In this document: in pieces, positions 1-64,000 of the stretch | Layout of the letters: each line of letters begins with the position of its first letter | Position numbering within the stretch: the first letter of the stretch is position 1 | Source: Janthinobacterium agaricidamnosum | Lineage (GTDB): Bacteria > Pseudomonadota > Gammaproteobacteria > Burkholderiales > Burkholderiaceae_D | Direction of reading: 5' to 3' | Assembly: GCF_003667705.1 (NCBI RefSeq) | Contig: NZ_CP033019.1 | Span: forward strand, 558,001-622,000 | Length of the DNA stretch: 64,000 bases | Made by a program: the position numbers and the translations under genes | The notes under the pieces: model-generated | The model's input: only the letters and a program-made list of their open reading frames with translations | Told to the model about the DNA's origin: nothing | Databases searched by the model: none

Positions 1-303
1 GGCCAGCAAACCTTCCAGCAGACTCTCGATCACCAGTTGCAGGCGCTCCTGCAGCGAAAATTCGTTCTGTCCCTGCGTCTTGTCGGCCTGCGCCACTGCG
101 TCTGCAATTGCTTGCTGAAAGTAGGCGGTTACCAGTTTCTCCTTGGTAGGGAAGTATTTGTAGATGGTGGCATCACCGACGTCGGCGGCACGTGCGATCT
201 GCTTCATCGTGGTGCCCTCAAACCCATGCTGGGTCATCAGGTCCACTGCGGTCTGAATGATCAGCCGATGGTTTTTGGCTTGTTGGGCTTTGGAAGTACG
301 CAT
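1..303 (-). CDS. TetR/AcrR-family transcriptional regulator, C-terminus beyond window
   Basis: Reading the minus strand from an ATG at 303 gives 101 codons with no stop before the window edge, so only the N-terminal half is present. Residues about 10-57 form a typical TetR DNA-binding domain: a first helix with LIIQTAVDLMTQHGFEGTT, then the recognition helix region IARAADVGDATIYKYFPTKEKL, which is the family hallmark (IYKYFPTKE). The C-terminal ligand-binding part is missing, so the effector cannot be guessed. No clear Shine-Dalgarno precedes the ATG. A minus-strand promoter overlapping a perfect palindrome about 310 bp upstream (611-646) could be its own, but the leader would be long. The fold assignment is firm; the target genes are unknown. 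Confidence 0.9.
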   Translation of the reverse strand, partial: MRTSKAQQAKNHRLIIQTAVDLMTQHGFEGTTMKQIARAADVGDATIYKYFPTKEKLVTAYFQQAIADAVAQADKTQGQNEFSLQERLQLVIESLLEGLLA

Positions 304-1086
304 GATCGAAATTTGAAAAAGAGTGGAATGTCGGGGCGGGGCGAAACAATCAAGTCTGGCCCTACCATGTAAGCAGTGCGACGGCGAGCAGGCATATCGT
401 TGCCCCCGCAGCTACAAAATATCCATTCATAGAATGGCTGGCGAGAAAGTTGCGGCCACGTGCCTCTTGAACTTGACGACGCCACAGACGACGCGTGCAA
501 GCCCCGACCAGTACGTGAACCAGACCACTGTATTTGCCATATCCATTCTCGAGATTACCTCATGCCCTACATTGCGATATGAATATACGATACTTACTAT
601 CTATTCATTTAATATATTTCACATCTATTGCATAGTCAATGACTATTATTTGATAAAGAGGTCGATGTATTCCAAGCATGGCTTCATGCCGGGTGTCGGT
701 GGCAATCCACGGAACTTGGCAGCGCCGCGCCTCGGCACGGCTTCTGACTCATGGATTTGTGCGATTCAGGACGTGGAGCCCGAGGCTGCGATTTGATGAT
801 GCCAGGGCGGTGCCAGTAGGCGAGCGGCAACGCGCCATGTGGGCCTAAGTAGTACCGGGCGACGGCATGGCCCTGCTCAGTAGCTCGTAAGAACCATATT
901 CTTGCGGCTACGTAGTCGATTCGGACACCGTCCCTGGAGATGCATGAGGACTGGCGACATTGATTTGGGCATCGGCACGTCTAAGCCCGGCTTCGAATGC
1001 CCATCGTGATACGGCATGTTGCACCGAGTCCTGACTCATCGAACGCTTCCATCATGTCTCATCACTAAGAACCTACAGGCGCGCAG
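304..1086. other. Gene-free interval of about 780 bp
   Basis: No convincing gene is visible in either strand. Base composition is lower in GC than the flanks, with a clearly AT-rich core at about 555-655. Open frames here lack family resemblance and codon bias. The core holds a promoter and palindrome (listed separately). The rest may be the remnant of a decayed gene that was once divergent from the TetR regulator, but I cannot recognise it. Confidence 0.6.
611..646 (-). promoter_or_regulatory. Sigma-70-type promoter overlapping a perfect palindrome (candidate TetR operator)
   Basis: On the minus strand TTGACT (639-634) and TATATT (616-611) are separated by exactly 17 bp. The -35 hexamer lies inside the palindrome ATAGTCAATGACTAT (632-646; 7-bp arms, one central base), a size typical of TetR-family operators. 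Transcription would run toward the TetR gene at 303. That the regulator binds here is inference. Confidence 0.5.
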
Positions 1087-2283
1087 TCAAATCACGGCCC
1101 CCAGCTTGAAAATCGGCAAATACAGGGCAATCACGAGGGAGCCGACGAGCACACCCAGCACCACCATCAGCGCCGGTTCCAGCAGGGCCGACAGGGTGGC
1201 GACGGTGGCGTCGATGTCCGCCTCGATGATCTCGGCCGCCCGCGACAGCATGGCGTCGAGCGCGCCCGATTCCTCGCCGATCAGGGCCAGTTGCGTCAGC
1301 AGCGGGGGAAACACGCCGCTGTGCTCCATGGCCAGGGCCAGGCTGCCGCCGGCGCGGATTTCACGCTCGATGCGCGCTGTCGCTTCCTGGTATAGCGCGT
1401 GGCCGGAGGCGGCGCCCACGAGGCCCAGCGAGTCGAGCAGCGGCACGCCGGCGGCGAACATGGCGGCCAGGGTGCGCGTCCAGCGGGCGATTGCCGCCTT
1501 GCGCAGGAGCGGGCCGAACACGGGCAGGCGCAGTGCCCGCAGTTGCGTGTTGCGTCTTAAGGCGGGCCAGCAGCGCCAGGCCAGGTGCAGCAGCACGCAA
1601 GCGAGCACGAGCGCTGCCAGCAAGACCAGCCAGTAGCGGACCAGAAAGGCGGACACGCCCATGACGGCCAGGGTGGGCAACGGCAAGGGCGCGCCGAAGC
1701 TGTCGAAGACCTGGCGGAAGGCGGGCACGACCACGCTCATGATGATGGCCGTGACAACGATGGCGACGAGTACGATGACCAGCGGATACATCAGCGCGCC
1801 GCGCACCTGCCGCCGCAAGGCGATGGCTTTTTCCTGATGCGTGGCCAGGCGCGCCAGCAAGTCCTGCACGATGCCGGCCTGTTCGCCCGCCGCCAGCAGG
1901 TTGCAATACAGCTCGTCAAACAGCAGGGGAAACTGGCGGAACGCTTGCTGCAGGCTGCTGCCCGCTTCGATGTCGTGGCGCAGGTCGCGCATCAGCTCGG
2001 TGATCGCGGGTTTGGCGTGCCCCTTGCCGGCGATGTCGAAGGCGTGCAGCAGCGGCACGCCGGCCGCCATCATGGTCGACAGCTGGCGCGTGAACAGGGC
2101 AATATCCTTGCGCGTGATGGCCTTGCCCGGCGCGCTGCGCGCAGCCTGCACCCGGGTGGCCAGGATGCCCTGGCGTCTTAGCGCGACCGTGGCTGCGCCG
2201 GCGTCGGCGGCGCGCAAGACGCCTTCGGCCGCCTTGCCATGGCGGTCCGTGCCCTTCCATGCAAAGCGCCGCTCGGCCGCCAT
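1087..2283 (-). CDS. Type IV pilus/type II secretion inner-membrane platform protein (PilC/GspF family)
   Basis: A 398-residue protein with two T2SS-F domains, the expected architecture for PilC/GspF, the polytopic inner-membrane protein that couples the assembly ATPase to pilin polymerisation. The first F domain (about 65-190) begins FTRQLSTMMAAGVPLLHAF and the second (about 268-390) WTRTLAAMFAAGVPLLDSL, showing the internal duplication. Hydrophobic segments lie near residues 165-190, 210-235 and the C-terminus. I choose the ATG at 2283 because AGGAGG sits 5 nt upstream; a GTG two codons earlier would overlap that site. Length matches the family (about 400). No pilB, pilD or pilin gene is adjacent, so this is an orphan copy here, and it may be PilC proper or a secretion paralogue. 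Confidence 0.9.
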   Translation of the reverse strand: MAAERRFAWKGTDRHGKAAEGVLRAADAGAATVALRRQGILATRVQAARSAPGKAITRKDIALFTRQLSTMMAAGVPLLHAFDIAGKGHAKPAITELMRDLRHDIEAGSSLQQAFRQFPLLFDELYCNLLAAGEQAGIVQDLLARLATHQEKAIALRRQVRGALMYPLVIVLVAIVVTAIIMSVVVPAFRQVFDSFGAPLPLPTLAVMGVSAFLVRYWLVLLAALVLACVLLHLAWRCWPALRRNTQLRALRLPVFGPLLRKAAIARWTRTLAAMFAAGVPLLDSLGLVGAASGHALYQEATARIEREIRAGGSLALAMEHSGVFPPLLTQLALIGEESGALDAMLSRAAEIIEADIDATVATLSALLEPALMVVLGVLVGSLVIALYLPIFKLGAVI

Positions 2284-2356
2284 GTGCACCTCCTGCCGTC
2301 ACGGTAGCAGCGCCGGACAAAAGCACCAGCGGCGCTGGCGGCAGGCTTGATGTGGC

Positions 2357-3829
2357 TCAGCCTTTTGTGGTTTGCACTTCCGTCTGCACAACGGCCTGGG
2401 CCTTCACGTCGGCCGCATCGTCCTCGTCGCTGTCCGTGCCCTTGCTGATGCTTTCGCCATCGTCGCGGCGCAGGGTCCAGAAGGTCAGCGAGGACAGCAC
2501 CGTCAGCGCGGCCAGGGTCAGGAAGGCGTGGTGCAGGGCCGTACTGAGCATGGCGCGGTCCGACTGCGGCATGTCGCCCAGGTACCAGCCCGTGATCAGC
2601 GAGCCGAAGGCGAGGCCAAAGCTCATCGACAGTTGCTGCATCGAGCTGGCGATGGTGCTGGCCATGCTGGAATCGGCCTTGTCGACGTCGGCATACGCGA
2701 TGGTGTTCATGCTGGAAAACTGCAGCGAATTGAAAAAGCCCATGCACAGACTGATGGCGACAATCACGTACAGGGGCGTGCCCGCGCCCACCTGCGAAAA
2801 CATGGCGATGGTGATGCCGATCAGCACGGTGTTGACGATCAGCACCTGGCGGTAGCCGAAGCGGGCCAGCACGCGCGCGGAAATGAATTTCATGCCCATG
2901 GCGGCGGCCGCGGACGGCATCATCAGCAAGCCCGATTGCCAGGCGGGCAAGCCCAGGCCCAGCTGGTACAGCAGCGGCAACAGGAAGGGCAGGCCGCCCA
3001 CGCCCAGGCGCGTGACGAAGCCGCCCACCACCGAGACGCGGAAGGTGCGGATCTTGAACAGGGTCAGGCGCAGCAGCGGGTGCAGCACTTCGCTCGAATG
3101 CCAGGCATACGCGGCCAGCAGGCTGATGGAGATGAACAGCAGCACGGCAAACGAAGTGCCGTCGATGCGATGTTCGCCGAAGATTTCCAACAGCCACGAC
3201 AGCAGCGCGATACCCGTGCCGAACAGCACCAGGCCGATCAGATCCAGCGGACGGGGCTTATCGCCGTAATAGTCGGGCATGTAGCGGTGCGCCAGGTACA
3301 GCGCCGCCAGGCCGACAGGCACGTTGACGAAGAAAATCTCGCGCCACGACAGCCAGTGCACGATCAATCCTCCCACCGTGGGGCCCAGCAGGGGGCCGAT
3401 CAGGGCAGGGATGATGACGAAATTCATGGCCGCCAGCAATTGCGACTTGGGAAAGGTGCGGATGATGGTGAGCCTGCCTACCGGCATCATCATGGCCGCG
3501 CCCACCCCTTGCAGCAGGCGCGCGGCCACCAGCATGGGCGCATTGACGGACAGGCCGCACAGGATGGAAGCGATGGTAAAGATGGCAACGGCGGCGGAAA
3601 ACACGCGCCGCGTGCCGAAGCGGTCGGCCATCCAGCCGCTGATGGGAATGCACACGGCCAGGCTCAGGATGTAGCTGGTGACGACGGCCTTCAGGCTCAG
3701 CGGCGTCACATGCAGGCTGGCGGCCATGGCGGGAATGGCGGTGTTGACGATGGTGGAGTCGAGTTGCTCCATGAACAGGGCGGTGGCGACCACCCAGGGA
3801 AGGTAGCTTTTAATCGGGGAACTGGTCAT
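2357..3829 (-). CDS. MFS multidrug exporter, DHA2 (EmrB/QacA) family
   Basis: A 490-residue, strongly hydrophobic protein of the major facilitator superfamily. The N-terminal segment carries the DHA2 signature LDSTIVNTAIPAMAASL in TM1, motif A GWMADRFGTRRVF between TM2 and TM3, and the motif C region around residues 140-160 (PALIGPLLGPTVGGLI), which marks drug:H+ antiporters. The last 35 residues are polar and acidic. It would export drugs or lipophilic compounds using the proton gradient at the inner membrane. Its start is poorly preceded by a ribosome-binding site. It is divergent from the lipoprotein gene at 4036, and the shared gap contains a strong palindrome. No membrane-fusion partner is adjacent, so it may act alone. 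The substrate is unknown. Confidence 0.9.
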   Translation of the reverse strand: MTSSPIKSYLPWVVATALFMEQLDSTIVNTAIPAMAASLHVTPLSLKAVVTSYILSLAVCIPISGWMADRFGTRRVFSAAVAIFTIASILCGLSVNAPMLVAARLLQGVGAAMMMPVGRLTIIRTFPKSQLLAAMNFVIIPALIGPLLGPTVGGLIVHWLSWREIFFVNVPVGLAALYLAHRYMPDYYGDKPRPLDLIGLVLFGTGIALLSWLLEIFGEHRIDGTSFAVLLFISISLLAAYAWHSSEVLHPLLRLTLFKIRTFRVSVVGGFVTRLGVGGLPFLLPLLYQLGLGLPAWQSGLLMMPSAAAAMGMKFISARVLARFGYRQVLIVNTVLIGITIAMFSQVGAGTPLYVIVAISLCMGFFNSLQFSSMNTIAYADVDKADSSMASTIASSMQQLSMSFGLAFGSLITGWYLGDMPQSDRAMLSTALHHAFLTLAALTVLSSLTFWTLRRDDGESISKGTDSDEDDAADVKAQAVVQTEVQTTKG

Positions 3830-3941
3830 GGATGCGAGCCTGAGGAGGTAAGACGGAGCCGACAGTACGATGAATTGTCACATAAATGGCGCCCGCGTGC
3901 CGCCCGCGCCATTCATTCTTGCAGTGCGCCGGGGGCATCGT

Positions 3942-3963
3942 CCATGGAACATTTGTTCCATGG
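3942..3963. promoter_or_regulatory. Perfect palindrome in the divergent MFS/lipoprotein gap
   Basis: Nine-bp arms CCATGGAAC and GTTCCATGG flank a 4-nt centre (ATTT). It lies 73 bp before the lipoprotein ATG and 113 bp before the exporter ATG, and has no T-run, so an operator is more likely than a terminator. The cognate regulator is not identified. Confidence 0.5.
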
Positions 3964-4035
3964 CAATAGATTACTGGCAAGGCTAGCATGTGTTTTCCGG
4001 CAGTTCCCGCCCCTCCTTCCCGAAAGTCCTATCAC

Positions 4036-5181
4036 ATGAAAAATGCACTTACCTTCCTTGCCCTGAGCGCCGCCCTGTCCGCCTGCGGCGGCGGCAGCGA
4101 TGGCGGTACGCCGGAAGCGCCAGTCACGCCGCCCGTCGTGGTCACGCCCGTCGCCGATCCCGTGACGGTCGCCTCGCAAGCGGTCGCGGCCCAGGCTGGC
4201 CTGGCCGTGATCGCCGGCGCCAATGCGGACGAGACGGTGTATGACGTGGCGGCCGATATCGGCGACACGTGGCGCATCACGTTCGACAGCGCGAAGAAAA
4301 CCTACGCGATCCGCGTGCTGTCGACGCAGTTCGGCTTGAGCGACCGCAGCGGCACGTTCAGCGCCGTCACCGTCGGCAATCTCACCACTTACACGGCAAC
4401 GGATTTCAGCGTCACCGTCGACGCGCGCACGCGTCTTCTTTCGGGCAATATCAAACTGGGTAATATGGTCTCGACCGTCAGCGGCACCGGCTATGCGGTG
4501 GGCGACGTGGCCAGACTGGCCGGCAGCTATATTTTCCTGGGGGCCATGCGCAATGCCTCGAACGGCGGCGACCGTTTCAATCCGAAAGGCAGCCTCAAGG
4601 TAGCGGCCGATGGCAGCGCGCAACTGTGTAATGGCGGCGTATTCAATGCGCAAGGCGTGTGCTCCGCGGTATCGCCGCAGCTGGAAGCGGAAAACGCCAG
4701 CCTGACCCTGGTCAAGGATGCGAAGAATGGTTTGCTCGTCGCCCGCCAGGGCCAGCAGGATTTCGGCATCGTCCACGTGCATGCGGGGGACCGGGGGCTG
4801 GCGCTGTTTATCGACCGCTACAGCCGCAACCAGGAAAACGTGCTGCGCGTGGGCACCATCGTGGCCGCCAAACAACAGAAGATCGGCAGCGAAATCGCCG
4901 GCAGTTACGCCTGCGCGGCGCCGGGCATCAGCGCCAAGATCGAGATTGCGGGCAACACCGCCACCTTGACGAATAACACGAGCGGCAAGACGCACGCGGA
5001 AACCATCACCGCCAACAAGCTGGGCCTGGGCGCGCAGGCCGTCGATTTCGATGGCATCGCCGTGTTCAAGGACCCGGCCGACGTGCCGGCAGATTACTCG
5101 ATGTTCATGCCGGTGTCGTCGAGCATGGCGGTCGAGTTTTCGACCGACCGCTCGTATATGGGCACGTGCCTGAAAAATTAA
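4036..5181 (+). CDS. Putative outer-membrane/periplasmic lipoprotein of unknown function
   Basis: A 381-residue protein with a classical lipoprotein signal: MKNALTFLALSAALSAC, lipobox LSAC with the acylated Cys at 17, followed by GGG and a Pro/Val/Thr-rich linker (about 22-45). The second residue after Cys is Gly rather than Asp, consistent with outer-membrane sorting. The start at 4036 is chosen because an earlier in-frame ATG (3988) would bury the signal peptide. The rest is Thr/Ser/Gly-rich, beta-type sequence with three cysteines in the middle and C-terminal parts, and I recognise no domain. It is monocistronic and divergent from the exporter. The function cannot be assigned. Confidence 0.8.
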   Translation: MKNALTFLALSAALSACGGGSDGGTPEAPVTPPVVVTPVADPVTVASQAVAAQAGLAVIAGANADETVYDVAADIGDTWRITFDSAKKTYAIRVLSTQFGLSDRSGTFSAVTVGNLTTYTATDFSVTVDARTRLLSGNIKLGNMVSTVSGTGYAVGDVARLAGSYIFLGAMRNASNGGDRFNPKGSLKVAADGSAQLCNGGVFNAQGVCSAVSPQLEAENASLTLVKDAKNGLLVARQGQQDFGIVHVHAGDRGLALFIDRYSRNQENVLRVGTIVAAKQQKIGSEIAGSYACAAPGISAKIEIAGNTATLTNNTSGKTHAETITANKLGLGAQAVDFDGIAVFKDPADVPADYSMFMPVSSSMAVEFSTDRSYMGTCLKN

Positions 5182-5206
5182 GAGGTGCCGCCACGTGCCT
5201 GTGTGA

Positions 5207-5240
5207 GTAGGTCGGGTTAGCCGGTACGGCGTAACCCGAC
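5207..5240. repeat. REP-like palindrome, copy 1
   Basis: Short hairpin element beginning GTAGGTCGGGTTAG and ending CGTAACCCGAC. The same pattern (GTAGGTCGG-TTAG...CGTAA-CCGACA) recurs at 23879-23909, 51509-51539 and 51609-51643. Here it lies between the convergent 3' ends of the lipoprotein gene and cobQ and could also act as a terminator. Confidence 0.75.
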
Positions 5241-5247
5241 ATCACCA

Positions 5248-6702
5248 TCAGCGTGGCATTCGTTCCAGCGCATCCATCAACGGCATCGCCGCATCGGCAA
5301 TCCGTTCCAGGCTCGCTTCGCGCAGGGCGGCGGTGTCCACCGTGTGGCCGGAGTCCAGCCCCGCCCAGCGCAGCAGCGCCGCACACGCGGCGGGCGTGTC
5401 GAACATGCCGTGCAAGTAGCTGCCGAGGATTTGCCCGTCGCCCGATACGGCGCCTTCCGGCCGCCCGTCGATGACGAAAGCCGGCTGCGCCAGCGCCGCG
5501 CCATGCGACATGCCCATGTGGATTTCATAGCCTGACACGGGCGCTTCGGCCGCGCCGCCAAACGCGCAATGGCCGGCGACTTGCTGCAGGCGTTTTTCCG
5601 CTGTCAGCTCCGTCACCAGGTCGAGCAAACCCAGTGCCGCTGACTCTCCAGCCGCGCCTTCCACGCCCCGCGGATCGCGCACGCTTTGCCCCAGCATCTG
5701 GAAGCCGCCGCAGATGCCCAGCACCTTGCCGCCATAGCGCAGGTGCTTGGCCAGGTAGGCGGGCCAGCCTTGCTGCTGCAGCCAGGCCAGGTCGCCACGC
5801 GTGTTCTTGCTGCCGGGCAGGATCACCAGGTCGGCCGGCGGAATCGGCTGCCCCTGCTGGATAAATTGCAGGTCGATGCCGGGGTGGGCGCGCAGCGCGT
5901 CGACATCCGTGTGGTTGCTGATGCGCGGCAGTTGCGGCACCACCACCTTGAAGGCGCCCCGTTCGGCTTGCGTCGTTTCGACGGCGTCTTCCGCATCGAG
6001 GAACAGGCCTTGCAGGTAGGGCAGCACGGCCAGCACGGGCTTGCCCGTCTGCTGTTCCAGCCACTCGATGCCGGGCGCAAGCAGCGAGATGTCGCCGCGG
6101 AAGCGGTTGATGACGAAGCCGACGATGCGTGCCCGTTCGCTGTCGGACAAACACGCCAGGGTGCCGATGATGTGGGCGAAGACGCCGCCCCGGTCGATGT
6201 CGGCCACCAGGATCACGGGGCAGTCGACGGCTTCGGCAAAGCCCATGTTGGCGATGTCGCGCGCGCGCAGATTGACTTCGGCGGGGCTGCCCGCGCCTTC
6301 GACGATGACGGCGTCGTATTGCTGGCGCAAGCGCGTAAAGGATTCCAGCACGGCGCCCATCGCGATGGTCTTATATTGCTGGTAGTCGCGCGCATCCATC
6401 TCGGCGCGTACCTTGCCGTGGATGATCACTTGCGCGCCCGTGTTCGACGACGGTTTCAAGAGCACCGGATTCATGTCCGTGTGCGGCGCGATGCCGCAGG
6501 CCAGCGCCTGCAAGGCCTGGGCGCGGCCGATCTCGCCGCCGTCGCTCGTCACCGCGCTGTTCAAGGCCATGTTTTGCGGCTTGAACGGCGCTACCGTCAC
6601 GCCACGCCGTTTCAATAAGCGGCACAGGGCCGCGACGACGGTGCTCTTGCCCGCGTCGGATGTCGTGCCCTGCACCATCAGGACGGGGAAGGGGCTCTTC
6701 AT
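5248..6702 (-). CDS. cobQ: Cobyric acid synthase (glutamine-dependent amidotransferase)
   Basis: A 484-residue enzyme that amidates the b, d, e and g carboxylates of adenosylcobyrinic acid a,c-diamide, giving adenosylcobyric acid. The N-terminal dethiobiotin-synthetase-like domain starts [20 protein letters not shown] (P-loop), with [10 protein letters not shown] and the [12 protein letters not shown] segment typical of CobQ. The C-terminal class I glutaminase-like domain shows the nucleophile elbow [11 protein letters not shown] and the late His in GSYLHGMF. The start at 6702 overlaps the stop of the preceding gene (ATGA), so it is translationally coupled as the last gene of the B12 operon. 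No cobB/cbiA or ring-synthesis gene is near, so it probably works on scavenged incomplete corrinoids. Confidence 0.95.
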
Positions 6703-7505
6703 GTCTGCTGCTCCTGCAGATGTTGCCAGCGCGCGATGATGTCGCTGATCTGGCGCAGCCCTTCGGTAATCGCCGCCGGGCCGGGCGACAGGATGTCGGG
6801 CGACTTGATCTCGAACAGCATCTGGTTTTTCACGGCGGGAATCGCATCCCAGCCCGGGCGCGCCGCCAGTTGCGTGGGCTGGAACTTCTTGCCGCACCAG
6901 CTGGCGAGGATGATGTCGGGCGCGCGTGCGACCACGTCACGGGAATCGGCGATGATGCGTTCCTTTGCGCCGGGCTGCCGGGACAATTCCGGGAAGGCGT
7001 CCGTGCCGCCGGCGATCTCGATCAGTTCTGCCGCCCAGCCGATGCCGCTCATCAGGGGATCGTTCCACTCCTCAAAGTAAATCACGGGCTTGCGCGTCCA
7101 CGACATTGCGCGGGCCTGTGCGGCGGCGATGTCCGCGCGCAGGCTGGCGATCAGCAATTTGCCCGCTTCCTCGCGCTGCACCAGCGCGGCCAGCACGGCG
7201 ATCATGCGCAGGATGCCGTCGACCGTGCGCTGGTTGAACTGGTGTACTTCGATGCCGGCCTTGACCAGGTCGCGGCAGATATCGGCCTGCATGTCGCAAA
7301 AGCCGATCACGAGATCCGGTTCCACTGCCAGGATGCGTTCCAGGTTCGTGGACGAAAAGCCGCTGATCCTGGTTTTTTCCTCGCGCGCCCGTGGCGGACG
7401 CACGGTAAAGCCAGAGATCCCCGCGATGACGTCCTCGGCGCCCAGCGCGTACAGCGTTTCCACGGCTTCCGTCGACAGACAGGCGATGCGCTGGTAGTGA
7501 CTCAT
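6699..7505 (-). CDS. Cobalamin-binding BtuF-like protein without signal peptide
   Basis: A 268-residue protein of the BtuF/periplasmic-binding-protein type III fold: [26 protein letters not shown] at the N-terminus, [19 protein letters not shown], then [25 protein letters not shown]. Unlike the neighbour at 7502-8413, it begins directly with the mature fold ([11 protein letters not shown]) and has no hydrophobic signal segment. No in-frame extension supplies one either. It overlaps btuF by 4 nt (ATGA) and cobQ by 4 nt, so it is in the same operon. Leaderless BtuF-like proteins are seen in B12 loci of other proteobacteria. A cytoplasmic corrinoid-binding or trafficking role is inference. Confidence 0.8.
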
Positions 7506-8413
7506 GGCGCCGTCTTGGCTGCGGGAGCGCTGCGGCGCTGGCGGGCCGCTTCCAGCTGTTCGCACATGGCGGCCGTGCCTTCGATCATGCGCGGACCGGC
7601 GCGGTTGAGCAGGTCGCCATTCAGGCGGAACAGGTTATTTTTGCGCACGGCCGTCATCGACGGGAAGGCGCGCCACATGGCCAGGCCGCCTTCGCTGCGC
7701 GGGTCGCTTTTTTCGCTGGTGCCGAAGATGACTTCCGGGTCTTCCTGCAGCACGCCTTCCGGCGTGACGACGGGCGCCACCACCTTCATCGCGGCGAACA
7801 CATTCTGGCCGCCGCACACGCGCATCGAATCGCTGATGATGCTCGCGCCGCTCAAGGTATATAGAGGTTTGTCCCATACCTGGTAAAACACGCGCACGGG
7901 CGGGCGCTGCGCGTATTGCGCCGTCAAGCTGGCCAGTTTGGCGCGCAGCTGGGCGGCGGCCGGCTTGGCGATTTTTTCCGTGCCCATCAGCTGACCCAGG
8001 CGTTCCATGCTGTCGGGGATATCGGCCAGCTTGCGCGGTTCGCTGTGATAGATGGGCACCTTCAACTGGCGCAGCATGGCGATCTGGCGCTCGGCGCTGC
8101 CATGCATCCACACGACGATCAGGTCCGGTTTCATGGCGATGATGCGTTCCATGTCGTACTGGCGGTTGTCACCCACTTGCGTGATTTTCTTGGCCGCCTC
8201 CGGGTAGTCGCTGTAGCTGACGACACCGGCGATCTTGTCGCCGCCGCCGGCAGCGAACAGCAGTTCCGTGACGTGCGGCGCCAGCGCCAGGATGCGCTGT
8301 GCCGGTTTTGCCACGGTGACGGTATTGCCGTCGTCGTCGCGCACGGTGATGGCGGCATGCGCCTGCAGCGAGATTAATCCGGCCAGCAGCAGTGCTGTTT
8401 TCAAGTGGTTCAT
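7502..8413 (-). CDS. btuF: Periplasmic cobalamin-binding protein of the B12 ABC importer
   Basis: A 303-residue protein with a clear Sec signal ([20 protein letters not shown]) and a BtuF/type III binding-protein fold: ITVRDDDGNTVTVAKPAQRILALAPHVTELLFAAG, then IIAMKPDLIVVW and, in the second lobe, VFYQVWDKPLYTLSGASIISDSM. It captures corrinoids in the periplasm and delivers them to BtuCD, both encoded upstream in the same operon. The ATG at 8413 overlaps the stop of the cobD gene by 4 nt. An upstream in-frame extension is rejected because it would hide the signal peptide. The C-terminal tail is basic and Ala-rich. Confidence 0.92.
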   Translation of the reverse strand: MNHLKTALLLAGLISLQAHAAITVRDDDGNTVTVAKPAQRILALAPHVTELLFAAGGGDKIAGVVSYSDYPEAAKKITQVGDNRQYDMERIIAMKPDLIVVWMHGSAERQIAMLRQLKVPIYHSEPRKLADIPDSMERLGQLMGTEKIAKPAAAQLRAKLASLTAQYAQRPPVRVFYQVWDKPLYTLSGASIISDSMRVCGGQNVFAAMKVVAPVVTPEGVLQEDPEVIFGTSEKSDPRSEGGLAMWRAFPSMTAVRKNNLFRLNGDLLNRAGPRMIEGTAAMCEQLEAARQRRSAPAAKTAP

Positions 8414-9396
8414 ATGTGCTTCCATGCGGTGAGGGCCTGCTGCAGGCGCAGCCAGGCATGTTCGTCGGGGGGCAGGCCCAGGCGGATGCCATGGGCGGCG
8501 TGGCGGAACAGGCGCACCCAGATGCCCGATTCCGCCATATGGCGCCAGAGCGCCTCGGCGCGTGCTTCCGGCCACCATTGAAACAGCGCCGTGCCGTTGC
8601 TGGCGATGCCGTGCGCCGCCAATAACTGGCGCAGGCGGGCGCCTTCGCCGCGCAGGCGCTCGCGCATGGCTTCCTGCCAGCGCGTGTCGTTCAGGGCGGC
8701 CAGCGCCACTTGCTGCGCCGGGCCGCTGACGGTCCACGGACCCAGCATGTCGGCCAGCTGTGCCAGCAGCGCGGGATGGGCGGCGACAAAGCCCAGGCGC
8801 AGGCCCGCCAGGCCAAAGAATTTGCCTACCGAGCGCAGCACGATCAAGCCTGGCCGATGCGTATGGGGACCCAGGCTGGCGTGTGACTCCGTGTCGCCAA
8901 ACGCTTCATCGACCACCAGCCAGCCGCCGCGCGCGGCCAACTTGCCGGCCCACTCCAGCAGCAGTTCCGGTGCGATGCGTTCGCCCGTGGGATTGTTCGG
9001 GTTGCAGATCACCAGCACGTCGCAGTGGTCGACGGCATCGGCCAGCAGCGCATACGGCACTTGCCGCAACTGGTGGCCGTGCTGGCCCCAGTGGTGCGCA
9101 TGTTCCGCATACGACGGCGCGGCCACGACCACGCGTGACGGCGCGCGCAGGCGGGGCAGGGCCTGGATGGCGGCCTGCGTGCCTGCCACGGGCAGCATGG
9201 CCGGCGCGTCGTAATACGCGCAGGCGGCGGCCGCCAGCGCGGGATCGGCTTCCGGCAGCCGGTGCCAGGCGTTGGCGTCGGGTGATGGCGCCGCATACCA
9301 GTGCGGATTGATGCCGGTCGACAGGTCGATCCAGTCGGCGATCGGCCGGTCGTATTCACGCGCCGCGTCGCGCAGATTGCCGCCATGTTCAAGCAA
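8410..9396 (-). CDS. cobD: Threonine-phosphate decarboxylase (aminopropanol-phosphate linker synthesis)
   Basis: A 328-residue PLP enzyme of aminotransferase fold type I, similar to CobD of Salmonella (called CobC in Pseudomonas nomenclature). It decarboxylates L-threonine-phosphate to (R)-1-amino-2-propanol-phosphate, the linker of the nucleotide loop. Visible landmarks are LSTGINP near residue 25, the cofactor-contacting [10 protein letters not shown] (130-139), the VVDEAFGD aspartate (about 163) and the Schiff-base lysine K192 in [15 protein letters not shown]. It overlaps cbiB (stop at 9389) by 8 nt and btuF by 4 nt, indicating tight coupling. Confidence 0.93.
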
Positions 9397-10342
9397 GATA
9401 CTTCCCTTTCAGGTAAAACAGGCCCGCCAGCAGCGCCACCCAGATCAGCCACAAGACAGCCGTTTCGGCGACCAGGCGCCAGGCGCGGTCGATGTCGCGC
9501 GCTTCCGCGGGACGGCCGGCGCCCAAAGGCGGGCGGCGTTCCAGTTCGCCGTCATAGATGGCGTCGCCGCCCAGGGCCAGGCCCAGGGCGCCGGCGCCGC
9601 TGGCCATCACGGGCCCCGCATTCGGGCTGCCCCAATTGGGCGCCTGCGTGCGCCAGCAGTGCCATGCGTTTTTTTTGTCCGCCATGCTCTTGCCCAGCAA
9701 GACATAGGACAAGGCCGTCAGACGCGCCGGCAGGTAATTGAGGATGTCGTCGATGCGCGCGCCGCAGCAGCCGAACCAGTCGTAGCGCGCATTGCGGTAG
9801 CCCCACATGGCGTCGAGGGTATTGGCCAACCTGAAAAGCACGGCGCCCGGACCGCCCGCCACGGCAAACCAGAACAGGGTGCCGAAGACGGCGTCGTTGC
9901 CGTTTTCCAGCAGGGATTCCGTGCTGGCCTTGGCCAGGCTGGCCGCATCGGCATTGGCCGTGTCGCGGCTGACGATGCGCGCCGTCAGCAAGCGCGCGTT
10001 GTCCAGGTCATCGATGGCCAGGGCATCGGCAATCGGTTGATTGTGGTCGCGCAGGCTGCGCAAGCCGAGGCACAGATACAGCAAAAGGACGTGCAAGGCC
10101 GCCCCGGCCAGGCCGCACAGCCACCAGGCGGCATAGCTGATTGGCAGCACGGCCAGCGACCAGGCCAGCGCGCCGCGCAGGAAACGCCCACGGCCCCGGT
10201 TCAACAGGCGTTCGAGCGCGCTGGCGAGGCGGCCAAAACCCACCAGCGGATGCCAGCGGCGCGTTTCTCCCAGCAGCATGTCGAGCAGCACGCCGGCCGC
10301 CATCAAGGCGGCCAGCATGGGCAGCGACAGGCCGCTCAGCAT
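9389..10342 (-). CDS. cbiB: Adenosylcobinamide-phosphate synthase
   Basis: A 317-residue integral membrane protein that attaches the aminopropanol linker to adenosylcobyric acid. Family landmarks are [21 protein letters not shown] at the N-terminus, the [25 protein letters not shown] block (about residues 145-170) and the [22 protein letters not shown] segment. Several membrane helices are obvious, the last near the C-terminus ([16 protein letters not shown]). The start at 10342 ([10 protein letters not shown]) overlaps the cobU stop by 7 nt. It is called CobD in Pseudomonas nomenclature; I use cbiB to avoid confusion with the decarboxylase next door. Confidence 0.93.
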
Positions 10343-10902
10343 GGGCTGCCTTTCAGGTATAGCGGCAAGCCGGCGGCAACAAAGACAGCCTTGTCGCACA
10401 CGGCGGCCACGGCCTGGTTCAAGCGGCCCGCTTCATCGGTGAAGCAGCGCGAGATGGCGCCGTAGGGGACGATGCCCATGCCCACTTCGTTCGAGACGAG
10501 CACGAGGTCGCAGCCGGTGTCTTCGATTTCGGCCAGCGCGTACAGCAGGTGCGCGCGCTCGCTGTGGAACAGTTCGGGCAGGGCGAGGTCGCCCACGTCC
10601 GGATACGTCGCGCCGCCGGAAAACATCAGATTCGTCAGCCACAGTGTCAGGCAGTCGACCAGCAGCAGCCTGCCGGGCCGTGCTTCCCGCAGGATGGCGT
10701 CGCCCAGGCGCAGCGGTTCTTCGATAGTCACCCACCCGGCCGGGCGCTGGGTACGATGATGCGTGATGCGCGTGGCCATCTCGTCATCGCCCGCCTGCGC
10801 GGTGGCGATGTAGAGCACTTCCTTGCCGGACTCGCGGGCCAGCTTTTCGGCATAGGCGCTCTTGCCGGAGCGGGCGCCGCCGAAGACCAGGGTGCGCGTC
10901 AT
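10336..10902 (-). CDS. cobU: Adenosylcobinamide kinase / adenosylcobinamide-phosphate guanylyltransferase
   Basis: A 188-residue bifunctional enzyme of nucleotide-loop assembly. It phosphorylates adenosylcobinamide and then transfers GMP to give adenosylcobinamide-GDP. The P-loop [13 protein letters not shown] is at residues 6-18, ITHHRTQRP carries the histidine region that is guanylylated in the Salmonella enzyme, and [16 protein letters not shown] and [14 protein letters not shown] are strongly diagnostic. The length fits the family (about 180). The start at 10902 is preceded by the cobO stop 7 nt away. This activity allows salvage of exogenous cobinamide. Confidence 0.95.
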
Positions 10903-10909
10903 GGCGCTG

Positions 10910-11542
10910 TTACCACTCGGTGCCGATTTGTGCGCCGATGCCGGCCGCGTACGCATGCTTGACGACGGCCATTTCGGTGACGGTGTCGGCGATGGCGATC
11001 AATTCGTCCGGCGCGCCGCGGCCCGTGATGACCACGTGCTGCATGGCCGGGCGTTCGAGCAGATCGGCGATGACCTTGTGCACGTCGAGGTAGTTGTACT
11101 TGAGGGCGATATTGAGTTCGTCGAACAGCACCAGGCCGTAACTGGGATCGGCCAGGAAGGTCTTCGCCTGCTCCCATGCAAGTTCGGCTTTTTCGATGTC
11201 GCGTTCGCGGTTCTGCGTTTCCCAGGTATAGCCTTCGCCCATCGCATGAAAACTGATTTCGTCGGGGAAGCGGCGCAGGAATTTTTCTTCGCCCGTCGAC
11301 ATGGCGCCCTTGATGAACTGCACCACGCCCACTTTCATGCCGTGACCCATGGCGCGGATGGCCATGCCGAAGCCGCTAGAACTCTTGCCCTTGCCGTTGC
11401 CCGTGTTGACGATGATGATGCCGATTTCCTTGTCGGCCTTGGCGATGGCCGCGTCGATGATGGCTTTTTTTCTCTCCATGCGCACGCGGTGGCGTTCGTT
11501 GATTGCGGCTGTTTCTACGTCGATAGGTTTGTTGTCGCTCAT
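10910..11542 (-). CDS. cobO: Cob(I)yrinic acid a,c-diamide adenosyltransferase
   Basis: A 210-residue CobA/CobO/BtuR-type ATP:corrinoid adenosyltransferase that installs the 5'-deoxyadenosyl upper ligand on cob(I)alamin-type corrinoids. The modified P-loop IVNTGNGKGKSSSGFG (about residues 44-59) is exactly that of the family, followed by GVVQFIKGAM and VLFDELNIALKYNYLD. The N-terminal helix rich in Arg/Lys/Glu (about 15-35) is also typical. The start overlaps the btuD stop by 4 nt (ATGA). It acts in the cytoplasm on imported corrinoids before loop assembly. Confidence 0.95.
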   Translation of the reverse strand: MSDNKPIDVETAAINERHRVRMERKKAIIDAAIAKADKEIGIIIVNTGNGKGKSSSGFGMAIRAMGHGMKVGVVQFIKGAMSTGEEKFLRRFPDEISFHAMGEGYTWETQNRERDIEKAELAWEQAKTFLADPSYGLVLFDELNIALKYNYLDVHKVIADLLERPAMQHVVITGRGAPDELIAIADTVTEMAVVKHAYAAGIGAQIGTEW

Positions 11543-12312
11543 GTCTGATCCTCTTTCGGTATGAATATCTTGCGTTTGCCGTGATCGATGATCTCGATAG
11601 GGTGGCCCAGGTAGTCGCCCAGGATGGATGCCTGCATCACCTCGGCCACAGGGCCGGCCAGCCAGCCGCCGTCGCCCATCAGCAGCAGCGCATGGGTCGA
11701 GACGCTGTGCGCCAGGTTCAGGTCATGGCCTACCATGACCACGGTTTTATTCTGTTCGCGGCACAGCTTGGCCAGCAGGCCCATGACGCTGACCTGGTGC
11801 GCCAGGTCCAGCGCGTTGGCCGGTTCATCCAGCAGCAGCAGGGGCGTGTCCTGTGCCAGCATGGCGGCGATCGCCACGCGCTGGCGTTCGCCGCCGGACA
11901 GGCTGCGCACGTCGCGCTCGGCCAGGTGGTCCACTTCCATCGAGGCCAGTGCCGCCAGGGCGATGCGCTGGTCGTCGCTGCTTTCCCAGTAATGGTTGTC
12001 GTGATACGGGTGGCGCGCCGACAGCACGGTTTCGATGACGCGGTACGAGAACGCGTCGTGCCGCGCCTGCGCGAGGAAGGCCCGTTCGCGCGCGAGTGCT
12101 TCCAGTGGCCAGTCGATCAGGGCGCGGCCCTGTATCGTCACGTGGCCGGCATCCGGTTCGCGCAAGCCGGCCAGGGTGCGCAGCAAAGTACTTTTGCCGG
12201 CGCCGTTGCGGCCGATGACACTCCAGCATTCACCGTCTTTTATCTGCCAGGTGAGGTTTTCCACGAGGGAGCGCGTGCCCGCCTTCAGGCCCAGTTGGTA
12301 GGTGCGTATCAT
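11539..12312 (-). CDS. btuD: B12 ABC importer ATP-binding protein
   Basis: A 257-residue ABC ATPase of the iron/B12 importer class. Walker A is GRNGAGKST (about 34-42), the signature is LSGGERQRVAIAAML, Walker B is LLLLDEPANALD, and the switch histidine is in VMVGHDLNLAHS. It pairs with BtuC, whose gene ends 7 nt upstream, and BtuF further downstream. The C-terminus (IEIIDHGKRKIFIP) is short. The substrate call relies on context: riboswitch, btuB and cob genes all lie in one unit. Confidence 0.93.
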   Translation of the reverse strand: MIRTYQLGLKAGTRSLVENLTWQIKDGECWSVIGRNGAGKSTLLRTLAGLREPDAGHVTIQGRALIDWPLEALARERAFLAQARHDAFSYRVIETVLSARHPYHDNHYWESSDDQRIALAALASMEVDHLAERDVRSLSGGERQRVAIAAMLAQDTPLLLLDEPANALDLAHQVSVMGLLAKLCREQNKTVVMVGHDLNLAHSVSTHALLLMGDGGWLAGPVAEVMQASILGDYLGHPIEIIDHGKRKIFIPKEDQT

Positions 12313-12319
12313 GCTTTTT

Positions 12320-13345
12320 TCATCTCCTGCGCAGCCGGTGCAGTTGGTACAGGAACACGGGCGCGCCTATCATGGCTGTCACCACGCCGACGGGCAACTG
12401 CAATGGCGCCAGCACGGTGCGCGCCAGGGTATCGGCCAGTACGAGAAAGGTGCCGCCGGCCAGCGCGGCGGCCGGTATCAGCAGGCGGTGATCGGGGCCG
12501 CAGGCAAAGCGCAGCGCGTGCGGCACGATAAGTCCCACGAAGCCCACGCTGCCGGCGCTGGTGACGGCGCTGGCCGTGAGCAGGCCGGAACAGAAAAACA
12601 GGCCCTTGCGCAGGGCGCCCACGCGTACGCCCAGGGTGCTGGCCGCTTCCGCGTGCAGGGCCATGACGTTGAGCGAACGCGCGCAGCGCAGCGCAAAGAC
12701 CATGGCGCCGGCCAACACCAGCCAGGGCATCAGCCGCGCGGGCGCGCCGGACAGGTCGCCGATCATCCAGAACACCATGCTGCGCAAGCGGCTTTCCGGG
12801 GCGATGGAGAGCATCAGGGTGACGATGGCCATGCAGGCCGAGGCCAGGATCACGCCCGTCAGCAGCAACAGCGAGGCGCCGCCTTCGGCCGCCGTGCCGC
12901 CGCGCAGGTCGCGCCGGGCAAAGAAGTACAGCAGCATGGACACGCCGACGGCGCCGGCGAAGGCGGCCGCGTCGACGACCCACAGCGCGCACATGAACAG
13001 CAGCGCGGCCAGCGCGCCGACGGAGGCGCCGGCGGAAATGCCCAGCACATAAGGATCGGCCAGGGGATTGCGCAGCAGCGCCTGCATCATCAGGCCCGCC
13101 AGCGACAGCGCCGCGCCGGTGACAAAGGCGGTCAGCGCGCGGCCCAGGCGCAGGTCGAGCAGGGTGGCGGCGAGGGTATCGGTCTTGCCCTGTACAACAT
13201 GGAACAGGGCGGAAGGCAGGTCGGCGAGCGGAATCGCGATCGAACCGATCATGCCGGAGAAAATCAGGCTGGCAATCGCGCACGCGATCAATACCGTGAT
13301 GATCACGGTGGCGCGGTGGCGCATATTGCGGAAGAATGGGTGCAT
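12320..13345 (-). CDS. btuC: B12 ABC importer permease
   Basis: A 341-residue FecCD/BtuC-family permease with about ten membrane segments. Landmarks are RLGRALTAFVTGAALSLAGL, MMQALLRNPLADPYVLGISAGASVGA (the conserved coupling and membrane block) and GSVGFVGLIVPHALRFACGPDHR near the C-terminal third. The ATG at 13345 has AAGG about 6 nt upstream; earlier in-frame ATGs are possible but extend past the conserved start. A long alternative frame over the same DNA is only a high-GC shadow. It lies between btuB (80 nt away) and btuD (7 nt gap). Confidence 0.93.
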   Translation of the reverse strand: MHPFFRNMRHRATVIITVLIACAIASLIFSGMIGSIAIPLADLPSALFHVVQGKTDTLAATLLDLRLGRALTAFVTGAALSLAGLMMQALLRNPLADPYVLGISAGASVGALAALLFMCALWVVDAAAFAGAVGVSMLLYFFARRDLRGGTAAEGGASLLLLTGVILASACMAIVTLMLSIAPESRLRSMVFWMIGDLSGAPARLMPWLVLAGAMVFALRCARSLNVMALHAEAASTLGVRVGALRKGLFFCSGLLTASAVTSAGSVGFVGLIVPHALRFACGPDHRLLIPAAALAGGTFLVLADTLARTVLAPLQLPVGVVTAMIGAPVFLYQLHRLRRR

Positions 13346-13425
13346 GTACTGCCTTAAAATCGGGAACCGCATCTGCGGGCGATGGCGGCATGCCATCGCC
13401 CGCAGCTTACATCATTACATCATGC

Positions 13426-15294
13426 TTATTTCATGCCGTAGCGTACGCCAACGAAGAGGTTCGAGCCTGGCGTTGCGTAGAAGCGGCCCAGTTCGTAGTC
13501 CTTGTTGGTGATGTTGTTCCAGCGTGCCAGCACCGACCAGTCACGCGCGAACTGGTAGGTGGTGTACAGGTTCAGCAAGCCATAGCCACCGAGCGTGGTT
13601 TTGTTGGCGGCATCTTCAAAACGCTTGCCAGACAACTGCCACTCCGTACCAGCGGTCAAAGGACCGGTCGTGTAATCGACGGTGAAATTGGCATGCTTTT
13701 TCGCGCGGCGTGCCAGTTGCTTGTCCGTGGTTTCATTGCGCGGATCTTGCAGGTCGATATTGCCGCTGACGTTGAAGGCGCCGAATTTGCGCGCGCCAGC
13801 CAGTGTCACTCCCTCGAGCAGGGCTTTGTCGACGTTCATGCTGCAGCCATAGCCTGGCTTCCAGCCGATTACCGGGCAAGTTGACACGTAGGTGAGCATG
13901 TCGGTGATCTTGTTATGGTAGTAGATCGCGCTCAGTTGCGATTGGCCGTCGTTGTAATGCAAGCCAATTTCAGCGTTGCGGCCTTTTTCCGGCTTGTTCG
14001 TCGGGATGCCGGAGTCAGGGTAGTAAAGATCGTTGAAGGTTGGTGCGCGGAAACTGGTGCCATAGCTGGCGTTGGCGCGCAAGGCGTTGCTGAAACGATA
14101 GCCGTAGGCGACGCTACCCGTGTTGTGCGTACCATACGCCGAGCTGTCGTCGCGACGGCCGCTGATGCTGGCCAGGTGGGCGCCGCGCACCAGGTTGTAC
14201 GATGCAGCGAACGATTTGGTATTGCGGCCGCCGGACAGGCCCTTGGCCGAGCTCACGACGTCTTCATCACGGTATTCGCCCAGCAATTGCAGGGTGTCAC
14301 GGCCAATGAGAATATCGTTTTGCCAGCTGATGTCGCTTTGTTTGGTGTCGAACTGGCTTCGGCCGAAGGCGCCGGTGGCGGACACCGAGGTTTGTTTGTC
14401 CTTTGCCTGGGCGTAGCGCAGCTCACTGGTCCAGTTCGGCAAGAACTGGTTCTTCGTGAAAACCGAAATGTTTTCCAGCTTATTGTCGTTGCGTGCGTCG
14501 AAGTTCAAGCCCGAATCGTACTGCGCATCCAGTTTGCTGTTCAGGAAAGTCAGGCCGACTTCATGGCCCTTGGCCATCTGGTAACCGAACTGGCCGCTGA
14601 CGCTTTCCTTGTCGTAGCCGTCTTTATCCGGATTGTAGGTATACGTCGAGGCACCCAGCTTGGAGGCGGAAAAGCCATCCGATTTTTCCTTGCCTGCGGT
14701 CAGCGCGTAGCTGAAGCTGTTGTTGCCACCAGTAGAGCCGGCAACGCTGGCTTCCGCCTGGCGCGTGTTGTAGCGGCCGTAGCCAGCGAAGGCGGAGAAG
14801 CGCGCCGCGCCATCGCCTTTCTTGGTAAAGATCTGGATCACACCACCGACGGCATCGGCACCATACATGGTGCTCAGTGGACCGTAGACGATTTCAACGT
14901 GGTCGATGCTCGACAAAGGCAGGGCGCTCCAGTTGGCTGTGCCCGAAGTGGCGGAGCCGATGCGCACGCCGTCGACCAGCACGATATTCTGGTTGCTGTT
15001 CGCGCCGCGAATGAAGACGCTCGAATTGGTGCCTGGGCCGCCACTGCGATTGACTTCGATGCCGCGCTGTTTTTGCAGCAGGTCGATCAGCGTACCGGCG
15101 CCGGAACGCGCGATGTCTTCCGCGCTGATGGTCTGCGTATCGCTCAATACTTCGCTCAGGTGCTGCGGGTAGCGGTTGGCGGTGACGACGATCGGATCGA
15201 AGGTATCTGGCGTGGCTTGGGCGAAAGCGGCAGGCGCGGCAATGGCTAGCGCGAGCGACGTGAGCGTCGCGCGGCAGGAAACAGCATGGGTCAT
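13426..15294 (-). CDS. btuB: TonB-dependent vitamin B12 outer-membrane receptor
   Basis: A 622-residue outer-membrane transporter. It has a signal peptide ending AAPAAFA, then DTFDPIVVTANRYPQHLSEVLSD, the TonB-box/plug entry of BtuB. The plug domain shows LIDLLQKQRGIEVNRSGGPG and SSVFIRGANSNQNIVLVDGVRIGSA, then YGADAVGGVIQIFTKKG. The remainder is a beta-barrel ending in the aromatic-rich GSNLFVGVRYGMK. Length is close to E. coli BtuB (about 614). It is the first gene after the cobalamin riboswitch, with about 136 nt between aptamer and ATG, and the ribosome-binding site just before the ATG is weak. Confidence 0.95.
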   Translation of the reverse strand: MTHAVSCRATLTSLALAIAAPAAFAQATPDTFDPIVVTANRYPQHLSEVLSDTQTISAEDIARSGAGTLIDLLQKQRGIEVNRSGGPGTNSSVFIRGANSNQNIVLVDGVRIGSATSGTANWSALPLSSIDHVEIVYGPLSTMYGADAVGGVIQIFTKKGDGAARFSAFAGYGRYNTRQAEASVAGSTGGNNSFSYALTAGKEKSDGFSASKLGASTYTYNPDKDGYDKESVSGQFGYQMAKGHEVGLTFLNSKLDAQYDSGLNFDARNDNKLENISVFTKNQFLPNWTSELRYAQAKDKQTSVSATGAFGRSQFDTKQSDISWQNDILIGRDTLQLLGEYRDEDVVSSAKGLSGGRNTKSFAASYNLVRGAHLASISGRRDDSSAYGTHNTGSVAYGYRFSNALRANASYGTSFRAPTFNDLYYPDSGIPTNKPEKGRNAEIGLHYNDGQSQLSAIYYHNKITDMLTYVSTCPVIGWKPGYGCSMNVDKALLEGVTLAGARKFGAFNVSGNIDLQDPRNETTDKQLARRAKKHANFTVDYTTGPLTAGTEWQLSGKRFEDAANKTTLGGYGLLNLYTTYQFARDWSVLARWNNITNKDYELGRFYATPGSNLFVGVRYGMK

Positions 15295-15430
15295 GATAAT
15301 TTTCAGTAAGTAATATGCAACCAGCCGACGTCCCCGTAGGCCAGATTGAACAGAAGTGGGAACTGAGATTGACGATCGAAGATGGCCATCGGCCATTCGG
15401 ATCGCGAACATCCCCGTTCGCACACTTCCA

Positions 15431-15645
15431 CCTGTCCTGGCCGGTATCCGGGCTGGCAAGTACGGCTATCCCACCTTCCCATGCTCGATGATTGCAAGCA
15501 CAGTGGTTGTCAGAGATAGCTTGTCGTCCGCCTCCTGTTGGGAGGGGCGACACTTGCTTACCGTTGCGGGGGCAGCACACGTTCGCCGCGGGCGCGGCAT
15601 CGTGTTTCCCGTTTAACTGCGCTCATGGACATGAGCGCGGGCACC
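15431..15645 (-). promoter_or_regulatory. Cobalamin (AdoCbl) riboswitch controlling btuB and downstream genes
   Basis: Read on the minus strand, the conserved order of a cobalamin aptamer is present: P2-like hairpin GCGCTCATG/CATGAGCGC (about 15619-15639), AACGGGAA, GTGCTGCCCCCGCAACGGTAA (core and J6/3), a CACTG segment, TGGGAAGG, and the 3' B12-box side GCCAGCCCGGATACCGGCC. It lies between cobC and btuB and is oriented toward btuB. It should shut off importer and salvage genes when AdoCbl is plentiful. The expression platform in the following 130 nt is not resolved; no T-run terminator is obvious. Confidence 0.95.
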
Positions 15646-15707
15646 AAAACCCCGTCATTATACGTGCTGTGGGCGTGGACTGATATGGCTTGCTGGACGA
15701 TTCGCTA

Positions 15708-16262
15708 TCAGAAATCGATGACGACCGTCGCACCGTAGGCGATTTTGTGGGCGGAATGGGCGGCCAGCAGGGCCGTTTCCTCCAATGGCAGCTGCGCCTG
15801 CAGCGCCGACAGCAAGCGGATGGTGCCCGCATGGCAGATGATGACCGCCGTGTCGTGTTGTTCGCGCAACAGATCGCCTAAAAAAGCATCGACGCGGGCA
15901 GCCATTGCCAGCACGTTCTCGCCGCCGCCGGGGCGGTACCAGGCCAGGTCGGCGGCCCAGGCATCGATGTCCGCGCGCGCAATCGCGTGCCAGGGCTGCA
16001 TTTCCCAGGTGCCGAAATCCATTTCGGCCAGCCGGGCATCAAGGTGCAATTCGCTCGCGGGCAGATCCTGCGCCAGGGCCGTCGCCAGGCCGGCGCAGCG
16101 GCGCAGCGGACTGGCGTAGAGCGGCACACCGGGTGGCAAGGTCGCTTGCAGATGGGCGCGCACCCTCGCGATTTCATGCGGCGCCACCGCCACGTCGCTG
16201 CGGCCATAGCAGGTGCCGCTGGTGACTTGCGGCGCGGGGTGGCGCACTAAAATCAGTCGCAT
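15708..16262 (-). CDS. cobC: Alpha-ribazole phosphatase (histidine phosphatase family)
   Basis: A 184-residue phosphoglycerate-mutase-like phosphatase. The catalytic N-terminus MRLILVRHPAP holds the nucleophilic histidine in RHP (RHG in many relatives), followed by CYGRSDVAV, SPLRRCAGLATALA with the second arginine, LAEMDFGTWE, and the late catalytic His in IICHAGTIRLL. It would remove phosphate from alpha-ribazole-5'-phosphate or from adenosylcobalamin-5'-phosphate in the final step of B12 assembly. Its start follows the cobS stop by a single base, so it is co-translated with cobT-cobS and lies upstream of the riboswitch. Confidence 0.9.
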   Translation of the reverse strand: MRLILVRHPAPQVTSGTCYGRSDVAVAPHEIARVRAHLQATLPPGVPLYASPLRRCAGLATALAQDLPASELHLDARLAEMDFGTWEMQPWHAIARADIDAWAADLAWYRPGGGENVLAMAARVDAFLGDLLREQHDTAVIICHAGTIRLLSALQAQLPLEETALLAAHSAHKIAYGATVVIDF

Positions 16263-16263
16263 A

Positions 16264-17070
16264 TTAATAGAAGCGTATGGGAGGCTGAAAGCTGGAAAGG
16301 ATGGCCAGGTAAATCGCCACTTCCGCCAGTTGCTGCACGGCGCCCAGGCAGTCGCCCGTGTAGCCTTGCAGGCGGCGCTGGCATTTGCGGCCCAGCCAGA
16401 ATGCGGCAGCTGCCGCCGCGACGATGGCAAAGACCAGCGCCGCCCAGTCAACTATCCCCAGCAGGGCGCAGGCGATGGTAGGCAGCAGGGCGCAGAAGGC
16501 GGCGATGATGAATTCCCCCGTCGTCATTTCCTGCGCCATCGGTTTGGCCTTGCCTTCGTCGCGCGCATAGTCCATGAGCCAGATCAGCGAGACGGCGGCC
16601 AGGCGTGAGAGCGGATGGGCGATGAACAGGGTCGCCACCACGGAGGCAGGCGGCAGCGAAGCGAGCGCGGCGCACTTGATGGCCAGCAGACTGAGGATGC
16701 CGATGGCGCCATAGGCGCCGATGCGCGAATCCTTCATGATTTCCAGCACCCGCTCGCGCGTCAGGCCGCCGCCGAAGCCGTCGCACATGTCGGCAAAACC
16801 GTCTTCATGGAAGGCGCCCGTCAGGTAGATGCCGGCGGCGACGGCCAGCAGCACGGCCACCGCCGAAGGCAGGAGCCAGCTGGCCAGCAGATACACGGCG
16901 CCGCTGATGGCCGCCACCACCACGCCGACCAGCGGAAAGTAGCGCGAGGCGTGTTGCAGCCAGGCCGGCTCGAAACCCACCCAGCGGGGGATCGGCAGGC
17001 GCGTGAAGAACTGCAGCGCGATAAAGAACAGGCGGCACTGATGGACTGCGGCGGAAACGGGGTTGCTCAT
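16264..17070 (-). CDS. cobS: Adenosylcobinamide-GDP ribazoletransferase (cobalamin synthase)
   Basis: A 268-residue integral membrane enzyme joining adenosylcobinamide-GDP with alpha-ribazole(-phosphate). Diagnostic features are FFIALQFFTRLPIPRWVGF at the N-terminus, the acidic metal-binding segment FHEDGFADMCDGFGGG (about residues 93-108) and LEIMKDSRIGAYGAIGILSLL. Six or seven membrane helices are visible. The start at 17070 lies 4 nt after the cobT stop, and the stop is one base before cobC. Length is near the family norm (about 250). Confidence 0.95.
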   Translation of the reverse strand: MSNPVSAAVHQCRLFFIALQFFTRLPIPRWVGFEPAWLQHASRYFPLVGVVVAAISGAVYLLASWLLPSAVAVLLAVAAGIYLTGAFHEDGFADMCDGFGGGLTRERVLEIMKDSRIGAYGAIGILSLLAIKCAALASLPPASVVATLFIAHPLSRLAAVSLIWLMDYARDEGKAKPMAQEMTTGEFIIAAFCALLPTIACALLGIVDWAALVFAIVAAAAAAFWLGRKCQRRLQGYTGDCLGAVQQLAEVAIYLAILSSFQPPIRFY

Positions 17071-17074
17071 GATC

Positions 17075-18115
17075 TTAGTCTGGCGTGGACTTTTCGCTGA
17101 CCTGGGCCGAGGCGAACGTGGCCATTTCGCGCATGAAGTTGACGGCCGCGTGCAGCAGCGGCAAGGCCAGCGCCGATCCCGTGCCTTCACCGAGGCGCAA
17201 ATCGAGGTGCAGCAGCGGACGCGCTCCGAGGCTGGCCAGCAGTTGGCGATGGCCGTTTTCATCGGAGCAGTGCGAAAACACGCAGTAATCGAGGATGGCT
17301 GGCTGCAAACGGGCCGCCACCAGTAGGGCGCTGCTGACGATGAAGCCGTCGATCAGCAGAATCATGCGCCGTTCGGCTGCCTTGAGCATGGCGCCGGCCA
17401 TCATGGCGATCTCGAAACCGCCAAAGGTGGCCAGCACGTCGAGCGGCTCATGGATTGCCGCATGATGGGCGACGGCCGCCTCGATCACCTGCTGCTTGTG
17501 CAATATGCCTTCCTTGGACAGGCCGGTGCCGGCACCGACGCAGTCGGCAACCGGCGTTTGCGTCAGCTTGTGCATCAGTGCGGCAGCGGCCGTGGTATTG
17601 CCGATGCCCATTTCGCCAAAGCCCAGTACATTGCCCTCTAGCGTGGCGACGAGGTCCATGCCCGCCTGCATGGCGGCCAGGCATTGTTCCTGGCTCATGG
17701 CGGGTTCGTTGGCAAAGTTGCGGGTGCCGGGAGCTTGCTTGCGATCCAGCAGGCCGTCGCGCGGGCCGAAATCGTGGTTCACGCCGGCATCTACTATATA
17801 GAGGGCGCAATCGGCCTGGCGGGCAAAGACATTGATCGCGGCGCCGTTGCCGAGGAAGTTCTCCACCATTTGCCAGGTCACGCTTTGCGGATAGGCGGAA
17901 ATGCCTTCGGCGACGACACCATGGTCGGCCGCGAAAACGATGATGGCCGGCTGGTGCAATGCCAGTTGCGTGTTTTGCTGGATCAGGCCGATCTGGCGCG
18001 CCAGGGTTTCCAGCATGCCGAGACTGCCCAGCGGCTTGGTCTTGCTATTGATGGCATGTTCGAGGGCGTTGGCCAGGGCGGGATTGGCGGTGGGGACGAT
18101 GTGTGGGATAGGCAT
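17075..18115 (-). CDS. cobT: Nicotinate-nucleotide:dimethylbenzimidazole phosphoribosyltransferase
   Basis: A 346-residue enzyme that makes alpha-ribazole-phosphate from dimethylbenzimidazole and nicotinate mononucleotide. Features: KTKPLGSLGMLETLARQIGLIQ near the N-terminus, FAADHGVVAEGISAYPQSVTWQMV, GFGEMGIGNTTAAAAL, and the catalytic glutamate in LRLGEGTGSALALPLL near the C-terminus. I take the ATG at 18115; a longer in-frame reading would run into the divergent rRNA promoter. It is the first gene of cobT-cobS-cobC, and its promoter must lie in the roughly 80 bp separating it from rrn P1. That promoter was not identified. Confidence 0.95.
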   Translation of the reverse strand: MPIPHIVPTANPALANALEHAINSKTKPLGSLGMLETLARQIGLIQQNTQLALHQPAIIVFAADHGVVAEGISAYPQSVTWQMVENFLGNGAAINVFARQADCALYIVDAGVNHDFGPRDGLLDRKQAPGTRNFANEPAMSQEQCLAAMQAGMDLVATLEGNVLGFGEMGIGNTTAAAALMHKLTQTPVADCVGAGTGLSKEGILHKQQVIEAAVAHHAAIHEPLDVLATFGGFEIAMMAGAMLKAAERRMILLIDGFIVSSALLVAARLQPAILDYCVFSHCSDENGHRQLLASLGARPLLHLDLRLGEGTGSALALPLLHAAVNFMREMATFASAQVSEKSTPD

Positions 18116-18194
18116 GGAAGTCAAGGTGATGGGGCAGGGGATTGTTGGCGCTACGATATCACACAGCAATATTTGCCCAGCTGCAAAATAGCGC

Positions 18195-18223
18195 TTGCGA
18201 GGTCTCCGCACCTTGGCTATAAT
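18195..18223 (+). promoter_or_regulatory. rrn operon 1 promoter P1
   Basis: TTGCGA (18195-18200) and a perfect TATAAT (18218-18223) with 17-bp spacing, followed by a GC-rich discriminator (TCGCCCCCTC), as expected of stringently controlled rRNA promoters. The same arrangement stands before rrn operon 2. Confidence 0.85.
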
Positions 18224-18280
18224 TCGCCCCCTCGCTGAACGACGCATGCAAATGCTGAGTACGGTGAGAAAAAGAAGGAG

Positions 18281-18309
18281 TTGACGGATGTAGTGAAATG
18301 CTTCATACT
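18281..18309 (+). promoter_or_regulatory. rrn operon 1 putative second promoter P2
   Basis: TTGACG (18281-18286) and CATACT (18304-18309), 17-bp spacing, conserved at the same place in operon 2 (45885-45913). Confidence 0.55.
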
Positions 18310-18371
18310 CTTTCTTCTTCGCAGCTGACAAACACAACGCTTTGTCGATGGCGCGAAAGTAGCACCGAATA

Positions 18372-18386
18372 CAGTTCTTTAACAAT
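18372..18386 (+). promoter_or_regulatory. boxA-like antitermination element, 16S leader, operon 1
   Basis: CAGTTCTTTAACAAT resembles the rRNA boxA (TGCTCTTTAACA). Equivalent sites precede 23S (20494-20507) and recur in operon 2. The leader between P1 and 16S (18224-18604) holds no gene. Confidence 0.6.
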
Positions 18387-18604
18387 TAACAGTCGATAAG
18401 TGTGGGCATTTGATGTAAGTGCAGCAGTGATCTTCGGATCGCTGTAAAACTTAAAATATCAAATGTTCACAAGAAATAATGAAATAGGATACTTCTTCGG
18501 AAGTAGCCTGTCAGTTTTTTGAGTGAGCAAATCTTTTGCAATGTAAAAGATTTGGATGGTAGTGATGCTGTCCGACCTGTCAGAAATGACATTAAACAGA
18601 GATT

Positions 18605-20138
<1,534 letters not shown>

Positions 20139-20235
20139 GAGTTTGCACGAACCAGTTAAATGGTTCACGCATCAAATGTTCACACTTATCGGCTGTTAAT
20201 AAGAGAAGAAACAGTAGTCGTAGAAGTTCCGCGTT

Positions 20236-20312
20236 GGGGCTGTAGCTCAGCTGGTTAGAGCACCGTGTTGATAACGCGGGGGTCGTTGGTTCGAGTCCAA
20301 CCAGCCCTACCA
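20236..20312 (+). tRNA. tRNA-Ile (anticodon GAT), operon 1
   Basis: A 77-nt cloverleaf with acceptor GGGGCTG/CAGCCCT, TTGATAAC anticodon loop (GAT), T-loop GGTTCGAGTCC and an encoded CCA. Standard spacer tRNA. Confidence 0.97.
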
Positions 20313-20339
20313 GTAAGACCCGAGTCGTAGAAATATCCT

Positions 20340-20415
20340 GGGGGATTAGCTCAGCTGGGAGAGCACCTGCTTTGCAAGCAGGGGGTCGTCGGTTCGATCC
20401 CGTCATCCTCCACCA
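20340..20415 (+). tRNA. tRNA-Ala (anticodon TGC), operon 1
   Basis: A 76-nt cloverleaf with acceptor GGGGGAT/ATCCTCC including the G3-U70 alanine identity pair, anticodon loop TTTGCAA and an encoded CCA. It is separated from tRNA-Ile by only 27 nt here, against 107 nt in operon 2. Confidence 0.97.
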
Positions 20416-20493
20416 AGTACTTTGAAAGTGCAAACGTAAGCCAGTCAACAAGACTTGGGTTTAGGTTTGATCTTTTAGCGATCAAAGCTGTTT

Positions 20494-20507
20494 CGTTCTT
20501 TAACAAT
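20494..20507 (+). promoter_or_regulatory. boxA-like element before 23S, operon 1
   Basis: CGTTCTTTAACAAT in the tRNA-Ala/23S spacer, matching the leader element. Confidence 0.5.
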
Positions 20508-20661
20508 CTGGAAGAAGTAAAGATTATTTATTGATCGGTTTGCCGTAAAAAGCGAATCGATGGGTAATGATTGTATGTATCAACAAACAAGCAACAACGT
20601 TGTACTTTCTTATCCCTGTAGCGCTCTTTGATCACCTCGGTGATCAGAGGCTAACGTTATA

Positions 20662-23552
<2,891 letters not shown>

Positions 23553-23686
23553 ATAACCTTAGCAGGTACAGAGGATAAGACGGTACAACGTTGCGTGTGT
23601 GTTGATACCATTCATTACCCCAATCTTTGCTTCTTCCAGATTCATGGCCTTGTCGTCCTACAGGAGACAAGCGTCAGTACAAGTTA

Positions 23687-23802
23687 TGCCTGATGACCAT
23701 AGCAAGTTGGTCCCACCCCTTCCCATCCCGAACAGGACCGTGAAACAACTTTGCGCCGATGATAGTGCTGCAACCAGTGTGAAAGTAGGTTATCGTCAGG
23801 CT
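23687..23802 (+). rRNA. rrf: 5S ribosomal RNA, operon 1
   Basis: About 115 nt, closed by GCCTGATGAC at the 5' end pairing with GTTATCGTCAGGC at the 3' end. Contains the conserved GGTCCCACCCC and CCCGAACAGGACCGTGAAAC blocks. Confidence 0.95.
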
Positions 23803-23810
23803 TGTTATAC

Positions 23811-23850
23811 GAAAAAACCCCCATCGGTGACCCGGTGGGGGTTTTTTTAC
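23811..23850 (+). terminator. rrn operon 1 intrinsic terminator
   Basis: Ten-bp stem CCCCCATCGG / CCGGTGGGGG with TGAC loop followed by seven T. Operon 2 carries a variant with compensating changes. Confidence 0.92.
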
Positions 23851-23878
23851 GTCTGGCGCTTGGATACGCCGCTGGTGC

Positions 23879-23909
23879 TGTCGGCTTACGCTGCGCTAAG
23901 CCGACCTAC
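23879..23909. repeat. REP-like palindrome, copy 2
   Basis: TGTCGGCTTACGC...GCTAAGCCGACCTAC, the reverse orientation of the element at 5207. About 30 bp after the rRNA terminator. The sequence from the terminator through this element is essentially identical behind both rrn operons. Confidence 0.75.
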
Positions 23910-23960
23910 GCCGGCCTGCGCCGGCCTGCGCCGACCGACATCGACCTACGTCGACCTGCG
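23901..23960. repeat. Six imperfect 10-bp tandem repeats
   Basis: Units read ccgacctacg, ccggcctgcg, ccggcctgcg, ccgaccgaca, tcgacctacg, tcgacctgcg. They appear to iterate the last 10 bp of the REP-like element. A related array with a different order lies at 51530-51604. Confidence 0.7.
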
Positions 23961-24028
23961 CTTGACTCCGGTACTTCGCCGTTGGGAGAATGCTGGACGA
24001 AAAAAAGCAGCGCTGTGCGCTGCCTCTG

Positions 24029-25633
24029 TTATCTAATACTGTCCCATTCCAGGTCAAAGCGGGCCAGGAATTTCTTGAGCCGGTCCGCATCATTCGGTTT
24101 CGCCTTTGCCTCGCGCGAAACGGCATACAGCTTGCGGCCCGCATCGGACAGGCTGTTGGACTGTCGGCACACCTGGATGACTGCCTGCAGCTGCAGCGCA
24201 TCGAACAGATCGAGTTGCGCTGCCGCCTGCTCTCCCATCAGCTCTGCCAGGTCCACTTCCGGCCGACCGGTTCGCCCATCATGATGCTGCCACATCCGGT
24301 TCAGGCGCTGGATCTCTTCGTCGACCACACTATCGGTGATGCGGCCCGCTTCCGACAGCGTGGCAAGGCGCGTGACTGCGGCGGACAGGTCGCGGAAATT
24401 CCCCTTCCATGCGGAGGTGGACAGGGTGGCAAAGCGCATGAAACGCTCGCGCGCCTCCTTGTTGAAGCGCACTCTTTCGCCCGTCTCCGCACCGTACTGC
24501 GCCAGCAGGTAGTCCAGGTTCGGCTCAATATCCTCGGCTCGCTGCGCCAGACCCGGTAATTCGTACGTCCACAGGTTGATGCGCGCATACAGGTCTTCGC
24601 GGAAGCGGCCGGCCGCCACCTCCTTGCCCAGGTCGCGGTTGGTGCCGGCGATCAGCTGGAAGTCGCTTTGCACCTCCGTATCCGCACCAACAGGAAAGAA
24701 GCGTTTTTCTTCGATGGCTTTCAGCAGCATCGCCTGTTCATCGAGTCCCAGTTCGCCGATTTCATCGAGAAACAGCAAGCCCTTGTGCGCGCTGCGCAAC
24801 AAGCCTGGCCTATCCGAACCCGCGCCTGTAAATGACCCCTTGATATGACCGAACAAGGTAGAGGCTGCGCCATCGCCATGCAGGGTGGCGCAATTGAGGT
24901 CGATGAATTTGCCGTCGATCTGATGGCGCGATTTTTTCAGTTCATACACGCGGCGCGCAAGGAAGGACTTGCCGGCGCCGGTTGGTCCCATCAGCAGCAT
25001 GGGCGCTTTTGACTTGATGGCGACGCGTTCGATTTCCTCGATCATGCTATTGAACTTGGCATTGCGCGTGGCGATGCCGGACTTCAGGAAGGCCACGCCT
25101 TCGGCCTGCTCGCGCGTAAAACGCTGAGCGATCTGGTCGTAGCGCGACAGATCGAGGTCGATCAGCGCGTAGCTGCCCGGATTGCCGGCGGCCTGCCGCT
25201 TCGGTGGCGACGTTTGCACCAGGCGGCCCGGGAAATAGCGGGCTTCCGTCATCAGGAACATGCAAATTTGCGCCACGTGGCTGCCGGTGGTGATGTGGAT
25301 CCAGTACTCCTCCTTGTCCGGATCGAAGGCGTAGCTGTTGGCGAAATCGTAGAGCGCGCCGTATACGTCTTCAAAATCCCAGGCATCGCTGATGGGCAGT
25401 TCATGGGCGACCAGCCTGGTTTCAGGCGAGACGCTGGCGATATCCTGCGACACCTGGCGCACCAGGCTGGCAAACTGCTCGCCGGCGTACAGCAGTTCGA
25501 AACGGTCGATGATCTTGTCTTCATGCTGGGTCAGGGCGACGCTGGGGCGCCACTTTTCCCAGCGTGCCGCTCCTCTGCCATTGTCGAGTTGCGTGCCGAG
25601 AAAGCCGATGACGACGGTGCGTTTTGCTTGCAT
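24029..25633 (-). CDS. rtcR: Sigma-54-dependent activator of RNA repair genes
   Basis: A 534-residue enhancer-binding protein. The N-terminal region (1-180) is the RtcR sensory domain, VVIGFLGTQLDNGRGAARWEKWRPSVALTQ, related to CARF domains and known to respond to RNA ends. The central AAA+ domain has Walker A GPTGAGKS (about 216-223), the sigma-54 contact loop as GSFTGA (the RtcR form of GAFTGA), Walker B LLFLDEIGEL and GNFRDL. The C-terminal part (about 470-534) should carry the DNA-binding helix-turn-helix (VIQVCRQSNSLSDAGRKLYAVSR). It is divergent from rsr-rtcB-rtcA, whose -24/-12 promoter is in the shared gap. Known family members are autoinhibited until the RNA ligand binds. Confidence 0.95.
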   Translation of the reverse strand: MQAKRTVVIGFLGTQLDNGRGAARWEKWRPSVALTQHEDKIIDRFELLYAGEQFASLVRQVSQDIASVSPETRLVAHELPISDAWDFEDVYGALYDFANSYAFDPDKEEYWIHITTGSHVAQICMFLMTEARYFPGRLVQTSPPKRQAAGNPGSYALIDLDLSRYDQIAQRFTREQAEGVAFLKSGIATRNAKFNSMIEEIERVAIKSKAPMLLMGPTGAGKSFLARRVYELKKSRHQIDGKFIDLNCATLHGDGAASTLFGHIKGSFTGAGSDRPGLLRSAHKGLLFLDEIGELGLDEQAMLLKAIEEKRFFPVGADTEVQSDFQLIAGTNRDLGKEVAAGRFREDLYARINLWTYELPGLAQRAEDIEPNLDYLLAQYGAETGERVRFNKEARERFMRFATLSTSAWKGNFRDLSAAVTRLATLSEAGRITDSVVDEEIQRLNRMWQHHDGRTGRPEVDLAELMGEQAAAQLDLFDALQLQAVIQVCRQSNSLSDAGRKLYAVSREAKAKPNDADRLKKFLARFDLEWDSIR

Positions 25634-25648
25634 ATCTTGGATAAAAAT

Positions 25649-25664
25649 TTATCTGAAAAGATAA
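25649..25664. promoter_or_regulatory. Inverted repeat, candidate RtcR upstream activating site
   Basis: TTATCT-GAAA-AGATAA, perfect 6-bp arms, 110 bp upstream of the sigma-54 promoter and just before the rtcR start. Position fits an enhancer. Binding is inference. Confidence 0.4.
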
Positions 25665-25773
25665 TTGTATTCGAAATCGTAATCGAGGGGATAGTTTCAA
25701 GGCAAAGCATGCATGAGAATATTATTCCAAAAAATCAATGGCTTACATTTGTTTTTGGAAAAATTATTAGAGC

Positions 25774-25789
25774 TGGCACAGCGCTTGCA
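25774..25789 (+). promoter_or_regulatory. Sigma-54 promoter of rsr-rtcBA
   Basis: TGGCACAGCGCTTGCA matches the -24/-12 consensus with GG (25775-25776) and GC (25787-25788) ten bases apart. It lies 50 bp before the rsr ATG and an AT-rich tract precedes it. Confidence 0.9.
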
Positions 25790-25839
25790 ATAGAGGAGAT
25801 ACCAACGAGATAAACGTAGAGAGCAGAGAGGAACGAAAA

Positions 25840-27411
25840 ATGGCCAACGTCCAGCTATTCCAGAGCGCACAACAGAGCGCGACCTTGCCTTCGGCACTGG
25901 CACGCAATGCCGAAGGCGCGCCAGCGTATGCACTGACGCCACGGCATCAGTTGGCGCAATATGCTGCCACCGGTTGCCTGAACACGACGTTCTATGCCAG
26001 CGCCGAAGCGCAGCTGGCGATGGTACTGGAACTGTGCAAGGCGGTCGAACCAGCCTTCATCGCACAAACGGCCGTGTACTGCCGCGAACGGGGCTACATG
26101 AAAGACATGCCGGCCTTGCTGGTGGCCGTGCTGGCGGGGCAGGGTGCTGCAGAATTTACGCAGGCCTTCCAGCGCGTGATTAACAACGGCAAGATGCTGC
26201 GCAACTTCGTGCAGATCATGCGTTCGGGCGCCGTGGGCCGCAAGTCGCTGGGATCGCGTCCGAAAAAGCTGGTACAGGCATGGTTGAACAACGCATCCGA
26301 GCAGGCCTTGCTGGCCGCTGCCGTGGGCAATGCGCCGTCGCTGGCCGACGTGGTGAAAATGGTGCATCCGAAACCGCAGGCAGCGTGGCGGGAGGCATTC
26401 TTTGCCTGGCTGATCGGCAAGGAATATACACGCGATGCCTTGCCGGCGGCGCTGGCCGCGTTCGAGGCATACAAGGCCGATCCTTCGCAGCCGATACCGG
26501 CAGTGCCGTTCCAGATGCTGACGGCGTTGCCCTTGAGCGCGCAGGATTGGGCGCAGATCGCCCGCCAGGGCAGCTGGCAGATGGTGCGCATGAATCTGAA
26601 TACCTTTGCCCGCCATGGCGTGTACGTGATTGATGGCATGCCGGAACTGATCGCCGCCAAGCTGCGCGATCCCGAAGCGATCGCCAGCTCGCGCGTGTTT
26701 CCCTACCAACTGATGTCGGCGTACATGGCCGCCGGCGACAAGGTACCGTGCATCGTGCATGCAGCGCTGGAGCAGGCGCTGGAAATATCGCTGGCGAACG
26801 TGCCGCGGATCACGGGCAAGGTGGTGGTGTGTCCTGACGTTTCCGGCTCGATGGCCTCGCCCGTCAGCGGTTTTCGCGGCAGCGCCACCTCGAACGTGCG
26901 CTGCATCGACGTGGCGGCTCTGGTGGCGGCAGCCATGCTGCGCAAGAATCCGGACGCCATGGTGCTGCCGTTCGAGCACAACGTGGTGCAGTGCGCACTT
27001 GGCGCCGATGACAGCGTAATGGCGAATGCGGCCAGGCTGGCGGCCATCGGCGGTGGCGGCACCAATTGCAGCGCACCCCTGCTGCGCATGAACAGCAGGA
27101 AGGAGCTGGCCGACCTGGTGATCTATGTGTCCGATAACGAATCGTGGATCGACGCCAGGCGCAGCGGCGCCACGGCGACGATGGGGCAGTGGACGGTTTT
27201 CAGGCAGCGCAATCCGCAGGCAAAGCTGGTGTGCATCGATATTTCGCCGCATGCCACGACACAGGCGATGGAGCGCGAGGATATCCTGAATATCGGCGGT
27301 TTTTCCGACGACGTCTTCAAGATCATCGCCGCCTTTGCCGCCGGTCAGCTGGACCCGGCCCACTGGGTGGGAGAAATCGCCACCATCGATATCGCGGTAC
27401 CAGCTTGTTGA
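25840..27411 (+). CDS. rsr: Ro60-like TROVE/vWA RNA-binding protein
   Basis: A 523-residue bacterial Ro orthologue. The N-terminal two thirds is a TROVE (HEAT-like ring) domain: HQLAQYAATGCLNTTFYASAEAQL, AVYCRERGYMKDMPALLVAVLA, VINNGKMLRNFVQIMRSGAVGRKSLGSRPKKLVQAWL, which binds misfolded RNA and Y RNAs. The C-terminal third is a von Willebrand A domain with a MIDAS motif D333-VSGS (VVVCPDVSGSM), GGGGTNCSAP and YVSDNESW. It is the first gene of the sigma-54-driven RNA repair operon, as in the Salmonella rsr-yrlBA-rtcBA arrangement known from the literature. A good ribosome-binding site (GAGAGGAACG) precedes the ATG. It would act in the cytoplasm in RNA quality control, together with the RNA encoded just downstream. 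Confidence 0.95.
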   Translation: MANVQLFQSAQQSATLPSALARNAEGAPAYALTPRHQLAQYAATGCLNTTFYASAEAQLAMVLELCKAVEPAFIAQTAVYCRERGYMKDMPALLVAVLAGQGAAEFTQAFQRVINNGKMLRNFVQIMRSGAVGRKSLGSRPKKLVQAWLNNASEQALLAAAVGNAPSLADVVKMVHPKPQAAWREAFFAWLIGKEYTRDALPAALAAFEAYKADPSQPIPAVPFQMLTALPLSAQDWAQIARQGSWQMVRMNLNTFARHGVYVIDGMPELIAAKLRDPEAIASSRVFPYQLMSAYMAAGDKVPCIVHAALEQALEISLANVPRITGKVVVCPDVSGSMASPVSGFRGSATSNVRCIDVAALVAAAMLRKNPDAMVLPFEHNVVQCALGADDSVMANAARLAAIGGGGTNCSAPLLRMNSRKELADLVIYVSDNESWIDARRSGATATMGQWTVFRQRNPQAKLVCIDISPHATTQAMEREDILNIGGFSDDVFKIIAAFAAGQLDPAHWVGEIATIDIAVPAC

Positions 27412-27423
27412 AGTAACGCGCAC

Positions 27424-27443
27424 GAATGCCGACAAGACTACAT
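27424..27443 (+). repeat. Rsr-rtcB spacer repeat, unit 1
   Basis: GAATGCCGACAAGACTACAT. 17 of 20 positions or more agree with unit 2. Confidence 0.8.
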
Positions 27444-27485
27444 GAGAGACGTCCTGTCCAGGTTTGTCATGCGCCGCAGTACCCC

Positions 27486-27505
27486 GAATGCCGACAGGAT
27501 TACAT
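27486..27505 (+). repeat. Rsr-rtcB spacer repeat, unit 2
   Basis: GAATGCCGACAGGATTACAT. It forms the longest stem of the three (9 perfect bp). Confidence 0.8.
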
Positions 27506-27589
27506 CGATCAGCCGCGTCAAACCGGCCTGCCAGACGCAGTGCGCCTGGCAGAAAATCCTGTCCCCCCTTGTCGGGTTGTCGTACTGAT

Positions 27590-27609
27590 GAATGCCGGTG
27601 GAACTACAT
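27590..27609 (+). repeat. Rsr-rtcB spacer repeat, unit 3
   Basis: GAATGCCGGTGGAACTACAT. The flanks are conserved and the paired core is changed together with its 3' partner. Confidence 0.75.
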
Positions 27610-27683
27610 CCAGAGCCGATGCGTCGGCAATGTTTCACCAATCCTTGTCATCACCCCCTATACAATAGAAGAAGAGCATAGCG

Positions 27684-28919
27684 ATGAAAAACGAAGAATA
27701 CGAAGTTCTGCATACCGAAGGCAGCCGTCCCGTGAAAATGTGGACGCGTGGCGTGCCTGTCGAAGAAGCGGCCAAAAAACAATTGCGCAACACGGCGACC
27801 CTGCCGTTCATCTACAAGCACATCGCCGTCATGCCCGACGTCCACCTGGGTAAAGGATCGACCATCGGCAGCGTGATCCCCACCCTGGGCGCCGTGATTC
27901 CGGCAGCCGTGGGCGTCGATATCGGTTGCGGCATGATGGCGGCGAAAACCACGCTGACGGCAAATGATTTGCCCGATAACCTGGGGCCGCTGCGCAGCGC
28001 CATCGAGCGCGCCATTCCGCACGGGATGTCGCCGAAGACGCGCGGTCACCGCGGCCGCGACGAGGGTTCCTGGCAGACGCCGCCCTCGGTGGTCGATGCC
28101 GCGTGGCTGCAGCTGAAGGATGAATTCGACGCCATCTGCCTGAAAACGCCCAAGCTGAAGAACACGAATAACTATCGTCACCTGGGAACTTTGGGCAGCG
28201 GTAACCACTTCGTCGAAGTCTGTCTCGATGAACAGGGTTCTGTATGGTTCATGCTGCATTCCGGTTCGCGCGGCGTGGGCAATGCCATCGGTACGCATTT
28301 CATCGAACTGGCCAAGCAGGATATGCGTACCCACTTCATCAACCTGCCCGACCAGGACCTCGCCTATCTGGCCGAAGGCACGCGGCATTACGACGATTAC
28401 GTGGAAGCGGTGGGCTGGGCCCAGCGTTTCGCGCGCAACAACCGCGAAGTGATGATGCAAAACCTGATCGCGGCCGTGCGCACGGTCATCCATAAGCCGT
28501 TCCAGACGCATGTGGAAGCCGTCAACTGCCACCATAACTATGTGCAGAAGGAGCACCACTTCGGCAAGGACGTGTTGGTCACGCGCAAGGGCGCCGTCTC
28601 GGCCCGCGCCGGCGAACTGGGGATCATTCCCGGTTCCATGGGCGCGAAGAGTTTTATCGTGCGCGGCAAGGGTAATGCGGACAGTTTCCATAGCTGCAGC
28701 CACGGCGCGGGACGCACGATGAGCCGTACGGAAGCGAAGCGGCGCTTCAACCTGGACGACCAGATCCGCGCCACGCAAGGCGTGGAATGCCGCAAGGATG
28801 AAAACGTGATCGATGAAATTCCAATGGCCTACAAGGATATCGATGCGGTGATGCTGGCACAGCGCGAGCTGGTCGACGTCGTGCATATCCTGAAGCAGGT
28901 CGTTTGCGTCAAAGGTTAA
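27684..28919 (+). CDS. rtcB: RNA-splicing/repair ligase RtcB
   Basis: A 411-residue GTP- and Mn2+-dependent ligase joining 2',3'-cyclic phosphate (or 3'-phosphate) ends to 5'-OH ends. Metal-ligand segments are visible: VMPDVHLGKGSTIGSVIP, VGVDIGCGMMA (Cys and Asp), LGTLGSGNHFVEV and HSGSRGVGN. The guanylylated histidine is H340 in SCSHGAGRTMSR, matching H337 of E. coli RtcB. Length is about that of E. coli (408). It is the third element of the rsr operon, preceded by the repeat RNA region and a weak purine-rich ribosome-binding site. RtcA follows 16 nt downstream. Confidence 0.97.
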   Translation: MKNEEYEVLHTEGSRPVKMWTRGVPVEEAAKKQLRNTATLPFIYKHIAVMPDVHLGKGSTIGSVIPTLGAVIPAAVGVDIGCGMMAAKTTLTANDLPDNLGPLRSAIERAIPHGMSPKTRGHRGRDEGSWQTPPSVVDAAWLQLKDEFDAICLKTPKLKNTNNYRHLGTLGSGNHFVEVCLDEQGSVWFMLHSGSRGVGNAIGTHFIELAKQDMRTHFINLPDQDLAYLAEGTRHYDDYVEAVGWAQRFARNNREVMMQNLIAAVRTVIHKPFQTHVEAVNCHHNYVQKEHHFGKDVLVTRKGAVSARAGELGIIPGSMGAKSFIVRGKGNADSFHSCSHGAGRTMSRTEAKRRFNLDDQIRATQGVECRKDENVIDEIPMAYKDIDAVMLAQRELVDVVHILKQVVCVKG

Positions 28920-28935
28920 TAAAGAGAAAGTACAG

Positions 28936-29955
28936 ATGATAGAAATTGATGGAGCGCAAGGTGAAGGCGGCGGACAGATTTTGCGCTCGGCGCTGAGCCT
29001 GTCCATGATCACGGCCCAGCCGTTCCGGCTGACGAATATTCGCGCGGGGCGGGACAAGCCCGGCTTGTTGCGCCAGCATTTGCTGGCCGTGCAGGCAGCG
29101 ACCGCCATTTGCGGGGCGCGCACGACGCCGGTGGCGCTGCGCGCAGCCAGCCTGGAATTCGTGCCTGGCCCCATACGCGGCGGCGATTACCGCTTTGCCA
29201 TCGGCAGCGCCGGCAGCTGCACCCTGGTGTTGCAAACCTTGCTGCCGGCTCTGCTGTATGCGGATGGGCCGTCTACCGTGCGCATCAGCGGCGGCACGCA
29301 CAATGCCATGGCGCCGCCCGTGCATTTTTTGCAGCGCGCGTATGGCCGCATCCTGGAACAGATGGGCGCCGAGGTGGAGATTACGCAGCAGCGCTATGGC
29401 TTTCATCCCGCAGGTGGTGGCGAGGTGCTGGCCACCGTGCAACCGTGCCAGCGTTTGCGGCCCATTTCACTGCTGCAGCGCGGCGAGCGGAAGGCCGGGT
29501 ATGCGGAAAGCGTGGTGGCGGGCGTGCATGTGAACGTGGCGCAGCGCGAGCTCGAGCGTGTCGCCGACGGCATGGGCTGGAGCGGCAAGCAGCTGCGTCT
29601 CGTCGGCTTGCCGGCGGAGCAGGGACCGGGCAACGTCCTGTTGCTGACATTGGAACATGAGCACGTCACGGAAGTATTTACGTCGTTCGGCGAAAAGCAC
29701 TTGCTGGCCGAATCCGTGGCCAAGCGCCTGTTGAACGAGGTGCGCGCCTATCTCAAGACGGACGCGGCCGTGGGCGAGCACCTGGCGGACCAGCTCTTGC
29801 TGCCGATGGCGCTGGCCGGCGGCGGTAGCTTCAGTTGCAACAAGGTGTCGCAGCATGCGTTGACGAATGCGGACGTGATTGCCCGCTTCTTGCCCGTGCG
29901 TATCACTTTCGAGCAGCAGGCGCGGGGCAGCATCTGCACGGTGGCCGCCGCCTGA
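28936..29955 (+). CDS. rtcA: RNA 3'-terminal phosphate cyclase
   Basis: A 339-residue enzyme that converts RNA 3'-phosphates to 2',3'-cyclic phosphates using ATP, supplying substrate for RtcB. Landmarks are the start IDGAQGEGGGQILRSALSLS, RAGRDKPGLLRQHLLAVQAA, GSAGSCTLVLQTLLPALL, GGTHNAMAPPVHFLQRA, and near the C-terminus HLADQLLLPMALAGGG followed by the catalytic-histidine region NKVSQHALTN. Length is standard (about 340). It is the last gene of the operon. No terminator is obvious before the next sigma-54 promoter 77 bp downstream, so some read-through into pedF is possible. Confidence 0.96.
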   Translation: MIEIDGAQGEGGGQILRSALSLSMITAQPFRLTNIRAGRDKPGLLRQHLLAVQAATAICGARTTPVALRAASLEFVPGPIRGGDYRFAIGSAGSCTLVLQTLLPALLYADGPSTVRISGGTHNAMAPPVHFLQRAYGRILEQMGAEVEITQQRYGFHPAGGGEVLATVQPCQRLRPISLLQRGERKAGYAESVVAGVHVNVAQRELERVADGMGWSGKQLRLVGLPAEQGPGNVLLLTLEHEHVTEVFTSFGEKHLLAESVAKRLLNEVRAYLKTDAAVGEHLADQLLLPMALAGGGSFSCNKVSQHALTNADVIARFLPVRITFEQQARGSICTVAAA

Positions 29956-30031
29956 CGCGCGCGGTGACACAATCGCTGTTGCAGCTGTTCCAAATTGATA
30001 CATGGGCGGCCCGATGTGGGGCATATACGCA

Positions 30032-30047
30032 TGGCATGGCATTTGCT
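30032..30047 (+). promoter_or_regulatory. Sigma-54 promoter of pedF and binding-protein gene
   Basis: TGGCATGGCATTTGCT with GG-N10-GC spacing (30033-30034, 30045-30046), 41 bp before the pedF ATG. A TGTTCC half-site lies at 29986-29991. Confidence 0.8.
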
Positions 30048-30087
30048 CTTCTTGAGATATTCACTAAAAAAAACCAAGGAGACCAGC

Positions 30088-30573
30088 ATGACCTATTCCA
30101 TCCGTACCCTGCTCGGCGTGGCCGCCGCCGGCGCCGTTGCCCTCACCTCCCTGCTGACCTTGCCGCATGCCTATGCGCACGGCAATGTCACGCCGCAAGG
30201 CGTCGACACCACGGGCTTGCCCAAGGTGGGTGACAAGTGGCTCGAGCAAAACCCGTATCGCGGCAACAAGCTGGCCCTGACGGTGGGCACCTCGGCCTAT
30301 AACCAGAATTGCGCGCGCTGCCACGGCATCGAAGCCATTTCGGGCGGCATCGCGCCGGACTTGCGCCAACTGGACCGCGATTGCTTCGGTATCAAGAATG
30401 AGACAAAGAAACAGGCGTGCTACAAGGAAACGGATAATTATTTCCTGGCGACCATCCGTCACGGTAAAGTGCGTAATGGTGCCGTGTACATGCCGCCGTT
30501 CGAGGGCGTATTCAACCAGGAAGCGATGTGGGCCATCAAGACCTACCTGGAAACCCGCCGCGAGTCTAATTAG
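30088..30573 (+). CDS. pedF: Cytochrome c-550, electron acceptor of quinoprotein alcohol dehydrogenase
   Basis: A 161-residue periplasmic c-type cytochrome. Signal peptide to about residue 32 (TLPHAYA), a single haem site CARCH (NQNCARCHGIEAISGG) and the probable distal methionine in VYMPPFEG. A short Cys pair (DCFGIKNETKKQACY) may form a disulfide. This is the PedF/ExaB-type partner that takes electrons from PQQ alcohol dehydrogenases. The ATG at 30088 has AAGGAG 8 nt upstream and sits directly behind a sigma-54 promoter; an upstream in-frame ATG would destroy the signal peptide. A periplasmic binding protein gene follows 25 nt later in the same unit. Confidence 0.93.
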   Translation: MTYSIRTLLGVAAAGAVALTSLLTLPHAYAHGNVTPQGVDTTGLPKVGDKWLEQNPYRGNKLALTVGTSAYNQNCARCHGIEAISGGIAPDLRQLDRDCFGIKNETKKQACYKETDNYFLATIRHGKVRNGAVYMPPFEGVFNQEAMWAIKTYLETRRESN

Positions 30574-30598
30574 GTCGAACTGATAACGAAGGAGTTCC

Positions 30599-31432
30599 AT
30601 GCGTTCATTTCAACTCCGTGGCGCGCGCGCGATGCTCTCGCTCGCTTGCATGGCGCTGTGCGCGGCCGCGCCGGCGCGCGCCGATTGGCAGAAAGTGCGG
30701 CAGTCGGGCAGCCTGAAGGTGGCTGTGTATAACGAGCTCGCGCCGTTTTCCGACAAGGGCGCGGGCATCGATATCGACATCGCCGAAGCGCTGGCGAAAA
30801 AGCTGGGTTTAAAACTGAGCTTGCTGCCCTTTCCCGCCGGCGAAAACCTCAACGACGATTTGCGCAATATGGTGTGGAAGGGGCATTACCTCGGCTATGG
30901 TCCCGCCGACGTGATGCTGCACGTGCCGGTCGACAAGAAATTGATGGCGGACAACGACAAGGTCGAGATATTCGCCCCGTATTACGTGGAAACCGTGCGC
31001 CTGGCCCGCAGCGCGCAAGCCGTGCCGCAATTCGATGGGGTCGCTTCGCTGGCGGGCAAGCGTATCGGCGTGGAAAAGGTGTCGATCGCGGCCATGCTGA
31101 TGTTGGGCGAAGACAATGGCAGATATCGCGACGATGTGCGCATCTTCGATACGGCCGCCGAAGCCTTGCAGCAATTGCAGGCTGGCCAGCTCGACGCCGT
31201 GTTGGCGAACCGATCGGAAATCGAGTCGGTGCTGAAAAGCGATCCTGCTTTCCCCTTGAGCGAAGTGGCGTTCGCCCGCTTGCCGCGTGCCGGCTGGGCC
31301 GTGGGCCTGGCCGTCAGCAAGCAACAGCTCGACGTGGCCAAGTTACTGCAGGCGGCCATGAACGAGATGGCGGCCAGCGGCGAATTGAAAGCCATCTTTG
31401 AGAAGTATGGCGTGAAGGAAGCGCGGCCCTGA
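30599..31432 (+). CDS. Periplasmic substrate-binding protein (SBP family 3) of PQQ alcohol locus
   Basis: A 277-residue exported protein. Signal peptide ends at about APARA, followed by an SBP_bac_3-type fold: GSLKVAVYNELAPFSDKGAGIDIDIAEALAKKLGLKLSLLPF, then FAPYYVETVRLAR, LAGKRIGVEKVSIAAMLM and the late AVLANRSEIESVL. Proteins of this type (MoxJ-like) regularly accompany PQQ-dependent alcohol dehydrogenases and are thought to help maturation or bind a ligand, not to feed an ABC importer. No permease or ATPase gene is nearby. It is co-transcribed with pedF and ends at a strong terminator. Confidence 0.85.
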   Translation: MRSFQLRGARAMLSLACMALCAAAPARADWQKVRQSGSLKVAVYNELAPFSDKGAGIDIDIAEALAKKLGLKLSLLPFPAGENLNDDLRNMVWKGHYLGYGPADVMLHVPVDKKLMADNDKVEIFAPYYVETVRLARSAQAVPQFDGVASLAGKRIGVEKVSIAAMLMLGEDNGRYRDDVRIFDTAAEALQQLQAGQLDAVLANRSEIESVLKSDPAFPLSEVAFARLPRAGWAVGLAVSKQQLDVAKLLQAAMNEMAASGELKAIFEKYGVKEARP

Positions 31433-31450
31433 AGTAGCCTGCTTGAGTTG

Positions 31451-31485
31451 AAAAGCCCGCGCATCGGAAGAGGCGCGGGCTTTTT
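31451..31485 (+). terminator. Intrinsic terminator after the pedF unit
   Basis: Stem GCCCGCGC / GCGCGGGC (31455-31462, 31473-31480) followed by five T. Confidence 0.9.
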
Positions 31486-31488
31486 CAT

Positions 31489-31592
31489 GAGAACGCCTGA
31501 AAAATGTTCAGGGCAAGGCGCATTGCCGCAGGCAGTACGAATAGTACGACAAGGCAATGCAACGCCGCCATGGACTTTTTCTCAGGTGTTCT
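31489..31592. repeat. Nested palindromic intergenic element
   Basis: Outer arms GAGAACGCCTGA-AAAA (31489-31504) and TTTTTCTCAGGTGTTCTT (31575-31592) enclose GGCG/CGCC, then perfect GCATTGCC (31520-31527) / GGCAATGC (31553-31560), then GTAC-GAATA-GTAC. It fills the gap between convergent genes and its end touches the pqqU stop codon. Probably a dispersed repeat that also terminates transcription. Confidence 0.65.
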
Positions 31593-33730
31593 TAAAAGGA
31601 GTATTGGGCGCTCACACCCAACAACCAGTTACGGCCTGGCGCCGCTTCATAGTAGCGCTTGTTGCTGTCGCCGACGATGACGGAGCCCACGTAGGTCTTG
31701 TCGAAAAGATTATTCAGGCGGGCAAACTCCTTGAAGCGCCAATTCCCTACGTTTTGCTTGGCGTTGAAGCGGGCATTGAACACCGTGTAGCCGGGTGCCG
31801 GCTTTTCGATGTTGCTGTCTTCCGCGTAGACCTGGTTGCTGGCCACGCTTTCCAGTGCCGCGCCGAAACGGTCGAGCGTGTCTTTCCAGGCCAGTTCCGC
31901 GAACAGGTTGGCGCTGGGCACGCCCGGTAAACGGCTGCCTTCGCGCACGCTGCCGAAGGCCTGGTCATACACGGCGTGCAGGCTGGTCAGCGCCACTTTT
32001 GTCGTGAAACCATACGGCAAGCTGGAGTCGAGCGACACTTCCATGCCTTGGCGTAAGGTCTTGCCCGCATTGCGGTAGCTGGTGCGCCCGCCGCTGGAAC
32101 TGTCGACGACCAGTTCATCGTTGGTCTTGATCTGGAACACGGCCGCGTTCACATGCGTGTTGTGATTGATCCTGGCCTTGATACCCGCTTCCAGGTTGGT
32201 GCTGGTGGCCGGTTTCAGCTGGTAATTGAAGCCGCCGCCCGTGCCCGAGTAAAACAGTTCGTTCAGGGTGGGTGCTTCGAAACCGCGCGCGGCGCTGGCG
32301 TACACGTTGACGTTGGGCGTCAGTTTATACAGCAGGCCCAGCACGGGTGTCGTGTGGCTGAACTCCAGGCTGCCGCTGTCGTTGCCATTGCCGAGGAAGC
32401 GGTCGTTGACCGACACTTTCATTTTGCTGTAGCGCACACCTGCGCTGAGCAGCCATGGCCCGCTCTGCCATTCTGCCTGGATATACGGATCGAGGCTGGA
32501 GACGACATCCTGCTCGTCGCGGCGCAGCTTGCCCTTCACGCCAAACGTGTTGCCGATGTAATTTTCATAACCGGTGCGGTCATCGCTGGAGCGGCCATAG
32601 TCGATGCCGATGGTGGTGCTCAGCTTGCCACCGGCCAACTGGCTGACGTGCAGCCAATTGGTGTCGATGCCGTAGAACTCACGCTGGAAGTCGACCACGC
32701 CGCCCGAATGGCTGGCCGGTGCCTGGAAACCCTTGGTGAATGCCTGGTACTGGATCACGTCGCGGTTGCCGCCGTAGGCCGTCACGTGCAGGCGGTCATC
32801 GCCGAACGACTGTTCATAGGTGGCGCCGATTTGCTGGTGGTCGATGCTCTTGCGCGTGTTGTAGCGTTCGGCCAGGGTGCGTTTCGGGTTTTGCGTGTCC
32901 GTCGTGTCGATTTCGCCGGCGCGCGGATCGCGGGAAAACGTGGCCCAGGTGGCGCCCAGCGGATCTTGCGTGTTGCCCTGGTGCAGGCTGTTGGCGACGA
33001 TGGTCAGCTTGCTGTCCGTATTCGGCTTGACCGTGATCTTGCCGAACGCCTGTTCGCGCGTGGCGGCGCTGTGGTCTCGAAAGCCATCCGTGCGGAAGCG
33101 CGAACCGTCGAGCACGTAGCCGATGCCGCCTGCCTGGCCCTGCGCCGACAGGTCCACCTTGCTGGTGCCGAAGCTGCCGCCCGTCACGTTCAGTTCGACG
33201 GAGGGGGGATTTTGCCCATCCTTGGAAAACAGCTGGATCACGCCGCCTGAATGGTTGCCGTAGATGGCAGAAAACGGCCCGCGCAGCACTTCGATGCGCT
33301 CGGCCGTATCGAGGTTGAAGGTGGCGGCCTGGCCTTGCCCGTCGGGCATGCTGGCGGGAATGCCATCGCTGATCAGCTTGACGCCGCGCACGCCGAAGGC
33401 CGAGCGGGCGCCGAAGCCGCGCGACGAGATTTGCAAGTCTTGTGCGTAGTTTTGGCGGTTTTGTACGACCAGACCCGGCACGGCGGCCAGCGCTTCCGAG
33501 GCATTGACGCGGATTTGGCCGTCCTGGATGCGGGTGCTGTCGACGACGTCAATGGACGCGGGCACTTCCTGGCTGGGGTGGGCGATGCGGCTGCCGCTGA
33601 TGACCACCGTATCCATGAGTTGCCCGGCGGCCAAGTCAGCGGGCTCGGCGGCAAAGACGTGGGGGGCCAGGGTGGCGCTGCCGGCGACAAACAGGCTGGC
33701 GATGGTGTTCAGGCGGAAACGATGCTGCAT
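31592..33730 (-). CDS. pqqU: TonB-dependent outer-membrane receptor, PqqU (YncD)-like, probable PQQ importer
   Basis: A 712-residue TonB-dependent transporter with signal peptide (about 1-27, ending VFA), plug and 22-strand-type barrel ending SAQYSF. As recalled, E. coli YncD/PqqU shares long identical stretches: VQNRQNYAQDLQ, SRGFGARSAFGVRGVKL, IPASMPDGQGQ, VDSSSGGRTSYRNAGKT and YVGSVIVGDSNKRYYEAAPGRN. That protein is the pyrroloquinoline quinone receptor. Placement within a PQQ alcohol dehydrogenase locus supports the call. A minus-strand sigma-54 element at 33815-33800 precedes it, and GGAG lies 7 nt before the ATG. It is divergent from the beta-propeller gene. Confidence 0.85.
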   Translation of the reverse strand: MQHRFRLNTIASLFVAGSATLAPHVFAAEPADLAAGQLMDTVVISGSRIAHPSQEVPASIDVVDSTRIQDGQIRVNASEALAAVPGLVVQNRQNYAQDLQISSRGFGARSAFGVRGVKLISDGIPASMPDGQGQAATFNLDTAERIEVLRGPFSAIYGNHSGGVIQLFSKDGQNPPSVELNVTGGSFGTSKVDLSAQGQAGGIGYVLDGSRFRTDGFRDHSAATREQAFGKITVKPNTDSKLTIVANSLHQGNTQDPLGATWATFSRDPRAGEIDTTDTQNPKRTLAERYNTRKSIDHQQIGATYEQSFGDDRLHVTAYGGNRDVIQYQAFTKGFQAPASHSGGVVDFQREFYGIDTNWLHVSQLAGGKLSTTIGIDYGRSSDDRTGYENYIGNTFGVKGKLRRDEQDVVSSLDPYIQAEWQSGPWLLSAGVRYSKMKVSVNDRFLGNGNDSGSLEFSHTTPVLGLLYKLTPNVNVYASAARGFEAPTLNELFYSGTGGGFNYQLKPATSTNLEAGIKARINHNTHVNAAVFQIKTNDELVVDSSSGGRTSYRNAGKTLRQGMEVSLDSSLPYGFTTKVALTSLHAVYDQAFGSVREGSRLPGVPSANLFAELAWKDTLDRFGAALESVASNQVYAEDSNIEKPAPGYTVFNARFNAKQNVGNWRFKEFARLNNLFDKTYVGSVIVGDSNKRYYEAAPGRNWLLGVSAQYSF

Positions 33731-33799
33731 GCGGATTCTCCAATGTGAATAAAAGCCTGCTTGAGCGCGTGAGCGGCGCAGGTCTGCATAGTTGTATCA

Positions 33800-33815
33800 A
33801 GCAATATGCCTGCCA
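33800..33815 (-). promoter_or_regulatory. Sigma-54 promoter of pqqU
   Basis: Minus strand TGGCAGGCATATTGCT, GG-N10-GC spacing, 70 bp before the pqqU ATG. Slightly weaker than the other elements (G for C at the end of the -24 hexamer). Confidence 0.65.
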
Positions 33816-33852
33816 TGTCTCCATTGGTGGGCGGAAATTATACGCGTGTCAG

Positions 33853-33868
33853 TGGCACGGCGTTTGCA
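33853..33868 (+). promoter_or_regulatory. Sigma-54 promoter of the YVTN beta-propeller gene
   Basis: TGGCACGGCGTTTGCA, full consensus with GG-N10-GC spacing, 66 bp before the ATG and back to back with the pqqU promoter (37 bp between the two -24 ends). Confidence 0.88.
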
Positions 33869-33934
33869 TGCAGCAATTATCAGATGCGCCGCTACCGCGC
33901 GCTTTTCCTGTGTTTTGCCATTGAAAAGGTGATT

Positions 33935-34891
33935 ATGCCCAACTTCTTCCCGCGCTTGCGCCAGGTGTGCTGGCTGCTGCCTGCGCTCTTCAGCACGGCC
34001 CTCCAGGCCGCTCCTTTTGCCTATGTCCCCAATGAAAAATCGGGCACCGTGAGCGTGATCGACACGGCGACCGATCGGGTGGTGCGCCAGATCGCCGCAG
34101 GCAAGCGTCCGCGCGGCATCGCCGCCGACCCCACCGGGCGGCAATTGTTTGTCACCGATGCGGCCAGCAGCGCCTTGCTGCTGATCGATAACGAAGCTGG
34201 CGCACCAGTTCGCATGGTGGCGCTGGGCAAGTCGCCCGAAGGCGTGAGCGCCTCGCACGACGGTCGTTACGTGGCCGTGGCCGTCGAGGAAAACAATAGC
34301 GTGGCCTTGCTCGATGGCCAGACGGGCGTCGTGCTTGCCGATATCAAGGTGCAGGGACGCAACCCGGAACATGCCGTGTTCAGTCCCGATGGGCGCTGGC
34401 TGCTGGTCAGTGCGGAAGAGGCCGAGCAAGTCGATGTCATCAACGTGGCGCAACGCCGCCAGGTCGCGTCCATTGCCGTGGGCTTGCGTCCGCGCGGCAT
34501 CGGTTTCAGTCCGGATTCGGGCCTTGCCTACGTGGCGTGCGAACTGGTCAATGCCGTCTACGTGATCGATATGACGGCGCGCAAGGCCATTGCCACCATT
34601 CCAGCGGGCAAGAATGCGAATGGCATCGTCGTCCATCCCGGTGGCAAGCAAGTGTATGTATCAAATGGCACGGATGGCACGGTGATGGTGATCGATACGG
34701 CCAGCAAGCAGGTGACGGCCACCATTCCCGTCGGCAAGCGCCCATGGAACATGGCCATCACGCCCGACGGGGCCAAGCTGTACGTGGCCAATGGCCGCTC
34801 GAACAGCGTCTCCGTCATCGATACGGCCAGCGCGCGCAAGGTGGCCGATATCGCAGTCGGCGAATTGCCATGGGGCGTGGTGATTCGGTAG
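33935..34891 (+). CDS. Periplasmic YVTN-repeat beta-propeller protein
   Basis: A 318-residue exported protein: signal peptide about 1-24 (LFSTALQA), then seven blades of about 42 residues. Each blade contains a V-x-V-I-D motif (GTVSVIDTATDRVVRQIAAGKRPRG, NSVALLDGQTG, EQVDVINVAQ, NAVYVIDMTA, GTVMVIDTAS, NSVSVIDTAS). Such YVTN/PQQ-associated beta-propellers accompany PQQ-dependent alcohol catabolism loci, and their role is not settled. The start at 33935 has AAAGGTG upstream and follows a sigma-54 promoter; a longer frame from 33806 would run through that promoter. It ends just before tandem palindromes and the exaC promoter. Confidence 0.88.
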   Translation: MPNFFPRLRQVCWLLPALFSTALQAAPFAYVPNEKSGTVSVIDTATDRVVRQIAAGKRPRGIAADPTGRQLFVTDAASSALLLIDNEAGAPVRMVALGKSPEGVSASHDGRYVAVAVEENNSVALLDGQTGVVLADIKVQGRNPEHAVFSPDGRWLLVSAEEAEQVDVINVAQRRQVASIAVGLRPRGIGFSPDSGLAYVACELVNAVYVIDMTARKAIATIPAGKNANGIVVHPGGKQVYVSNGTDGTVMVIDTASKQVTATIPVGKRPWNMAITPDGAKLYVANGRSNSVSVIDTASARKVADIAVGELPWGVVIR

Positions 34892-34898
34892 CGTTACA

Positions 34899-34931
34899 GG
34901 AACAGGTGTTCCAGTCTGGTACACCTGTTCC
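34899..34931. promoter_or_regulatory. Tandem palindromes, candidate enhancer of the exaC promoter
   Basis: GGAACAGGTGTTCC (34899-34912; perfect 6-bp arms) and GGTACACCTGTTCC (34918-34931; one mismatch). Together they also form an 11-bp inverted repeat (GGAACAGGTGT / ACACCTGTTCC). Further GGAACAGG and CCCTTGTAACAGGGG motifs follow at 34977 and 35078. They lie about 195-230 bp upstream of a sigma-54 promoter, the usual place for an activator site. Confidence 0.6.
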
Positions 34932-35124
34932 ATTGTGCAGCGGCGACGGGCCGCAGCAGCAGGGCTGGCCCGGATTGGAACAGGATGCCTTCACCTTGTT
35001 CAAAACGCAAACAGGCCCGCTCCCGCGGCTCAAGCCCGGGCATGCGCCGAAAAGCGCACCGGTATTGACGCCGCGCCCTTGTAACAGGGGTAAAAGCGGC
35101 TAAGTTTGTAGTGGGATGGCGAGC

Positions 35125-35140
35125 TGGCACGGCATTTGCG
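35125..35140 (+). promoter_or_regulatory. Sigma-54 promoter of exaC-DUF779-alcohol dehydrogenase operon
   Basis: TGGCACGGCATTTGCG with GG-N10-GC spacing (35126-35127, 35138-35139), 88 bp before exaC. The interval 34892-35227 holds this promoter and the palindromes and no gene. Confidence 0.9.
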
Positions 35141-35227
35141 GAAGACTCCGTGTACTCACCCCATCTGTACCAGGACGTTTGATTTTAATTAAGTAATTCC
35201 ATTCTAATTAACCCGATAGAGGACGAC

Positions 35228-36748
<1,521 letters not shown>

Positions 36749-36803
36749 ACCGGCAACAGGCGCCGCGCCCGTAGTCCAGGCGCGGCGCGCAGAAAGGGAT
36801 GCC

Positions 36804-37193
36804 ATGAGTGCAGCAATTGCCAGGGTGGTCGCCACCGATGCGGCGCTGGAAATGATGGACAAGTTGCGCCAGCGTCACGGCCCGCTGATGTTTTTCCAGT
36901 CGGGCGGCTGCTGCGACGGCAGTGCGCCCATGTGCTACGCGCTGGGCGAGTTCGATGTCAGCGATACCGATATCTATCTCGGCAATTTGAATGGCGCACC
37001 GTTCTACATGGGACTCGAGCAATTCGAGTACTGGGAGCATACCCAGTTGATTATCGATGTGGTCGATGGCAATGGCGGAATGTTTTCACTCGACAACGGC
37101 ACGGGCAAGCGCTTTTTGACGCGCTCGCGCCTGTTCACCGATGAAGAGTGCGCCTTGCTGCATGCGCAGCCGCACGACCACGGCAGCACCTGA
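36804..37193 (+). CDS. DUF779 family protein
   Basis: A 129-residue protein of the DUF779 family, commonly paired with ExaC-type aldehyde dehydrogenases. Conserved features are FFQSGGCCDGSAPMCY (vicinal cysteines plus a third), LGEFDVSDTDIYLG, WEHTQLIIDVVDGNGGMFSLDNGTG and RFLTRSRLFTDEE. The cysteine cluster suggests metal or redox function. The biochemical role is not known. It is 55 nt after exaC and 34 nt before the alcohol dehydrogenase start, so it is part of the same operon. No signal peptide. Confidence 0.9.
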   Translation: MSAAIARVVATDAALEMMDKLRQRHGPLMFFQSGGCCDGSAPMCYALGEFDVSDTDIYLGNLNGAPFYMGLEQFEYWEHTQLIIDVVDGNGGMFSLDNGTGKRFLTRSRLFTDEECALLHAQPHDHGST

Positions 37194-37227
37194 TACATAC
37201 ACATACTAATAACAGAGGGAGATGATT

Positions 37228-38979
37228 GTGCAGAAAAAAATCATGGGGATACTCATCGGTTTGGGTGTGGCATCGCTGGCCCAGGCGGCCGATGTGGGCA
37301 ATGTCACCACCGCCATGCTCGACAGCACGGCGAAGAATCCGTCCAGCGTGCTGTCGTTCGGCATGGGCACGCAGGGCCAGCGCTATTCGCCGTTGACGCA
37401 GATCAATGACAAGACCGTGGCCAAGCTGGTGCCGGCCTGGTCGTTCTCGTTTGGCGGCGAAAAACAGCGGGGCCAGGAATCGCAGCCGTTGATTCACAAC
37501 GGCAAGATGTTCGTCACGGCATCGTATTCGCGCATCTTTGCCGTCGACCTGAAAACGGGCGCCAAGCTGTGGAAATATGAGCATCGCTTGCCGGACGGCA
37601 TCATGCCCTGCTGCGACGTGGTCAACCGCGGCGCCGCCCTGTACGGCAACCTGGTGATCTTCGGCACGCTCGACGCCTACCTGGTGGCGCTGGACCAGAA
37701 TACGGGCAAGATCGTCTGGAAGGAGAAAGTCGACGACTATGCGGCCGGTTACTCGATGACGGCGGCGCCGCTGATCGCCGAAGGTTTGCTGCTGACGGGC
37801 GTGTCGGGGGGCGAATTCGGCATCGTCGGCCGGGTCGAGGCGCGCAACCCGATGACGGGCGACCTCGTGTGGAGCCGTCCGACGGTGGAGGGCCATATGG
37901 GCCACCGCTACGACAAGGACGGCAAGGCCATCGATAACGGCGTATCCGGCACTGTGAACAAAACCTGGCCGGGCGACCTGTGGAAAACGGGCGGCGCCTC
38001 GACATGGATGGGCGGCACCTACGATCCGCAGACCAAGCTCGCGTATTTCGGCACGGGCAACCCGGCGCCGTGGAACAGCCATCTGCGTCCCGGCGACAAC
38101 CTGTACTCGTCGTCCACCGTGGCGCTGGACGTGAAAACGGGGCAGATCAAGTGGGCGTATCAGAATACGCCGAACGATGCCTGGGATTTCGACGGCGCCA
38201 ACGAGTTCGTCACCTTCGACATGGATGGCAAGCGCTACGGTGGCAAGGCTGACCGCAACGGTTTCTTCTACGTCATCGATGCGGCCAACGGCAAGCTGCA
38301 GAATGCCTTTCCGTTCGTCAAGAAAATCACCTGGGCCAGCAGCATCGACCTGAAGACGGGCCGGCCGAACTATATCGCAGCCGGCCGCCCTGGCGACCCG
38401 ACCAAGGGAGAAGAAGGCAAGAAGGGTTCGACCGTGTTTGCCGCGCCGGCTTTCCTCGGTGCAAAAAACCAGATGCCGATGGCGTACTCGCCGCAAACCA
38501 AGCTGTTCTACGTGCCCGCAAATGAATGGGGCATGGATATCTGGAACGAGCCGATTAGCTACAAGAAGGGCGGCGCCTTCCTCGGCGCCGGTTTTACCAT
38601 CAAGCCCTTGTTTGACGACTACATTGGCGCCATGCGCGCCATCGATCCGAAGACGGGCAAGATCGTCTGGGAAATCAAGAACAACGCGCCGCTGTGGGGC
38701 GGCGTGATGAGCACGGCCGGTAATCTGGTGTTCTACGGCACGCCGGAAGGCTTCCTGAAAGCCGTCGACGCGAAGACGGGCAAGGAGCTGTGGAAATTCC
38801 AGACGGGTTCCGGCGTCGTGGCGCCGCCCGTCACCTGGCAGGATGGCGACACGCAATACGTGGCCGTCGTCTCCGGCTGGGGCGGCGCCGTGCCGCTGTG
38901 GGGCGGCGAGGTGGCGAAGAAGGTCAACTTCCTGGAACAGGGCGGTTCCGTGTGGGTCTTCAAGCTGGCGTCGAAGTAA
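37228..38979 (+). CDS. PQQ-dependent alcohol dehydrogenase, probable lanthanide type (PedH-like)
   Basis: A 583-residue periplasmic quinoprotein: signal peptide ending SLAQA, then an eight-bladed propeller with tryptophan-docking repeats ([50 protein letters not shown]). The vicinal disulfide C128-C129 ([10 protein letters not shown]) over PQQ is present. The catalytic aspartate D320 is followed two residues later by D322 (AWDFDGANE). In this family an Asp at that place is the marker of lanthanide-dependent enzymes, and Ala/Ser/Thr of calcium enzymes. I prefer GTG 37228, because AGGGAG is 6 nt upstream; the ATG at 37222 abuts it. It probably oxidises ethanol or similar alcohols and reduces PedF. 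Metal preference is inference from one residue. Confidence 0.92.
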
Positions 38980-39042
38980 CGGGGTGAAGCGTCCGGGCCA
39001 CACGGATGGGTGTCTCCCTGTCCGCCGGGTGCTTTCTTTTTG

Positions 39043-39069
39043 CTGACGGCCCAGGCCGTCAGTTTTTTG
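39043..39069 (+). terminator. Intrinsic terminator after the alcohol dehydrogenase operon
   Basis: Stem CTGACGGC / GCCGTCAG (39043-39050, 39055-39062), loop CCAG, six T. Confidence 0.92.
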
Positions 39070-39187
39070 TTTACGCAGGCGTTCGATCAATGTGCCGGCG
39101 GTCAAAAAAGGAACACCGTGCGGGGCGATTGATCCGCTGCTGCACACGTCAAACACGTCATTTCTCTTTCTCCCTGTGAGCCGTGCT

Positions 39188-39203
39188 GGGCACGCTTATT
39201 GCC
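39188..39203 (+). promoter_or_regulatory. Sigma-54 promoter of the porin-NosR-like-ApbE unit
   Basis: GGGCACGCTTATTGCC, GG (39189-39190) and GC (39201-39202) ten bases apart, 64 bp before the porin ATG. A GGAACA half-site is at 39110-39115. Confidence 0.7.
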
Positions 39204-39266
39204 AAAGCTTGAGGTACATCAATCACTGATGTGCACACTAAAAACAGAGAAGAAAGAGGAGACGCA

Positions 39267-40427
39267 ATGAACACATTGAGCAAGCTGGGGAGCGTGGGTG
39301 TCATGACAATCGCAGCGGTGGGGCAGGCGCAAGCCGTCGATATCAAGGCGGGCGACTGGACCGTGTCGGTAGGCGGCATCGTCAACGCCTATTACACGCA
39401 AGTGTCGTGTTCGGGCGATGCCGTGGGCGGGCTGGCGCTGGGAGGCCAGGCGCTCGGTTGCGGCGGCGAAAAGGACCGCACCACCATCGGCAACGGCTTG
39501 CTGCCGAATGGCTTGATCACCTCGGCAAGCTCGCGCCTGGGCGAGTACGACGTGAAAGCCTTGATCGGTATCTACAACTCGACGGCCACGGACAGCGCCA
39601 TCAGCCAGAACAGCGTGGTCGACGTGCGCCAGGCTTTCTTTACGTTCGGCAATGCGGAAATGGGCACCTTCAAGCTGGGCCGCGACTACGGCATCTTCGG
39701 CGCGAATGCGATCCTGTCCGATATGACCTTGTTGGGCTCGGGCGCACCGGTGCAGGCGACACAGCGGGGCCGCGTGACCCTGGGCCATATCGGCGCCGGC
39801 TATACCTATCTGGGTAACTATGGCCAGATCATGTACAGCACGCCGAAGTCCAGCGGTTTTGGCGCCGACGTGGCGCTGGTCAGCCCCGTTTCCGATACGC
39901 CCATCGTGGCAGGTTCGACCTATTCTTCGAAGTCGAGTCCGCAAGTGCAGGCGCAGCTGACGTATGCGCAGGAGGGCTTGAAAGCCTGGCTCGGCGTGAA
40001 GTCGCAAAAATTCACATCGAAAACGCCTGGCGTCGATGACCTGACCATGCGCGGCGTGGAAGTGGGCGGCTCGTACCAGATGGGACCGGCTGGCGTGCTG
40101 CTCAATTTCCAGGGCGGCAAGGGATTGGGCATTCTCTCCGATGCGGACCAGGGCGATACCAAATCGAAGAACTGGCTGCTGCAAGGCACGTATAAAACGA
40201 CGGACAAGCTGAAGCTGGGCTTGTCCTACGGCATCAGCAAGAACGACGACAACACGGCCGGCACGGGCGGTTTGAAGTCGAACGCCAACCTGACCCTCGG
40301 TGCGTATTACTCGCTCAACAGTGCGATCACCCTCGTGGGCGAGCTGGGCCAGACGCGCTCGAAAGGCTTTACGGGCGGCGAAGCGAAGATGAATGGCGTA
40401 TCCCTGGGCGGCATTATTTTCTTCTAA
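39267..40427 (+). CDS. Outer-membrane porin-like beta-barrel protein
   Basis: A 386-residue exported protein with signal peptide (ending GQAQA at about residue 23) and alternating, aromatic/Gly-rich strands typical of a Gram-negative porin: DWTVSVGGIVNAYYTQV, RLGEYDVKALIGIYNS, QAFFTFGNAEMGTFKLGRDYGIFG, and a C-terminus ending GGIIFF with terminal Phe. A DYGIFG motif after the GRD loop resembles general porins of betaproteobacteria. It has a strong ribosome-binding site (AGAGGAG). Context suggests a channel for alcohols or related substrates; specificity is unknown. NosR-like and ApbE-like genes follow, 48 nt and then overlapping. Confidence 0.85.
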   Translation: MNTLSKLGSVGVMTIAAVGQAQAVDIKAGDWTVSVGGIVNAYYTQVSCSGDAVGGLALGGQALGCGGEKDRTTIGNGLLPNGLITSASSRLGEYDVKALIGIYNSTATDSAISQNSVVDVRQAFFTFGNAEMGTFKLGRDYGIFGANAILSDMTLLGSGAPVQATQRGRVTLGHIGAGYTYLGNYGQIMYSTPKSSGFGADVALVSPVSDTPIVAGSTYSSKSSPQVQAQLTYAQEGLKAWLGVKSQKFTSKTPGVDDLTMRGVEVGGSYQMGPAGVLLNFQGGKGLGILSDADQGDTKSKNWLLQGTYKTTDKLKLGLSYGISKNDDNTAGTGGLKSNANLTLGAYYSLNSAITLVGELGQTRSKGFTGGEAKMNGVSLGGIIFF

Positions 40428-40475
40428 CCAATGAATGCGGCGCCGGAAGCTGCGGCGCCGCACGGAGTGCAATGC

Positions 40476-42587
40476 ATGCGGATAATGCGGTTATTCATCG
40501 GATGCTGGCTATTCCTGTTTATCCTGGGACAGGCGTGGGCAGGCGTGCTCACCAAAGCCGAGCTGGCGCGGCGCTTCCCTGCGCCCCTCGTCGTCGGCGA
40601 CAAGGAAGCCGAGCTGCCCGTCTGGCCCCTGTTCAAGCAAAACGCCACGGCCACCGAGCTGGTCGGCTATGTCTTTGAGTCGGTGGACCTGGCGCCGATT
40701 CCCGGCTTTTCCGGTGTGCCCGTCAATTTATTGATCGCCATCAATCCTCAGGGTAGTTTTCTGGACGTATCCGTGCTGTCGCAGCACGAACCCGTGTTTC
40801 TCGATGGCCTAGGTGAAGCGCCGCTGTTCCAGTTCGTCAAACAGTACCAGGGCCTGTCGTTGAAACAGAATATCGCCATCGATGCCAGGAAGAAGCGCGC
40901 CGCCGATGCCACGCACGCCGATATCGACGGCGTGTCGAAGGCGACGGCCTCCGTGCGCATCATCAACCAGAGCGTGCTGGCGTCCGCCTTGAAAGTGTCG
41001 CGCAAGAAACTCGGCTTTGCGCAGGGGCGCGATCCGGACCAGATCGCCCGCATCCGCATGGACGTGTTCGAGAAACTCAGCGTGGCAAAGATGCTTGAGC
41101 AGGGCTTGATCCAGCATGTGCGCCTGAGCAACAAGGACGTCGAAACCCTGTTTGCCGGCAGTCCCGGCGCGGGACTCGATGCCGAGGCGCAGCGCGAGCC
41201 GGACGGCCTGTTCATCGATCTGTATCTGGCCTATGTCTCCGTGCCCACGGTGGGACGCAATCTGTTGACGGAACGCAGCTGGAACAAGCTGCGCAACCGG
41301 CTCGACGAGGACGACCACGCCATCCTCGTCATGTCGCGCGGGCGCTACAGCGTGCTGGGCGACGATTTCGTGCGCGGCACCGTGCCGGACCGGTTGTTGC
41401 TGAAGCAGGATGGCTTGCCCATCGACATGCGCGACCTGGACTTGGAATTGAGCCTGTCCGATGCGGGACCGTTACCAACGGAAAATATTGCCGTATTCCG
41501 TGTCATCAGCCAGGCGGGGCTCGATGCAGCCAGCCCGCTGGCATTTTCTCTCCCCATCACGCGCAGCAAGGGCATCGTGTATCCGGAACGCATCGCGCGC
41601 AACGTCGATTTCAGCTACCGTCTGCCGGCCGGGTTTTATACGGCGCCGCAAGGCAACGATGCCAGCTGGCGCGGCACGTGGAAGGGGCGCCAGACTGAGC
41701 TGTTGATCTTGCTGGCCGGGCTGGCGCTGCTGGCCGGCGCCTTGGCCTGGCAGAAACGCCTGGTGCGTAATGGCCGGCAATTTGCATGGTTCCGCCGCCT
41801 GTTCCTGTTGTTGACCATCGGCTTCATCGGCTATTACGCCCAGGGGCAATTGTCGATCGTCAACATCACAGGGCTGATCCAGGCGCTGCTGGCGGGGCGC
41901 AGCCTGGGCTTTTTCCTGTTCGATCCGATGACGGTGATTCTCTGGGCTTTCGTTCTGCTCAGCCTGTTCATTTGGGGCCGCGGCACGTTTTGCGGCTGGC
42001 TGTGTCCGTTTGGCGCCCTGCAGGAATTCACGGGCAAGCTGGGCCAGTGGCTGCGCTTGCCGCAGTGGAAGATCAAGCCGCGCCTCGATGGGCGCTTGAA
42101 ATGGATCAAGTATGGCTTGCTGGCGGCCATTCTGGCCAGCAGCATGTTTTCCAGCCAGATCACGGACAAGCTGGTGGAACTGGAACCGTTCAAGACGGCC
42201 ATCACCCTGAACTTCGTGCGCGCCTGGCCCTTCGTCGCGTATGCCGTGGGCTTGCTGTTGCTCAGCAGTGTTTCCTACAAATTCTTTTGCCGCTACCTGT
42301 GCCCGTTCGGTGCGGCGCTGGCGCTGCTGGGACGCTTTCGCCTGTTCAACTGGATTCCGCGCCGCAAGGAATGCGGCACGCCATGCCAGACTTGCCGCCA
42401 CCGTTGCGAGTATCACGCCATCGCGCCGAGCGGCAAAGTCGATTATGGCGAATGTTTCCAGTGCATGGATTGCGTGGTGATTTACGCCAGCGATGAAAAA
42501 TGCGCACCCTTGATGCTGGAAATCAAGCGCGCCCGTACCATTCCCATCGTCCGGGCCACGGCAGAGGAGAGCAGCAATGCAGCGTAG
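40476..42587 (+). CDS. NosR-like membrane flavo-iron-sulfur protein
   Basis: A 703-residue protein. Signal/first helix (1-22), periplasmic FMN-binding-type domain to about residue 390, then membrane helices with two polyferredoxin-type motifs in loops, FCGWLCPFGALQEF and FCRYLCPFGAALAL. The cytoplasmic end has [4Fe-4S]-type clusters CGTPCQTCRHRC and CFQCMDC with a later Cys-Pro. This is the NosR/NapH architecture for moving electrons across the inner membrane. The likely flavinylation motif reads DGVSKAT (D151-T157), with Lys where Gly is usual. I use the ATG at 40476 because GGAG lies 8 nt upstream. The gene overlaps the ApbE-like gene by 11 nt. No nosZ, nosD or nap gene is present, so the partner is unknown. 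Confidence 0.88.
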   Translation: MRIMRLFIGCWLFLFILGQAWAGVLTKAELARRFPAPLVVGDKEAELPVWPLFKQNATATELVGYVFESVDLAPIPGFSGVPVNLLIAINPQGSFLDVSVLSQHEPVFLDGLGEAPLFQFVKQYQGLSLKQNIAIDARKKRAADATHADIDGVSKATASVRIINQSVLASALKVSRKKLGFAQGRDPDQIARIRMDVFEKLSVAKMLEQGLIQHVRLSNKDVETLFAGSPGAGLDAEAQREPDGLFIDLYLAYVSVPTVGRNLLTERSWNKLRNRLDEDDHAILVMSRGRYSVLGDDFVRGTVPDRLLLKQDGLPIDMRDLDLELSLSDAGPLPTENIAVFRVISQAGLDAASPLAFSLPITRSKGIVYPERIARNVDFSYRLPAGFYTAPQGNDASWRGTWKGRQTELLILLAGLALLAGALAWQKRLVRNGRQFAWFRRLFLLLTIGFIGYYAQGQLSIVNITGLIQALLAGRSLGFFLFDPMTVILWAFVLLSLFIWGRGTFCGWLCPFGALQEFTGKLGQWLRLPQWKIKPRLDGRLKWIKYGLLAAILASSMFSSQITDKLVELEPFKTAITLNFVRAWPFVAYAVGLLLLSSVSYKFFCRYLCPFGAALALLGRFRLFNWIPRRKECGTPCQTCRHRCEYHAIAPSGKVDYGECFQCMDCVVIYASDEKCAPLMLEIKRARTIPIVRATAEESSNAA

Positions 42588-43587
42588 AACCTTTATTTCC
42601 GCAGCGATTGGCAGCGTGGCCGGCATGGCGGGCGTGATCTTGCCTGGCAGTATGGCGCGCGGCACGGCTACGGCATCCGGCGTGCGCCCTTATCAAGGTG
42701 CCGCCCTGGCGTTTGGCACGACGGTCGCCGTCACCGTGTTGCATCACGACCAGCGCCAGGCCGAACTGGCCATCGAAGACGCCTTGCATGCGGCCAGGAG
42801 TGTCGACCGCCTGATGAGCATTTACAGTCCTGCCAGCCAAGTCTTCCAGCTGAACCGCGATGGCCGCCTGGCCCGGCCGAATGCCCATCTGCTGACGGTG
42901 CTGGCGCAGGCGCAAGCCTTGTCGCAATGGAGCGACGGGGCGTTTGATATCACCGTGCAACCCTTATGGCAGCTGTTTCGGTCGGCGGCAGACCTGGCGA
43001 GCCTGCCTGCGGAAGCATCGCGCCGCGAAGCGCAGGCGCGGGTAGGCTGGCGGCAACTGGCATGGGATCGCCGCGAAGTGCGTTTTCTTCAGCCCGGTAT
43101 GGCGTTGACCTTGAATGGCCTGGCGCAAGGCTATGCGGCCGACGTGGCGCTGGCGGCCGTGCAGGCGCGCGGCATACGGCACGCGCTGCTCGACACGGGC
43201 GAGTTCATTGCGCGCGGACAGCGCTCCGTGCGCCGTCCGTGGACCCTGGGCATCCAGGACCCGCGTGATGCGGAAATCCTGGCGGCCACCTTGAAAGTGG
43301 AGGGGCGCAGCGTGGCCACGTCGGGCGATTACGAATGCACGTTTACGCCCGACTTCGTGCATCACCACATCTTCGATCCTGCGAAAGGCGATTCGCCGGG
43401 CGAACTGGCCAGCGTGACCGTGCTGGCGCCTACCGGCTTGCTGGCCGATGGCTTGTCGACGACCTTCATGGTGACGGGGGCCGCGCGTGCGCATGCGATG
43501 GCCGCGCACATGCAGGGCGTTGACCTGATGACCATCGACAAGTCGGGCCAGCGCAAGATGTCGCCCGGCTTTCCCCGTCTACTCTAG
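42577..43587 (+). CDS. ApbE-like FAD:protein FMN transferase
   Basis: A 336-residue exported ApbE-family protein. The N-terminus MQRRTFISAAIGSVAG carries a twin-arginine motif, so Tat export already folded is likely. Family segments are ARSVDRLMSIYSPASQVFQLN, SDGAFDITVQPLWQLF, LNGLAQGYAADVALA (the Gly-Ala-rich flavin site), LLDTGEFIARG and the late VATSGDYECTF...HHIFDP and LADGLSTTFMV with the metal-ligand Asp. It would attach FMN covalently to a Thr/Ser of its partner, presumably the overlapping NosR-like protein. It ends one base from the convergent regulator gene. Confidence 0.9.
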   Translation: MQRRTFISAAIGSVAGMAGVILPGSMARGTATASGVRPYQGAALAFGTTVAVTVLHHDQRQAELAIEDALHAARSVDRLMSIYSPASQVFQLNRDGRLARPNAHLLTVLAQAQALSQWSDGAFDITVQPLWQLFRSAADLASLPAEASRREAQARVGWRQLAWDRREVRFLQPGMALTLNGLAQGYAADVALAAVQARGIRHALLDTGEFIARGQRSVRRPWTLGIQDPRDAEILAATLKVEGRSVATSGDYECTFTPDFVHHHIFDPAKGDSPGELASVTVLAPTGLLADGLSTTFMVTGAARAHAMAAHMQGVDLMTIDKSGQRKMSPGFPRLL

Positions 43588-43588
43588 G

Positions 43589-45577
43589 CTATTTCAGGTG
43601 CGGCACCTTGCGATAGATCGTGTTGCGCGACACGCCCAGGGCCCGCGCCGTGGCCGAGACGTTGCCGCCGTGGGCATCAAGCGACTTGAGGATCACGCTT
43701 TGCTCCATCTCTTCCAGGTTGGCGCCGGCTGCGATCATGCGGTCCGTGCTGGCACTGGCGGCAGTCGCTTGCGTCATCTCAATATCGTCGAGGAAATCGT
43801 CGGGCATGTGGCGCAAACAGATTTCATGCTCGTCGCCCGCCATGACGATGGCTGTGCGCAGCAGATTGGTCAGTTGGCGGAAATTGCCTGGCCATTTATG
43901 CTGGTGGAACAGGCGCAGGATGTCAGGGGCCACCGTGTAGCGCGTGTCGGGCGCTTCCGTCGCGAGGATTTTCTTCACGACCGTGTCGAGGTCCGTGCGC
44001 TCGCGCAGGGGCGGCAGTTTCACCACCAGGCCATTCAATCGGTAATACAAGTCTTCGCGGAATAGTCCCTTCGCCATGCGTTCGCGCAAGTTGTGATTCG
44101 TGGCGCAAATGAGTTCCACATTGACGGTGATCGATTTGCTGCTGCCCAGCGGCGTGACCATGCGTTCCTGCAGCACGCGCAATAGCCGTGCCTGCAAGCC
44201 GAAAGGCATGTCGCCGATTTCGTCGAGGAACAGGGTACCGCCATTGGCTTGTAGGATCTTGCCGATCGCCCCTTTCTTGCGCGCGCCCGTAAACGCCCCG
44301 TCTTCATAGCCGAACAGTTCGGACTCGATCAGGGTTTCCGGGATCGACGCGCAATTGACGGCAATAAACGGTCCCATGGCCCGTGGCGAATCGTTATGGA
44401 TGGCTTGCGCCAGCAATTCCTTGCCCGTGCCTGTTTCGCCCATGACGAGGATGGGAATATCGCGCCCCAATACCTTGTTGACCTTTTCGATCACCAGTTC
44501 CAGTTGCGGATCGCCCGTGCGCAGGTAGCGCAGGCCAGACAGGCGGCGCGCCGCGTTGGCCGCATGGCTGGCGGGTGCGGGAACCTGGGCCGGCACGGCG
44601 TTGATATCGCTGTGATCGGTGCTGGCAGTAAAACCGTGCTGGAAGACGCTATTGGACAGGCGCAACTGCGCGCGCCCATACACGCGCACGCCGCTGTGCA
44701 TGCACAGGTTCAGCAAACCGGGTGAGGCCGTGCGGTAATGCTCGTACAGGGCGGACACTGGCAAGCCGAACAGGGAGCTGAACGTGTGCGATTGTAGTGC
44801 GGCAAATGACAGGCCCAACTGGAACAAGCCATTCTTGTTGGCCGATAAGAACCGCCCACCCGGTGTGAACGAGGCGATGCCTTCCATCAATGTGCCGATG
44901 AATTCGGGGCGCGCGTGGAAGTGCACGGTGATGGCGTCTTCGAAGGTGGCGGAAAACAGCTGATTTTCGATCATCAGGGCCGACATGCGCACGAGGGCCA
45001 TCGTATGCTTGTGAAAACTGCGCTGGTCGCTCGAGACGTCCAGCACGCCGATGACATTGCCCCGGTGGTCGGTAATCGGTGCCGCAGAACAAGTCAGAAA
45101 GTGATTGGCAGCCAGGTAATGCTGGTCCGCATGGACCAAAGTCGGTACTTTTTCCGTGATGGCCGTGCCGATGGCATTCGTGCCGCGGCTTTGTTCCGAC
45201 CACGCTACGCCTGGCTGCAGGGCAACGCGGTTTGCTTTCTCCAGGAAATCATCGTCGCCCAGCGAATGCACGATTACGCCATTGGCATCCGTCAAGATCA
45301 CCATATTGTGTGTGTTGACGATTTGCTGGTACAGGGTTTCCATCGCGGGCAGCGCGTGCGTGTGCAGCATGCGGTTTTGCTCTATCAGCAAGGACAGGTC
45401 GGATTTGCCGGCTGGCGTAAAGTCGGGCGTGGCCGTGGGCGACAGGCCAAAAGCGACGGAACGCTGATGGGACGTTTCGATGATGACGGGGACGTTGTCC
45501 TGTCCTGCCGGCAAAGTGTTCGCGTCCGCGATGGACGAAAACGGTGCGCTACGGTAAGTAGCTGATGGTTGATACAT
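43589..45577 (-). CDS. AcoR-like sigma-54-dependent transcriptional activator
   Basis: A 662-residue enhancer-binding protein (683 from the alternative ATG at 45640). Domains: GAF-type sensor (about 50-210, [51 protein letters not shown]), a PAS-like middle, AAA+ core with Walker [15 protein letters not shown] in [13 protein letters not shown], Walker [12 protein letters not shown], and a Fis-type helix-turn-helix at the end ([21 protein letters not shown]). I prefer 45577 for its GGAGG, though 10 nt away. It is probably the regulator of the six sigma-54 promoters around it. A minus-strand sigma-54 element at 45767-45752 suggests it is itself sigma-54 dependent. AcoR relatives sense small alcohols/ketones; the ligand is inferred. 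Confidence 0.9.
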
Positions 45578-45751
45578 GATCTCGTTGCCTCCGTTGGGCC
45601 CTGTACTGCGGCGCTCTTTTGAATATCGAGAGTGTTCCATAATGTAGCACCTGTCACAAATGGGAGCAAAGCAAAGCGAGCCGGGCTGTCCCCAGTGTTG
45701 CTGCCAGGCCCAGAGTTGCTCTCATCAGTGGACAGTGCATGGGGCTGTATA

Positions 45752-45767
45752 AGCAAGTGCGGTGCCA
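45752..45767 (-). promoter_or_regulatory. Sigma-54 promoter of the AcoR-like regulator
   Basis: Minus strand TGGCACCGCACTTGCT, full consensus with GG-N10-GC spacing. It lies 30 bp from the -35 of rrn P1 on the other strand, and 112-175 bp from the regulator start, depending on which ATG is used. Confidence 0.8.
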
Positions 45768-45797
45768 GGGCCGTTTCACGGCGCGGGAAAATAGCCC

Positions 45798-45826
45798 TTG
45801 CGGCGCGCGCAGGGCAGGGCTATAAT
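45798..45826 (+). promoter_or_regulatory. rrn operon 2 promoter P1
   Basis: TTGCGG (45798-45803) and TATAAT (45821-45826), 17-bp spacing, same GC-rich discriminator as operon 1. The leader 45827-46181 holds P2 and boxA and no gene. Confidence 0.85.
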
Positions 45827-45884
45827 CCGCCCCCTCGCTGAACGACGCATGCAAATGCAGCGTGAAGCGAGAAAAAAGAAGGAG

Positions 45885-45913
45885 TTGACGGACGTAGCAA
45901 ATTGCTTCATACT
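45885..45913 (+). promoter_or_regulatory. rrn operon 2 putative promoter P2
   Basis: TTGACG (45885-45890) and CATACT (45908-45913), 17-bp spacing, conserved with operon 1. Confidence 0.55.
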
Positions 45914-45977
45914 CTTCCTTCTTCGCAGCTGACAAACACAACGCTTTGTCGATAGCGCGAAAGCAGTAACCGAATAC

Positions 45978-45992
45978 AGTTCTTTAACAATT
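45978..45992 (+). promoter_or_regulatory. boxA-like element, 16S leader, operon 2
   Basis: AGTTCTTTAACAAT, identical to the operon 1 leader element. Confidence 0.55.
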
Positions 45993-46181
45993 AACAGTCG
46001 ATAAGTGTGGACATTTGATGTAGTGCAGCAGTGATTTTCGGATCGCTGTAATACTTAAAATATCAAATGTTCACAAGAAATAATGAAATAGGATACTTCT
46101 TCGGAAGTAGCCTGTCAGTTTTTTGAGTGAGCGACCCGTCAGCAATGACGGTGCCGGTAAAACGGCAAAGTAACAGAGATT

Positions 46182-47715
<1,534 letters not shown>

Positions 47716-47810
47716 GAGTTTGCACGAACCGGTAACGGTTCACGCATCAAATGTTCACACTTATCGGCTGTTAGTCAAAGAAGAAACAGTAGTCGTAGAA
47801 GTTCCGCGTT

Positions 47811-47887
47811 GGGGCTGTAGCTCAGCTGGTTAGAGCACCGTGTTGATAACGCGGGGGTCGTTGGTTCGAGTCCAACCAGCCCTACCA
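47811..47887 (+). tRNA. tRNA-Ile (anticodon GAT), operon 2
   Basis: 77 nt, identical to the operon 1 copy, CCA encoded. Confidence 0.97.
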
Positions 47888-47994
47888 GTAAAAGCGTCAA
47901 ACGAAAGTACAAACCTACTTTCGTTTGGTTGATAGCTAAAAACCACTGGCAAAGCCAGATGATTTTTAGAGATCAAAGCCACGCAAGACCCATA

Positions 47995-48070
47995 GGGGGA
48001 TTAGCTCAGCTGGGAGAGCACCTGCTTTGCAAGCAGGGGGTCGTCGGTTCGATCCCGTCATCCTCCACCA
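47995..48070 (+). tRNA. tRNA-Ala (anticodon TGC), operon 2
   Basis: 76 nt, identical to the operon 1 copy. The spacer from tRNA-Ile is 107 nt here and contains the hairpin ACGAAAGTA...TACTTTCGT absent from operon 1. Confidence 0.97.
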
Positions 48071-48138
48071 AGTACTTTGAAAGTGCAAACGTAAGCCAGT
48101 CAGGTTTAGGTTTGATCTTTTAGCGATCAAAGCTGTTT

Positions 48139-48152
48139 CGTTCTTTAACAAT
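48139..48152 (+). promoter_or_regulatory. boxA-like element before 23S, operon 2
   Basis: CGTTCTTTAACAAT, as in operon 1. Confidence 0.5.
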
Positions 48153-48306
48153 CTGGAAGAAGTAAAGATTATTTATTGATCGGTTTGCCGTAAAACGCAG
48201 ATCGATGGGTAATGATTGTATGTATCAACAAACAAGCAACAACGTTGTACTTTCTTATCCCTGTAGCGCTCTTTTCGTTTGAAAGAATGAAGAGGCTAAC
48301 GTTATA

Positions 48307-51181
<2,875 letters not shown>

Positions 51182-51315
51182 ATAACCTTAGCAGGTACAG
51201 AGGATAAGACGGTACAACGTTGCGTGTGTGTTGATACCATTCATTACCCCAATCTTTGCTTCTTCCAGATTCATGGCCTTGTCGTCCTACAGGAGACAAG
51301 CGTCAGTACAAGTTA

Positions 51316-51431
51316 TGCCTGATGACCATAGCAAGTTGGTCCCACCCCTTCCCATCCCGAACAGGACCGTGAAACAACTTTGCGCCGATGATAGTGCTGC
51401 AACCAGTGTGAAAGTAGGTTATCGTCAGGCT
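51316..51431 (+). rRNA. rrf: 5S ribosomal RNA, operon 2
   Basis: About 115 nt, same sequence as the operon 1 copy by eye, with closing helix GCCTGATGAC/GTTATCGTCAGGC. Confidence 0.95.
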
Positions 51432-51440
51432 TGTTATACG

Positions 51441-51477
51441 AAAAAACCCCTTCCGGTGATCCGGTTGGGGTTTTTTT
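51441..51477 (+). terminator. rrn operon 2 intrinsic terminator
   Basis: AACCCCTTCCGG / CCGGTTGGGGTT stem with TGAT loop followed by T7. Stem bases differ from operon 1 but pairing is largely preserved. Confidence 0.9.
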
Positions 51478-51508
51478 ACGTCTGGCGCTTGGATACGCCG
51501 CTGGTGCT

Positions 51509-51539
51509 GTCGGCTTACGCTGCGCTAAGCCGACCTACG
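51509..51539. repeat. REP-like palindrome, copy 3
   Basis: Same sequence as 23879-23909, at the same distance behind the rRNA terminator. Confidence 0.75.
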
Positions 51540-51604
51540 CCGACCTACGCCTGATCCGACCTACGCCGGCCTGCGCCGACGGACATCGGCCCACATCGGC
51601 CAAA
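51530..51604. repeat. 10-bp tandem repeat array between two inverted REP-like elements
   Basis: ccgacctacg x2, a 6-bp break (cctgat), ccgacctacg, ccggcctgcg, ccgacggaca, tcggcccaca, tcggccaaac. Related to the array at 23901-23960 but different in order. Confidence 0.65.
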
Positions 51605-51608
51605 CCAG

Positions 51609-51643
51609 GTAGGTCGGATTAGCGCGCAGCGCGTAATCCGACA
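51609..51643. repeat. REP-like palindrome, copy 4
   Basis: GTAGGTCGGATTAG...CGTAATCCGACA, inverted relative to copy 3. Lies after the uraH 3' end. Confidence 0.75.
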
Positions 51644-51663
51644 ACATTGTTGGTATGGTGGGA

Positions 51664-52017
51664 TCAGCTACCGCGATAGGTCGAGTATGACCACGGCGAT
51701 ACCACCAGCGGCACGTGGTAGTTCTCATCCGTATGCGCAATGCCGAAGGACAGGGTCACCAGATCGATGAAGCGGGGTGAAGGCAATTCCACGCCCTGGG
51801 CGGCGAAATAGTCGCCGGCATTGAACACCAGCTCATACTGGCCCGCCTTCATGCTGTCGCCTTCCAGCAAGGGCGAGCTGCAACGGCCGTCGCTATTGGT
51901 CATATCCATCTTCAACAACACTTTGCCTTCCGGCGCGACTGAAAACAGGGCCACCTTGACGCCGGCTCCCGGCCTGCCGTGGGCGATATCGAGTACATGC
52001 GTGCTGAGTTTTCCCAT
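51664..52017 (-). CDS. uraH: 5-Hydroxyisourate hydrolase (transthyretin-like)
   Basis: A 117-residue HIUase that hydrolyses 5-hydroxyisourate, the product of urate oxidation, to OHCU. The family marks are the N-terminal LSTHVLDIAHGRPGAGVKVAL with the catalytic histidine, the internal Arg region (SDGRCSSPLL), HTDENYHVPLVVSPWSYSTYRGS at the end and the C-terminal YRGS tetrapeptide. No signal peptide, hence cytoplasmic. It is divergent from puuE across 120 bp that carry a palindromic operator-like site. Urate oxidase and OHCU decarboxylase genes are not in the window. Confidence 0.95.
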   Translation of the reverse strand: MGKLSTHVLDIAHGRPGAGVKVALFSVAPEGKVLLKMDMTNSDGRCSSPLLEGDSMKAGQYELVFNAGDYFAAQGVELPSPRFIDLVTLSFGIAHTDENYHVPLVVSPWSYSTYRGS

Positions 52018-52087
52018 TTGCTATCCTGTATATAGGGTGAGTGAATGTGCTTATCTTGCAAATCATATACCTGCATCAGCGGCTGGC

Positions 52088-52105
52088 TATATGATTGGGC
52101 ATATA
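52088..52105. promoter_or_regulatory. Inverted repeat in uraH/puuE divergent promoter
   Basis: TATATG-ATTGGG-CATATA, perfect 6-bp arms. A similar arrangement (GCATATAGTTGTCCCATATGC) lies before xdhA. In both, TCTCCTATA follows 12-13 bp later, so this looks like a shared operator/promoter layout. Confidence 0.5.
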
Positions 52106-52137
52106 ACCAACATTGTCTCCTATAGGCGAGCCACCGC

Positions 52138-53091
52138 ATGAGTACTTATGAAAATTATCCGCGCGATTTGATCGGCTATGGCCGCACGCCACCTCACCCT
52201 CAATGGCCGGGAAAAGCCCGCATCGCCCTGCAATTCGTCCTCAATTACGAGGAAGGGGCGGAAAACAGCGTGCTGCATGGCGATGCCGCCTCGGAAACGT
52301 TTTTGTCGGAAATGATCGGAGCGGCGGCTTTTCCTGCGCGCCACCTGAGCATGGAGTCGATTTATGAATACGGTTCGCGCGCCGGATTATGGCGCTTGCT
52401 GCGCATGTTCGAGGAGCGGCGCCTGCCGTTGACCGTGTTTGGCGTCTCGATGGCCCTGAAGCGCAATCCCGAGGCGGTGGCCGCCTTCCAGGAACTGGGC
52501 CATGAAATCGCCTGTCATGGCTTGCGCTGGATTTCCTATCAAAACATGGATGAAGCGACGGAGCGCGCGCACATGCGCGAAGCCGTGCAGATCATCCGCG
52601 AATTGACGGGGGCCGCCCCGCAAGGCTGGTACACGGGGCGCGATTCGCCCAATACGCGCAAACTGGTGGTCGAGCATGGCGGCTTCCGCTACGACGCCGA
52701 TTATTACGGCGATGACCTGCCATTCTGGGAAAAAGTGGCGTACACGGATGCGGCCGGCATGCCGGCCATGCAGCCCCAGCTGATCGTACCTTATACCCTG
52801 GACACGAACGACATGCGCTTTGCCGCCATGCAAGGTTTTAATTCGGGCACACAGTTTTTTGATTACCTGAAGGATGCCTTCGACGTGCTGTACGCGGAAG
52901 GCGATCCGAACGGCTTGAACCAGCCGAAGATGCTGTCCATTGGCCTGCATTGCCGCCTGGTGGGGCGTCCGGGACGGGCCGCTGCGCTGGCCCGCTTCCT
53001 CGACTATGTGCAGCGCCATGAGCAAGTGTGGATCACGCGCCGCATCGATATCGCCGAACACTGGCATGCGACGCATCCTTGCACTGTTTGA
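52138..53091 (+). CDS. puuE: Allantoinase, polysaccharide-deacetylase type
   Basis: A 317-residue metal-independent allantoinase of the PuuE family, converting allantoin to allantoate. Characteristic segments: YPRDLIGYGRTPPHPQWPGKARIALQFVLNYEEGAE at the start, the deacetylase-fold block LPLTVFGVSMAL, GHEIACHGLRWISYQNM and GWYTGRDSPNTRKLVVEHGGFRYDADYYGDDLPFW. Length matches the family (about 310). There is no fused OHCU decarboxylase domain, which some relatives carry. The start at 52138 follows GGCGAGCC, a weak ribosome-binding site. First gene on the plus side of the divergent region. Confidence 0.95.
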   Translation: MSTYENYPRDLIGYGRTPPHPQWPGKARIALQFVLNYEEGAENSVLHGDAASETFLSEMIGAAAFPARHLSMESIYEYGSRAGLWRLLRMFEERRLPLTVFGVSMALKRNPEAVAAFQELGHEIACHGLRWISYQNMDEATERAHMREAVQIIRELTGAAPQGWYTGRDSPNTRKLVVEHGGFRYDADYYGDDLPFWEKVAYTDAAGMPAMQPQLIVPYTLDTNDMRFAAMQGFNSGTQFFDYLKDAFDVLYAEGDPNGLNQPKMLSIGLHCRLVGRPGRAAALARFLDYVQRHEQVWITRRIDIAEHWHATHPCTV

Positions 53092-53129
53092 TGGGTATTG
53101 ATATTGGATGATAAGTAAAATCAGTCTTT

Positions 53130-53150
53130 GCATATAGTTGTCCCATATGC
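53130..53150. promoter_or_regulatory. Inverted repeat before xdhA
   Basis: GCATAT-N9-ATATGC, perfect arms, 41 bp before the xdhA ATG. Resembles the site at 52088-52105. Confidence 0.45.
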
Positions 53151-53190
53151 CGGTGTTAATCTCCTATACTGGGACTATACCGAGGCCAGC

Positions 53191-54657
53191 ATGTCAGAAC
53201 CGATCCGCTTTTACTACCGTGGTGCCGTACAGGAAGTACGCAACGCCGCCCCTATGCAGACTGTGTTGCAGCACCTGCGCGAGGATTTGCATTGCACGGG
53301 CACCAAGGAAGGCTGCGCCGAAGGCGATTGCGGCGCCTGCACCGTCGTCATCGGCAGCCTGGTCGATGGCCAGGTCGAGATGAAAGCCGTCAACGCCTGC
53401 ATCCAGCTCACGCCCACGCTCGATGGCAAGGCCCTGTTTTCTGTGGAAGACTTGCAACAGCCCGACGGCGCCCTGCATCCGGTGCAGCAGGCGATGGTCG
53501 AGTGCCATGGTTCGCAATGCGGTTTTTGCACGCCCGGCTTTGTCATGTCGCTGTGGGGCATGTATCTGCAGAAAAACGGTGAGACGCCCACGCGCTGCGA
53601 AATCGACGATACGCTGTCGGGCAATCTGTGCCGCTGCACCGGTTACCGGCCCATCATCGACGCGGCCAGGCGCATGGGTGAATTGCCGCATGTCACGTTT
53701 GATCGGGATGCCGTGGCGCAGCAATTGCAGGCGTTGCAGCGCGGCAGCCTGAGCACGTATGAACATGGCGGCCAGCACTTCCATGCGCCGCGCAGCATCG
53801 ACGAATTGGTGGCGTTGCGCGCGGAAAAGCCGCAAGCCTGCCTGTTGGCCGGCTCCACCGACGTGGGCCTGTGGGTGACCAAGCAACTGCGCGACCTGGG
53901 CGACATCATTTATATGGGCAATGTTGCCGCGCTGAAAACCATCGGCATCGTTGACGGCAAGCTGCAGATTGGCGCAGGCGCCAGCCTCAACGATGCGTAT
54001 GCGGCGCTGTGCCGGTATTATCAGGACGAACTGTCGGAACTGTGGCAGCGTTTTGCTTCCTTGCCGATCCGCAACGCGGGTACTTTGGGCGGCAATGTGG
54101 CGAATGGTTCGCCCATCGGCGACTCGATGCCGTGGCTGATCGCGCTGGGTAGCGACATCGTGCTGCGCGGTTCCGCCGGACAGCGGATCATGCCGCTTGA
54201 AAAGTTCTATTTGGGCTATCAGAAGAAAGACTTGCAGCCCGGCGAATTCGTCGAAGCCGTGCGCGTGCCCTTGCCCCGTGCCGAGGTGCATTTCCGCACG
54301 TATAAACTGGCCAAGCGCTTTGACCAGGATATCTCGGCCGTGTGCGCCGCGTTCGCCTTCCAGCTCGATGGCGAGCGTATTGTCGATGCACGCATCGCCT
54401 TTGGCGGCATGGCGGCCACGCCGCAGCGTGCCGTGCAAACGGAAGCGTTTCTGCGCGGACAGACATGGAGTGAGGAAAATCTGACTATGGCCATGCGCTT
54501 GCTGGCCGACGATTACGCGCCTCTGTCGGATATGCGCGCGTCGAACACCTACCGCATGACGACGGCGCAAAATCTGTTGCGCCGCTTCTGGCTGGAAACC
54601 CGTCCCGGTGCGCCGTTGCCACCGACGTCCCTCAACGCCTACGCTTGCCGCGCCTGA
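53191..54657 (+). CDS. xdhA: Xanthine dehydrogenase small subunit (2Fe-2S and FAD)
   Basis: A 488-residue subunit. The N-terminal ferredoxin domain has GCAEGDCGACTVV; the second 2Fe-2S domain has HGSQCGFCTPGFVMS and the C-x-C of LCRCTGYRPI. The FAD domain follows (about 200-480) with LLAGSTDVGLWVTK and ASLPIRNAGTLGGNVANGSPIGDSMP. It passes electrons from the molybdenum centre of XdhB to NAD+. I choose the ATG at 53191, since the upstream 21 codons overlap the operator-like repeat. The xdhB ATG follows 10 nt after the stop. Confidence 0.95.
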   Translation: MSEPIRFYYRGAVQEVRNAAPMQTVLQHLREDLHCTGTKEGCAEGDCGACTVVIGSLVDGQVEMKAVNACIQLTPTLDGKALFSVEDLQQPDGALHPVQQAMVECHGSQCGFCTPGFVMSLWGMYLQKNGETPTRCEIDDTLSGNLCRCTGYRPIIDAARRMGELPHVTFDRDAVAQQLQALQRGSLSTYEHGGQHFHAPRSIDELVALRAEKPQACLLAGSTDVGLWVTKQLRDLGDIIYMGNVAALKTIGIVDGKLQIGAGASLNDAYAALCRYYQDELSELWQRFASLPIRNAGTLGGNVANGSPIGDSMPWLIALGSDIVLRGSAGQRIMPLEKFYLGYQKKDLQPGEFVEAVRVPLPRAEVHFRTYKLAKRFDQDISAVCAAFAFQLDGERIVDARIAFGGMAATPQRAVQTEAFLRGQTWSEENLTMAMRLLADDYAPLSDMRASNTYRMTTAQNLLRRFWLETRPGAPLPPTSLNAYACRA

Positions 54658-54667
54658 AAGGACCAGC

Positions 54668-57013
54668 ATGAATTATCCTGCCACGCCCGAACTGCAAGCG
54701 GCCGCCTGGGCCGCCGTGGGCAAGCCCAGCCCCCATGAATCGGCGCAATTACATGTGCTGGGGCAAGCCACCTACACGGACGATATCGCCGAACTGCACG
54801 GCACCTTGCACGCGGCCTTGGGCCTGTCGCAAAAACCGTATGCACGCATTACGGCCATGGATTTATCGGCCGTGCGCGATGCGCAGGGTGTCGTCGCCGT
54901 CTACACGGCGCGAGACATTCCCGGTACCAATGATTGCGGCCCCATCATCCACGACGACCCCATCTTGGCATTTGATCTGGTGCAATATGTGGGCCAGCCC
55001 ATCTTCATCGTGGTGGCCGATACGCACGACCATGCGCGCCGCGCCGCGCGCCTGGCGCAAGTGTCATACGAGGAATTGCCCGCGATCATGACGCCGCAGG
55101 CGGCCAAGGCCGCGCAATCGTATGTGCTGCCGCCCATGCAGCTGACGCGCGGTAATTACCAGGCCGCATTCGAGGGCGCGCCGCATGTGGTCAAGGGCCA
55201 GCTGTATGTGGGCGGCCAGGAACAGTTTTACCTGGAAGGACAGATTTCCTACGCCATTCCGAAGGAAGCGCAGGGCATGCTGGTGCTGTGTTCGACCCAG
55301 CATCCGAGCGAAATGCAGCACGTGGTGGCGCATGCGCTGGGCGTGCATTCGCACAATATCACCGTCGAATGCCGGCGCATGGGCGGCGGTTTCGGCGGCA
55401 AGGAATCGCAGTCGGCCCTGTGGGCGGCGGCCGCATCGATTGCGGCGTCCAAACTGAAGCGTCCCGTGAAACTGCGCGCCGACCGCGACGATGACATGCT
55501 GGTGACGGGCAAGCGCCACTGTTTTTACTATGAATACGAAGTCGGTTACGACGACGATGGCCGGATCCTGGCCGCCAAGGTCGACATGACCACGCGCGCC
55601 GGCTATTCGGCGGACTTGTCCGGCCCCGTCGCCACGCGCGCCGTCTGCCACTTCGACAACACCTATTATTTGTCCGACGTGGACATCCGCGCCGCCTGCG
55701 GCAAGACGAATACGCAGTCGAACACGGCTTTCCGGGGCTTTGGCGGACCGCAGGGCGCCATCGCCATCGAGTATGTGATCGATGAAATCGCCCGCCATTT
55801 GCAACGCGATGCGCTCGATATCCGCCTGCTCAATTTCTATGGCCGCAACGATGCGGACGGGCGCAACGTCACGCCGTACGGGCAGAAAATCGTCGACAAC
55901 GTGATCCATGAACTCGTCGCAGAACTGGAAGCGAGCAGCGACTACCGCGCGCGCCGCCGCGCCATCGATGCGTTCAACGAAGCCAGCCCTGTCCTGAAGA
56001 AGGGCCTGGCATTCACGCCCTTGAAATTCGGTATCGCCTTCAACGTCACGCATCTGAACCAGGCCGGCGCCCTCGTGCACGTGTATGTGGATGGCTCCGT
56101 GCTGGTCAATCATGGCGGCACGGAAATGGGGCAGGGAATCAATACCAAGGTGATGCAGGTGGTGGCGCACGAGCTGGGACTGGACCTCGAATGCGTGCGC
56201 GCCACGGCCACCGACACCAGCAAGGTGGCGAACACGTCGGCCACGGCGGCATCCACCGGCGCCGACCTGAATGGCAAGGCGGCGCAGGATGCGGCGCGCC
56301 AGATCCGTGAACGCCTGGCCGATTACGCGGTCAAACTGTACGGTGGCGATGCTGGCACTGTGCGCTTCTTCGACAACCATATCCACGTCCATGGTCACGT
56401 CGTGCCGTTTGCCGAGCTGGTGCAGAAGGCATATCTGGCTAGAGTGCAATTGTGGTCCGATGGTTTTTATGCCACGCCCGGGCTGTCGTGGGATGCGAAA
56501 ACGATGACGGGCCATCCGTTTTCCTACTATGCCTATGGCGCGGCCGTGGCCGAAGTGGTGGTCGACACCTTGACGGGCGAGTGGAAACTACTGCGTGCCG
56601 ACGCCTTGTACGATGCGGGTCAGTCATTGAATCCCGCGATTGATCTGGGGCAAGTGGAAGGCGCGTTTATCCAGGGCATGGGCTGGCTGACGACGGAGCA
56701 GCTGTGGTGGAATGCGGCAGGCAAGCTGATGACGCACGCGCCATCGACCTATAAAATTCCCGGCATTTCCGATTGCCCGGAAGATTTCCGTGTGAAACTG
56801 TTCCAGAACCGCAATGTGGAAGACAGTATCCACCGTTCCAAGGCCGTGGGCGAGCCGCCGCTGCTGTTGCCGTTTTCCGTGTTCTTCGCCATCCGCGACG
56901 CCATTTCCAGCGTGGGTCACCACGCCGTGCAGCCGCCGCTGAATGCACCGGCCACCAGCGAGGAAATCCTCAAGGCGGTCATGGCCGTCCAAGCGGCGCA
57001 TGTCGGCGCCTAG
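54668..57013 (+). CDS. xdhB: Xanthine dehydrogenase large (molybdopterin) subunit
   Basis: A 781-residue molybdenum-binding subunit that hydroxylates hypoxanthine and xanthine to urate. Visible: HESAQLHVLGQATYTDDIAE at the start, QEQFYLEGQISYAIP, RRMGGGFGGKESQ (molybdopterin/Mo site), the FRGFGGPQGA segment with the active-site Arg, HGGTEMGQGINTKV, and the C-terminal EPPLLLPFSVFFAIRDA containing the general-base Glu. Length fits XdhB (about 780). It lies between xdhA (10 nt) and xdhC (9 nt). Confidence 0.96.
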   Translation: MNYPATPELQAAAWAAVGKPSPHESAQLHVLGQATYTDDIAELHGTLHAALGLSQKPYARITAMDLSAVRDAQGVVAVYTARDIPGTNDCGPIIHDDPILAFDLVQYVGQPIFIVVADTHDHARRAARLAQVSYEELPAIMTPQAAKAAQSYVLPPMQLTRGNYQAAFEGAPHVVKGQLYVGGQEQFYLEGQISYAIPKEAQGMLVLCSTQHPSEMQHVVAHALGVHSHNITVECRRMGGGFGGKESQSALWAAAASIAASKLKRPVKLRADRDDDMLVTGKRHCFYYEYEVGYDDDGRILAAKVDMTTRAGYSADLSGPVATRAVCHFDNTYYLSDVDIRAACGKTNTQSNTAFRGFGGPQGAIAIEYVIDEIARHLQRDALDIRLLNFYGRNDADGRNVTPYGQKIVDNVIHELVAELEASSDYRARRRAIDAFNEASPVLKKGLAFTPLKFGIAFNVTHLNQAGALVHVYVDGSVLVNHGGTEMGQGINTKVMQVVAHELGLDLECVRATATDTSKVANTSATAASTGADLNGKAAQDAARQIRERLADYAVKLYGGDAGTVRFFDNHIHVHGHVVPFAELVQKAYLARVQLWSDGFYATPGLSWDAKTMTGHPFSYYAYGAAVAEVVVDTLTGEWKLLRADALYDAGQSLNPAIDLGQVEGAFIQGMGWLTTEQLWWNAAGKLMTHAPSTYKIPGISDCPEDFRVKLFQNRNVEDSIHRSKAVGEPPLLLPFSVFFAIRDAISSVGHHAVQPPLNAPATSEEILKAVMAVQAAHVGA

Positions 57014-57022
57014 GAGCAGACG

Positions 57023-58102
57023 ATGAGCGACTGGCTGACAGCGATGGACAACGACACGCAGGCATCCGTGCTGGTGACGGTGGCCCTGGTCGAAGGTTCC
57101 GGGCCGCGCGAGGCGGGCGCGAAGATGCGCGTCACCCTCGATGGCCAGGTCGACACCATCGGCGGCGGTCACCTGGAATTGCGTGCCGTCGAAATTGCCA
57201 AGACCATGCTGGCGACAAAAGACACGCATGCGCGGCTCGAGCGTTTTGCGCTGGGCCCCAGCCTGGGCCAATGCTGCGGCGGCGTCGTCCACCTGGCATT
57301 TGAATATGTCGATGCCAGCTTGAACGATGTATTATCCGCCTTGCGCGAGCGTCGCCAGCAGGACAGCTGGCGTTTGACGGCGCTCGATGGCGAACCCGCC
57401 TCTGCGCTGTTCGATGCTGACGGCAGCTTGATTGCCGGCACGCCAGGCCAGGCGCCCGATACGTTTTCGCGCGAGCGCGCAACCCATGTCGCGCAGGGGA
57501 GTGAAGGGCGGCGCTGGCTGGTCGATCGCTGCCTGGCGCCGGGCGCCCATCTGACCCTGTTCGGCGCCGGCCACGTGGGCGCGGCCATCGTGCGCGCGCT
57601 GGCCCACTTGCCCTGCAATATCACCTGGGTCGATGAACGCGAAGACATGTTTTCCGCAGCGTTGCCTGCGGGGTTGCCAGCTAACGTGCGCATCGCCGCC
57701 ACCGACACGCCCGAGGAATTCGTTGCCATGGCGCCGCCGGGCGGCAGTTTTCTCGTCATGACGCATAGCCATGCGCTCGATCAACGCTTGACGCAAGCCG
57801 TCATGGAGCGCGAGGATGCGGGCTGGTTCGGGCTGATCGGTTCGCACACCAAGCGCAAGCAGTTCGAGCACCGGCTGCAGGCGCGCGGCGTGCCGGACGA
57901 GCGCATTGCGGCCATGGTGTGTCCGATCGGCATGCCCGGCATCCGCAACAAGGCGCCGGCCGTGATCGCCGCCTCCGTTGCCTGTCAATTACTGATGGTG
58001 TGGGAGGAAGCGGCCGCGGCCGCCTTGGCCGCACCGCTGCGGCTGGCTTCTGCCGGCGCGCCACCGCGCCGCCGGACACGCGCCGCCATTCATCCGTTAT
58101 AG
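57023..58102 (+). CDS. xdhC: Xanthine dehydrogenase accessory protein XdhC
   Basis: A 359-residue chaperone that binds molybdenum cofactor and promotes its sulfuration and insertion into XdhB. The N-terminal XdhC/CoxI domain has LVEGSGPREAGAKMRVT, TIGGGHLE and LGPSLGQCCGGVV, with the cysteine pair; the C-terminal Rossmann domain has LTLFGAGHVGAAIVRALAHLP, FLVMTHSHALD and GWFGLIGSHTKRKQF, ending CPIGMPGIRNKAPAVIAASVACQLL. The last 30 residues are Ala/Arg-rich. Cytoplasmic. It lies 9 nt after xdhB and 9 nt before guaD. Confidence 0.95.
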   Translation: MSDWLTAMDNDTQASVLVTVALVEGSGPREAGAKMRVTLDGQVDTIGGGHLELRAVEIAKTMLATKDTHARLERFALGPSLGQCCGGVVHLAFEYVDASLNDVLSALRERRQQDSWRLTALDGEPASALFDADGSLIAGTPGQAPDTFSRERATHVAQGSEGRRWLVDRCLAPGAHLTLFGAGHVGAAIVRALAHLPCNITWVDEREDMFSAALPAGLPANVRIAATDTPEEFVAMAPPGGSFLVMTHSHALDQRLTQAVMEREDAGWFGLIGSHTKRKQFEHRLQARGVPDERIAAMVCPIGMPGIRNKAPAVIAASVACQLLMVWEEAAAAALAAPLRLASAGAPPRRRTRAAIHPL

Positions 58103-58111
58103 AAAGAAGTC

Positions 58112-59428
58112 ATGCCGATTGTTCCTGCCACATTGCAAGCCTACCGAGCCAGCTTGCTGCACTTCCACGCCGATCCCGCTTTTAATGAGGATGCGCACGC
58201 CTGGCATGCGGATGGCTTGCTGATCGTGGCCGACGGCAAGATCGTCGCGGCCGGCGATTACGCGCAGCTGCAAGCCACTTTGCCGCCTGGCACCGAGATC
58301 GTCGATTACCGGGACAAGCTGATCGTGCCGGGTTTCATTGATACCCATCTGCATTTCCCGCAGACGGAAATGATCGCCTCGCCCGCGCCCGGTTTGCTGC
58401 CATGGCTGGAAACGTACACCTTCCCTACCGAGCGCGCGTTTGAGAATCCCGAGCATGGGCGCGATGTCGCCGAGTTCTTTCTCGATGAACTGCTGCGCTG
58501 CGGCACCACGACGGCCATGGTGTATGGCAGCGTGCATCCGCAATCGGTCGATGCCTTCTTTGGCGCCAGCGAGGCACGCGGCTTGCGCATGGTGGCGGGC
58601 AAGGTCATGATGGACCGCAACTGCCCCGAGTTCCTGCGCGACACGGCCGAGTCCGGCGCACGTGAAAGCGAGGAGTTGATACGCCGCTGGCACAAGCACG
58701 GCCGCTCGCTGTATGCGATCACGCCCCGCTTCGTGCCGACATCGACAAATGAACAGATGCACCTGGCGGGCGAGCTGGCGCGCGCCTATCCGGATACCTA
58801 TCTGCAAACCCACGTGTCGGAAAACGAGGATGAATGCCGCTGGGTGCGTGAACTGCATCCGCAGGCGCGCAGCTACCTCGATGTGTATGACCACTACGGC
58901 ATGCTGCGCCCGCGCGCCATGTTCGGCCACTGCATCTGGCTCGATGAGCGCGACCGCGCGCGCATGGCTGAAACGTCCTCGGCGGCCGCCATTTGTCCTA
59001 CATCCAACCTGTTCCTCGGTAGCGGCCTGTTCGATTTCGAGCGGGCCGACGCGGCGCGCGTGCTGCTGTCGCTGGCGACGGACGTGGGCGGCGGCACCTC
59101 GTTCTCGATGTTGCAAACCATGAACGAAGCCTATAAAGTAGCACGCTTGAAAGGCAGCTATCTGCCTGCCTTGCGCATGTTTTACCTGGCGACCCTGGGC
59201 GCCGCGCGCGCCATGCAGCTGGAAGGCACCCTGGGCAATTTCACGGCAGGCACGGAAGCGGACTTCATCGTGCTCGACAAGCAAGCGACGCCGCTGCTCG
59301 AGCGCCGCACGGCTGGCTGTCAAAGCCTGGAGGAATTGCTGTTTGCCTTCGCGCTGCTGGGCGACGACCGCGCCGTGGCCGCCACTTATTCAGGCGGGCA
59401 ATGCGTGCATGTGCGGGGGCAGGGCTGA
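58112..59428 (+). CDS. guaD: Guanine deaminase
   Basis: A 438-residue zinc hydrolase of the amidohydrolase superfamily, turning guanine into xanthine. Metal and substrate motifs: VPGFIDTHLHFPQTEMIASP (HxH plus the guanine-contacting PQT), FFLDELLRCGTTTAMVYGSV, ITPRFVPTSTNEQM, LQTHVSENEDE, MFGHCIWL and LATDVGGGTSFSMLQTMNEAYK with the late Asp. Length matches GuaD (about 440). Its product feeds directly into XdhAB encoded upstream, and an AGAAAG ribosome-binding site lies in the 9-nt gap. Confidence 0.96.
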   Translation: MPIVPATLQAYRASLLHFHADPAFNEDAHAWHADGLLIVADGKIVAAGDYAQLQATLPPGTEIVDYRDKLIVPGFIDTHLHFPQTEMIASPAPGLLPWLETYTFPTERAFENPEHGRDVAEFFLDELLRCGTTTAMVYGSVHPQSVDAFFGASEARGLRMVAGKVMMDRNCPEFLRDTAESGARESEELIRRWHKHGRSLYAITPRFVPTSTNEQMHLAGELARAYPDTYLQTHVSENEDECRWVRELHPQARSYLDVYDHYGMLRPRAMFGHCIWLDERDRARMAETSSAAAICPTSNLFLGSGLFDFERADAARVLLSLATDVGGGTSFSMLQTMNEAYKVARLKGSYLPALRMFYLATLGAARAMQLEGTLGNFTAGTEADFIVLDKQATPLLERRTAGCQSLEELLFAFALLGDDRAVAATYSGGQCVHVRGQG

Positions 59429-59471
59429 CCTACCCGTTGTTCAACACGAATTATCCTGAGCGAGAACGCGA

Positions 59472-60974
59472 ATGCACAAGAAACTCACTGGCCTGGCGCT
59501 TGGCGCCGCGCTGGCATTGACCGGAACGGCGCAAGCCGCCAAGGCCGTGGCCACTCCGTCTTCCAACGAAGCGGCCACGGCGCGCCATTTTGCCGCCCTG
59601 GTGTCCGGTGCACAGCCGAAGACAGCCGAGTTGAGCCTGTTCTTTTCCATGATGCCCAAGGGCGGTGATTTGCATCACCATTACTCGGGCGCCATTTATG
59701 CCGAGCAATTTCTCGACTGGGTCGACAAGGAAAACTATTGCGTCAACAAGACGACCTACCGCATCGAAAGCAACAAGGACGTCGTGGCGGCCGAGCGCGC
59801 CAAGCCGGCCGCACAGCGCAGCTGCCTGTCGTCCACGGAAGTGTTTGCCGATGCGGGCCTGTATGCGGAATTGCTGCAGCGCTGGTCGACCAAGGATTTC
59901 TATAATCACGGCGCCATCCAGACGCCGCCGGACCGTACCTTTTTTGACACCTTCGGCTACTTCGGTCCCGTGGCGTCGACGAATACGGCCGACGGCCTGA
60001 AAACCCTGAAGCAGCGTGCCATCGCGGAAAACCTCAGCTACATCGAGACGATTTTCGAGCTGTCGCCCTTCGTGCAAAACGCGCAGTTCGACCAGCAAGT
60101 GCTGGCGCCGGGCTTGCCGCCGGCTGCGTTGCAAGCGCTGCTGGCCAGCTGGACCAACAACCTGGACCAGGACGCCAGCTTCCAGAAAAGCATCACCGCC
60201 TACAACGACAATGTGAACGCCAGCAGCGCCGGCATCGACGATGCGCACTTCACCATGCGCTACCAGGCGTATGTGCTGCGTTTCCTGTCGCCATCGCAAG
60301 TGTTCTCGTCCATGGTGGCCGCGTTCAAGGCGGCCAGCCTCAATCCGCTGCTGGTGGGCGTGAACATCGTGGGCCAGGAAAGCGTGAACGTGTCCATGCG
60401 CGATTACAGCTTGCACATGGAAATGTTCAAGTTCCTCAAGACAAAATATCCGAACGTCAAGATCGCCCTGCACGCGGGCGAGCTGGCGCTGGGCATGGTG
60501 CCGCCGGAAGGCATGGCTTTCCATATCGCCGAAGCCGTCGATGTGGCGGGCGCCGACCGTATCGGCCACGGCATGGATATCGCCTACGAGCACAATGCGC
60601 TGGCGACCATGCAAAAGATGCGCGAGCGGGGTATCCCTGTAGAAGTGAACCTGACCAGCAATGATTACATCCTTGGCATCAAGGGCCAGGCCCATCCGGT
60701 CACCCTGTACCGCAAGTATGGCGTGCCCTTCGTGATCTCGACGGACGACGCGGGCGTGTCGCGCAATACCTTGTCGAATGAATACGTGCTGTTTGCCAGC
60801 CAGTACAAGACCGATTATGCGGAAATCAAAAAGCTGTCGTACAACAGCTTGCGCTATTCCTTCCTGGCGGAAGCGGACAAGCAGCGTTTGCTGAAAGCGC
60901 TCGATGCCCGTTTCACCCGGTTTGAAGCGCAAATTGCGGCGGCCGACAAGGCAGGCAAGAGCGGCAAACCGTAA
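59472..60974 (+). CDS. Exported adenosine deaminase-family protein
   Basis: A 500-residue protein of the adenosine/AMP deaminase family with an N-terminal Sec signal (MHKKLTGLALGAALALTGTAQA), so it should work in the periplasm or outside the cell. The active-site motifs are intact: MPKGGDLHHHYSGA (two Zn ligands), ALHAGELALG, DRIGHGMDIAYE and ISTDDAGVSRNTL. It is longer than cytoplasmic Add (about 330) because of an insertion between about residues 70 and 270, similar to ADGF/secreted deaminases. It probably deaminates adenosine from extracellular nucleic acids so that purines can enter the pathway encoded upstream. It ends at a good terminator. Confidence 0.9.
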   Translation: MHKKLTGLALGAALALTGTAQAAKAVATPSSNEAATARHFAALVSGAQPKTAELSLFFSMMPKGGDLHHHYSGAIYAEQFLDWVDKENYCVNKTTYRIESNKDVVAAERAKPAAQRSCLSSTEVFADAGLYAELLQRWSTKDFYNHGAIQTPPDRTFFDTFGYFGPVASTNTADGLKTLKQRAIAENLSYIETIFELSPFVQNAQFDQQVLAPGLPPAALQALLASWTNNLDQDASFQKSITAYNDNVNASSAGIDDAHFTMRYQAYVLRFLSPSQVFSSMVAAFKAASLNPLLVGVNIVGQESVNVSMRDYSLHMEMFKFLKTKYPNVKIALHAGELALGMVPPEGMAFHIAEAVDVAGADRIGHGMDIAYEHNALATMQKMRERGIPVEVNLTSNDYILGIKGQAHPVTLYRKYGVPFVISTDDAGVSRNTLSNEYVLFASQYKTDYAEIKKLSYNSLRYSFLAEADKQRLLKALDARFTRFEAQIAAADKAGKSGKP

Positions 60975-61007
60975 GTTACGCGACGTTCACAACTGATACT
61001 CTCAGGG

Positions 61008-61030
61008 CGGCCGGATCTTCCGGCCGTTTT
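61008..61030 (+). terminator. Intrinsic terminator after the purine operon
   Basis: Stem CGGCCGGA / TCCGGCCG (61008-61015, 61019-61026), 3-nt loop, short T run. Confidence 0.85.
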
Positions 61031-61766
61031 CCATTTCTCCCCTCCCTTTCTTGCAATGTGTTTTTGTTAATGTTGTGGCGGCCATGCGACACAATTAACA
61101 GCAGATACACGACTTTATCCAATTTCCTGGATGAATCAATTTCAAGTACATATTGCTCATTTATAATCTCGCGCCATAAGCCCGAACGCTGTCAGCACGA
61201 TATCAATCCAGCTAGTTACCCCATGCTATTTATATTTTAAATATATAAATATGTAAAAAAAATCGTATTTGTCATCCATTTTTTGATGATGCATAGTGAG
61301 ATGAAGATGATATTAAAAAGTCACAATTCATCTGGGCGATATCGTAAGAAGATGGGTATTTGCAGTAAATAAAGGTGAGATGCAGAGTGAAACAAACAGT
61401 CGCGCAGCTAAATGACGACATTCTTCTGCATTTTGCCGCCGTGTCACAGTCTTGAAATATTTAACAATTACACTCGCGGCTTGCCATGTTGGCCGGCTAA
61501 GCATGTGGGATGAATGACACAGGTGCTAGCGCCCTGGATCATACGGATCGGTAGCAGTTTTTTTCACCGTTATTGTCTGGATATAAATAGTTGTGATGTG
61601 TGGAGCGGCGTTTTGTGATGGTCTTGTCAGGACCGCAGCCAGTCCCGCCGGCGTAACAGTTGCAGCATCGTAAAGAGGAGATCTTGTGTTTGTGTTGCTG
61701 TGCGGCGCAGCCGGACGGTGGGCAATCCAGGATGTTCAAAAATAATAGTCTTTTCTGGGGTTAAAG
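61031..61766. other. Gene-free, AT-rich upstream region of the TonB receptor
   Basis: About 735 bp with strongly AT-rich tracts around 61205-61340. No open frame looks coding. It must contain the promoter of the receptor gene, but I could not fix a convincing -35/-10 pair or a regulator box. Confidence 0.6.
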
Positions 61767-64000
61767 ATGATCAATCACAAGCGACTTCGGCTAACGCAAA
61801 TCGCGTTCAGCCTGTCTATTGCACTGGCGGCGGCACCATCGTTCGCACAGAACACTACGTCTTCCATCGGCGGCCGTATCTCGGCCACCGACGGCAAGCC
61901 GGCAGCTGGTGCCACCGTTACCATCGTGCATACCGAATCGGGTTCCGTCAGCAATGTGACGACCGATGCGGAAGGCCGCTACGTCGCCCGCGGCTTGCGC
62001 GCCGGCGGTCCATACACCATCACCATCACCAAGAATGGTGAAGTGGAAAAACGCGAAGGCGTGTACGTGCAGCTGGCGGAAACGGCCAATGTAGACGCCA
62101 CCCTGGGCGCCCAGATGCAAACCGTAAACGTCACGGGCACGGGCGCACGCGCACAGATTTTTAACCGCAGCAACATGGGTGCGGGCACCAACATTGGCGC
62201 GAACGAATTGGCCATGCAGGCGTCGATCCAGCGCAATCTGCAAGATTACGCCCGTTCCGATCCGCGTGTTTCTCAAACGGACAAAGAGCGCGGCGAATTG
62301 TCCGTTGCCGGTCAAAACTCGCGCTACAACTCGATGACCATCGATGGCGTGGCCGTGAACGATACGTTCGGCCTGGAATCGAACGGCAGCCCGACGGCCA
62401 AGCAGCCGATCTCGATCGATGCGATCCAGTCGGTGCAAGTGAACGTCGCCAATTACGACGTGACGCAAAAAGGCTATACGGGCGCCAATATCAATGCCGT
62501 GACCAAGTCCGGTACCAATGATATCAAGGGCAGCGTCTACTACGTGTTCCGTAATGACAGCATGGCCGGTGACCGTTACGACAACGTCAAAGACAGCTAT
62601 TACGCGCCAGCGCCGTTCCGCGAAACGACCAAGGGTGTTTCCGTCGGCGGCCCGCTGATCAAGGACAAGCTGTTCTTCTTTGCCAACAAGGAAAAGCTGG
62701 AAAGCACTCGCACTGCGCCAAACTTTGGTCCCATTGGCAGCTCGATGACGAACGTCGGTATTACCGAGTCCGCTATTGCCGCTTTACAGACGATTGCCAA
62801 GGATAAGTACAACTTGCCAGTCGGTACCACGGCCGTCCCCGCAGGCACGAAGTTGACGGTAGATGATGTCTTGCTGAAACTGGACTGGAACATCAACGAC
62901 AACCATCGCGCGATGGTTCGCTACTCCAAAACCGATCAATCCGAGCCGATGTTTACCGGTGTATCGGATAGCGGCATCGCCTTGAACTCGGCCTGGCGCT
63001 CGCAGGAAAAGTCGATCGAAACCATCGTCGGCCAGTGGTTTGCCGACTGGACGCCAAATTTCTCGACGGAATTCAAAGTATCGTCGCGCGACTATGAAAG
63101 TCTGCCGAAGAACAATTCCACCCTGCCAACCATGTCCCTCAAGTTTACGGGGGATGTGCCGGCAGGATCGCCTGCAGGCGTGTCGACCAAAGACCGCTAC
63201 CTGAACTTTGGTACCGACCAGTCGTACCAGTTCAACGTCTTGCGCACCAAGACCAAGGATGCCTACCTGGGCGCCAACTGGGCCTTGGGCGATCATGAAG
63301 TCAAGTTCGGCACCGACTTCAGCAAGAACGATGTCTACAATGCGTTCCTGCAGAACATCAACGGCAACTACACCTTCGGCTGTATCAATAATGTCGGATA
63401 CTCGTTTGTCAAACCGAACCCTGACGGCAGCACTACTTTCAACTGCAACAGCTCGGCCGCTCTTCAGGAACAAGCCGTACTGGAAAATTTCCGTACCGGA
63501 CGCCCGAGCTCTTACCAGGTGCAAGTACCGTTGCCAGGTGGCTCGCTGGAAAACGCCATTGCTGATTTCAGCCTGAAAAACTATGGCTTCTTCGCTCAGG
63601 ACGTATGGACCGTCAACAAACAGTTGACCGTGCAGTATGGCGTGCGTGTCGACAAGGCCGGCATCAGCGACCGTCCGCTGTATAACGCTGCTGCGGCTGC
63701 ACCTATGGTGGCTGCCAACGCGCAGACGGGCAAGGCACAAAGCGGTGGTTTTGGCCTGAACAATACGCAAACCATCGATGGTCAGACACTGTGGCAGCCA
63801 CGTGTGGGCTTCAACTACAAGTTTGACAGCGCCCGTCCTACCCAGTTGCGCGGTGGCGTCGGCCTGTTCCAGGGCGCGGCAGCCACGGTCTGGATGTCGA
63901 ACCCGTTCGCCAATCCTGGCGTGGCAACCCGTATCGTCGGTTGCGGCACCAGCGGCTTCAAGGCTTGCCCATCGGTAGGTGGCTTGTTCAATCCTGATCC
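61767..64000 (+). CDS. TonB-dependent receptor with carboxypeptidase-like N-terminal domain, C-terminus beyond window
   Basis: Open from the ATG at 61767 to the window end (744 codons seen). Signal peptide ends AAPSFA. Then follows an extra beta-sandwich domain (about 30-110): SIGGRISATDGKPAAGATVTIVHTESG, TDAEGRYVARGLRAGGPYTI, the CarboxypepD_reg-like module found in Oar/SusC-like receptors. The plug (about 120-250) includes SVAGQNSRYNSMTIDGVAVND and VNVANYDVTQKGYTGANINAVTKSGTN; the barrel follows with long loops (LIKDKLFFFANKEKLE). Oar-type receptors transport or secrete large substrates, and the substrate here is unknown. The distance to the purine operon (790 bp plus terminator) argues against co-transcription. 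Confidence 0.93.
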   Translation, partial: MINHKRLRLTQIAFSLSIALAAAPSFAQNTTSSIGGRISATDGKPAAGATVTIVHTESGSVSNVTTDAEGRYVARGLRAGGPYTITITKNGEVEKREGVYVQLAETANVDATLGAQMQTVNVTGTGARAQIFNRSNMGAGTNIGANELAMQASIQRNLQDYARSDPRVSQTDKERGELSVAGQNSRYNSMTIDGVAVNDTFGLESNGSPTAKQPISIDAIQSVQVNVANYDVTQKGYTGANINAVTKSGTNDIKGSVYYVFRNDSMAGDRYDNVKDSYYAPAPFRETTKGVSVGGPLIKDKLFFFANKEKLESTRTAPNFGPIGSSMTNVGITESAIAALQTIAKDKYNLPVGTTAVPAGTKLTVDDVLLKLDWNINDNHRAMVRYSKTDQSEPMFTGVSDSGIALNSAWRSQEKSIETIVGQWFADWTPNFSTEFKVSSRDYESLPKNNSTLPTMSLKFTGDVPAGSPAGVSTKDRYLNFGTDQSYQFNVLRTKTKDAYLGANWALGDHEVKFGTDFSKNDVYNAFLQNINGNYTFGCINNVGYSFVKPNPDGSTTFNCNSSAALQEQAVLENFRTGRPSSYQVQVPLPGGSLENAIADFSLKNYGFFAQDVWTVNKQLTVQYGVRVDKAGISDRPLYNAAAAAPMVAANAQTGKAQSGGFGLNNTQTIDGQTLWQPRVGFNYKFDSARPTQLRGGVGLFQGAAATVWMSNPFANPGVATRIVGCGTSGFKACPSVGGLFNPD

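Follow-up and report, generated by a model that had tools for sequence, protein, structure and literature searches.

What is encoded in the gap between the Ro60 gene and the RNA ligase gene of a bacterial RNA-repair operon? In the stretch of Janthinobacterium agaricidamnosum DNA analysed here (64,000 nt, called the window), this gap measures 272 nt. It lies in a locus with the layout of an RtcR-controlled RNA-repair operon: a divergent rtcR, a sigma54-type promoter, rsr, the gap, rtcB and rtcA. The activator gene rtcR (24029..25633, minus strand) matches Pfam RtcR in its N-terminal domain (1.1e-82) and Sigma54_activat in its AAA+ domain (1.5e-48). A predicted sigma54-type promoter, TGGCAC-N5-TTGCA, can be read upstream of rsr (25774..25789, plus strand), and the pattern recurs in 46 of the 71 loci inspected; every one of the 17 Janthinobacterium loci in that set has it. 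The Ro60 orthologue is encoded by rsr (25840..27411, plus strand; Pfam vWA_Ro60 3.8e-18, TROVE 7.4e-07). Its product, Rsr, matches the Deinococcus Rsr structure 2nvo (4.8e-22) and is 97% identical to that of Janthinobacterium sp. GW456P, the nearest named relative. Beyond the gap, and on the same strand, stand the RNA ligase gene rtcB (27684..28919; Pfam RtcB 4.7e-132) and the RNA 3'-phosphate cyclase gene rtcA (28936..29955; Pfam RTC 4.3e-75).

On either side of the rtcR-rsr-rtcBA region lies a complete rRNA operon (window 18605-23801 and 46182-51430). The two run in the same direction, and their presence would explain why several draft contigs are about 22 kb long. The rsr gene was found in only 17 of 40 Janthinobacterium genomes, suggesting that recombination between the flanking rRNA operons may move or delete the rtcR-rsr-rtcBA block. 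The window also carries a cobalamin riboswitch (15422-15663, minus strand, 73.1 bits).

The gap contains three units, all in one direction. The original prediction described a block of fixed flanks, GAATGCCG and ACAT, around a variable core, and this block is indeed present three times, starting at 27424, 27486 and 27590. The flank GAATGCCG is the same in the three window blocks but is not fixed in relatives, the other 16 distinct Janthinobacterium unit-1 sequences having GAATGCGG in its place. Each core was also said to pair with its own downstream strand. This holds for unit 2 (GACAGGATT at 27493-27501 with AATCCTGTC at 27555-27563) and for unit 3 (GGTGGAAC at 27597-27604 with GTTTCACC at 27632-27639), each of which encloses an inner hairpin as foreseen, but is unsupported for unit 1. 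There, the GTTTGTC strand proposed as the partner contains the conserved UUGUC element. Across 55 related short units, the pairing of the inner strand with GTTTGTC found no support, with 67.2% of cells paired versus 65.7% after shuffling and a covariation of 0.194 in real and shuffled alignments alike. Pairing the inner strand with GTCCTGTCC (27451-27459) instead, together with an outer helix, gives a covariation of 0.685 versus 0.231 when shuffled.

This outer helix, missed earlier, is found in every unit. Within it, GA of the GAATGC element is base-paired to UC of UUGUC, and the helix continues outward from there. In order, a unit consists of the outer helix ending in GA/UC, AAUGC opposite the internal loop, the inner helix, UACAU and a variable effector. 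The returning strand of the inner helix comes next, followed after 3 or 4 nt by (C/U)UUGUC, which leads into the outer helix.

Since no window unit passes the Rfam cut-offs, we built a covariance model, R1, from relatives. Its training set holds window units 1 and 3, not unit 2, and its E-values are rough because calibration was short. The units are named here by classes A to D, into which Oxalobacteraceae units were sorted by outer stem and effector. Unit 1 (27418..27475, plus strand; 54.5 bits, E 9.6e-13) is a predicted short, YrlB-like Y RNA of class A with a 12-nt terminal loop, an outer helix at 27418-27425/27467-27474 and an inner helix at 27430-27438/27451-27459, with mismatches in each. 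Unit 2 (27480..27580, plus strand; 37.3 bits, E 5.9e-08) is of class B, orthologous to class B units of Pseudoduganella and Duganella, and has two effector hairpins. Unit 3 (27584..27656, plus strand; 59.6 bits, E 3.6e-14) combines a class D scaffold with a short hairpin effector at 27615-27628. The array order by class is therefore A, B, D. R1 finds just these three units in the window, the next match having an E-value of 3.1, and they stand alone among the best 150 of 1074 first-look candidates in the genome.

A stem parser called three units in the real gap; in 1000 dinucleotide shuffles of it, the parser called none. Folded alone, units 1, 2 and 3 have z-scores of -1.24, -4.62 and -1.66, respectively; units 1 and 3 fold slightly better than shuffles, and none of 200 shuffles folded as well as unit 2. 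The case for the units is carried by comparative evidence, folding alone being weaker. Of 163 units parsed, 57 are short, and alignment A1 holds 55 of the 56 distinct short ones, with units 1 and 3 of the window among them; the unit omitted has an effector of 5 nt. Under the Y RNA structure, 91.6% of A1 cells are paired, versus 66.8% when shuffled and at most 55.3% when slid. Both sides have changed at 15 of 17 scaffold pairs, and the covariation is the 0.685 versus 0.231 given above.

Because the parser itself demands stems, we added a control with units found by motif only. The parser also called 233 of 239 of these. In 128 of 238 units the four outer pairs are all formed, where swapped flanks give 18.4 on average and never more than 30, and an inner stem of at least 6 bp forms in 212 of 238, versus 80.3 swapped; these units are often closely related and represent 85 distinct flank combinations. 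The strong scaffold covariation, together with pairing to own flanks far above that to swapped ones, upholds the original prediction of selection on RNA structure. Units are present in related rsr-rtcB spacers, and compensatory changes are abundant among them. In units of L037, L023 and L024, AAATGC and TTGTT replace GAATGC and TTGTC, so that a conserved G-C pair has become A-U by change on both sides.

In a fold of the whole gap, unit 1 uses CCGACAAG to pair with the strand of unit 2 that carries UUGUC. The other 16 distinct unit-1 sequences differ at the second base of CCGACAAG, leaving a stretch of at most 6 bp. We judge this pairing incidental, and it may form transiently.

The window locus resembles rsr-yrlBA-rtcBA of Salmonella in operon order, in the order of a short then a long Y RNA (yrlB-yrlA), and in scaffold. 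It differs in having three units versus two, in lacking an intact tRNA-like domain, and in scoring below both Rfam cut-offs. Unit 3 reaches 34.8 bits against YrlA (RF02553; cut-off 69) and unit 1 reaches 16.4 bits (E 8.5) against YrlB (RF02565; cut-off 97), and nothing in the window matches YrlA at its cut-off. Among 10 loci scanned, YrlA does pass its cut-off in units of L033, L023, L065 and L024 that share the same scaffold. The Salmonella operon is reported to be under sigma54/RtcR control (PMC7790460, PMC9879122).

A tandem array of three units had been thought unusual, a view that the relatives overturn. Among 42 distinct closed rsr-rtcB spacers outside Janthinobacterium, the parser finds one unit in one spacer, two in nine, three in seven, four in ten, five in eight, six in four, and seven, eight and 13 in one each. 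At least two units are thus parsed in 41 of the 42, and L019, with one by parser, has two by model. The parser undercounts elsewhere too (five versus six by model in L057), and R1 misses some parser-called units. The largest array, in the 1655-nt gap of L078 (reverse strand), has 13 units by parser and 10 by model. Short and long units alternate in it (SSLSLSLSLSLSL), with 12 runs of at most 13 (P 0.0076), the alternation having been tested after it was seen. Massilia arrays read ABABABC (L018, seven units), ABABCD (L016, six) and ABABC (L017, five), and from these orders the duplicated piece looks like a pair of one short and one long unit.

The arrays of L018, L065, L078 and L084, from Oxalobacteraceae and other Burkholderiales, have the same scaffold as the window in the same gap 3' of rsr. 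Unlike the window, they hold 5 to 13 units by parser and carry tRNA-like domains, opened at the anticodon (class C) or, in L065, in the D-loop (class D). Class A comprises the short units. In several genera, class B (CCCCGAATGC...) combines a T-arm hairpin with an acceptor-like one; Massilia B units have no T-arm. Class C (GGCGAATGC...) has a T-arm, a capped acceptor stem and a D-arm and, read by eye, is tRNA-like and opened at the anticodon arm. Class D (GATGAATGC...) is opened in the D-loop and is tRNA-Asn-like as a class, running from the 3' half of the D-stem through an anticodon-arm hairpin, the T-arm and an acceptor stem capped by a short loop to the 5' half of the D-stem. One such D-loop-opened tRNA-like domain on a Y RNA scaffold is the class D unit L065:857-981 (minus strand).

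Two further alignments cover the longer units. A3 holds 14 of 15 listed class D units (L079 omitted). A2 combines 14 Janthinobacterium B units, all but L072 of the 15 distinct ones, with 11 B units of relatives that have a T-arm or a variant of it, the Massilia B units without a T-arm being omitted. Class D pairs covary, with double changes at 10 of 33 pairs versus 4.9 shuffled. The corresponding count in A2 is 5 versus 3.5, a value matched by 63 of 500 shuffles. Pair-type counts are weak in both (A3, 18 versus 17.5 shuffled; A2, 12 versus 13.2), and the remaining measures exceed every shuffle in both. The best class D example scores 52 points against tRNA-Asn over positions 16-69, with shuffled controls at 29 or below. 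Of the 14 A3 units, 10 match tRNA-Asn best, seven of them with a clear margin. In an isotype test of 100 distinct effectors from outside Janthinobacterium, each with a T-arm and at least 60 nt long, 85 scored above all shuffled controls against 79 distinct reference tRNAs (incomplete sets from two genomes). A clear isotype margin was seen in 27 only, and we therefore do not generalise to a different tRNA source for every unit. The effector of unit 2 in L084 and L085 is closest to tRNA-Leu(CAA), unlike its neighbours in its own array.

Where tRNA mimicry is concerned, Janthinobacterium stands apart. A canonical T-arm, scored by pattern, is missing in 17 of 17 distinct Janthinobacterium spacers versus 0 of the 42 other closed spacers, each of which keeps a tRNA-like module in at least one unit. 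Among 20 loci with no rtcB nearby, six likewise have no T-arm (four with no unit in the scanned stretch and two with one). On a tree of 57 Rsr proteins, the loss, defined by this pattern, is a single change on the branch to 16 Janthinobacterium rows (SH-aLRT 99). The tree started from 79 distinct spacers. Thirteen loci were omitted beforehand, either for want of a full rsr in the stretch retrieved or because they had no more than one unit, and nine of the remaining 66 were dropped for too short a translation (L020, L024, L025, L033, L034, L037, L050, L052 and L100).

The two longer window units show what has changed. Unit 2 aligns with the Pseudoduganella and Duganella B units almost throughout the scaffold. 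In place of the AGCCGGTTCGAATCCGGCC of these orthologues it has AGCCG-CGTCAAACCGGCC, and the T-arm is replaced by a degenerate one (27512..27527, plus strand) with a 4-bp stem and an 8-nt loop, CGTCAAAC. The adjoining acceptor-like hairpin, CTGCCAG/CTGGCAG (27528..27552, plus strand), is retained; at one of its pairs, both sides are changed in 10 of 25 sequences. The effector of unit 3 is 27 nt long, versus 72-88 nt in the 14 class D units of A3. Against the 79 tRNAs, units 1, 2 and 3 reach best scores of 12, 21 and 18, values also reached by 191, 28 and 51 of 200 shuffles. The Pseudoduganella B orthologue reaches 33, which none of 200 shuffles does. No window unit has the tRNA-like domain with T-arm and D-arm that characterises YrlA. 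Unit 3 is missing altogether in 8 of 17 distinct Janthinobacterium spacers; its presence requires four changes on the rsr tree, three of them forced by well-supported (starred) branches, which indicates that it is dispensable or easily lost. By sequence comparison, the window gap is a tandem array of predicted Y RNAs with eroded tRNA mimicry.

Erosion need not mean loss, and the reading that competes best is that unit 2 keeps a working tRNA-like T-arm with a variant loop. A 4-bp stem and a loop of the (G/T)TC(A/G)(A/G)AC type are kept across the genus, the loop of L034 unit 2, CTTCAAAC, is close to a T-loop, and the acceptor-like hairpin persists with its compensatory change. Against this, unit 2 has lost one stem pair and the canonical TTCRA loop, it has no D-arm, and its score of 21, equalled by 28 of 200 shuffles, contrasts with the 33 of the Pseudoduganella orthologue. 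We regard mimicry that is altered, not lost, as possible but rather unlikely. The loss itself is read from structure, and the variant T-loop of unit 2 may still be recognised.

Among 245 family genomes, rsr was found in 38 and R1 units in 39, with 21 first-look candidates scored per genome. Both occur in 37, units alone in two, rsr alone in one (G009, a fragmented assembly) and neither in 205. In L203, four short units (3198-3473, minus strand) lie beside a C-terminal rsr remnant, one with GAATAA and three with GAATGC. L204 has rtcR, rtcB and rtcA, and rsr was not found there; both of its units (3070-3251, minus strand) have GAATAC, and the T-arm of the second is broken. These altered units fit RNAs losing constraint once Rsr goes, in two cases only. 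GAATAC is no proof of decay, since one unit of L060, where the Rsr frame is open, has it as well.

Near the L203 units lie genes resembling a reverse transcriptase (1290-3176) and an insertion-sequence transposase (4690-5523), both named from their translations. A frameshift near residue 306 splits rsr in Janthinobacterium sp. LM6 (L034) or its counterpart G123 (L073); the two have identical gap sequences, and their three Y units look intact despite the split gene. In L092-L095, whose family has small genomes, the model places the Y units upstream of rsr, not downstream.

The gene position beside rsr and the scaffold of terminal helix, GAAUGC/UUGUC internal loop and second helix are those of a bacterial Y RNA. 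Together with the R1 model, the scaffold covariation and the co-occurrence with rsr in family genomes, these features support the Ro-partner reading of the original prediction. The three units are very probably Y RNA genes serving Rsr.

The same prediction offered, as an alternative, an RNA substrate or regulator of the repair operon. In this form, the units would stay within the operon mRNA as structured elements, never released, and act in cis on rtcB translation or on mRNA stability. They do share the operon direction, unit 3 ends 27 nt upstream of rtcB, and a simple scan of the spacer found no promoter-like or terminator-like site. A substrate or cis-regulatory element is not favoured, however, because unit 3 is absent from those 8 of 17 Janthinobacterium spacers, with its four changes on the rsr tree. 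Unit number also varies up to 13, the conserved parts are the Ro-binding elements, and the units co-occur with rsr, with altered units in the genome that has rtcR, rtcB and rtcA but no rsr. We consider control in cis improbable, and favour Y RNA genes.

Short, palindromic, repeated sequences could also belong to a mobile or extragenic palindrome family. Only three copies are present in the 6.36-Mb genome, all in the gap, among the best 150 of 1074 candidates scored. Weaker YrlA matches do occur elsewhere in the genome, three of them with E-values of 8e-5 to 0.0015, but they cover model positions 23-88 only. As further Y units they were rejected, since none of the seven loci has an R1 match. 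In a control at the same loose threshold, 13 of 14 unrelated genomes also gave YrlA matches. Of the best four off-site matches, three (L002, L003 and L004) span the junction of two neighbouring like tRNA genes (Asp-Asp, Lys-Lys and Met-Met). The tRNA scan covered L002-L006; L006 also lies at tRNA genes and L005 holds none. A palindrome family is accordingly a negligible prospect. The junction matches do suggest a possible source for the module itself, because the YrlA effector order of T-arm, acceptor and D-arm reads across such a junction; the permuted tRNA-like domain could possibly have arisen from tandem tRNA genes. That the gap encodes a small protein is scarcely credible, for although an 80-aa open frame (27426-27668) crosses all three units, it has no Pfam match and its length ranges from 6 to 86 codons across the 17 distinct Janthinobacterium spacers, window included.

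How might Y RNAs act from this locus? As reported for Salmonella, RtcR would switch on the sigma54 promoter; its gene and a predicted promoter of this type are both present here. A single transcript would then carry rsr, the three Y RNAs and rtcBA, and the Y RNAs would be cut out of it. Rsr would bind each of them through the outer helix and the GAAUGC/UUGUC internal loop, as suggested by conservation, covariation and co-occurrence. The effector, the part beyond the inner helix, would gate the Rsr ring or tether a partner. At least one effector per array in relatives appears to copy part of a tRNA; in Janthinobacterium, this copy seems degenerate in unit 2 and reduced to a short hairpin in unit 3. 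With effectors so degenerate or cut down, the Y RNAs that serve Rsr in Janthinobacterium are probably short and of the gate type, or else their effectors have ceased to depend on a tRNA shape. If relatives tether through a tRNA-like module, what is left for Janthinobacterium is gating alone or a different contact. Whether the stripped effectors gate or tether at all is, in our estimation, evenly balanced.

Bacterial Y RNAs are described, in the excerpts available, as tRNA mimics that gate or tether Ro60. Deinococcus radiodurans, like the window, has an Rsr orthologue (2nvo) together with a Y RNA, in its case within the Rsr-Y RNA-PNPase complex (RYPER); the comparison made here was of Rsr. Its Y RNA is reported to serve Rsr both as a gate and as a tether to PNPase (PMC4726728, PMC8394870). 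By analogy, the distal part of the window Y RNAs may gate Rsr as in Deinococcus. In the open-licence literature searched, so far as its accessible text extends, we found no account of arrays of more than two units, of the D-loop-opened form or of a loss of mimicry.

Chen, in 2014, reportedly held that at least one Y RNA per species has a tRNA-like domain, which is not required of each Y RNA. Janthinobacterium departs from this rule, judged by the T-arm pattern in 17 spacers and by the tRNA scores of the window units. Tentatively, and with somewhat less than even confidence, we propose that the rsr-rtcB gap is an expandable array of about 2 to 13 interchangeable Ro60 adapter RNAs per genome, whose effectors derive from more than one tRNA and are opened at different places, and that Janthinobacterium has stripped the mimicry array-wide. 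If this is true, the Janthinobacterium array would be a natural test of whether Y RNA function needs tRNA shape. With one genus that has no recognisable tRNA-like domain and relatives that carry up to 13 differing units, the role of mimicry in the Ro60/RNA-repair pathway would become testable by module swaps.
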